Source of the DNA: Ectothiorhodospiraceae bacterium WFHF3C12
GTDB lineage: Bacteria; Pseudomonadota; Gammaproteobacteria; Nitrococcales; Nitrococcaceae
DNA length: 38,588 nt
Direction of reading: 5' to 3'
Assembly: GCA_013519935.1 (NCBI GenBank)
Contig: JACDUA010000041.1
Location: 1-38,588, forward strand
Part shown: piece after piece, positions 1-38,588 of the stretch
How the letters are laid out: the number at the start of each line of letters is the position of its first letter
Numbering within the stretch: position 1 is the first letter of the stretch
Position numbers and translations under genes: made by a program
Notes under the pieces: model-generated
Told to the model about the DNA's origin: nothing
Databases searched by the model: none
Seen by the model: the letters and a program-made list of their open reading frames with translations, nothing else

Positions 1-818
1 GCCGCCCCGAGCACGGCCACCACCGTGTCGCCGGCGCCCGTGACGTCGTAAACCTCCCGGGCCAGCGCCGGCAGGTGCGTGGCATCGCCGTCGGTAGCCA
101 CGAGGCTCATCCCCTGTTCCCCGCGGGTGATCAGCACGGCGTCGAAGAAGTGCTGACGGCCCATGTCGCGGCCGCGGGTCTCCAGGGTCAGGTCGTCCGG
201 GCAGGCGCCAACCACGTCCTCGAACTCGGAGAGGTTCGGGGTGATCACCGTGGCCCCGGCATAGATGCTGAAATCCCGGCCCTTCGGATCCACGACCACG
301 GCAACGCCGGCGCGGCGCGCCCTTTCGATCAGCGCCGGCACCTCGGACAGGGTGCCCTTGGCATAGTCGGAGAGCACCAGCACGTCGATGCCATCCAACG
401 CCTGCTCGAAGGCGTTCTGGAAGCTCACCGTGTCGAACCCCTCCAGGCGCTGCTCGAAATCCAGGCGTATGAGCTGCTGGTGCCGGCTGAGCACCCGCAG
501 CTTGGTAATGGTCGGAATGCCCGGCACCCGCTGGAAGCGGCAGTCGATCTGCGCTTCCCCGAGCTTCGCCTCCAGCCGGTCGGCCGCGGCGTCGTCGCCG
601 GTCACGGCCAGCAGTACCGGACGTGCGCCCAGGGCGGCGATGTTGAGGGCCACGTTTGCCGCGCCCCCGGCGCGCTCCTCCTCCTCGCCGACGTTGACCA
701 CCGGCACGGGCGCCTCGGGCGAAACGCGGCTGGTGCTACCGTGCCAATAGCGGTCCAGCATTACATCGCCCACCACGAGCACCCTGGCATTGGCGAAATC
801 GGGAACTGAAAGCTGCAT
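1..818 (-). CDS. hldE: D-glycero-beta-D-manno-heptose-7-phosphate kinase (HldE/RfaE kinase domain), 3' end cut by window edge
   Basis: In this family the N-terminal PfkB kinase phosphorylates D-glycero-D-manno-heptose 7-phosphate at O1 and a C-terminal domain then adenylylates it, supplying ADP-heptose for the lipopolysaccharide inner core in the cytoplasm. The frame runs leftward from ATG at 818 and stays open to base 1, so only 272 residues are visible. They show GDVMLDRY at 17-24, GGAANVALN at 51-59 and the C-terminal PfkB signature DVTGAGD at 258-264, whose last Asp is the catalytic base in the family. Whether the nucleotidyltransferase half follows cannot be seen, so a stand-alone kinase (HldA) remains possible. 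It diverges from an LpxL-type gene 107 bp away, placing two lipopolysaccharide genes on one short promoter region. Confidence 0.9.
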   Translation of the reverse strand, partial: MQLSVPDFANARVLVVGDVMLDRYWHGSTSRVSPEAPVPVVNVGEEEERAGGAANVALNIAALGARPVLLAVTGDDAAADRLEAKLGEAQIDCRFQRVPGIPTITKLRVLSRHQQLIRLDFEQRLEGFDTVSFQNAFEQALDGIDVLVLSDYAKGTLSEVPALIERARRAGVAVVVDPKGRDFSIYAGATVITPNLSEFEDVVGACPDDLTLETRGRDMGRQHFFDAVLITRGEQGMSLVATDGDATHLPALAREVYDVTGAGDTVVAVLGA

Positions 819-925
819 GCTTGGCCTCAAGCAGGTAAATTGCCGGGTTTTCGGCTCCTTGGCCGCATCGGCGACGCGGCTTCGTCGCTGTGGATTCTAC
901 CAGCCCCGCGAGAGCGGGCGGACGC

Positions 926-1870
926 ATGGTCACTGGCAACATGGCACGGCACGAAAAAACGCTACCGCAGAATCTCGCCCATCCGCGGCACTGGGGCCAG
1001 TGGCTGACCCTGGGTCTGCTCTGGCTGCTGGCCCGGCTGCCCCATCGCGCCGCCCTGCGCGTGGGCGAATGGCTGGGGTTGCTGGCACACCGGCTCTGGG
1101 GAAGCCGGCGACGCGTCGTCGAGCGCAACCTGGCGCTGTGTTTCCCGGACATGGATCCTGCCGAGCGGGCGGCGCTTCGCAAGCGCAACTTCCGTTTCCT
1201 GGGCCGGGGCATCGCCGAGCTGGCCCTGTCCTGGTACGGCGGCCCGGCCGTCGACCGGATACCGTTGCACGTGAAAGGCGTGGAGAACCTGGAAGCGGCC
1301 AGGGCCGGAGGGCGGCCCGTCATCCTGCTCTCGGGCCACTTCATGAGCGTCGAGCTCGCCGCGCGGCTGATCGGCTGGCAGGTACGCCTGGGGGCGATGT
1401 ACAAGCCGATGAAAAAACGCCCGGTGTTCGATCGCGCCCTGCTGCGCGGGCGCTCCCGGACGCTGCCCGCGATCCTGCCGCGCGACGACGTCCGCGGCAT
1501 CGTCCGGGCCCTGAGATCGGGCATACCCATGTGGTATGCCGGCGATCAGGACTACGGCCGGCGCCACAGCGTCTTCGTGCCGTTCTTCGGCGTCCCCGCG
1601 GCGACCATCACGGCCCTCACCCGACTCGCGCGCATGAGCGGCGCCGCAGTGGTGCCGCTGCAGTTTTACGCCGATACCCGCGACGGGAGTTACCGGGTGG
1701 TTTTCGAGCCGGCGTGGACCGATTTTCCCAGCGGCGACGAGGCGGCCGACGCCCGGCGGATGAACGAATTCATCGAACGCGCGGTGCGGGCCCACCCGGA
1801 GCAGTACCTGTGGATTCACCGGCGCTTCAAGCGTCAGCCGGACCCGGCGACCTATCTCTACCCGGACTGA
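926..1870 (+). CDS. lpxL: Lipid A biosynthesis acyltransferase, LpxL/HtrB family
   Basis: Members transfer a secondary acyl chain (usually lauroyl) from acyl-ACP to the Kdo2-lipid A precursor at the inner membrane. The protein is 314 residues from ATG 926, close to the 306 of E. coli LpxL. A hydrophobic N-terminal segment (about 23-45) fits a membrane anchor. The catalytic HX4E motif is seen at His138-Glu143 (SGHFMSVELA), followed by the family's WYAGDQDYG and VFVPFFG blocks. An in-frame GTG at 890 would add 12 residues and an ATG at 941 would remove 5; 926 was chosen for the GGGCGGA just upstream, which is only a modest ribosome site. LpxL versus LpxM/LpxP specificity cannot be decided from the sequence. 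It is divergent from hldE and followed after 149 bp by a TPR protein. Confidence 0.88.
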   Translation: MVTGNMARHEKTLPQNLAHPRHWGQWLTLGLLWLLARLPHRAALRVGEWLGLLAHRLWGSRRRVVERNLALCFPDMDPAERAALRKRNFRFLGRGIAELALSWYGGPAVDRIPLHVKGVENLEAARAGGRPVILLSGHFMSVELAARLIGWQVRLGAMYKPMKKRPVFDRALLRGRSRTLPAILPRDDVRGIVRALRSGIPMWYAGDQDYGRRHSVFVPFFGVPAATITALTRLARMSGAAVVPLQFYADTRDGSYRVVFEPAWTDFPSGDEAADARRMNEFIERAVRAHPEQYLWIHRRFKRQPDPATYLYPD

Positions 1871-2019
1871 CGGCCCGTTTCTTGAACAACGTCCGTTCCT
1901 CGTACGCCCCATTGATCTACAGTCGCGGGCGTGGACAATGCGGGCGCTTGCCAAAATTTCCGGAGGTCTTGCCACGACTTGGCGACACCTCTTGAGGCGT
2001 TATTGACGGGAGTGGATCG

Positions 2020-2349
2020 ATGGACATCGACGCCCTCGAAGCGATGCTCGATCGCGGTCAGGACGGCGCCATGCTGCGCCTGACGCTGGGGCGGGCCTAC
2101 CGGGAGCGCGGCGAGATGGAACTGGCGGAACGCCACCTCGGCGAAGCCGTGCGCCAGAAGCCCGACTACGCTGCGGCCTGGAAGAGCCTCGCCCAGTGTC
2201 AGGAGGCCGCCGGCCGCGACCGGGAGGCCCTGGCCAGCTACCGTGGCGGCCTGGAATCGGCCCGCGCGAATGGCGACATGCAGCTGGTCAAGGAAATGGA
2301 AGTCTTCAGTCGCCGCCTGGAGCGGCGCCTCGACAATGCGGCCGAGTGA
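2020..2349 (+). CDS. Small tetratricopeptide (TPR) repeat protein
   Basis: A 109-residue protein built mainly of TPR helices: one repeat around residues 15-48 (LTLGRAYRERGEMELAERHL) and a second around 49-82 (YAAAWKSLAQCQEAAGRDREAL), then a charged tail. No signal peptide or membrane segment is seen, so it is probably a cytoplasmic protein-protein interaction module; its partner is unknown. The start is ATG 2020 with GGGAG about 9 bases upstream. A weak promoter-like pair (TTGATC at 1912, GACAAT at 1934) precedes it. It lies 57 bp before a Trp-rich repeat protein on the same strand, so the two may be co-transcribed. The function is not recognised beyond the TPR fold. Confidence 0.7.
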   Translation: MDIDALEAMLDRGQDGAMLRLTLGRAYRERGEMELAERHLGEAVRQKPDYAAAWKSLAQCQEAAGRDREALASYRGGLESARANGDMQLVKEMEVFSRRLERRLDNAAE

Positions 2350-2406
2350 CGGCGCCGCCGCGCCGGCCAACGCCAACACCACCACAGACACAGGCGGGTG
2401 AATGCC

Positions 2407-2952
2407 GTGACGAGCTGGCAGGAACAAATGGAGCAGATGCTGGGCGCGTGGACGCAGGCCCAGCGGCGGTTGTGGGACAACTGGCTGGAGGCGGTAAAGG
2501 ATTTCAACGGCCTGCCCGGCCACGCCGAGAGCGGGGACCGCAGCACCTACCAATCCAGCCTCGACGCCTGGGAACAGTCCGTACAGCGCGCGCTCAAGGC
2601 GCAGCAGGAATGGACCCGGGGCTGGACCGAACGCCTGCTGGGTGAGCAGGAGGCCCCGGAAGCCGCCGCACAATGGGTTCAGCAGGTCCAGAACACCATG
2701 CGGGGCTGGACTCAGGCCCAGAGCCAGCTGTGGAACGCCTGGTTCGACAGCATCAAGGGCATGGACCCGGAAGAGGTCAGTGCCAAGTGGGAAACGGAAG
2801 GCCAGGAGATCATCCGTGCCTGGCAGGAGGCCACCCAGCGTGCCCAGGAGGCCCTGGACGAGTGGGTCCGCATCGCCGGTCAGAACACCGTGGCCGACCC
2901 GCCCCCGGAGCCGCCCGCCACACCGCCCCGGGCTGGCCGTAACGGCGAGTGA
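2407..2952 (+). CDS. Trp/Gln-rich internally repeated protein, function unknown
   Basis: A hypothetical protein of about 181 residues with 14 tryptophans and many Gln, Ala and Glu. The repeated pattern is WTQAQxxLWxxWxxxxK, seen at the N-terminus (WTQAQRRLWDNWLEAVK) and again in the middle (WTQAQSQLWNAWFDSIK), with weaker copies between and after. The predicted structure is long amphipathic helices, followed by a Pro-rich C-terminal tail. There is no signal peptide or membrane segment. The spacing of aromatic residues loosely recalls phasins and the PhaE subunit of class III polyhydroxyalkanoate synthase, but that is resemblance only. GTG 2407 is preferred over GTG 2398 because AGGCGGGTGA then lies at ribosome-site distance. 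It follows the TPR gene by 57 bp. Confidence 0.65.
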   Translation: MTSWQEQMEQMLGAWTQAQRRLWDNWLEAVKDFNGLPGHAESGDRSTYQSSLDAWEQSVQRALKAQQEWTRGWTERLLGEQEAPEAAAQWVQQVQNTMRGWTQAQSQLWNAWFDSIKGMDPEEVSAKWETEGQEIIRAWQEATQRAQEALDEWVRIAGQNTVADPPPEPPATPPRAGRNGE

Positions 2953-2991
2953 GCCATTCAAACCGTATGCAGCGGAGGCGTGCGCCGTGCT

Positions 2992-3012
2992 GCGGCGGCG
3001 TAACGCCGCCGC
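2992..3012 (+). terminator. GC-rich stem-loop after the Trp-rich gene
   Basis: A perfect 9-bp stem GCGGCGGCG / CGCCGCCGC with loop TAA, 40 bp after the stop of the gene ending at 2952. There is no T-run after it, so it is either a weak or factor-dependent terminator or an RNA 3'-end stabiliser. Confidence 0.35.
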
Positions 3013-3132
3013 CACATCGCTGCCGGCTGGTGAACGCGCCGGCTATGCCCCAGGATGCCGGCCGGATGTCGCCGGGGGGCGGGCGATCGCCGATCGGACG
3101 CCGTTGTGCGGGCTAGAGACGGGGGATGGGGA

Positions 3133-3168
3133 CGAAAAAAAACCGGCACGTCCGTTGCGCCGGTCTTT
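3133..3168. terminator. Possible bidirectional terminator
   Basis: An A-run (eight As in a row just before the stem) precedes the 6-bp stem ACCGGC (3142-3147) / GCCGGT (3159-3164), which is followed by CTTTC. An A-run on one side and a T-rich run on the other is the layout of a terminator read from either strand. The stem is short, so this is only suggestive. Confidence 0.3.
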
Positions 3169-3368
3169 CAATACACTTGGCTGGAGGTGATCGGCGCGAC
3201 AGCCCAATTCCAGTTGGCAGGAAAGTGCTCCATACTTCAGCCGCGCGGTCTTCCCTGTTGCTTGTTATTGCTTCCGGCACCATTCCGTGGTGCGGCACGC
3301 CTATAGCGTGCAATTGTCATGCTGCCACCGCCCAAGCGGCTTGGCTGTCAGCACGAATGGACAAATCG

Positions 3369-3386
3369 TGTAAGAATTTTCTTACA
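3369..3386. promoter_or_regulatory. TyrR/PhhR-box-like perfect palindrome upstream of dtd
   Basis: TGTAAGAATTTTCTTACA: 8-bp arms around TT. It fits the published TyrR box TGTAAA-N6-TTTACA with one difference in each half, and it keeps the G and C at positions 2 and 17. It ends 32 bp before the dtd ATG, and a TGGACA -35-like hexamer lies at 3358. It is AT-rich in a very GC-rich region. The binding protein is inference. Confidence 0.4.
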
Positions 3387-3390
3387 AGTC

Positions 3391-3405
3391 ACATTTCTGA
3401 AATGT
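3391..3405. promoter_or_regulatory. Second AT-rich palindrome upstream of dtd
   Basis: ACATTTCTGAAATGT: perfect 7-bp arms around a single T, 4 bp after the first palindrome and 13 bp before the dtd start, so it covers the expected ribosome-binding region. It could be a second operator half or a translation-controlling RNA hairpin. No regulator is recognised. Confidence 0.35.
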
Positions 3406-3418
3406 CTCGAAACCGGCC

Positions 3419-3874
3419 ATGATTGCACTTCTGCAGCGGGTCACCCACGCCCGGGTCACCGTGGACGATCGCACCGTCGGCGAGATCGGCCCCGGCGTGC
3501 TCGCGCTGATCGGCGTGGAGGCCGGTGACACACCGGCCCAGGCCGACCGGCTGCTGGAGCGTGTAATCGGCTACCGGGTGTTTCCGGACGCCGCCGGACG
3601 CATGAACCGTTCCGTCGCGGAGACCGGCGGCGGCCTGTTACTCGTACCCCAGTTCACCCTGGCCGCCGACACCCGCAAGGGCAACCGGCCAAGCTTCACC
3701 CCCGCCGCCCCACCGGCCGATGGTGAGCGGCTGTTCGCCTACCTTGCCGACGCGGCGCGGCAACGGCATCGGGATGTGGCCACCGGCCGGTTCGGCGCGG
3801 ACATGCAGGTGATGCTGACCAACGACGGCCCGGTCACGTTCTGGCTGCAGGCGCCGCCGCCACGCGAAGGCTGA
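3419..3874 (+). CDS. dtd: D-aminoacyl-tRNA deacylase
   Basis: Dtd hydrolyses D-aminoacyl-tRNAs (D-Tyr and others, also mischarged Gly-tRNA-Ala) in the cytoplasm, keeping D-amino acids out of translation. The protein is 151 residues (E. coli 145) and starts [15 protein letters not shown], as usual for the family. The two active-site blocks are present: [17 protein letters not shown] at 77-93 and NDGPVTFWL at 135-143, which carries the Gly-cisPro chirality selector. The first block has Pro where most members have Ser (SQFT). No clear Shine-Dalgarno precedes ATG 3419; the upstream DNA is instead the palindrome block. It precedes the his genes by 140 bp. Confidence 0.93.
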
Positions 3875-3910
3875 AGCCCCCGCGGCTCACTCCCAACGCC
3901 CTGGTAGGCG

Positions 3911-3919
3911 TGGTATGCT
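3911..3919 (+). promoter_or_regulatory. Extended -10 promoter candidate for the his-tat operon
   Basis: TGGTATGCT (TGn plus TATGCT) lies about 95 bp before the hisB start in the dtd-hisB gap. There is no good -35 hexamer 17 bp upstream, as is allowed for extended -10 promoters. No leader peptide or attenuator of the enteric his type is visible. Confidence 0.3.
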
Positions 3920-4014
3920 CCGCCCGAATCGAGACGGCGGCCCGCTTGGCATTCCACTATTGCCGCTTCCCCCGTGACGGGGCGGCCGCCGCCCATGCAA
4001 CACCGAGGTCCCCG

Positions 4015-4608
4015 ATGGCAGAACGCACTGCGAGCGTGGAACGCAACACCCTGGAAACCCAGGTCCGAATCGAGATCAATCTTGACGGCACGGGTCAGGC
4101 CGATCTTCACACCGGGGTACCGTTCTTCAACCACATGCTCGAGCAGATTGCCCGGCATGGCATGCTCGACCTGAGCATCCACGCCGAGGGCGACCTGGAG
4201 ATCGACGCCCACCATACCGTGGAGGACGTGGGCATCACGCTGGGCCAGGCGTTGCGGGAGGCCGTCGGCGACAAGCGCGGCATCCTGCGCTACGGCCACG
4301 CCTACGTGCCGCTGGACGAAGCGCTCTCGCGGGTGGTGATCGATCTCTCCGGGCGCCCGGGTCTGGAATACGAGGTGGACTATCCACGCGCCCGCATCGG
4401 CGACTTCGACGTGGACCTGATCCGTGAGTTCTTCCAGGGGCTGGTCAACCACGCGGCGATGACGCTGCACGTGGACAACCTGCGTGGGCGCAACGCGCAC
4501 CATATCGCCGAGACGGCCTTCAAGGCCTTCGGCCGGGCACTGCGGATGGCCGTGGAACGGGATCCGCGCGCGCAGGGCGGCATGCCCTCCACCAAGGGCA
4601 CGCTCTGA
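4015..4608 (+). CDS. hisB: Imidazoleglycerol-phosphate dehydratase
   Basis: HisB converts imidazole-glycerol phosphate to imidazole-acetol phosphate in histidine synthesis. This is the monofunctional form: 197 residues, with no histidinol-phosphatase domain. The two manganese-binding repeats are clear: [10 protein letters not shown] and, later, [17 protein letters not shown], plus the C-terminal PSTKG motif. The open frame extends upstream to 3910, but ATG 4015 gives the family-length N-terminus ([15 protein letters not shown]) and has GAGG about 6 bases upstream. It is first in a six-gene his run; hisG, hisD and hisC are not in the window. Confidence 0.96.
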
Positions 4609-4668
4609 GACGGGAACGGGGTGCCGCGGCACCGCCTTCAGGACCGGACGCAGATATCCAGCAAGCGC

Positions 4669-5319
4669 ATGACGCAAGTTGCAGTCGTTGATTACGGGAT
4701 GGGCAACCTGCGCTCCGTGGCCAAGGCCCTGGAGTTCGTGGGTGCCGCCGAAGTACGTATTACCGATGACGCCGAGGTGATCGCCGCCGCCGAGCGGGTG
4801 GTCTTCCCCGGCCAGGGCGCCGTGCGGGACTGCATGAGCGCGCTGCAGCGTCACGAGCTTGTCGACGTCCTGCGCCAGACCATCGCGGACCGGCCGTTTC
4901 TCGGCGTGTGCATGGGCATGCAGGCACTGCTCACCCGCAGCGAGGAGAACGAGGGCGTGGCGGCCCTGGACCTGATGCCGGGGCTGGTGCGGCACTTTCG
5001 AGGATTGACCGGCGGCGATCCGGCCCTGAAGATTCCGCACATGGGCTGGAACGGGGTCCACCAGGTCCGGGCACACCCGCTTTGGGCGGATATCGAGGAC
5101 GGCGCGCGCTTCTATTTCGTTCACAGCTATTACGTCGAGCCGCGCGACGCGGCCATGATTTACGGCGAGACGGAATACGGCGCACCCTTCGCCTCGGCCA
5201 TCGGGCAGGGCAACGCCTTCGCCACCCAGTTCCATCCGGAGAAGAGCCAGCGCGCCGGTCTGCAGCTGCTGCGGAACTTCCTGCGCTGGGACGGCACGAC
5301 CAAAGCCAGTCAGTCTTAA
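4669..5319 (+). CDS. hisH: Imidazole glycerol phosphate synthase, glutaminase subunit
   Basis: HisH releases ammonia from glutamine and channels it to HisF, which makes imidazole-glycerol phosphate and AICAR. The 216-residue protein is a class I glutamine amidotransferase with nucleophile Cys81 (LGVCMGMQ) and the His189/Glu191 pair (ATQFHPEKSQ); the oxyanion strand residues FPGQG are at 46-50. ATG 4669 is preferred to the upstream GTG 4621 because MTQVAVVDYGMGN is the standard beginning. The ribosome site is weak. It lies 60 bp after hisB and 18 bp before hisA. Confidence 0.96.
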   Translation: MTQVAVVDYGMGNLRSVAKALEFVGAAEVRITDDAEVIAAAERVVFPGQGAVRDCMSALQRHELVDVLRQTIADRPFLGVCMGMQALLTRSEENEGVAALDLMPGLVRHFRGLTGGDPALKIPHMGWNGVHQVRAHPLWADIEDGARFYFVHSYYVEPRDAAMIYGETEYGAPFASAIGQGNAFATQFHPEKSQRAGLQLLRNFLRWDGTTKASQS

Positions 5320-5337
5320 CGGTTCCAAGAGGACAAA

Positions 5338-6078
5338 ATGCTTCTGATACCCGCCATCGACCTCAAAGACGGCAAATGCGTCCGCCTGCGGCAGGGACGC
5401 ATGGAGGACGAGACGGTTTTTTCCGACGATCCCGTGGCCATGGCGGAACGCTGGATCGAGGCGGGCAGCCGGCGCCTGCACATCGTCGACCTCAACGGCG
5501 CGGTGGCCGGCTTCCCGGTCAATGCCGATATCATCGGCCGGATCTCCGAAGCCTTCCCCGACGTGGAAATCCAGGTCGGCGGCGGCATCCGCTCTTTCGA
5601 TGTCATCCAGACCTATCTCGACGTCGGCGTCGACTACGTGATCATAGGTACGCAGGCCGTGCGCGCGCCCCACTTCGTCGACGACGCCTGCCTGGAGTTC
5701 CCCGGGCACATCATCGTCGGACTGGACGCCAAAGACGGGAAAGTGGCCACCGACGCCTGGTCGAAGGTCTCCACCCACGACGCGCTGGAAATGGCCCGGC
5801 GATTCGAGGAGGCGGGCGTCGAAGCGCTGGTGTTCACCGATATCGGCCGCGACGGAATGATGCGCGGGCTCAATGCCGACGCCACGCGGCGCCTGGCCGA
5901 GGCGGTCAGCATTCCGGTCATCGCCTCCGGCGGCGTCACCAACATGGACGACGTGCGCACGCTGTGCGAAATCGCCGCCAGCGGTGTCGCCGGGGCCATC
6001 GTCGGCCGCGCCATCTACGAGGGCAGTCTCGATCTGGCTGAAGCCCAGACCCTCGCCCGGCAGCTTACCGAGGCCTGA
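5338..6078 (+). CDS. hisA: Phosphoribosylformimino-5-aminoimidazole carboxamide ribotide isomerase
   Basis: HisA catalyses the Amadori rearrangement of ProFAR to PRFAR, the substrate of HisF. It is 246 residues, a (beta-alpha)8 barrel. The catalytic aspartates are Asp8 ([10 protein letters not shown]) and Asp130 (IVGLDAKDG); phosphate-binding loops appear as VGGGIRS and [14 protein letters not shown] precedes ATG 5338 at good spacing. The next gene, hisF, encodes a paralogous barrel and starts 7 bp after the stop. Confidence 0.97.
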
Positions 6079-6085
6079 AGGGGCC

Positions 6086-6852
<767 letters not shown>

Positions 6853-6856
<4 letters not shown>

Positions 6857-7245
6857 CCGGCTGGCTGGACCAGATCGCCTGGAATGAGCAGGGGTTGGTC
6901 CCGGCCGTCGCCCAGGACGCCGCCTCCGGCGAAGTGCTGATGATGGCCTGGATGGACCGGGAGGCCCTGGCGGAGACGGCGCGCACCGGCGTGGCCGTCT
7001 ACTTCTCCCGCTCGCGGGGTAGACTCTGGCGCAAGGGCGAGTCCTCCGGCCACACCCAGCGGGTCCACGCGATCCGCATCGATTGCGACGCCGACGTGGT
7101 CCTGCTGCAGGTGGAGCAGGTCGGCGGCATCGCCTGCCACACCGGCCGGCGCACCTGCTTCTACCGCGAGCTGCGCGACGGTGCATGGACCGAGATCGCG
7201 CCGGTGCTGAAGGATCCGGAATCCATTTACGGCGGTGAGGTCTAA
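6853..7245 (+). CDS. hisI: Phosphoribosyl-AMP cyclohydrolase
   Basis: HisI opens the adenine ring of phosphoribosyl-AMP. The 130-residue protein is the separate (unfused) form. The zinc/magnesium ligands are visible: Cys78-Asp79 with Asp81 (DCDADV), Cys95-His96 ([11 protein letters not shown]) and Cys102, together with the RKGESSGH substrate loop. The GTG start overlaps the hisF stop by four bases, implying translational coupling. hisE follows after 3 bp. Confidence 0.95.
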
Positions 7246-7248
7246 TCC

Positions 7249-7572
7249 ATGAGCGACGTGCTTCAGCGACTGGCCGAGGTGCTCGAGGCGCGCAAAGGTG
7301 CGGACCCGGAAAGCTCCTACGTGGCGAAGCTCTACGCCAAGGGTACCGACCACATGCTCAAGAAGATCGGCGAGGAGGCAACCGAGGCGGTGCTGGCCGC
7401 AAAAGCGGGCGACCGCGAACAGATCGTTTATGAGACGGCCGATCTGTGGTTCCATACACTCGTCATGCTCGCGGTCAATGACCTTGGTCCGGATGACGTG
7501 TTGCGCGAGCTCGATCGCCGGTTCGGACTCTCGGGTCTGGATGAGAAGGCGTCCCGGGAAGATCAACGCTGA
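7249..7572 (+). CDS. hisE: Phosphoribosyl-ATP pyrophosphatase
   Basis: HisE removes pyrophosphate from phosphoribosyl-ATP, the step before HisI. The 107-residue all-alpha MazG-like protein has the conserved [15 protein letters not shown] helix (acidic metal ligands EExxE) and [13 protein letters not shown]. The separate hisI and hisE genes sit 3 bp apart rather than fused as in enteric bacteria. tatA follows after 46 bp. Confidence 0.94.
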
Positions 7573-7618
7573 CTATAACGATAGCCGCGGGCGACGACCC
7601 CGTGGACGGGAGGTAACA

Positions 7619-7873
7619 ATGGGTATTGGTGGTATTAGCATCTGGTCGCTGCTGCTTATCCTGGTCATCGTGCTGCTGCTGTTCGGCACCAAGAAGCTGC
7701 GTAACGTCGGCGGCGACCTGGGCGGGGCCATCAAGGGCTTCAAGGACGCCGTGAAGGACGGGGAAAGCGGCGAAGGCAAGGACCAGGACCAGGCTCAGCT
7801 GCAGGAAAACAAGTCCGAAGAGCAGTCGCAGAAGGCCGAATCCGAGGAAGAGAAGAAGCAGCATTCTTCCTGA
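7619..7873 (+). CDS. tatA: Sec-independent (Tat) translocase subunit TatA
   Basis: TatA forms the oligomeric pore that carries folded twin-arginine proteins across the inner membrane. The 84-residue protein has one N-terminal membrane helix (about 7-22), the Phe22-Gly23 hinge, an amphipathic helix ([19 protein letters not shown]) and an acidic, Gln/Lys-rich tail. ATG 7619 has an excellent GGGAGG ribosome site, although the frame is open further upstream through hisE. It is followed by tatB and tatC; his-tat linkage is common in gammaproteobacteria. Confidence 0.95.
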
Positions 7874-7902
7874 TCCCCTGACACGCTACGGACCCTTGAC
7901 CC

Positions 7903-8301
7903 ATGTTTGACGCCGGCTTCTGGGAGCTGCTGGTCATCGGCGTGATCGCGCTGGTCGTGGTCGGCCCCGAGCGGCTGCCCAGGCTGGCCCGGACCGTCGG
8001 GCTGTGGGTGGGCCGGGCACGCCACGCCTTCTACTCCGTGCGCGACGAAATCGAGCGGGAAGCCAACGCCGAAGGCCTGCGCGAGACGGAGCAGTCCATC
8101 CGCCGGTCCATGCGGGAGACCGAATCGGAGCTGCGCTCCGAGATGGAGTCCGCCGGCCGCGAAGGCGAGGACAGTATCCGCGAGGCCCGGGAAGCAACCG
8201 AGAGCAGCCCCGCCGACAGCCCAGACGGCGGCGCTGACGAGACGCCCGACGACACCAGGGCGCGGACCCGAGAGGACGCGTCGGACACCAGGCATGGCTG
8301 A
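7903..8301 (+). CDS. tatB: Sec-independent (Tat) translocase subunit TatB
   Basis: TatB with TatC forms the twin-arginine signal-peptide receptor. The 132-residue protein has a membrane helix at about 4-20, the conserved Glu8 and the GPERLP hinge at 21-26. A long charged amphipathic helix follows, with a Glu/Arg-rich heptad-like stretch and a disordered acidic tail. Its 3' end overlaps tatC by 8 bp. Confidence 0.95.
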   Translation: MFDAGFWELLVIGVIALVVVGPERLPRLARTVGLWVGRARHAFYSVRDEIEREANAEGLRETEQSIRRSMRETESELRSEMESAGREGEDSIREAREATESSPADSPDGGADETPDDTRARTREDASDTRHG

Positions 8302-9046
8302 AGGCAAAGACACCTACGACGACCAGGACCGGCCGCTGCTCGCCCACCTGCTGGAGCTGCGCAGCCGGTTGATCCGCACGCTGCTGGTCATCCTGGTGAT
8401 CTTCCTGGCGATCTACCCCTTCCGCGAGCCCCTCTACACGCTGCTCGCAGGGCCGCTGCGCAAGGCCCTGCCGGAAGGGGCCACCATGATCGCCACCCAG
8501 GTGGCCACGCCCTTCCTGGTACCGCTGAAACTGGCGCTGGTGGCGGCCTTCTTCGTCAGCGTGCCCTACGTGCTCTATCAGCTGTGGTCCTTCGTCGCGC
8601 CGGGGCTCTACCGCCACGAACGCCGCCTCGTGGTGCCGCTGATGGTCGCCAGCAGCGCGCTGTTCTACCTGGGCATGGCATTCTCGTTCTTCGTGGTCTT
8701 CCCGCTGGTGTTCGCCTTCTTCAGCGCCGCCACGCCCGAGGGCGTGGCGATGATGACGGACATCAACGAGTACCTGAGCTTCGTGCTCATGCTCTTCTTT
8801 GCCTTCGGTGCCGCGTTCCAGGTGCCCGTGGCCACCATCCTGCTGGTCTACACCGGCGCCACCACGAAGCAGGCCCTGGCGGCGAAACGCCCCTACGTGA
8901 TCGTGGGGGCCTTCGTGGTCGGCATGCTGCTGACACCGCCGGACATCATTTCCCAGGTCCTGCTCGCCGTGCCCGTCTGGCTGCTGTTTGAGCTCGGGGT
9001 GATCTTCTCGGCGTATTTCGTGCGCCGGCCCAGGGAGGCGGAGTAG
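8294..9046 (+). CDS. tatC: Sec-independent (Tat) translocase subunit TatC
   Basis: TatC is the six-helix core of the Tat receptor that binds twin-arginine signals. The 250-residue protein shows the N-terminal HLLELRSRLIR motif, the first periplasmic loop with FLVPLK, LYRHERR with the conserved cytoplasmic-loop Glu, and further hydrophobic spans ending in a short charged tail. The start overlaps the tatB end. It is the last gene of the his-tat run; hairpins follow at 9156-9230. Confidence 0.96.
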   Translation: MAEGKDTYDDQDRPLLAHLLELRSRLIRTLLVILVIFLAIYPFREPLYTLLAGPLRKALPEGATMIATQVATPFLVPLKLALVAAFFVSVPYVLYQLWSFVAPGLYRHERRLVVPLMVASSALFYLGMAFSFFVVFPLVFAFFSAATPEGVAMMTDINEYLSFVLMLFFAFGAAFQVPVATILLVYTGATTKQALAAKRPYVIVGAFVVGMLLTPPDIISQVLLAVPVWLLFELGVIFSAYFVRRPREAE

Positions 9047-9155
9047 CGGCCCGGCGGACTCGCTCACCGATTCTGACCTGTTGGATGGCAAGCCCATCCG
9101 ACATCTGCTTCGGGGTCATCGAAGACCAGATACCCCCTGTGCCGAAGATCGCTTG

Positions 9156-9173
9156 AACCGCGGGGCGGTTTCT
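9156..9173 (+). terminator. Hairpin after tatC
   Basis: The stem AACCGC / GCGGTT with loop GGG is followed by TCT, 110 bp past the tatC stop. It is a short intrinsic-terminator candidate for the his-tat transcript. Confidence 0.4.
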
Positions 9174-9192
9174 ACGCCCTGGTGCCGCCGAA

Positions 9193-9230
9193 CCCCCGCC
9201 CCTGGCGGGAGAGCGGCCAGGAAGCGGGGG
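9193..9230. terminator. Large nested hairpin between convergent tatC and PilZ genes
   Basis: Outer stem CCCCCGC / GCGGGGG (9193-9199, 9224-9230) and inner stem CCTGGC / GCCAGG (9201-9206, 9216-9221) form one long symmetric stem. It could end transcription from both sides or stabilise RNA 3' ends. There is no T-run. Confidence 0.4.
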
Positions 9231-9330
9231 AAGCCCATTCGCGGCGACGACGCCGTTCCCCACGGCCAATCCAGCGGGCCACCCGCAGGTGTCCGATAAC
9301 ACCCGGCATAGCTGCCCCCTGCAGATGACC

Positions 9331-9360
9331 CACGGCACCCGTAGGAGCGGCGCAATCCGC
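9331..9360 (+). repeat. GGAGCGGC-family intergenic repeat, copy C
   Basis: CACGGCACC followed by GTAGGAGCGGCGCAA matches the copies at 17822-17874 and 18013-18066. The end here diverges (TCCGCTAT rather than GCCGCGAT). It lies in the tatC-PilZ gap. Confidence 0.55.
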
Positions 9361-9382
9361 TATGGCGGCGCGAACGACGGTG

Positions 9383-11185
9383 CTACCCGCCCCGCAGATG
9401 GGCCGGCGGCTGCACGAGCCGGAAACGGAAATGGGCGAACAGCTGGGAAGTGACGACCCGTTCCGTGAGCTTGATATAGATGGACAGATCGCTCATCACC
9501 AGCCGCAGCACGGTACCGGGCTCGTAGACCCCGACGGGGGCCAGCAGCGTGGTCTCCTCCGTCAACGGGTTCACGCGCGGCACCAGGATGCCCCGCAGGT
9601 ATTCGGTATCCCGGCCGGCTCCCTGCACGGCCTTGGTCCCGACGGCGTAGCCGCTGTCGGCCACATTGCGCACCCCCGCCTCCAGACCGCCATCGGGGCG
9701 GGTTCGCAACCAGCGGACCTGGGCGAGCTTCCAGGCCTGGGGTGGGGCATTGCCGTCATCGGAATACGCCATGAGCTCACCGACGCGCATCCGCATTTCG
9801 ACTGGATCCACGCAGAAAAGAGCCATGCCACCGGCGCTCACGTTCTTGCGGTTCCAGGTCACGGCCCGGTACTGAGCCCGGCGTTGAGCCCCGGCGCCCG
9901 ATTCCCCAATACCCACCAGATGCGCCCGGCGCCAGACGTCGTCGACCTCCGGATCCCGGGCGCGGAAGGCCGAGCGGCGCCCCTCGGGCTCGGCAGGCGT
10001 GACGGGATCGGTCAGGTACTCCGAATCGGAAAGCGTGAGCGCCGGTTCCGTCTGCTCGGTGATCCCGTTCAGCCGCTGCGTCCAGCGCGCTTCATCGGCG
10101 TCCGGATTGAAGCTGCGCCGGCCGTTGAGGAAGAAATGGCAGCCGCTGAGCCCGGCGACGACGCTCACTCGGGCAACCGTCGTGCGGCGCGTGTCAACGC
10201 GTTCCTGGCGACCGCCCAGCGCCTCGCGGAAACGCAGGTACATGTTGCGCTGCATGCGCAGGCCGAGCGCCGCCCTGCTGGGGCGCTCGGCCAGTTCCCC
10301 TTCCAGCGACTCCAGCCTGTCGTCGACCGCCGCCACCAGCTGATCGAGCTGAATGATACGAGGCAGATCCGGCGTCGGCAGGCGCCGCTCCCGAGACCGG
10401 TAATGCGGCGGCAGGCTGCCGCACAGGTCCACGACGAACTGCCCGGGCAGCTCCTGCCAGCGGTGGGGCTCCACCAGCCGCACCAGGTGGACCCAGCGAC
10501 CGATACGCCGATAGAGCTCCGCGGCTTCACCCTGGAGCAGGTGGTGGGGGTTCGCCAGTGCGAGCACCACCATCCGCAGATAGGCCTGCTTGATGGCCAG
10601 CGCCGTCTCGTCCCGGTCCCCCTCCGCCTCGAAGGGCTGGGCCTGCAGCTTGAGCGCCTCGGCATTGAGATACAGGCAATGGACATCCCGCCAGAGATCC
10701 GTCGGCTCGGGCGCGTAGAGCCGGTAGTGTTCCAGCAGACTGCGCCCGCCCACCAGCAGCGCGCGCTGCAGGGCCAGCTTCAGCGGCGGGCCATGGGAAG
10801 GCTCACCGTGCTCGCGGGCGGCGAGCCGCTGATTGACGGACAGCTTGTACCCCTCGTTGAGCAACGCCAGCAGCCGCGTCGTGGCGGCGGCGGCCTGCTG
10901 CGCCTGCTCCGGCAGGGGCAGGGAGAGGTTGCGGTACCCCTGCACCAGCGTGTCGCAGGTATCGAGTACCGGCGGCCGCAGTCGTTCCATGGCCACCAGC
11001 CGGTCCATACGCTCCAGCCGGGAACCGTTCAGGGCTGTCAGTAGCCTGCCCAGCTCCGTGGCATAGAGCCCCGGGTTGCCCTTCGAGAAGCCCGCCAGGT
11101 GCTCCTCGAGCTTGCGCGGGCCGAAACGGCTGTATTCGCTGGTCACGGCATCGGCATTGGCAACGGGCACCGGACCCACGTTCAT
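9383..11185 (-). CDS. Large PilZ-type (putative cyclic-di-GMP binding) protein
   Basis: A 600-residue soluble protein with no signal peptide. The C-terminal third contains a PilZ-like segment: Arg-rich RRAQYRAVTWNRK followed by NVSAGG at 448-453, which matches the family's R-x-x-x-R and [D/N]xSxxG binding signature, then beta-rich sequence ending near 597. The first 350 residues are mostly helical, Leu/Arg-rich, and of no family I recognise. Cyclic-di-GMP binding is inference from the motif. It stands alone on the minus strand, convergent with tatC and divergent from sucA with a 760-bp gap. The ATG at 11185 gives a sensible start, with no other supporting signal. Confidence 0.7.
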   Translation of the reverse strand: MNVGPVPVANADAVTSEYSRFGPRKLEEHLAGFSKGNPGLYATELGRLLTALNGSRLERMDRLVAMERLRPPVLDTCDTLVQGYRNLSLPLPEQAQQAAAATTRLLALLNEGYKLSVNQRLAAREHGEPSHGPPLKLALQRALLVGGRSLLEHYRLYAPEPTDLWRDVHCLYLNAEALKLQAQPFEAEGDRDETALAIKQAYLRMVVLALANPHHLLQGEAAELYRRIGRWVHLVRLVEPHRWQELPGQFVVDLCGSLPPHYRSRERRLPTPDLPRIIQLDQLVAAVDDRLESLEGELAERPSRAALGLRMQRNMYLRFREALGGRQERVDTRRTTVARVSVVAGLSGCHFFLNGRRSFNPDADEARWTQRLNGITEQTEPALTLSDSEYLTDPVTPAEPEGRRSAFRARDPEVDDVWRRAHLVGIGESGAGAQRRAQYRAVTWNRKNVSAGGMALFCVDPVEMRMRVGELMAYSDDGNAPPQAWKLAQVRWLRTRPDGGLEAGVRNVADSGYAVGTKAVQGAGRDTEYLRGILVPRVNPLTEETTLLAPVGVYEPGTVLRLVMSDLSIYIKLTERVVTSQLFAHFRFRLVQPPAHLRGG

Positions 11186-11944
11186 GGGTTATGCCCCGGC
11201 CCGGCGCATGCCGCCGGCTTACCCGCCGGCGGCCGATGTGCAATCCAAGCCCGGCAGGGCACGTCCGCGGCGCCCCACCGGTAATCGTTTACCGCCCCTG
11301 TCATGCGCCAGCCGATCACCGCCTTGTCGTGGTTTTCGCCGGCGTTCCGCGTCACGGATCGTCATCGGGAACGCCGCGTCGCCAGAATAGCATGCGCAGG
11401 GCCGCGTTCGCCCACCCGAGGGGCGGCGGAAACGGGCCGCTCGGTTGCCAAAGGCACCCAATCGGCGTATTTTTGTGAGCCGATGTCAGGGGGTATTGCC
11501 CGCCGCGACGAGGCCGAGGGTCATGACGCATACCGGCACCCCCGAAATCCTTACTCCAGCCTTTGCCAAATCGGATTCCTGGGCCGATGTCGGTCAGCTT
11601 GCCCAAAGCGACGGTTAGCACTACAACAGCCACGCGCCTTCCGGAGACGCATTGCCTGGCGACCGGTACCGCCTGTATGCAGGCGCGCCCAGGGTGGCGG
11701 CGAGACGGAGCCCCCAGCACGGAACCCGGCGGCGGGAGCCACTGACTCGACATGCTCGCCGCGGTCAGCCAAAGCCCTGCCCCATTGGATTTCCCGGCCC
11801 GGACGCCCATCCTTTCTTACTATAGAGTCAGTTTTTGCCGTAACCCGCGGCCCGGGCTGACTGCCGACGCCGGTATGGGCGGCCGGCGTATCCAGCCCCA
11901 ACCCCGGCGCGAACGCGACGCGCCCACAGCAAGGTATGGTGTCA
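11186..11944. other. Long non-coding stretch between the PilZ gene and sucA
   Basis: About 760 bp lack a recognisable gene on either strand. There is a GCCGCCGG / CCGGCGGC stem at 11210-11233, a truncated GGAGCGGC-family repeat at 11434-11458, and an AT-rich patch CTTACTATAGAG near 11816-11827 that could hold the sucA promoter (TACTAT or TATAGA as -10, no matching -35). The open frames present read like shadows, with no family features. Confidence 0.6.
11434..11458 (+). repeat. Truncated GGAGCGGC-family repeat, copy D
   Basis: GGGCCGCTC then GGTTGCCAAAGGCACC. The second part is identical to the core of the copy at 17822-17874, but the right-hand GGAGCGGC arm and CTAC of the left arm are missing, so this is a remnant. 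Confidence 0.45.
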
Positions 11945-14848
11945 ATGTCTAACGGTGCCTTCGAAACCTGGTTACGCAACTCCTATCTCAGCGGCGCCAA
12001 TGCCGATTTCATCGAGGCGCTCTACGAGTCCTATCTGCACGATCCGGAATCCATAGACCGGGAATGGCGACATTACTTCCAGGGACTGGAGGCCGCGGAG
12101 GGTCGCACCAGCCGCGACATCCCGCATACGCCGATCCGGCGCGAGTTCATCGACAAGGGCCGCGCCCATGCCCGGCAGCGTCGCGCCGCCGCCGGCGAGG
12201 GCATGGACCCCGAGGCGGCCCAGAAGCAGGCCGCGGTGTTGCGGCTGATCAACGCCTACCGTGTCCGCGGCCATCAGCACGCCGCCGTCGATCCTCTGGA
12301 CCTGCGTGACGAGCCGCGCGTGCCGGACCTGGATCCTGAGTTCCACGGCCTGGACGAGTCGGACATGGACAAGGTGTTCAACACCGGCTCGCTGTTCGCC
12401 GACGACCGTCTGTCGCTGCGCGACATCATCGCCATCGTCAAGGAGGTGTACTCCGGCCATGTCGGCGCCGAGTACATGCACATCACCGATACCCAGCAGA
12501 AACGCTGGATCCAGGAGCGGCTGGAGCGCCCGCGGGCCCGTCCGGACTTCGACGCCGAGCGCAAGCAGCAGATCCTGCGCCGGCTCACCGCCGCGGAAGG
12601 CCTGGAGAAGTACCTCAACAGCAAGTACGTGGGCCAGAAACGCTTCTCGCTGGAAGGCGGCGAGAGCCTCATCCCGCTGCTCGACGAAGTGGTACAGCGC
12701 GGCGGTGAGCAGGGCGTGCGCGAGCTGGTTCTGGGCATGGCGCACCGCGGCCGGCTCAACGTGCTGGTCAACCTCCTCGGCAAGTCGCCCAAGGACCTGT
12801 TCGCGGAATTCGAGGGCGACTATGCCCTGGAAAACGCCACCGCCGGCGACGTGAAGTACCACATGGGTTACTCCTCGGACATCCAGACCGACGGCGGCCC
12901 GGTGCACCTGGCCATGGCCTTCAATCCGTCCCATCTGGAAATCGTGGACCCGGTGGTCGTGGGCTCGGTGCGGGCACGCATGCAGCGTCGCGAGGACTTC
13001 CTCGGCGACCAGGTGCTGCCCGTCATCATCCACGGCGACGCCGCCTTCGCCGGTCAGGGCGTTGTCATGGAGACATTCCAGCTCTCCCAGGCTCGCGGCT
13101 TCTACACCGGCGGCACCGTCCACGTGATCATCAACAACCAGATCGGCTTCACCACCTCCAACCCCCTGGACGCCCGCTCGACCTTCTACTGCACGGAAGT
13201 GGCGAAAATGGTTCAGGCGCCGATCTTCCACGTCAACGGCGACGACCCCGAGGCGGTGCTGTTCGTCACGCAACTGGCCATGGATTACCGCCAGCGCTTC
13301 CGCCGCGACGTGGTCATCGACCTGATCTGCTACCGCCGGCACGGTCACAACGAAGCCGACGAACCCTCCGCCACGCAGCCAGTGATGTACCAGAAGATCA
13401 AGGAACGCACCACGGTGCGACAGAGCTATGCCAGCCGCCTGGTGGACGAGGGGGTGGCGGAGAAGGACGCCGCCAAGGCCCTGGACCGCGAGTATCGCGA
13501 CGACCTCGACGCCCACAAGATCGTCGCCCCGCGCATCCTGCAGGAGGCGCAGAACGAGTACGCCGTGGACTGGTCGCCCTACTTCGACGTCAAGTGGGAC
13601 GAACCCACCGATACCAGCATGAGCCTGGACCGGATTCGCCAGCTTCAGGAATCCCTGCTGACCCTGCCGGAGGGCTTCGAGCTCAACCCGCGCGTGGCCA
13701 GCATGATGGAGTCCCGCCGCAAGATGGCTCAGGGCGCCCTGGCGCTCGACTGGGGGTTCGCCGAGACCATGGCCTATGCCGGGCTGCTCATGGACGGCCA
13801 CAAGGTGCGGCTCACCGGCCAGGACAGTGGCCGCGGCACGTTCTTCCACCGCAACGCGGTCCTTCACAACGCGAAGGACGGGACTACCCACATCCCCCTG
13901 AAGAACCTCACCGACGAGGCCAACGACTTCGTGGTGATCGATTCGCTGCTGTCCGAGGAGGCGGTGCTCGGCTTCGAGTACGGCTACTCCACGGCCGACC
14001 CGACGACCCTGGTGATCTGGGAAGCGCAGTTCGGCGATTTCGCCAACGGCGCCCAGGTGGTCATCGACCAGTTCATCGCCTCGGGCGAGGCCAAGTGGGG
14101 GCGGCTCGCCGGTCTGACCCTGTTCCTGCCCCATGGTTACGAGGGCCAGGGCCCGGAGCACTCCTCGGCCCGGCTGGAGCGGTTTCTCCAGCTTTGCGCG
14201 GAGCACAACATCCAGATCTGCATCCCCAGCACGCCGGCCCAGTTCTTCCATATGATCCGCCGGCAGCAGCTGCGCCCCTTCCGCAAGCCGCTGGTGGTGT
14301 TCACGCCCAAGAGCCTGCTCCGCCACAAGCTGTCCACTTCCAACCTGGACGATCTGGCGGAGGGCCATTTCCACCTGGTCATCGACGAGATCGACGACCT
14401 CAAGGCCTCGGACGTCAAGCGCGTGGTCATGTGCAGCGGCAAGGTCTATTACGACCTGCTCCAGGAACGGCGCAAGCGCGAGCTCGAGGACGTCGCCATC
14501 GTCCGTATCGAGCAGCTTTATCCATTCCCGGAGAAGGATCTGCAGGCCCTGCTGCGTCGGCGCTACAAGAACGCCACCGAGGTGGTCTGGTGCCAGGAGG
14601 AACCCAAGAACCAGGGCGCCTGGTACAACTCCCAGCACCACTTCCTGCGCGCCATGCGCAAGGACCAGGTGCTGCGCTACGCCGGGCGCGCGGCCTCGGC
14701 CTCCCCGGCCGTGGGCTACGCCAAGCTCCACCACGAACAGCAGCGCCGGCTGGTGGATGCCGCGCTCAAACCCTGGCCCACGGAAAAGCGCAAGGCCGGG
14801 CACGAGGAGACCCCGGCCCGGGAGACCGTGGAGACGACCAGATCCTGA
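11945..14848 (+). CDS. sucA: 2-oxoglutarate dehydrogenase E1 component
   Basis: The thiamine-diphosphate E1 subunit decarboxylates 2-oxoglutarate and passes the succinyl group to the lipoyl E2 (TCA cycle, cytoplasm). It is about 967 residues, normal for the family. The N-terminal E2/E3-binding segment reads FETWLRNSYLSGANADFIEA; the core has GMAHRGRLNVL (His267), the cofactor-binding HVNGDDPEAV and CYRRHGHNEADEPS, and late HGYEGQGPEHSSAR. The frame also has ATG 11936, but AAGG at 11931 is too close to it; ATG 11945 (MSNGAFETW) has usable spacing. It is followed by sucB after a hairpin-containing gap of 151 bp. Confidence 0.97.
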   Translation: MSNGAFETWLRNSYLSGANADFIEALYESYLHDPESIDREWRHYFQGLEAAEGRTSRDIPHTPIRREFIDKGRAHARQRRAAAGEGMDPEAAQKQAAVLRLINAYRVRGHQHAAVDPLDLRDEPRVPDLDPEFHGLDESDMDKVFNTGSLFADDRLSLRDIIAIVKEVYSGHVGAEYMHITDTQQKRWIQERLERPRARPDFDAERKQQILRRLTAAEGLEKYLNSKYVGQKRFSLEGGESLIPLLDEVVQRGGEQGVRELVLGMAHRGRLNVLVNLLGKSPKDLFAEFEGDYALENATAGDVKYHMGYSSDIQTDGGPVHLAMAFNPSHLEIVDPVVVGSVRARMQRREDFLGDQVLPVIIHGDAAFAGQGVVMETFQLSQARGFYTGGTVHVIINNQIGFTTSNPLDARSTFYCTEVAKMVQAPIFHVNGDDPEAVLFVTQLAMDYRQRFRRDVVIDLICYRRHGHNEADEPSATQPVMYQKIKERTTVRQSYASRLVDEGVAEKDAAKALDREYRDDLDAHKIVAPRILQEAQNEYAVDWSPYFDVKWDEPTDTSMSLDRIRQLQESLLTLPEGFELNPRVASMMESRRKMAQGALALDWGFAETMAYAGLLMDGHKVRLTGQDSGRGTFFHRNAVLHNAKDGTTHIPLKNLTDEANDFVVIDSLLSEEAVLGFEYGYSTADPTTLVIWEAQFGDFANGAQVVIDQFIASGEAKWGRLAGLTLFLPHGYEGQGPEHSSARLERFLQLCAEHNIQICIPSTPAQFFHMIRRQQLRPFRKPLVVFTPKSLLRHKLSTSNLDDLAEGHFHLVIDEIDDLKASDVKRVVMCSGKVYYDLLQERRKRELEDVAIVRIEQLYPFPEKDLQALLRRRYKNATEVVWCQEEPKNQGAWYNSQHHFLRAMRKDQVLRYAGRAASASPAVGYAKLHHEQQRRLVDAALKPWPTEKRKAGHEETPARETVETTRS

Positions 14849-14853
14849 CAGGG

Positions 14854-14878
14854 CGGTGGCCGGGTACGGCCACCGTTT
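14854..14878 (+). terminator. Stem-loop after sucA (partial terminator or attenuator)
   Basis: Perfect 9-bp stem CGGTGGCCG / CGGCCACCG with loop GGTA, followed by TTT, 5 bp past the sucA stop. It is a plausible leaky terminator or mRNA stabiliser inside the suc operon. Confidence 0.5.
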
Positions 14879-14931
14879 CGGAATCGATGGGAAGCCCCCG
14901 GCGGCGCATGCCGGGCACGCAGCGGAACCGT

Positions 14932-14953
14932 CCGCCGGGCCCTGACCCGGCGG
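14932..14953 (+). other. Second stem-loop in the sucA-sucB gap
   Basis: Stem CCGCCGGG / CCCGGCGG (8 bp) with loop CCCTGA. No T-run follows. It lies 46 bp before the sucB ATG. Confidence 0.4.
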
Positions 14954-14999
14954 CGGTGCGCGTGGCCGGAGGGCTTCGGTAACGGAAGGCGAGGAGTCG

Positions 15000-17806
<2,807 letters not shown>

Positions 17807-17821
17807 CCGTTTCTCGGCCGT

Positions 17822-17874
17822 GGGCCGCTCCTACGGTTGCCAAAGGCACCTGCAGGAGCGGCGCAAGCCGCGAT
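17822..17874 (+). repeat. GGAGCGGC-family inverted-pair repeat, copy A
   Basis: Left arm GGGCCGCTCCTAC, core GGTTGCCAAAGGCACC, right arm AGGAGCGGCGCAAGCCGCGA. The arms pair as CCGCTCCT / AGGAGCGG. It begins 15 bp after lpd and resembles a REP-type extragenic palindrome. Confidence 0.6.
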
Positions 17875-18012
17875 CCGCCATCGCAGCGCAATTTGTCGGC
17901 GCCGGCTGCGCCCGGTGCCGACCTACGCTTCTTGCGCGATCAAGGAAAGTAACTCGGCCGCCGACAGGCGGACGACAAAGCCTGCGTCGAACGAAGCCGC
18001 AATTCGCGGCCA

Positions 18013-18066
18013 GGGGCCGCTCCTGCACGGGGCCACGGCACCGGTAGGAGCGGCGCAAGCCGCGAT
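18013..18066 (+). repeat. GGAGCGGC-family inverted-pair repeat, copy B
   Basis: Left arm GGGGCCGCTCCTGC, core CACGGCACC, right arm GTAGGAGCGGCGCAAGCC ending in GCGAT. Arms GCCGCTCCT / AGGAGCGGC pair. It is 39 bp before the ogt stop and in the same orientation as copy A; the rest of the 17807-18105 gap holds no recognisable gene. Confidence 0.6.
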
Positions 18067-18105
18067 AACCCCACACGTGGGAGCCCCGACGCCGGCGCGA
18101 ACCGC

Positions 18106-18633
18106 TCACCGCAGCGGCAACGACACCTGCCCCACCCCATCGTTCACCCGGTCCCGCCCGTCCACCTCGATGCCCTCGATGGCGAGCAACTGCCGCTTGA
18201 TGTCGAGACCGCCGGCGTAGCCGGTGAGGCCGCCGTCGCTGCCTATTACCCGGTGGCAGGGCACGACGATGGCGATGGGGTTCGCCCCATTGGCGGCGCC
18301 CACCGCCCGCACGCTGCCCGGGCTGCCGATGGCCCGGGCAATATCGCCGTAACTGGCCACGGTACCGTGGGGAATGTCGCACAAGGCACGCCAGACCCGC
18401 CGCTGAAAGGCGGTTCCGTCACCCGCAACCGGTGCGGAGAAACTGACCGGCTCCCCCGAGAAATAAGCCTCCAGCTCGGCGGCCAGGCCGGCGAAAGCGC
18501 CCCGCGCGCGTTGCCACGTCTTGCCGGGTACGCAAGCCCCGCTTCCGGCAAGAAAGGACAGCTTGCGCAGCCCCGCGTCGTCGGCGGCCACCAGCAGTTC
18601 GCCCAACGGGCTTTCCAGGATGTCGTAGCGCAT
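18106..18633 (-). CDS. ogt: Methylated-DNA--protein-cysteine S-methyltransferase
   Basis: Suicide repair enzyme that moves the methyl group from O6-methylguanine (and O4-methylthymine) to its own cysteine. It is 175 residues from ATG 18633. The acceptor Cys126 lies in the invariant PCHR motif (VVPCHRVIG); the DNA-binding helix region FQRRVWRALCDIPHGTVASY and the AVGAANGANP turn are typical. The frame runs on upstream to 18852, but only 18633 has a strong AGGAGG site. It starts 14 bp after the stop of the Ada-AlkA gene, so the pair is an operon. Confidence 0.94.
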   Translation of the reverse strand: MRYDILESPLGELLVAADDAGLRKLSFLAGSGACVPGKTWQRARGAFAGLAAELEAYFSGEPVSFSAPVAGDGTAFQRRVWRALCDIPHGTVASYGDIARAIGSPGSVRAVGAANGANPIAIVVPCHRVIGSDGGLTGYAGGLDIKRQLLAIEGIEVDGRDRVNDGVGQVSLPLR

Positions 18634-18647
18634 GGCGTCGAGGCCTC

Positions 18648-20072
18648 CTATCCGAGACTGTGCCAGAGATGAATCGCCGCGTAAGCCCGCCATGGCCGCC
18701 AGGCCTCCGCCCGGGCCTCGACCTCGCGGGAACGGCGCGCGGCCAGGGCTTTCATCAGACCCAGATCCGCGGCCGGGAATGCGTCGGGCTCGCCGTGTCC
18801 GCGCATGGCCACGTAGGCGGCCGTCCACGGGCCGATGCCGGGCAACGCGCACAACCTTTCGGCGAAGGCCTCGGCGCTCGGAGCGGCGTCCAGCAAGGCG
18901 GGATCATCCGCGACGGCCGCCGCCAGAGCACGCAGCGTGCGGGCCCGGCGGCCGGTCAAACCAATGCCGTCGAGATCGGCCGTGGCCAACGCCCCGGCGG
19001 TCGGAAACATGCGGCTCACGCCCCGGGGAGCATCCTCCAGCGGGGCGCCGAATCGCTCCACCAGCCGGCCGGCCAGGGTGGTCGCGGCCTTGACGGAGAC
19101 CTGCTGGCCCAGCACGGCTCGCACGGCCAGCTCGAAAGGCGCCCAGGCGCAAGGCAGCCGCAGTCCGGGCGCGCCTGCCAGCAACCCGGCCAGCAAAGGG
19201 TCCCGGCCCAGGTCCGCGTGCACGGCGTCCATATTCACGTCCAGGTCGAACTGGAAGCGGATGCGGGCGACGATGGCCCGCAGTTGCCGGGGTTCCGGAT
19301 GGTGGATGGACGCGCGGAGAGCGTTCCCGGGCCGCGACGGGCTTATCTCGATCCAGCCCGGCCGCTCCCCGGCCACGATGCTGCGCCGATAGGTCAGCCC
19401 GTCCACGTACTCGACGCCCGGCACGGCCCGTGACTTGCGAAAGGCCATGGCCGCTGCCCAGTCAAGCGGCGGCCGGTAGGCGAGGCGCAGCCTGACCCCG
19501 TTGCCCGGGTGCTGGCCGCCGCCACCTCGCAGCCGGCCTGGCGGTAGGTCGAAAGCCGTCCGAAAGGCGTCGTTGAACCGGCGCAGACTGCCGAATCCGG
19601 CCGCCATGGCAACGTCCGTCACGGGCAGCGTTGTCTCGGCCAGCAACTGCCGCGCGAACTGCAGCCGCTGGTGATCGGCATAGGCCTTGGGGGAGACACC
19701 CAGATCGCGCGTGAACGCGCGATGGAGCTGTCGTTCACTCAGCCCGACGGCACCAGCCAGCGCGCCAATCCCGCACTCAGCCAGATGCCCCGTCTCGATC
19801 AGTTCCAGGGCGCGAGCCACTGCCCGCTCAGTGCCCGTGCGGGGCTGGCCGGGTGCCGTCTCCGGCCGGCAACGCAGGCAGGGCCGGTAGCCCGCTGCGG
19901 ATGCCGCGGCGGCGCTGACGAAGTAGCGTACGTTCTCCGGGCGAGCGCGGCTCGCCGCCGGGCACACCGGCCGGCAGTAGACGCCGGTGGTGACGACCCC
20001 GGTGTAGAAACGCCCGTCGAAGCGCGCATCCCTGGCGCAACGCGCCCGCTCGCATACTCGTGTATCCAGCAC
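18648..20072 (-). CDS. Ada-type regulator fused to AlkA-type 3-methyladenine DNA glycosylase
   Basis: A 474-residue fusion. Residues 1-75 are the Ada zinc domain, with Cys33, Cys37, Cys65 and Cys68; Cys33 (TGVYCRPVC) corresponds to the methylphosphotriester acceptor that switches Ada on. About 85-185 is an AraC-type helix-turn-helix (GLSERQLHRAF, MAAGFGSLRRFNDAF). About 190-300 resembles the AlkA N-terminal domain, and about 310-474 is HhH-GPD glycosylase with LCALPGIGPWTAAYVAMRG and the catalytic-Asp block FPAADLGL. The protein is therefore probably both alkylation-responsive activator and base-excision enzyme. The O6-methylguanine half of classical Ada is missing but is supplied by ogt next door. 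Self-regulation is inference. Confidence 0.9.
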   Translation of the reverse strand: MLDTRVCERARCARDARFDGRFYTGVVTTGVYCRPVCPAASRARPENVRYFVSAAAASAAGYRPCLRCRPETAPGQPRTGTERAVARALELIETGHLAECGIGALAGAVGLSERQLHRAFTRDLGVSPKAYADHQRLQFARQLLAETTLPVTDVAMAAGFGSLRRFNDAFRTAFDLPPGRLRGGGGQHPGNGVRLRLAYRPPLDWAAAMAFRKSRAVPGVEYVDGLTYRRSIVAGERPGWIEISPSRPGNALRASIHHPEPRQLRAIVARIRFQFDLDVNMDAVHADLGRDPLLAGLLAGAPGLRLPCAWAPFELAVRAVLGQQVSVKAATTLAGRLVERFGAPLEDAPRGVSRMFPTAGALATADLDGIGLTGRRARTLRALAAAVADDPALLDAAPSAEAFAERLCALPGIGPWTAAYVAMRGHGEPDAFPAADLGLMKALAARRSREVEARAEAWRPWRAYAAIHLWHSLG

Positions 20073-20229
20073 TGCTCGGCCCCTGCATGCGAGATCCGCC
20101 CATCGGAGCCACCATCATAGTAGCCGGCCGCCCGTTTGGCTCGCCGGAATCGGACACCAATTCCGGCCGCGGTTGCCCTACCTGCGAAACACCCTGGAAT
20201 GGCTCTTAACAGATTGTTTTAAAGGGAAT

Positions 20230-20259
20230 TTGGGAACTGATATCGCGCTAGGGTAAACT
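20230..20259 (+). promoter_or_regulatory. Sigma-70-like promoter candidate for the prp cluster
   Basis: TTGGGA (20230-20235) and TAAACT (20254-20259) with an 18-bp spacer. Transcription from here would give a leader of about 360 nt before prpB that includes the nested palindrome. Confidence 0.3.
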
Positions 20260-20283
20260 GACTCGCCCATTGAGGAAGGCAAT

Positions 20284-20321
20284 GATCACTATGAGTACAA
20301 CTGTGTACTCGAAAGGTGATC
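20284..20321. promoter_or_regulatory. Nested palindrome upstream of prpB
   Basis: Inner dyad GAGTACA-ACTG-TGTACTC (20293-20310) inside outer arms GATCAC (20284-20289) and GTGATC (20316-20321). It is placed about 25 bp after the promoter candidate, so it may be an operator or an RNA hairpin. The regulator is unknown. Confidence 0.45.
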
Positions 20322-20628
20322 CCGGCGCCGGGATGCTGGCGCCCCGTCTTCCCCCGATGCCGCCCTCCGGCCGGCTAGCCCGCATGTCCGATGCGCGGAG
20401 CGAGGGCGTGAAGACGGCGGTCAAGACAAGGCGCGGGAGCATTCGGAAACGCGGGTTTGTTCGACAATACGTCGAGCGACCGGGCCGAGCGCAATGAGGG
20501 ATTGGCCGCCGGATCCGCTGCCGCGGACGTGGAACGGTGAGGCATGCGGGCGACCGCCCCGACCGGAACGACCTCACGCCCGCCCATGAGGCGGGGTTTG
20601 GCTTACCCAGCAATGCAGGGCCGAAAAC

Positions 20629-21513
20629 ATGGCGACGAATGAATCCGCAGGGAAACGCTTCCGCAAGGCACTGGAGGCTGAAAAGCCCCTCCAGATCGCC
20701 GGCACCATCAATGCCTACAGCGCGCTTTTGGCCGAGCGGGCCGGCTTCCGTGCCATCTACCTCTCGGGCGGGGGTGTGGCCAACGCCTCCTTCGGCCTGC
20801 CCGACCTGGGCATCACCATGCTCAACGACGTCGCCGAAGACGTCCGCCGCATCACCGGCGCCAGCGACCTGCCCCTGCTGGTGGATATCGACACCGGCTG
20901 GGGCGGCGCCTTCAACATAGCCCGCACCGTCCGGGACCTGACCAAGGCCGGCGCCGGCGCCGTGCACATGGAAGATCAGGTACAGGCCAAGCGCTGCGGC
21001 CACCGGCCCAACAAGGCCCTGGTCTCCACCGAGGAGATGTGCGACCGGGTCAAGGCCGCCGTGGATGCCCGCACCGACGAGCAGTTCGTCATCATGGCCC
21101 GCACCGACGCCCACGCCAGCGAGGGGCTGCAGTCCGCCATGGACCGCGCCAGCGCTTACGTGGAGGCCGGCGCCGACATGATCTTCGCCGAGGCGCTGAA
21201 CACCATCGAGGAATTCCAGACCTTCACGCGAACGGTGCAGGTGCCGGTCCTCGCCAACATCACCGAGTTCGGCAAGACGCCCTATTTCACCGTGGACGAG
21301 CTCAACCAGGCGGGCGCGTCCATGGTGCTGTATCCGCTGTCGGCCTTCCGGGCCATGAGCAAGGCGGCCCTGGCGGTCTACGAGACCATCCGGCAGGAGG
21401 GCACCCAGGAACCGGCGCTGGACCGGATGCAGACCCGGCAGGAGCTCTACGACGTGCTCGGCTACCACGAATACGAGCGCAAGCTGGACGAACTATTCGC
21501 ACAAGATAAATAG
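20629..21513 (+). CDS. prpB: 2-methylisocitrate lyase
   Basis: Splits 2-methylisocitrate into pyruvate and succinate, the last step of the methylcitrate cycle for propionate. It is 294 residues. The isocitrate-lyase-family signature KRCGHRP has Cys123, the same number as the E. coli catalytic Cys; Mg-binding DIDTGWGG is at 86-93, and [11 protein letters not shown] and the late NITEFGKTP loop are present. These match PrpB rather than AceA. No strong ribosome site is seen before ATG 20629. prpC begins 16 bp after the stop. Confidence 0.95.
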
Positions 21514-21529
21514 GCAGAGGGGACAGACG

Positions 21530-22657
21530 ATGGCAGAGAAGAAAGTTGGCGGCGCGGGCCTGCGGGGCCAGAGCGCGGGCGAAACCCAGCTGTGTACCGT
21601 GGGCAAGGAAGGCACCGGCCTGACCTACCGCGGCTACGACATCCACGATCTGGCCGAGCACGCTCAGTTCGAGGAAGTGGCCTACCTGCTGCTCAAGGGC
21701 GAGCTGCCGACACGCCCGCAGCTCGACGCCTACAACGAGCGCCTCAAGGCCCGCCGCGGCCTGCCCCAGGCTCTGAAGGAAGTGCTGGAGCGGATTCCGA
21801 AGTCGGCCCACCCCATGGACGTGATGCGCACCGGCTGCTCCATGCTGGGCAACCTGGAGACCGAGCAGAGCTTCGACGAGCAGGAAGACCATATCGACCG
21901 TATTGTCGCCGCGCTGCCCGGCATCATTACGTACTGGTACCGTTACAGCCACGACGGCGTGCGCATCGACACGGCAACAGACGACGACTCCATCGGCGCC
22001 CAGTTCCTGCACCTGCTCCACGGCGAGAAGCCCAACGAGCTGCACGAGAAGGTCATGCAGGCCTCGCTGATCCTCTACGCGGAGCACGAGTTCAACGCCT
22101 CCACGTTCACCGCGCGGGTCTGCGCCTCGACGCTCTCGGACATCCATTCCTGCGTCACCGGCGCCATCGGCTCCCTGCGCGGCCCGCTGCACGGCGGCGC
22201 CAACGAGGCGGCCATGGAAATGATCGAGAAGTGGTCCAGCCCCGACGAGGCCGAGCGCGAGCTGCTGGGCATGCTCGAGCGCAAGGACAAGATCATGGGC
22301 TTCGGCCACGCCATCTACCGCACCAAGGACCCGCGCAACGCCATCATCAAGAAGTGGGCTAAGCAGCTGGCGGACGAGGTGGGCGACACCACGCTCTACG
22401 CGGTCTCCGAGCGAGTCGAGGAAGTGATGTGGCGCGAGAAGCAGCTCTTCCCCAATGCCGACTTCTTCCACGCCAGTGCCTACCATTTCATGGGCATACC
22501 GACGAAGCTGTTCACGCCCATCTTCGTCATGTCCCGCGCCACGGGCTGGACCGCCCACGTGATGGAGCAGCGCGCCAACAACCGCATCATCCGTCCCAGT
22601 GCCGATTACACCGGGCCGGATCTGCGGGAGTACGTGCCGATAGAGAAGCGCGGCTGA
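21530..22657 (+). CDS. prpC: 2-methylcitrate synthase
   Basis: Condenses propionyl-CoA with oxaloacetate to 2-methylcitrate. The 375-residue protein is a citrate-synthase fold with the active-site triad His221 (GPLHGGANEAAM), His260 (GFGHAIYRTKDPRN) and Asp311. The short length and position after prpB fit PrpC rather than GltA. GAGGGGA precedes ATG 21530. The stop codon lies inside a 23-bp tandem duplication, and the next 115 bp to acnD hold a REP-like element. Confidence 0.95.
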   Translation: MAEKKVGGAGLRGQSAGETQLCTVGKEGTGLTYRGYDIHDLAEHAQFEEVAYLLLKGELPTRPQLDAYNERLKARRGLPQALKEVLERIPKSAHPMDVMRTGCSMLGNLETEQSFDEQEDHIDRIVAALPGIITYWYRYSHDGVRIDTATDDDSIGAQFLHLLHGEKPNELHEKVMQASLILYAEHEFNASTFTARVCASTLSDIHSCVTGAIGSLRGPLHGGANEAAMEMIEKWSSPDEAERELLGMLERKDKIMGFGHAIYRTKDPRNAIIKKWAKQLADEVGDTTLYAVSERVEEVMWREKQLFPNADFFHASAYHFMGIPTKLFTPIFVMSRATGWTAHVMEQRANNRIIRPSADYTGPDLREYVPIEKRG

Positions 22658-22693
22658 AGCCTGCCGCGTAGCGCGGCTGAAGCCTGCCGCGTA
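22648..22693 (+). repeat. Perfect 23-bp tandem duplication over the prpC stop codon
   Basis: Two adjacent identical 23-bp units, 22648-22670 and 22671-22693, each starting GCGCGGCTGAAG and ending GCCGCGTA. The first contains the last codons and the TGA of prpC, so the second is a non-coding copy of the gene end. Confidence 0.85.
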
Positions 22694-22700
22694 GTTAACC

Positions 22701-22739
22701 GTAGGGTGGGTGAAGCGGCGCAGCCGCGGAACCCACCAT
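22701..22739 (+). repeat. REP-like element between prpC and acnD
   Basis: GTAGGGTGGGT at the left, ACCCACC at 22731-22737, and an inner stem GCGGC-GCA-GCCGC. The outer arms GGTGGGT / ACCCACC and the leading GTAG match the RAYT-flanking repeats at 27233-27919, but the insert between the arms is longer and itself palindromic. Confidence 0.6.
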
Positions 22740-22772
22740 CGCACCATAGGCACCACGCCGGGTGAAACGCCG

Positions 22773-25385
22773 ATGAACACGCAATACCGCAAGCCCCTAC
22801 CGGGCACGAATCTCGACTACTTCGACACCCGCGCCGCGGTGGAGGACATCCAGCCGGGCGCCTACGACAGGTTGCCCTATACCTCCAGGGTGCTGGCGGA
22901 GAACCTGGTGCGCCGCTGCGACCCGGCGACGCTGACCGATTCCCTCAAGCAGCTCATCTACCGCAAACGGGACCTGGACTTCCCCTGGTACCCGGCCCGG
23001 GTGGTCTGCCACGACATCCTCGGCCAGACGGCCCTGGTGGATCTCGCCGGCCTGCGCGACGCCATCGCCGAGAAGGGCGGCGACCCGGCCAAGGTGAACC
23101 CGGTGGTGCCGACCCAGCTCATCGTCGATCACTCCCTGGCCGTGGAATGCGGCGGCTTCGACCCGGACGCCTTCCGGAAGAACCGGGAGATCGAGGACCG
23201 GCGCAACGAGGACCGCTTCCACTTCATCGACTGGACCAAGAAGGCGTTCAACAACGTGGACGTCATCCCGCCCGGCAACGGCATCATGCACCAGATCAAC
23301 CTGGAGAAGATGTCGCCGGTGGTCCAGGCCCGGGACGGCGTCGCCTTTCCGGACACCTGCGTGGGCACCGACAGCCACACGCCTCACGTGGACGCCCTGG
23401 GCGTCATCGCCATCGGCGTCGGCGGCCTGGAGGCGGAGAGCGTCATGCTCGGCCAGCCCTCGTTCATGCGCCTGCCGGACATCGTCGGCGTGGAGCTCAC
23501 CGGCAAACCGCAGCCGGGCATCACCGCCACGGACATCGTCCTGGCACTGACCGAGTTCCTGCGCAAGGAACGCGTGGTCTCCGCGTATCTGGAGTTCTTC
23601 GGCGAGGGCGCCCGGGCGCTGACCGTGGGCGACCGCGCCACCATCTCCAACATGACCCCGGAGTACGGGGCCACGGCGGCGATGTTCTCCATTGACGAGC
23701 AGACCATCGACTACCTCCGGCTCACCGGCCGCGAGGACGAGCAGGTCAAGCTGGTGGAGACCTACGCCCGGGAGGCCGGCCTGTGGGCGGATGCCGTGGA
23801 AGGCGCCGATTACGAGCGGGTGCTTACCTTCGACCTGTCGGCCGTCGACCGCACCATGGCCGGCCCATCCAACCCCCACCGGCGCCTGCCCACATCCCAG
23901 CTCGCCGAGCGCGGCATCGCCGGCGAGTGGGAGGAAAAGGAGGGCCAGATGCCCGATGGCGCGGTGATCATCGCCGCCATCACCAGCTGCACCAACACGT
24001 CCAACCCGCGCAACGTGGTCGCCGCCGGGCTGCTGGCCAAGAAGGCCAACGAGATGGGCCTGACCCGCAAGCCCTGGGTGAAGACCTCCCTGGCGCCGGG
24101 GTCCAAGGCGGTGCAGCTCTACCTGGAGGAGTCGAACCTACTGGGCGAGCTGGAGAGCCTCGGCTTCGGCATCGTCGGCTTCGCCTGCACCAGCTGCAAC
24201 GGCATGTCCGGCGCCCTGGACCCCGAAATTCAGCAGGAGATCATTGACCGGGACCTGTATTCCACCGCCGTGCTCTCCGGCAACCGTAACTTCGACGGCC
24301 GCATCCATCCCTACGCCAAGCAGGCCTTCCTGGCCTCGCCGCCGCTGGTAGTGGCCTACGCCATCGCCGGCACGGTGCGCTTCGACATCGAGAAGGACGC
24401 GCTGGGCTACGACAAGGACGGCAACCCGATCACCCTCAAGGACCTCTGGCCCTCCGACGAGGAGATCGACCGGATCGTCCGCGAGAGCGTGAAGCCGGAG
24501 CAGTTCCGCAACGTCTACACGCCGATGTTCAACATCAAGGTGGAACAGGGCGAGCAGGTCAGTCCGCTTTACGACTGGCGGCCCATGAGCACCTACATAC
24601 GCCGTCCGCCGTACTGGGAAGGCGCGTTCGCCGACAAGCCGGCGCTCAAGGGCATGCGGCCCCTGGCGGTGTTGCCGGACAACATCACCACGGACCATCT
24701 CTCGCCATCCAATGCCATCCTCCCGGACAGCGCGGCCGGCGAGTACCTGGCGAAAATGGGCCTGCCGGAGGAGGACTTCAACTCCTACGCCACCCATCGC
24801 GGCGACCACCTGACCGCCCAGCGGGCGACCCTGGCCAACCCCAAGCTGTTCAACGAGATGGTGCGGGACGACAACGGCGAGGTGCGCCAGGGCTCGCTCA
24901 CCCGGCTGGAGCCGGAGGGCGAGGTCATGCGCATGTGGGACGCCATCGAGACCTATCAGCAGCGCAAGCAGCCGCTGATCATTGTCGCCGGCGCCGACTA
25001 CGGCCAGGGCTCCTCCCGGGACTGGGCCGCCAAGGGCGTGCGCCTGGCGGGCGTCGAGGCCATCGTCGCCGAGGGTTTCGAGCGCATTCACCGCACCAAC
25101 CTGGTGGGCATGGGCGTGCTGCCCCTGCAGTTCCAGGAAGGCACCTCGCGCAAGACCTTGGGGATAGACGGCAGCGAGACGTATGACGTGGAGGGCGAGC
25201 CCGCCCCCGGCGCCACGCTGACGCTGGTGATCCATCGCAAGGACGGGGAAACCGAGCAGGTGCCGGTAATCTGCCGCCTGGACACCGAGGACGAGCTGAC
25301 CACCTACAACGCCGGCGGCATCCTGCAGCGGTTTGCCAAGGAGTTCATGGGGGAAGAGACGGATACGCAGGCGGTTAGCAGCTGA
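22773..25385 (+). CDS. acnD: Fe/S-dependent 2-methylisocitrate (2-methylcitrate) dehydratase AcnD
   Basis: Aconitase-family enzyme that with PrpF replaces or supplements PrpD: it dehydrates 2-methylcitrate to a methylaconitate isomer that PrpF converts for hydration. It is 870 residues from ATG 22773. The 4Fe-4S ligands are Cys406 (ITSCTNTSNPRN), Cys472 and Cys475 (ACTSCNGMSG); the C-terminal swivel domain has GADYGQGSSRDWAAKG and GFERIHRTNLVGMGVLP. The gene sits in a prp cluster with prpF, which distinguishes it from AcnA. The frame is open upstream to 22710, but only 22773 gives the family N-terminus. Confidence 0.93.
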   Translation: MNTQYRKPLPGTNLDYFDTRAAVEDIQPGAYDRLPYTSRVLAENLVRRCDPATLTDSLKQLIYRKRDLDFPWYPARVVCHDILGQTALVDLAGLRDAIAEKGGDPAKVNPVVPTQLIVDHSLAVECGGFDPDAFRKNREIEDRRNEDRFHFIDWTKKAFNNVDVIPPGNGIMHQINLEKMSPVVQARDGVAFPDTCVGTDSHTPHVDALGVIAIGVGGLEAESVMLGQPSFMRLPDIVGVELTGKPQPGITATDIVLALTEFLRKERVVSAYLEFFGEGARALTVGDRATISNMTPEYGATAAMFSIDEQTIDYLRLTGREDEQVKLVETYAREAGLWADAVEGADYERVLTFDLSAVDRTMAGPSNPHRRLPTSQLAERGIAGEWEEKEGQMPDGAVIIAAITSCTNTSNPRNVVAAGLLAKKANEMGLTRKPWVKTSLAPGSKAVQLYLEESNLLGELESLGFGIVGFACTSCNGMSGALDPEIQQEIIDRDLYSTAVLSGNRNFDGRIHPYAKQAFLASPPLVVAYAIAGTVRFDIEKDALGYDKDGNPITLKDLWPSDEEIDRIVRESVKPEQFRNVYTPMFNIKVEQGEQVSPLYDWRPMSTYIRRPPYWEGAFADKPALKGMRPLAVLPDNITTDHLSPSNAILPDSAAGEYLAKMGLPEEDFNSYATHRGDHLTAQRATLANPKLFNEMVRDDNGEVRQGSLTRLEPEGEVMRMWDAIETYQQRKQPLIIVAGADYGQGSSRDWAAKGVRLAGVEAIVAEGFERIHRTNLVGMGVLPLQFQEGTSRKTLGIDGSETYDVEGEPAPGATLTLVIHRKDGETEQVPVICRLDTEDELTTYNAGGILQRFAKEFMGEETDTQAVSS

Positions 25386-25394
25386 CGCTGCTCT

Positions 25395-25509
25395 CCCCCT
25401 CTCTCCCAGCCCCTCTCCCACGAGGGGAGAGGGGAGTTCAGTGCCCCGAGGAAAGGGGCGTGCCGCCGTCAACCCCTCTCCCTCGATGGGAGAGGGGTTG
25501 GGGAGAGGG
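25395..25509. repeat. Left inverted hairpin pair of the DUF559 unit
   Basis: Two hairpins with identical 10-bp stems CCCCTCTCCC / GGGAGAGGGG: 25410-25434 (loop ACGAG) and 25473-25497 (loop TCGAT), 38 bp apart. Outer flanks are inverted to each other: CTCTCTCCCAG before the first and TTGGGGAGAGGG after the second. The spacer contains a small CCCC/GGGG stem. Confidence 0.85.
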
Positions 25510-25574
25510 TGAAGTAGAACAAACGCTCCCAGGAAGGGAGCTGACGAAAGCTCGACCGGTCATGGAGGACCACA

Positions 25575-25940
25575 ATGGACCAGAAGCGCTTCGCGCGCAC
25601 GCTGCGCCGGAACATGACGGACGCCGAGAGGCGACTGTGGCGCCATCTACGGGCCTACCGTCTCAACGGCCGGAAATTCCGCCGCCAGCAGCCCATCGGC
25701 CCTTACGTGGTTGACTTCGTCCACTTCAGCGCCATGGTCATCGTCGAATGCGACGGCGGCCAGCACAATACGGGCACTGCGGATAAAGCGCGTGACCGTT
25801 GGCTACAGCGGCAGGGCTTTACAGTCCTGCGCTACTGGAATCACCAGATACTGAACCAAACGGACCTTGTGTTAGAGGACATTCTGAAGAAATTACCCCC
25901 TCTCCCCCGGCCCCTCTCCCACGTGGGGAGAGGGGAGTGA
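25575..25940 (+). CDS. DUF559 (Vsr-like, PD-(D/E)XK) nuclease-fold protein
   Basis: A 121-residue protein of the DUF559 family, which is related to very-short-patch-repair endonucleases. Seen: N-terminal ARTLRRNMTDAERRLWRHLR, then KFRRQQPIGPYVVDF with the first active-site Asp, then IVECDGGQHN (E-x-D-G-x-x-H, with Cys where most have Leu or Val), and GFTVLRYWN near the end. The domain is complete by about residue 106; the last 15 residues (LPPLPRPLSHVGRGE) are the translated edge of the right-hand repeat. GGAGG precedes ATG 25575. It sits between acnD and prpF, same strand, bracketed by hairpin pairs. Nuclease activity and target are not known. Confidence 0.85.
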   Translation: MDQKRFARTLRRNMTDAERRLWRHLRAYRLNGRKFRRQQPIGPYVVDFVHFSAMVIVECDGGQHNTGTADKARDRWLQRQGFTVLRYWNHQILNQTDLVLEDILKKLPPLPRPLSHVGRGE

Positions 25941-26013
25941 CCGGCACCCCGCAGCCGACGGTACCGACATTAAACCCCTCTCCCCTCGCGGGAGAGGGGC
26001 TGGGGAGAGGGGG
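25896..26013. repeat. Right inverted hairpin pair of the DUF559 unit
   Basis: Hairpins 25911-25935 (loop ACGTG) and 25975-25999 (loop CTCGC) with the same 10-bp CCCCTCTCCC / GGGAGAGGGG stems, 39 bp apart. Flanks CCCCCTCTCCCCCGG before and CTGGGGAGAGGGGG after mirror each other. The DUF559 stop (25938-25940) is just past the first hairpin. The pair ends 26 bp before prpF. Confidence 0.85.
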
Positions 26014-26039
26014 ACGCAACAATCCGGAGCAACTAACCC

Positions 26040-27218
26040 ATGACCCATACACCACAGATCCGCGTCCCGGCCACCTACATGCGCGGCGGCACCAGCAAAG
26101 GCGTTTTCTTCAAGTTGTCCGACCTGCCGGAGACGGCGCAGCAGCCCGGCCCGGCGCGCGACGCCCTGCTGCTGCGGGTCATCGGCAGCCCGGACCCCTA
26201 CGGCAAGCACACCGACGGCATGGGCGGGGCCACCTCCTCCACGTCGAAAACGGTGATCCTGTCGAAGAGCGATAGCCCCGACCACGACGTGGACTACCTC
26301 TTCGGCCAGGTCTCCATCGACAAGCCCTTCATCGACTGGAGCGGCAACTGCGGCAACCTCACCGCCGCCGTAGGCGCATTCGCGATCAACAACGGCCTGA
26401 TCGACGCCGCGCGCATCCCCGCGAACGGCCACTGCACCGTGCGTATCTGGCAGGCGAATATCGAGAAGACCATCGTCGCCCACATTCCCGTCACCAACGG
26501 CGCGGTGCAGGAGACCGGCGACTTCGAGCTGGACGGCGTCACGTTCCCCGCCGCCGAGGTGCAGATCGAGTTCATGGACCCGGCCGACGGCGAGGGAGCG
26601 ATCTTCCCCACGGGCAACGTGGTGGACGATCTGGAAGTGCCCGGTGTCGGCACCCTGAAGGCCACCATGATCAACGCCGGCATCCCCACCATCTTCGTCA
26701 ACGCCGGGGATATCGGCTACACCGGCACCGAGCTCCAGGGCGCCATCAACGAGGACACCAGGGCACTGGCAATGTTCGAGACCATCCGCGCCCATGGCGG
26801 CGTGAAGATGGGCCTCTACCAGCACGTGGACGAGGCCCAGCAGCGCCAGCACACACCCAAGGTGGCCTTCGTGGCCCCGCCGAAGGATTACACCGCCTCC
26901 AGCGGCAAGGCCATCAAGGCCAGCGACATCGAACTGCTGGTCCGGGCGCTGTCCATGGGCAAGCTCCACCACGCCATGATGGGCACCGCCGCGGTGGCCA
27001 TCGCCTCCGCCGCCGCCATCCCGGGCACCCTGGTGAATCTGGCCGCCGGCGGCGACGACCGGACGTCCGTCCACTTCGGCCACCCCAGCGGCACCCTGAG
27101 GGTGGGCGCCGAGGCCAGTCAGGTGGACGGTGCCTGGAACGTGGACAAGGCCGTCATGAGCCGCAGCGCCCGGATCCTCATGGAGGGCTGGGTACGTGTG
27201 CCGGGGGATGCATTCTGA
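26040..27218 (+). CDS. prpF: 2-methylaconitate isomerase, AcnD-accessory protein PrpF
   Basis: PrpF isomerises the trans/cis forms of 2-methylaconitate so that the AcnD route works; it belongs to the diaminopimelate-epimerase-like fold. It is 392 residues and starts TPQIRVPATYMRGGTSKGVFF, the family signature, with the later SGNCGNLTAAVGAFA block (Cys near the conserved active site) and LSMGKLHHAMMGTAAVA. It is normally next to acnD; here a DUF559-repeat unit separates them. A RAYT-repeat unit follows before prpD. Confidence 0.95.
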   Translation: MTHTPQIRVPATYMRGGTSKGVFFKLSDLPETAQQPGPARDALLLRVIGSPDPYGKHTDGMGGATSSTSKTVILSKSDSPDHDVDYLFGQVSIDKPFIDWSGNCGNLTAAVGAFAINNGLIDAARIPANGHCTVRIWQANIEKTIVAHIPVTNGAVQETGDFELDGVTFPAAEVQIEFMDPADGEGAIFPTGNVVDDLEVPGVGTLKATMINAGIPTIFVNAGDIGYTGTELQGAINEDTRALAMFETIRAHGGVKMGLYQHVDEAQQRQHTPKVAFVAPPKDYTASSGKAIKASDIELLVRALSMGKLHHAMMGTAAVAIASAAAIPGTLVNLAAGGDDRTSVHFGHPSGTLRVGAEASQVDGAWNVDKAVMSRSARILMEGWVRVPGDAF

Positions 27219-27232
27219 CCTCGATCAGGGTT

Positions 27233-27294
27233 GGTGGGCTGTCGCCCACCTTACGGACCCTGCGACATCTGGGTAGGGTGGGCGACAGCCCACC
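27233..27294. repeat. Left REP pair (REPIN-like) of the RAYT unit
   Basis: Two inverted REPs: GGTGGGC-TGTC-GCCCACC at 27233-27250 followed by TTACG, and GTAG-GGTGGGC-GACA-GCCCACC at 27273-27294. Each has a 7-bp stem and 4-nt loop, and the loops are reverse complements of each other. The pair ends 25 bp before the RAYT start. Confidence 0.88.
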
Positions 27295-27319
27295 GCAACC
27301 AGAATGAGGACATACGGAC

Positions 27320-27901
27320 ATGTCCAATTCCCGGCGCGCCGCTGTTCCGGGCGGCACGTTCTTCTTTACGGTCACGTTGGCGGACCGGACATCTTCGTTG
27401 CTCACCGACCAAGTTGACGTCCTGCGTCACTGCTATGCCGAAGTCCAGCGGGAAAGGCCATTCCAAACCGTTGCCGTTTGTCTCCTCCCCGACCACTTGC
27501 ACGCCGTTTGGCGACTGCCACCACCCAAAGACGCCGACTTCTCGACGCGCTGGCAGCGCATCAAAGCCCGCTTTTCGCGGCATCTCCCACCCCGCCGCGA
27601 GCGAAGCCCCAGCAAGGTCCGGCATCGGGAAAAAGGCATCTGGCAGCGCCGGTTCTGGGAGCACAAGATTCGCGACGAGGATGACCTGCGGCGGTACGTG
27701 GACTATATCCACTTCAACCCGGTCAAGCATGGCCTCGTCGAGCGGGTAGCGGATTGGCCGTATTCCAGCTTTCACCGTTACGTGAGTGAAGGGAAGTTGC
27801 CGTTGGACTGGGGCGGTCCGGCCGCCAGTCAGTTGGTTGGCGACGTCGGGGAGTGTCCCGGTGGGCTATCGCCCACCCTACGTTGGGACCATGGCCCGTA
27901 G
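27320..27901 (+). CDS. rayT: REP-associated tyrosine transposase (RAYT, IS200-like Y1/HUH)
   Basis: A 193-codon member of the RAYT family, single-copy relatives of IS200/IS605 TnpA that cut at REP hairpins. Seen: N-terminal FFFTVTLADR, HUH motif LLPDHLHAVWRLP, then IWQRRFWEHKIRDEDDLRRY and catalytic-Tyr region YVDYIHFNPVKHGLV, then WPYSSFHRYV. The last 17 or so residues are read from the downstream REP pair and the stop TAG is part of a REP (GTAGGG). Codon choice (TTG, TTT, CAA) looks less GC-biased than in the flanking prp genes, suggesting acquisition. TGAGGA precedes ATG 27320. It is in operon direction between prpF and prpD. Confidence 0.9.
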   Translation: MSNSRRAAVPGGTFFFTVTLADRTSSLLTDQVDVLRHCYAEVQRERPFQTVAVCLLPDHLHAVWRLPPPKDADFSTRWQRIKARFSRHLPPRRERSPSKVRHREKGIWQRRFWEHKIRDEDDLRRYVDYIHFNPVKHGLVERVADWPYSSFHRYVSEGKLPLDWGGPAASQLVGDVGECPGGLSPTLRWDHGP

Positions 27902-27919
27902 GGTGGGCGGCAGCCCACC
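27860..27919. repeat. Right REP pair (REPIN-like) of the RAYT unit
   Basis: GGTGGGC-TATC-GCCCACC followed by CTACG (27860-27882) and GTAG-GGTGGGC-GGCA-GCCCACC (27898-27919), again inverted to each other. The first lies inside the RAYT reading frame and the second supplies its stop codon. Confidence 0.88.
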
Positions 27920-28045
27920 ATCGCGGTTCGGGTGGTCGGGGTTTAGACCCCGCCCGGCAGTCACCATCCATGGAGATGAGCCGCATGTCCCATCGGCCCT
28001 TGGCAAGATCACCCTGGACAACCCGAGACCACGGAGGCCCATGCC

Positions 28046-29491
28046 ATGAGCACCGCCACCGGATCCGCCCAACGCCCGGATTACGATCAACCGCTCAAGG
28101 ACATCGCGGACTACGTCGTCGACACGGAGATCACCTCCAGCGAGGCCTACGAGACGGCCCGCTACGACCTGATGGACTCCCTGGCGTGCGCCATGCTGGC
28201 CCTGCAGTACCCGGCGTGCACCAAGCTGCTGGGCCCGGTGGTGGAAGGCGCCGATATGCCCAACGGCGTGAAGGTGCCCGGCACCCATTACCGGCTCGAC
28301 CCGGTGACCGCCGCCTGGAACATTGGCGCCATGGTGCGCTGGCTGGACTTCAACGACACCTGGCTGGCGGCGGAGTGGAACCATCCCTCCGACAACCTGG
28401 GCGCCATCCTGGCGATCTCCGACCACCTCTCCCGCAAGGCGGTTGCCGAGGGCAGGCAGCCGATGACCGTGCGGGACGTGCTCACGGCCATGATCAAGGC
28501 CCACGAGATCCAGGGCATCCTGGGGCTGGAAAACAGCTTCAACCGGGTGGGCCTGGACCACGTCATGCTGGTGCGCATCGCCTCCGCCTGCGTCGCCATG
28601 GGGCTGCTCGGCGGGAACGTGGACGACGTCACCAACGTGGCCTCCCACGCCTTCATCGACGGCTCGGCCCTGCGCGCCTATCGCCACGCGCCCCAGGCCG
28701 GTCCGCGCAAGAGCTGGGCGGCGGGCGATGCCTCGGCGCGCGGGCTGCGGCTGGCGCTGATCGTGGACAAGGGCGAAATTGGCTATCCGAAGGCGCTGTC
28801 GGCGCCCACCTGGGGCTTCCAGGACGTGCTGTTCAAGGGCAACCCGTTGAAGTTCACTCAGGGCTACGGCAGCTACGTGATGGAGAACATCCTGTTCAAG
28901 CTCTCTTTCCCCGCCGAGTTCCATGCGCAGACGGCGGCGGAGGCGGCCATGACGCTGCATCCGGAGGTCGCCGATCGCATCGGGGACATCGACAGGGTGG
29001 TCATCGAGACCCAGGAGGCGGGCGTGCGCATCATCGACAAGACCGGGCCGCTGAACAACCCGGCGGACCGCGACCACTGCCTCCAGTACATGACCGCCGT
29101 GCCGCTGATCTTCGGCCGGCTCACAGCCGATGACTACGAGGACGACGTGGCGGCGGACCCGCGCATCGACGCCCTGCGCGAGAAGATGGAAGTCACCGAG
29201 AACGAGCAGTTCACGAAGGATTACTTCGACCCGAAAAAGCGCGCCATCGGCAACGCCGTCCAGGTGTTCTTCACGGACGGGTCCAACACCGAGCGGGTCG
29301 CCGTGGACTATCCCATCGGCCACCGCCGCCGCCGGGATGAGGGCATCCCCGTGCTGGTGGACAAGTTCGAGGACGCACTGAGAAGGGTGTTCGCCCCGCG
29401 TCAGGCCGAAGCCATCAGGACCGCCTGCGCCGATCAGGAGCAGCTCGAGTCCATGCCCGTGCACACTTTCGTCGACCTCTGGGCCCGATAG
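28046..29491 (+). CDS. prpD: 2-methylcitrate dehydratase PrpD
   Basis: Iron-sulfur-independent enzyme of the MmgE/PrpD family that dehydrates 2-methylcitrate to 2-methyl-cis-aconitate. It is 481 residues, usual for PrpD. Recognisable blocks: the early [34 protein letters not shown] in the active-site region, [19 protein letters not shown], and [13 protein letters not shown]. It gives the cell a second route beside AcnD-PrpF. GGAGG lies upstream of ATG 28046. A 144-bp gap with REPs separates it from the RAYT; it appears to be the last gene of the cluster. Confidence 0.95.
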
Positions 29492-29616
29492 CCGGGCAGC
29501 CTGCCGCCGGCCCACGACGCTCACCGATCCGCGCCTGCAATCGGGCGGTGCGTCCGCCTTTGCCGGACCATTCCGTGAACGCTTACAGCCTTGCCCCGGC
29601 CGAAACAAGAAAATAG

Positions 29617-29641
29617 AATGCGACTCGTTCGTATTTATACT
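29617..29641 (+). promoter_or_regulatory. Operator-like dyad and -10 before the TonB receptor
   Basis: An imperfect 19-bp palindrome AATGCGA-CTCGT-TCGTATT (6 of 7 arm positions match) is directly followed by TATACT (29636-29641), a good -10 without a clear -35. The length equals a Fur box, but the match to the Fur consensus is poor. Its position suggests a repressor site. Confidence 0.35.
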
Positions 29642-29647
29642 TTTTTT

Positions 29648-29664
29648 CGTGTATCGCTTACACG
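29648..29664. promoter_or_regulatory. Second dyad in the TonB-receptor leader
   Basis: CGTGTA-TCGCT-TACACG, perfect 6-bp arms, just after a run of seven Ts and at the likely transcription start. It may be an operator or a leader hairpin; the binding protein is unknown. Confidence 0.3.
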
Positions 29665-29704
29665 GGCGCTCACGTCTTTAATCGACCAGCCGGGGGAACC
29701 ACTC

Positions 29705-31795
29705 ATGACAAGGCTACCTGACCAGCCCTTTTCGAAACTGTCGCCGACCGCGCTTGCCGTCGCCACCGTGTGGGTTGGCGTGTGCTCGACCGCAACCGCC
29801 GCCGAAGACGATGCCGACTTCGAGGTGGACCCCGTCGTCGTCTCCGCAACCCGCACAGAAACCCCCGCTTCCGAGCTGACGCGCTCCGTCACGGTGGTGG
29901 ACCGGGCGGAGATCGAGAAACAGAGCGAAATCGATCGCAGCAGCGTCGGCGAAATCCTGTCCAAGACAGTGCCGGGGTTCAGCCCGAGCACCGAGTCCAT
30001 GTCGGACTTCGGACAAACGCTCCGGGGCCGGAATTTCCTGACCCTGATTGACGGCGTGCCCCAGACCATGGTGTTGCGCAATGGCCGCCGCTCCCTGAAC
30101 GCCATTGATGCGAGCGCCATCGAACGCATCGAGGTGGTTCGTGGTGGCACCGCCGCCTACGGCTTTGGCGCCACCGGCGGGCTGGTGAACATCATCACGC
30201 GGCGGCCGGAACCCGGCGAGATGAACGTTCACGCCGAGATAGGCGGCGGCGTTTCCACCACGCATCCCGACGACTCCTTCCGGTGGCACACGAATCAGAC
30301 CCTCTCCGGTGCCGAAGGCAACGTCGACTACCTCTTCGGCGGCTCGTATGCCGATCGCGGCGGCTACTTCGATGCCGAGGGTGACCGTATCCCGCCGGAT
30401 CCGCTTGGTGCCCAGGGCGGGCTGGCAGACAGCCATCAGTACAACCTGCTCGGCAAGACAGGGGTCAATTTCGACGGGGGGCGGCAGCGGATCGAGCTCA
30501 CCGCCAACTACTTCGACATGAAGCAGGACAGCGACTGGGCGGGCCTGGCTACCGGCGGTAACGCCGAGACCGGCGAGAAATCCGAACCCACCCGGGGCAA
30601 CATCAACGTCAAGGACCCGGGCACCGAGAACACGCTGCTCAACGCCAAGTACAGCAACGCTGACCTCATGGGCAGCGACCTGCAGACCCAGGTCTACTAC
30701 GGGAACCTCCTGACCCGGTTCGCGAAGTTCCCCGGATTCGCGCAGCGCCAGTACAAATCCGAGAAAATCGGGGCCCGCGCCACGGTTGATACGCCCGTGA
30801 ATGCCGGCGACTACGGCTTCAACGTGATCTGGGGCGCCGACTATCTGCACGCGGACACACGCTCCGAGGCCCTGGACGGCGTTATTGGCACGCCGGACAT
30901 GGAGCAGAGCGCCGTAGCCGGCTTCGGCGAGCTGGAGCTGCCGGTCGGCAACTGGGGCATGGTGCGTGCCGGCGTGCGCCAGGAGTTCATCAGCCTGGAG
31001 GTCGGGGACGGCATCAACGCCAACGATGAGCGGGTCGAGGGCGGCACGCTCAACTGGAGCGAGACGCTCTACAACGTCAGTGCCATCGCCTTCGTCACCC
31101 AGCGCACGGAGCTGTTCGCCAGCTTCTCGCAGGGCTTCTCCCTGGCCGATTTCGGCCGCGCGGTAAGCGACGGCACGGCGACGGACGCCGAGGACGTGAA
31201 ATCGGAAGCCCAGAAGGTGGACAACTACGAGATCGGCGTTCGCCGCCGCAGCGAGCTCTGGGAGGCCAGCGTCGCGGCCTTCTACAGCACCTCCGAGAAG
31301 GGATCGTCCTTCAACCAGGATCTGGAGCTGCAGAAGCGCCCCGAGAAGATCTACGGCGTCGAGATGACGGGTACCGTGCGGCCGACGCAGCGTACCCGCC
31401 TCGGCGGTACCGCCAGCTGGATGGAAGGCCGCGTGGATACGGACGACGACGGCGACTACGATGCGGATCTCAGCAGCGACCGGATCCCGCCGCTGAAGCT
31501 CACCGCGTTCGGGGAGTACCAGGTCTACCGCTGGTGGCAGGCGCGCCTGCAGGGCCTGTACTCGGGGCACCGGGATCCGGACAGCGAGGCATTCTACGGC
31601 CAGGAGGTGGAGCCCTACACCCTGGTCGACCTCTACAGCGCCTTCGACACCGGCTATGGCCAGGTTCGCGTGGGCGTGGAGAACCTGCTGAACGAGGAAT
31701 ACTTCCCCGTCATCAACCAGGCGGCGAACACGAGCTATGCCTACTCCATGGGGCCCGGACGTACCGTATCGCTGACCTACGCCGTCGACTGGTAA
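29705..31795 (+). CDS. TonB-dependent outer-membrane receptor (siderophore-receptor type)
   Basis: Outer-membrane active transporter driven by TonB. It is 696 residues from ATG 29705, with GGGGGAA upstream. A signal peptide covers about 1-33 (hydrophobic core ALAVATVWVGV, cut near ATAA). A TonB-box-like DPVVVSATRTE follows at about 42-52, then the plug domain (VGEILSKTVPGF, IDGVPQ, IERIEVVRGGTAAYGFGATGG) and a 22-strand-type barrel ending in an aromatic residue (YAVDW). The plug resembles siderophore receptors, but the ligand cannot be named. It stands alone between prpD and djlA with its own promoter region and terminator, so it is probably independently regulated. The frame continues upstream to 29591 without signal-peptide logic. 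Confidence 0.9.
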   Translation: MTRLPDQPFSKLSPTALAVATVWVGVCSTATAAEDDADFEVDPVVVSATRTETPASELTRSVTVVDRAEIEKQSEIDRSSVGEILSKTVPGFSPSTESMSDFGQTLRGRNFLTLIDGVPQTMVLRNGRRSLNAIDASAIERIEVVRGGTAAYGFGATGGLVNIITRRPEPGEMNVHAEIGGGVSTTHPDDSFRWHTNQTLSGAEGNVDYLFGGSYADRGGYFDAEGDRIPPDPLGAQGGLADSHQYNLLGKTGVNFDGGRQRIELTANYFDMKQDSDWAGLATGGNAETGEKSEPTRGNINVKDPGTENTLLNAKYSNADLMGSDLQTQVYYGNLLTRFAKFPGFAQRQYKSEKIGARATVDTPVNAGDYGFNVIWGADYLHADTRSEALDGVIGTPDMEQSAVAGFGELELPVGNWGMVRAGVRQEFISLEVGDGINANDERVEGGTLNWSETLYNVSAIAFVTQRTELFASFSQGFSLADFGRAVSDGTATDAEDVKSEAQKVDNYEIGVRRRSELWEASVAAFYSTSEKGSSFNQDLELQKRPEKIYGVEMTGTVRPTQRTRLGGTASWMEGRVDTDDDGDYDADLSSDRIPPLKLTAFGEYQVYRWWQARLQGLYSGHRDPDSEAFYGQEVEPYTLVDLYSAFDTGYGQVRVGVENLLNEEYFPVINQAANTSYAYSMGPGRTVSLTYAVDW

Positions 31796-32303
31796 ACGGC
31801 TCCTCTCAAACGACCCCGCTGAAATGGTATAGACCCCGGCAGGACACTGCCGGGGCCTTCTTCCGCCACTGCCGGCTGGTGGAATGTCTGCAGCCGGCTC
31901 TCGACCACAGCCTGGATGACCGCGTCGTCCATGGGGCAGACCGGCGTCTCGATCCCCCACCCAGGGGGCGCCACCACGGAGTGGCGGGACTTAACGATGG
32001 CGACGCGGGCTAACGCCGGGACCGGGGCAATGGAACACCCTGGCGGGATGGGCGTGGCGAGCGCGCGGCACCCTGTTGGCGCCCGGGCCGTTCCCTTGTT
32101 GCCCCCTGTTATGGCAATTTTCTCGTGTTTACAGCATATTATTGGCGCCGGGACACCGCTGCCGAAGCCAGAGACCGTCGCGGGCCCGCTGCCGGGCCAC
32201 ACGGCCGGCCATTGGATCCGCCCTCCGGCTCGGGCGGTCGCGGTGCGGTACACTGCCGTCCTCCATCCGCCAATCCGCGCAATCAGACCAAAGGCACGAG
32301 CGC
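31796..32303. other. Intergenic region between the TonB receptor and djlA
   Basis: 508 bp. A strong terminator lies at the left. An AT-rich patch at 32110-32145 contains TATTAT (32137-32142) and could be the djlA promoter, though no good -35 is seen. The open frames crossing it are not recognisable. Confidence 0.55.
31834..31868 (+). terminator. Intrinsic terminator of the TonB receptor gene
   Basis: Perfect 9-bp stem CCCCGGCAG / CTGCCGGGG with loop GACA, followed by CCTTCTTCC, 39 bp after the stop. It is the clearest terminator in the window. Confidence 0.75.
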
Positions 32304-33086
32304 ATGATCTGGATAGGCAAGCTGCTGGGCGTGGTCATCGGCTACCTGCTCGGCAATGTGCTTGGCGCACTCATCGGCCTGGGCATCGGCCACTGGGTGG
32401 ACCGGCGGCTCGCCGGCACCCGCATCGGCCTGGGCAACGTGCGCGCCATCCGCGAGACCTTTTTCCGCACCACGTTCAGCGTCATGGGGCACGTCTGCAA
32501 GGTGGACGGCCGGGTGAGCGAAGCCGAGATCGCCGCCGCAGAGGCCGTTATGCGGCACATGAACCTCTCTCCAGAGCGCCGGCGCGAGGCAATCGCCAAC
32601 TTCCAGGCGGGCAAGGCCGCGGATTTCGACCTCGACGAGGCGCTGGACGCTTTCCGCCGCACCAGCCAGGGCCAGGCGTTGCTGGTACGCATGTTCCTGG
32701 AGATACAGATCCAGGCGGCGCTCGCCGATGGCGAGGTGGACGGCACGGAGCGCCGTGTCCTGCTGTACATCGCCCAGCGGCTGGGCGTGTCCGAGCAGGA
32801 CTATGCGCGGTTGGAGGCCTTCCTGCGAAGCAGCAACCGGCAGCAGGCCGGCACGACGCGGGATACCGGGCAAACGCTGGCCGACGCCTACACGGAGCTC
32901 GGCGTGGAAGAGTCGGCCAGTGATGCCGAGGTCAAGCGCGCCTACCGCAAGCTCATGAATCAGCACCATCCGGACAAGCTGGTCTCTCGCGGGCTGCCGG
33001 AATCCATGATCCGAGTCGCCCAGGAACGCACCCAGACGATCCAGGCTGCCTACGAGACGGTCAAAACGGCCCGGGGCATGAAATAG
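32304..33086 (+). CDS. djlA: DnaJ-like membrane co-chaperone DjlA
   Basis: DjlA is an inner-membrane co-chaperone whose C-terminal J-domain stimulates DnaK; it is linked to envelope stress signalling. It is 260 residues from ATG 32304. The N-terminal glycine-rich membrane segment (IGKLLGVVIGYLLGNVLGALIGLGIG) is followed by a TerB-like helical domain (about 50-170, with DGRVSEAEIAAAEAVMRHM and ADGEVDGTE) and a J-domain with HPD at 222-224. The frame is open further upstream to 32076, but the membrane segment marks the true start. Neighbouring genes do not add context. Confidence 0.93.
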   Translation: MIWIGKLLGVVIGYLLGNVLGALIGLGIGHWVDRRLAGTRIGLGNVRAIRETFFRTTFSVMGHVCKVDGRVSEAEIAAAEAVMRHMNLSPERRREAIANFQAGKAADFDLDEALDAFRRTSQGQALLVRMFLEIQIQAALADGEVDGTERRVLLYIAQRLGVSEQDYARLEAFLRSSNRQQAGTTRDTGQTLADAYTELGVEESASDAEVKRAYRKLMNQHHPDKLVSRGLPESMIRVAQERTQTIQAAYETVKTARGMK

Positions 33087-33214
33087 GCCCGTGGCTGCTA
33101 CTGTTTCGGGGGGCGCAACAATCCGTCCGCCCCGATCAGCTTGATCGCGGGCGGCTCTACCCTAACCATATGCTCTGACCGGCGCGCGCCGCCCGACCAC
33201 AAAGGGAGCCAGCC

Positions 33215-33775
33215 ATGCGATTGCGCAACTCGGATCAACACTGGGGTCTGGTCGCCCAGCTCCTTCACTGGCTGATCGCGGTGCTCATCGTGGTCATGGC
33301 CGCCCTCGGCTGGTACATGACCACGCTGAAAATCTCGCCGACGATGTTCGAGCTCTATGCCCTGCACAAGTCCATCGGGATCACCATTCTGACGCTGGTG
33401 GTCCTGCGCGTGGCCTGGCGGGCTTCCAACCCGACACCGGCCCTCCCGGGCCACATGCGCACGACGGAGCGCCGGCTGGCCCATATCACCCACGGCCTGC
33501 TCTATCTGATCCTGTTCGCCATGCCCATCAGCGGCTACGTGATCAACTCCGCGGCCGCGTTCCCGCTCAAGGTGTTCGGGCTGTTCACGATACCCAACGT
33601 CATTCCCGAGAACGAAGCGGTCAAGGAGGCCGCCCAGGCCTTCCACGAGACGCTGATCTGGGTGCTCATAGGCATTCTGGTGCTGCACGTCGCCGGCGCC
33701 CTCAAACATCACTTCGTCGACCGCGACAACGTCCTGCGCCGGATGATCCCCGGTGCGGAAAGGAGCTCTTCATGA
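33215..33775 (+). CDS. Cytochrome b561 family protein
   Basis: A 186-residue inner-membrane di-heme b-type cytochrome that passes electrons between carriers. Four hydrophobic spans are seen, with likely heme ligands His18 (LLHWL), His51 (LHKSIG), His144 (FHETL) and His158 (LHVAG). AAGGGAG precedes ATG 33215. Its stop overlaps the start of a YceI protein (ATGA), a pairing seen in many proteobacteria, and suggests a role with periplasmic lipid-soluble carriers such as quinones. Confidence 0.92.
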   Translation: MRLRNSDQHWGLVAQLLHWLIAVLIVVMAALGWYMTTLKISPTMFELYALHKSIGITILTLVVLRVAWRASNPTPALPGHMRTTERRLAHITHGLLYLILFAMPISGYVINSAAAFPLKVFGLFTIPNVIPENEAVKEAAQAFHETLIWVLIGILVLHVAGALKHHFVDRDNVLRRMIPGAERSSS

Positions 33776-34341
33776 TCCGTCACGCCATCCGTCTGCTGAC
33801 CGTCGCCGGCCTGCTGCTCGCCGCCGCGCCCCTCGCCGCCAGTCAGTGGCAGATCGAGCACGGGGAAAGCCGCCTCGGCTTCACCGCGACCCAACAGGGC
33901 GGCGAGTTCACCGGCCGCTTCGATCGGTTCAAGGCCGAAATGCGTTTCGACCCGGACGACCTGGCCGGCAGCCGATTCGACGTCACGGTGGACGTGACCA
34001 GTGTGAACACCGGCAGCAGTCAGCGCGACCGGTACCTGCCCGATGAGGAATGGTTCCACACTGACGACTACCCCAAGGCCACCTTCGTCACGACCGAATT
34101 CCGGCACTTGGAGGGCGAGCGCTACGAGGCCGATGGCGAGCTCACGATCAAGGGCAATACCCGGGCCATCACCCTCCCGTTCACCTGGACCATCGACGGC
34201 GACAACGCCACCATGGACGGCGAAGTCACGCTCGATCGGACCAACTACGGTGTGGGCACCGGGGACTGGTCCGCCGGCGACACCGTCGGCCTTGAAGTGA
34301 CGGTGCACGTGGAGCTCACGCTGCGGAGGAAGGAAGGCTGA
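33772..34341 (+). CDS. YceI-family periplasmic lipid-binding protein
   Basis: A 189-residue exported lipocalin-like protein; relatives bind polyisoprenoids or quinone-like lipids. A signal peptide (IRLLTVAGLLLAAAPLAAS) is cut near residue 23. The family pattern follows: WQIEHGESRLGFTATQQGG, F.GRFDRF, FDVTVDVTSVNTG, then the late DRTNYGVGTGDW motif. It overlaps the cytochrome b561 gene by four bases and its stop by one base with the next gene, indicating a tight operon. Confidence 0.93.
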   Translation: MIRHAIRLLTVAGLLLAAAPLAASQWQIEHGESRLGFTATQQGGEFTGRFDRFKAEMRFDPDDLAGSRFDVTVDVTSVNTGSSQRDRYLPDEEWFHTDDYPKATFVTTEFRHLEGERYEADGELTIKGNTRAITLPFTWTIDGDNATMDGEVTLDRTNYGVGTGDWSAGDTVGLEVTVHVELTLRRKEG

Positions 34342-34976
34342 TGGATATCCTCATTGCCGGCGCCAACGGCAAGATCGGCCGCCAGCTCGTGGAGCGGCTC
34401 GGCACGGGGCCGCATCGCGTGCGCGCCATGATCCGCGATCGCGGGCAGGCCGCCGCACTCGAGGCGATGGGCGCGGATACCGTTCTGGCGGACCTGGAAG
34501 AGGACGTGACCGCCGTCGTGGAAGGCTGCGACCTGGTGGTATTCACCGCGGGCTCCGGCCCCCACACCGGACCGGACAAGACCGTAGACGTCGATCGCAA
34601 TGGGGCCATGGCGCTCATCGATGCCGCCGCCGGCCACCACGTGCGCCGGTTCATCATGGTCAGCGCCATGCGCACCCACTCCCCCGAGCAGGCCCCGGAA
34701 AAGCTGCGGCACTACCTCGAGGCCAAGCGTGAGGCCGACGACCACCTGATTGCCAGCGGCATGCCCTACACCATCGTCCGCCCCGGGCGGCTGACCAACG
34801 AGCCGGGCACCGGCCGGGTGACGGCGGCGCAGACGCTGGCGGAATACGGCGAGATACCCCGGGCGGACGTGGCTCACGCACTGGCGGTCATCATCGACGC
34901 CGACAACACCGTCAACCGGGAGATCTGCCTGATCGGCGGCGACACACCGGTCGAGCAGGCGATTCACGCGATTTAG
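34341..34976 (+). CDS. NAD(P)-binding (atypical SDR, YwnB-like) protein
   Basis: A 211-residue Rossmann-fold protein: MDILIAGANGKIGRQLVERL is the glycine-rich dinucleotide loop, followed by VVFTAGSG, FIMVSAMRTH, YLEAKREADDHL and YTIVRPGRLTNEPGTG, as in atypical short-chain dehydrogenases with NAD(P)H-binding domains. No substrate can be assigned. It starts within the yceI stop codon (TGATG), so it is the third gene of that operon. Confidence 0.85.
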   Translation: MDILIAGANGKIGRQLVERLGTGPHRVRAMIRDRGQAAALEAMGADTVLADLEEDVTAVVEGCDLVVFTAGSGPHTGPDKTVDVDRNGAMALIDAAAGHHVRRFIMVSAMRTHSPEQAPEKLRHYLEAKREADDHLIASGMPYTIVRPGRLTNEPGTGRVTAAQTLAEYGEIPRADVAHALAVIIDADNTVNREICLIGGDTPVEQAIHAI

Positions 34977-34984
34977 GGTGCGAC

Positions 34985-35021
34985 GGTGAAATACGCTTGG
35001 AGACTGTGAAAGTATTCCACC
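34985..35021. terminator. Imperfect inverted repeat between convergent genes
   Basis: GGTGAAATAC (34985-34994) and GTATTCCACC (35012-35021) pair over 10 bases with one mismatch, across a 17-nt loop. It lies between the convergent SDR gene and the DUF4139 gene; a termination role is only suggested by position. Confidence 0.3.
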
Positions 35022-35104
35022 TCCCAGGGCGAGGGTAATGAAACACCGGATCAAAACAGCCCGAACCCCGCCCGGGCGCACATGACGCAAGCCACCGTCA
35101 GCAT

Positions 35105-36613
35105 TCAATAATTCACCCGAACCCGGTAACGCACCGTGGTGGCGCCGCCGGCGGGCACCTCCACCCGCCACGTCACGTTCCGGGCGTCCCGCTCAGCTGG
35201 CGCCGGCTCGGCATCCTGCAGCTTCCAGTCGCCATCGAGCTGCTCCACCACCGTCACGTCAACCGGGCCGTCCGTCGCATTACTGAGGGTAATTGCCCAG
35301 CCGGATTCGTAGCTCCGGTCGGAGAGACGCTCATAGACCGTCTGTCGTCGCTTGGCCTGGACATCGAAGGCGCGGCCGATCTCCAGGCGCAGCGGTGCGT
35401 CCACCGGGGTGTGGCCGATGCGATCCTCGCCCAGCCAGCGCAGGGCGCCGTCGTCCCCGCGCTCGTAAACCCGGACCACGCCGCCGGGCAGGGGGCCTTC
35501 CCGACTCGCGGGCGCCAGGGAGAGCGTCATCGCCACCGCCTGCGGCTGCGGATCGCTGCGGGTATGGGCCGCCGCGCGATGCCTGACCCGGTAGGCACGC
35601 TGCACCTCGATACCCGGCATATCCATCAGCGGCAGCTGGCGCGTCTCGCCGTCGGCCAGTGACACCCGGCCCGGCAGTACGTAGCGGTGGTAGGCGCCGC
35701 CCAGCTCGCCACGCCGCACGTCGGCGGCGCTTTCCATGGCGGCACCGCGGGCCATGGGACGGGGCGGCTCGTCCTGCGTGGCCACCTCGCCGGCAATGAG
35801 CGTCACGGCGGCGTTGTCGTAGCCCACGCCGCTGTCGTTGCGGATGCTGGCCCAGCCCGACAGCGAGCCCTCGCCCCCGGCCTCGGGCAACACCAGATCG
35901 TAATCGGCCTCCCAGCCCAGGCCACCGGTGAGATAGCTCAGCTGAAGGTCCACGCCGCGCGATTCCTCCGCGGAAACCAGAGCCCGCACGCCCGGCTGCC
36001 AGAAGCGCGCCTCCCGGGGCCCCTGGAAGGTAAAGCGCCACGGAAAATCGGGCCCGGCAAGCTCGATACGGCCATCCACGCTCACCAGGGGCACGCCGTC
36101 GGAGAGGCCCAGCAAGCGGGCGCGAGTGGTGATCTGCTCGCCGGTGGCGGGATTCTCCCGGACCAGGGTGACGGCCTGGCCCACATGGCGGCGCAACAGC
36201 CGTTCCAGGCCGGGAGCGCCTTCGTCGAAACCCTGGGCCTGAACGGTGACGCCCGAAGGCGTCTCCAGGCGTATCGAGGTCTCCACCAACGCCTTGGACA
36301 CGCCGGTGAACTTGAGCCGGTTGACGCCGGAGAGCAACGGCAGCTGGCGCGTCTCGCGCACCATGGCCCGGCCGTTGTTGTATACGGCCAGCTCCAGGCG
36401 CCGGCGCCCGTCGACGCCGACGATGGTGCCGTCGTCGCCGCTGGCGAGGGCCTGGCCGTCGATGGTCTGACGGTCAATGTGCGCGCCCTGACTCACCGCG
36501 GCTCCGCCCTCGTCCTGTGCCTGCGCCGAGGCGGCCGTCCCGGCGAGGAGCGCCGATGCGAGCATCAGTCGCGCACGGCGCGCCGAACGGGGAAATGCCT
36601 GTATCTCTATCAA
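35105..36613 (-). CDS. Exported DUF4139-type protein
   Basis: About 502 residues. A signal peptide follows the start (basic RSARRARLM, then LASALLAGTAASAQA with cleavage after AQA). The mature part has YNNGRAMVRETRQLPLLSGVNRLKFTGVSKAL, a later YLTGGLGWEADYDLVL block and a beta-rich C-terminal half ending NVTWRVEVPAGG, as in DUF4139 proteins. The role is unknown; relatives include the mucoidy-inhibitor-like group. No ATG fits well: TTG 36613 has AGGGAG 8 bases upstream and gives a normal signal peptide; TTG 36673 and ATG 36565 are the alternatives. It is downstream of the TraB gene on the same strand. Confidence 0.75.
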   Translation of the reverse strand: MIEIQAFPRSARRARLMLASALLAGTAASAQAQDEGGAAVSQGAHIDRQTIDGQALASGDDGTIVGVDGRRRLELAVYNNGRAMVRETRQLPLLSGVNRLKFTGVSKALVETSIRLETPSGVTVQAQGFDEGAPGLERLLRRHVGQAVTLVRENPATGEQITTRARLLGLSDGVPLVSVDGRIELAGPDFPWRFTFQGPREARFWQPGVRALVSAEESRGVDLQLSYLTGGLGWEADYDLVLPEAGGEGSLSGWASIRNDSGVGYDNAAVTLIAGEVATQDEPPRPMARGAAMESAADVRRGELGGAYHRYVLPGRVSLADGETRQLPLMDMPGIEVQRAYRVRHRAAAHTRSDPQPQAVAMTLSLAPASREGPLPGGVVRVYERGDDGALRWLGEDRIGHTPVDAPLRLEIGRAFDVQAKRRQTVYERLSDRSYESGWAITLSNATDGPVDVTVVEQLDGDWKLQDAEPAPAERDARNVTWRVEVPAGGATTVRYRVRVNY

Positions 36614-36788
36614 TGGATCCGCTCCCTGCTGCCTGGGATATCCCGGGGTATTGACCCGGGAAGCGAGAAACAATTCACACCAGTAGCGGCCCGCTCGCGG
36701 TTAACCGGAGCGACGTGAACGCGGCCACCACCCGGCCTCTCGAACGGCGGCGAGCACCGGGGCGCCCTCAGCATGCCCCGGTATCCGC

Positions 36789-37673
36789 TCACAGCTGCTC
36801 CAGCGCATAACCGCGCGCCCGGAGCAGGGCGACCAGCCCGTCCCCGCCCGTCAGGTGGGCTGAGCCCACGACCACGAACACGGCTTCTCCGGCGCCCAGC
36901 AGTTCGTCAATGCGCTCGGCCATCGCCCGGTTGCGCTCCACGATCAGTGCTTCGTAAACGCCTTCCAGCGCCGTCGGGAACTGCGCTTGCACCTGGTCCT
37001 GGAGAACCTCGGCCTCGCCACTGCGCCAGGCGGCGAGGAGCTCCGCGACGGGGATCTCCCCCTTGGCCATCTGCTCCGCGGTGTGGGCCAGCAGCGCTTC
37101 CTGGTCCCGGGCCGGCATCCCGGCGAGCATGTCCAGCTGCGCCTGAAGCCCCTCCAGCTCGACGACCCGTTTGCCGTCCTGGTGGGCCAGCTCCAGGAAG
37201 TGACGGTCCACGCCCCATTGCTCGGAATAGCCCTGGGCGTTCATGGCCACCACGGTCAGGGTCTGGGCCGCCAGCCAGGGCTTTTGCCGCTTGAGCATTT
37301 CAATGGGCACGCCGTAACGCTCGGCGGCCGCCGCCACGTCCTGCCAGGCATCGCCCGCCAGTGCCGATTCCAGGCTCTCCCGGCCACCGTACATACCCCG
37401 TTCCGCCAGCACGGTGCCTATCCGCATCATGTCCGCGCCGACGATGTCCGCCTCCACCACGAGTGCATCGGACTCCCGGTACGCCTCGCGCATCGCCTCG
37501 GGCAGCGGATACATGCCGGCGCGGCCGACATGGACGGAACCCACGAGATAGCTCGCCGGCGCCCCCTCGATCCGGTAGGCGATACCACGCTCGGTCGCGG
37601 CCAGGGACTGCCATGCGGCGAGCAGCAGCAGGACAAAGGCCGTGGCTGGAATGAACAGGCTGGATCTGGGCAT
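36789..37673 (-). CDS. TraB/GumN-family (YbaP-type) protein
   Basis: A 294-residue protein with an N-terminal signal peptide or anchor (FIPATAFVLLLLAAWQSLA). The family motifs are present: LVGSVHVGRAGMYPLP near residue 43 (GxxH) and the C-terminal VVVGSAHLTGGDGLVALL. Distant relatives (Tiki) are metal-dependent proteases, so hydrolase activity is possible but unproven. The gene is 115 bp upstream of the DUF4139 gene, possibly co-transcribed, and divergent from the YbhB gene. Confidence 0.87.
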   Translation of the reverse strand: MPRSSLFIPATAFVLLLLAAWQSLAATERGIAYRIEGAPASYLVGSVHVGRAGMYPLPEAMREAYRESDALVVEADIVGADMMRIGTVLAERGMYGGRESLESALAGDAWQDVAAAAERYGVPIEMLKRQKPWLAAQTLTVVAMNAQGYSEQWGVDRHFLELAHQDGKRVVELEGLQAQLDMLAGMPARDQEALLAHTAEQMAKGEIPVAELLAAWRSGEAEVLQDQVQAQFPTALEGVYEALIVERNRAMAERIDELLGAGEAVFVVVGSAHLTGGDGLVALLRARGYALEQL

Positions 37674-37816
37674 GAGGCACCATCCCTGTGGTTATGCGTT
37701 GATCTCTCACCTACCCGCAACGGGCAGCGGTAGTATGGAGCCTATGGCCCTCTCGCGGCGAGGCCCGGCCCCGCCGTGATCGAAGTCACGACCGCCAACC
37801 GCGGAGGTGAGACGGC

Positions 37817-38290
37817 ATGCTGACACTGCAGTCGCCCGCTTTTCACGACCACGGCCCATTGCCCGCGCGCTATAGCTGCGACGGCAGCGAAGTCTCGCCG
37901 CCACTGCGCTGGACGGGTCTGCCCGCCGGCACGATCTCCCTGGCCCTGGTCATGGAGGACGAAGACGCCGGCGACACCACCCTGGCGCGTCCCATCGGCG
38001 TACACTGGGTGGCCTTCAACCTCCCGCCGGAGCTGGAATACCTGGTGGAGGGCGCGGACGTCGCCGGTCTCAGCGACGTGGCCGGCGTGGGCCTCAATGA
38101 CCGTCAGGGCCTGGGGTATCTGCCGCCCTGTCCGGGCCTGGGCCGGCACAGCTTCGTTTTCCGGCTCTTCGCCCTGGACGACGTGCTGCGGGGATTGCAC
38201 ACGCCAAGGCGCTTCCACCTGGACGCGGCAATGAACGGCCGGGTACTGGCTATGGCCGAGCTCACCGCGATATTCGAACGAAGCGACTGA
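37817..38290 (+). CDS. YbhB/YbcL-family (phosphatidylethanolamine-binding-like) protein
   Basis: A 157-residue PEBP-fold protein of unknown function. Seen: FHDHGPLPARYSCDGSEVSPPLRW, SLALVMEDEDAG, HWVAFNLPPE and the ligand-site block YLPPCPGLGRHSFVFRLFAL. It lacks a signal peptide (YbhB-like rather than YbcL-like). A near-perfect GGAGGTGA ribosome site precedes ATG 37817. No operon partner is evident. Confidence 0.92.
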   Translation: MLTLQSPAFHDHGPLPARYSCDGSEVSPPLRWTGLPAGTISLALVMEDEDAGDTTLARPIGVHWVAFNLPPELEYLVEGADVAGLSDVAGVGLNDRQGLGYLPPCPGLGRHSFVFRLFALDDVLRGLHTPRRFHLDAAMNGRVLAMAELTAIFERSD

Positions 38291-38301
38291 GGCCCGCGGA
38301 C

Positions 38302-38588
38302 CTAGTCGCCGCCGGCCTGTTCGTCACCCTGGCCGCCGGCCGCCTGATTCTCGTCTGCCGGTGCCGCCTCCTCGGGCGAGACAGGTGCCGTGACCGTCGT
38401 CTGGCTTTCCACCATGGAAACCACCCGCTGTTGCATCTGGTCGATCCATTGTCCGACCCGCGCCCGGGTCGGATCGTGGGTCACGGCCACCAGGGCCGCC
38501 AGCAGAAAGATCAGCACCGCCCCCACCAGCCACTCCCAGCCCTTGGCGGCTGGCGCCTGTTCATCCGGCGGCGCCGCGCCCCGCGGCG
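38302..38588 (-). CDS. Membrane-anchored hypothetical protein, 5' end cut by window edge
   Basis: The frame is open from the right edge to the stop at 38302, so the start is outside the window; a GTG at 38526 exists but the residues before it (DEQAPAAKGWEWL) read as coding. The visible part has a Pro/Ala-rich segment, one membrane helix (VGAVLIFLLAALVAV), a Gln/Arg-rich segment with WIDQMQQRV and an acidic Ala/Glu/Gln tail. No family is recognised. Confidence 0.6.
   Translation of the reverse strand, partial: PRGAAPPDEQAPAAKGWEWLVGAVLIFLLAALVAVTHDPTRARVGQWIDQMQQRVVSMVESQTTVTAPVSPEEAAPADENQAAGGQGDEQAGGD

Follow-up and report, generated by a model that had tools for sequence, protein, structure and literature searches.

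Two kinds of described system are closest to the locus that we analyzed. In the REPIN/RAYT systems, as far as the available parts of two papers describe them (PMC3116915, PMC3733652), the gene for the enzyme is flanked by a linked palindrome, there are many inverted doublets of this palindrome, and gene and palindrome diversify together. The enzyme is a single-copy Y1 (HUH) tyrosine transposase and the repeats have a conserved GTAG. One group of REPs, the "CGTC" REPs, is said in the available part of the second paper to be without a dedicated transposase (PMC3733652).

The other system is the BoxC repeat, also known as PIT or TM, which was already known in E. coli in the 1990s and is linked to genome instability (PMC4666352, available in part). 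Holder et al. 2015 (PMC4666352) gave its motif as CCCTCNCCC-N3-6-GGGNGAGGG-N3-GGGNGAGGG, reported that the motif forms an intrastrand triplex in vitro, and counted 3610 copies in 262 proteobacterial genomes. Of these, 23 are in E. coli K-12, where there are five inverted pairs. That study, as far as available, detected no connection between TM repeats and mobile elements or any class of flanking genes, and the terms "endonuclease" and "DUF" do not occur in its text. Among open-access papers, judged by titles, the starts of abstracts, and available passages, we found no pairing of DUF559 with any repeat family.

We analyzed a stretch of 38,588 nucleotides (the window) from Ectothiorhodospiraceae bacterium WFHF3C12. 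The gap between acnD and prpF (25386-26039) is completely occupied by TM repeats and a DUF559 gene, as follows:

25386..26039, no strand: the whole insertion-like unit, from acnD to prpF, 654 bp (from gap comparison)
25395..25437, + strand: TM unit 1, an imperfect C-box and the hairpin at 25410-25434 (from the hairpin search and shuffles)
25471..25511, - strand: TM unit 2, the hairpin at 25473-25497 and a G-box (from its fit to the published triplex pattern, second loop 4 nt)
25575..25940, + strand: gene for a DUF559 (PF04480) nuclease of the Vsr-fold PD-(D/E)XK type, 121 amino acids (from the Pfam profile, alignment, and structure model)
25896..25938, + strand: TM unit 3, a C-box and the hairpin at 25911-25935, overlapping the 3' end of the DUF559 gene (from the triplex pattern as read on the - strand, second loop 5 nt)
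25973..26013, - strand: TM unit 4, the hairpin at 25975-25999 and a G-box (from the triplex pattern, with a second loop of 4 nt)

Judging from their sequence, the hairpins in the window are the known BoxC/PIT/TM intrastrand-triplex repeat, and they form inverted pairs, as do those described by Holder et al. Three of the four units fit the published pattern if the second loop is allowed 4-5 nt, where the published motif has 3, and the box of the remaining unit is imperfect. All four hairpins have the same 10-bp stem in perfect copies (CCCCTCTCCC-N5-GGGAGAGGGG at 25410, 25473, 25911, and 25975), two on each side of the gene, and shuffled window sequence gave zero such hairpins. Each unit is polar, with a hairpin and, on one side, a third copy of the arm (the box), which is not a feature of REPINs. 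As single strands, both pairs fold much better than shuffled sequences do (z = -6.8 and -7.9).

A preliminary description of the locus, made from the letters of the window, had the number and arrangement of the hairpins right, and the spacers within the pairs measure 38 and 39 nt, as it had stated. It also reported inverted pairs with mirrored outer flanks: both pairs are indeed inverted, with C-rich and G-rich boxes facing outward, but the first box is imperfect. The C-terminus of the protein is read from the repeat, as described, but the translated part is the last 14 residues (PPLPRPLSHVGRGE) rather than 15. Finally, the locus had been described as a RAYT/REPIN-like unit built on a different protein. 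The layout agrees with this, but the enzyme is unrelated to RAYTs and the repeat itself was already known as BoxC/TM.

The genome that the window comes from has 38 copies of the repeat (allowing up to 2 mismatches and including the four copies in the window) versus one DUF559 match. Script-found units in this genome form six pairs within 200 bp. The second unit has its box outward in all six pairs and the first unit does so in four of the six; the first unit's box is imperfect in two. REPIN-like inverted pairs of palindromes thus occur at several sites in this genome, and they also occur in E. coli; whether copies form inverted pairs was a check that the preliminary description had proposed. 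We also note that a single 50-kb contig (C91, examined as L180-L182) holds 13 of the 38 copies.

prpF was found in 17 of 140 genomes, and we compared 11 loci besides the window's (no acnD was found at two of these). The acnD-prpF gap is 654 bp in the window and 973 bp in Arhodomonas, and it is 0-159 bp in eight of the nine other relatives in which both genes were found, which answers the question of the preliminary description whether orthologous gaps lack the unit. In the ninth relative, the gap is 932 bp. Among the eight relatives with short gaps, one (G060) has a DUF559 gene elsewhere and two (G084 and G034) have weak partial DUF559 matches. In Arhodomonas aquaeolei, an array of TM-bearing units lies upstream of the DUF559 gene at this same site (L017, 2500-2950). 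In two relatives without the unit (L198 and L202), the gap carries other repeats, namely CACAGAGG-type repeats and CCTCCCC-type hairpins, and it may therefore be a recurrent landing site.

The open reading frame at 25575-25940 matches PF04480 with E = 1.6e-40 (137.8 bits, as compared to a gathering score of 20.6), and DUF559 and MTES_1575 are its only Pfam matches. YcjD from E. coli, which had already been placed near Vsr according to the available part of PMC1189080, scores 167 bits against the same model. The window protein was not among the matches to the Vsr profile (TIGR00632), and YcjD reached 13.9 bits against a cut-off of 97.85. The relationship to Vsr that the preliminary description had asserted is visible in the structure model (mean pLDDT of 87, with low confidence for about the last 11 residues), which in a comparison by VIA matches the homing endonuclease I-Bth0305I (3r3p, Z = 10.8), Vsr (1cw0, Z = 8.8), and, with a higher score, NGO0050 (3hrl, Z = 14.5). 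The match to Vsr extends over 96 residues with an rmsd of 2.7, that is, a Vsr-like fold. I-Bth0305I and Vsr share the catalytic fold with the window protein, but I-Bth0305I is a mobile intron protein and Vsr is a T:G mismatch enzyme. We know of no tie between either of them and palindromic repeats. In an alignment of DUF559 proteins, E18, W22, F35, Q38, D47, F48, E58, D60, G61, H64, D70, R73, and R86 are invariant. Because these 13 residues are identical in 90 of 90 sequences, the nuclease active site is conserved and the enzyme is probably active. We rejected the idea that this is a defense-system gene: PADLOC gave part-domain matches only, with E of at least 0.004, to models that are 1078 and 1911 positions long. 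In a separate comparison, matches with E > 0.2 were set aside as chance-level.

Hairpins are found next to most DUF559 genes. We picked loci blind to the repeats, by taking the best DUF559 match per genome and then the 29 top-scoring other genomes of each of our two panels, in which 46 and 90 genomes matched (58 loci). With a stricter rule for hairpins, 46 of all 58 loci have a hairpin and 26 have hairpins on both sides. Dropping three partial matches (L102-L104) and keeping near-complete domains left 55 loci, some of which are cut by contig ends. At 52 of these 55, there is a pyrimidine-armed hairpin (a perfect stem of at least 8 bp with a 5' arm that is at least 85% pyrimidine) within 300 bp of the gene, and at 29 of 55 there are hairpins on both sides, as compared to 21 of 658 control windows that were over 700 bp away. 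The three loci with no such hairpin within 300 bp are L090, L091, and L141. When 32 of 51 loci that are similar to the window were scored by the same rule, 30 had hairpins (23 on both sides) and two did not (L025 and L065). This confirms that the bracketing of DUF559 genes by palindromes is real and general.

The stems differ between DUF559 loci: we saw CCCTCTCCC, CCTCCCC, CCTTCTCCC, CCCCCTTT, ATCTCCCCC, and others. The similarity of the stems tracks the relatedness of the proteins (Mantel r = 0.28, n = 52; 1 of 5000 permutations was as high). Similarly, the stem label changes 25 times on the protein tree, versus 31.8 times after shuffling (0 of 200 shuffles were as low), on a tree that has few resolved branches and on which some individual labels, CCTTCTCCC among them, do not group together. 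In one genome (G138), the sole DUF559 gene has CCCCCTTT hairpins, and 13 copies of CCCCTCTCCC lie elsewhere. In Deinococcus, two plasmids have a DUF559 gene with hairpins on both sides. A bracketed DUF559 gene sits in a plasmid hpaB-hpaE region in two Deinococcus species (L212 and L216). At one of six plasmid loci from outside the Pseudomonadota (L215), our script found no hairpin of at least 7 bp near the DUF559 gene.

The two are also linked across genomes. Among 219 genomes of Pseudomonadota, the TM pattern is present in 52, DUF559 (at E of 1e-10 or better) in 70, and both in 40 (counts of 40/12/30/137; odds ratio 15, p = 1e-14). The 70 genomes with DUF559 contain 1460 copies of TM and the other 149 genomes contain 133, although some of these "DUF559-less" genomes may be false, as an E. 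coli control genome had no match to PF04480 even though MG1655 has ycjD. In a panel of 140 genomes from the class, and with a stricter pattern, the counts were 11/8/18/103 (odds ratio 7.9); the panels share genomes and these statistics ignore kinship. The preliminary description had proposed to test whether copy number tracks the DUF559 gene, and it does; the repeats are not equally common in genomes without DUF559 genes, and, as reported above for the 55 loci, the DUF559 genes of other genomes are flanked. Of the 52 genomes with TM, 12 have no DUF559 match at 1e-10 (for example, G209 has 41 copies and G312 has 22). Conversely, 30 genomes have DUF559 without the TM pattern, some of which carry different stems (G170 and G206, for example). 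Whereas RAYTs are single-copy, some genomes have several DUF559 genes (10 matches in G182, 9 in G297, and 8 in G226). A reversed control pattern was found once in one of the 219 genomes (G217) and at one place in one of the 140 (G150). The shuffles, the counts at loci versus controls, the fit to the triplex pattern, and the rarity of matches to the reversed pattern rule out chance hairpins in C-rich DNA.

In the window, a Y1_Tnp (RAYT/IS200-like) gene follows prpF (27320-27901, + strand; PF01797, E = 4.5e-6), with no adjoining TM repeat. If TM repeats were REP elements that are mobilized by Y1 (RAYT/IS200) transposases, then their link to DUF559 would be indirect. The window's genome does contain six Y1_Tnp genes, one of them 1.4 kb from the unit. 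However, only one of the six has a TM hairpin within 1.5 kb, and the repeats near it are those of the DUF559 gene; of the other five, one has a lone arm motif. Y1_Tnp is present in 122 of the 219 genomes and its association with TM has an odds ratio of 1.5 (33/19/89/78, p = 0.21), while the association of TM with DUF559 persists within both the genomes that have Y1_Tnp and those that do not. Also, the ends of the TM units lack the conserved GTAG of REPs: of 30 units in the window's genome, only 5 have GTAG or CTAC within 30 nt. Given the flanks of the Y1 genes in this genome and the association across the panel, we rejected Y1 transposases as the mobilizer of TM, and we consider this explanation highly improbable.

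In E. coli, the DUF559 gene is ycjD, which lies between sapF and fabI and is present in 3365 of 5426 genomes. In the strains examined, there is a TM repeat between ycjD and fabI; TM is downstream of ycjD only. Upstream of ycjD is a long inverted repeat (CACCTCATTCTGACAA...TTGTCAGAATGAGGTG) that is unrelated to TM (at about 1655-1705 of L108, and also in L105 and L106). The plasmid collection labels two chromosome-sized records, those of KE47 and H240 (L105 and L106), as plasmids. We sampled 60 E. coli records at even steps along a ranking of 5399, and dropped one record of 231 kb. The number of other TM places has a median of 20 in records with ycjD (12 to 29, n = 37) and of 6 in records without it (1 to 21, n = 22; p = 1e-8, with rows that are not phylogenetically independent). 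According to the available part of one paper (PMC12817139), ycjD is a marker of phylogroups A, B1, and C and of ST69 and ST182, and strains with the eef operon have it at this position; because ycjD marks particular phylogroups, its relationship to the number of TM repeats is partly one phylogenetic split. Two strains, ETEC1701 and 3908, lack ycjD yet have many TM repeats (21 and 17 places). From the phylogroups of strains 55989 and IHE3034, we presume that only 55989 has ycjD. If so, the copy numbers reported for them, 29 in 55989 and 1 in IHE3034 (Holder 2015, PMC4666352, available in part), would fit a link to ycjD.

These results also bear on whether DUF559 is a Vsr-like nuclease for mismatch repair or other housekeeping, with adjoining hairpins that act as terminators or insulators and incidental copies elsewhere. 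Strong hairpins can end transcription, which would suit this explanation. Furthermore, VsrA from Caulobacter, which has the same Pfam domain, is required for the SOS response when a methyltransferase is mutated; the available text proposes a role in mismatch repair that is tied to a cytosine methyltransferase, and it mentions no palindromes (PMC12907096). On the other hand, so many loci with hairpins on both sides of the gene (29 of 55), the many dispersed copies, and a TM number that tracks the DUF559 gene speak against a housekeeping nuclease, and Holder 2015 (PMC4666352, available in part) cites earlier work that detected neither promoter nor terminator activity. We consider a housekeeping role with incidental hairpins to be rather improbable.

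TM repeats vary in presence at defined sites in E. coli. A TM doublet is present or absent between hrpB and mrcB (117 bp versus 15 bp in Nissle) and between entC and fepB (191 bp versus 5 bp in EC18), and a single TM unit is present or absent between trpS and yhfZ (125 bp versus 16 bp in PBP5). At a further site, between alx and sstT, one strain has a collapsed doublet. No target-site duplication is evident at the three E. coli sites, whose junctions are degenerate, and each change may be a gain or a loss.

Two genes on plasmids of Synechocystis sp. B12, one for DUF1156 and one for a methyltransferase, are interrupted by TM-DUF559-TM cassettes. The DUF1156 gene is one coding sequence in Nostoc, uninterrupted by a cassette, and DUF1156 matches are also in two pieces in two Planktothrix records, Calothrix, and Geminocystis. 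The B12 gene has a further frame change upstream, and some of the hairpins in B12 are imperfect. In Picosynechococcus PCC 7002, the DUF1156 gene on plasmid pAQ6 has several in-frame repeats in the linker that holds the cassette in B12 (L215, 2671-3015). The methyltransferase gene of Pseudanabaena galeata has a bare in-frame TM doublet at the position of the cassette, and a second in-frame doublet elsewhere that is absent from Synechocystis. Because doublet and cassette occupy one site in the methyltransferase gene (the alleles seen being one of each), they look like the gene-less and gene-bearing forms of one element.

The main rival explanation reads the same site differently: the nuclease gene would be a homing-type parasite that enters TM doublets, or the space between their halves, with the doublets being spread by other means, so that the repeats would be its target and not its product. 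The cassette in Synechocystis at a site where a relative has a bare doublet speaks for this, and the closest functional match to the fold is a homing endonuclease. The 12 genomes with TM but no strong DUF559 match, and the presence of up to 10 DUF559 matches in one genome, also argue for it. Against it, 149 genomes without strong DUF559 have 133 TM copies as compared to 1460 in the 70 with it, TM copies are fewer in E. coli records that lack ycjD, the stems follow the protein tree, and the window's genome has one gene and 38 repeats. Overall, we think that the parasite explanation is unlikely, if less so than the other rivals.

The simplest account is a partnership like that of REPINs and RAYTs, but with a PD-(D/E)XK nuclease instead of a Y1 transposase. 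We think it fairly probable that DUF559 nucleases of the YcjD type are dedicated BoxC/TM enzymes, as RAYTs are for REPs, with binding, cutting, and cutting-driven spread as the parts that we infer. We observed linkage both locally and across genomes, co-clustering of stems and proteins, a dosage relationship in E. coli, presence or absence of doublets, and doublet and cassette at one site. Counting against this reading are the genomes that have TM or DUF559 without the other, the three loci without a hairpin, the mismatch of stems in G138, the multiple DUF559 matches of some genomes, the one-sided TM of ycjD, the absence of target duplications at junctions that are not clean, the TM-rich E. 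coli records without ycjD, the kinship among the genomes compared, and the mismatch-repair role proposed for VsrA. In the mechanism that we propose, the gene for a Vsr-fold nuclease lives between TM repeats and its product would recognize the TM fold, meaning the hairpin and perhaps a third purine strand. It would nick or cut there, most likely on single-stranded DNA. Repair of the break, or re-insertion, would then copy TM doublets to new sites, with doublets and TM-gene-TM cassettes as two forms of one element. The Vsr and homing-endonuclease families do not use covalent tyrosine chemistry, and therefore the spread would most likely proceed via cutting and repair.

More tentatively, we suggest a new class of bacterial element, in which a nuclease of the Vsr/homing type could disperse palindromes that form intrastrand triplexes, by cutting and repair copying without a transposase. 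This could underlie BoxC/TM across the Pseudomonadota and related stems in Deinococcota, Cyanobacteriota, Campylobacterota, and Nitrospirota, and ycjD of E. coli K-12 could be a working or recently working copy.

TM repeats have so far been without a known moving agent, and their pairing with DUF559 reaches well past the window, including to ycjD. As a candidate for the TM enzyme is encoded by E. coli K-12 itself, the origin and the instability of BoxC/TM are directly testable. If our proposal is true, then the pattern of a repeat with a dedicated enzyme that is known from REPINs and RAYTs would have arisen separately around an unrelated nuclease, and DUF559, a widespread domain of unknown function, would gain a role.
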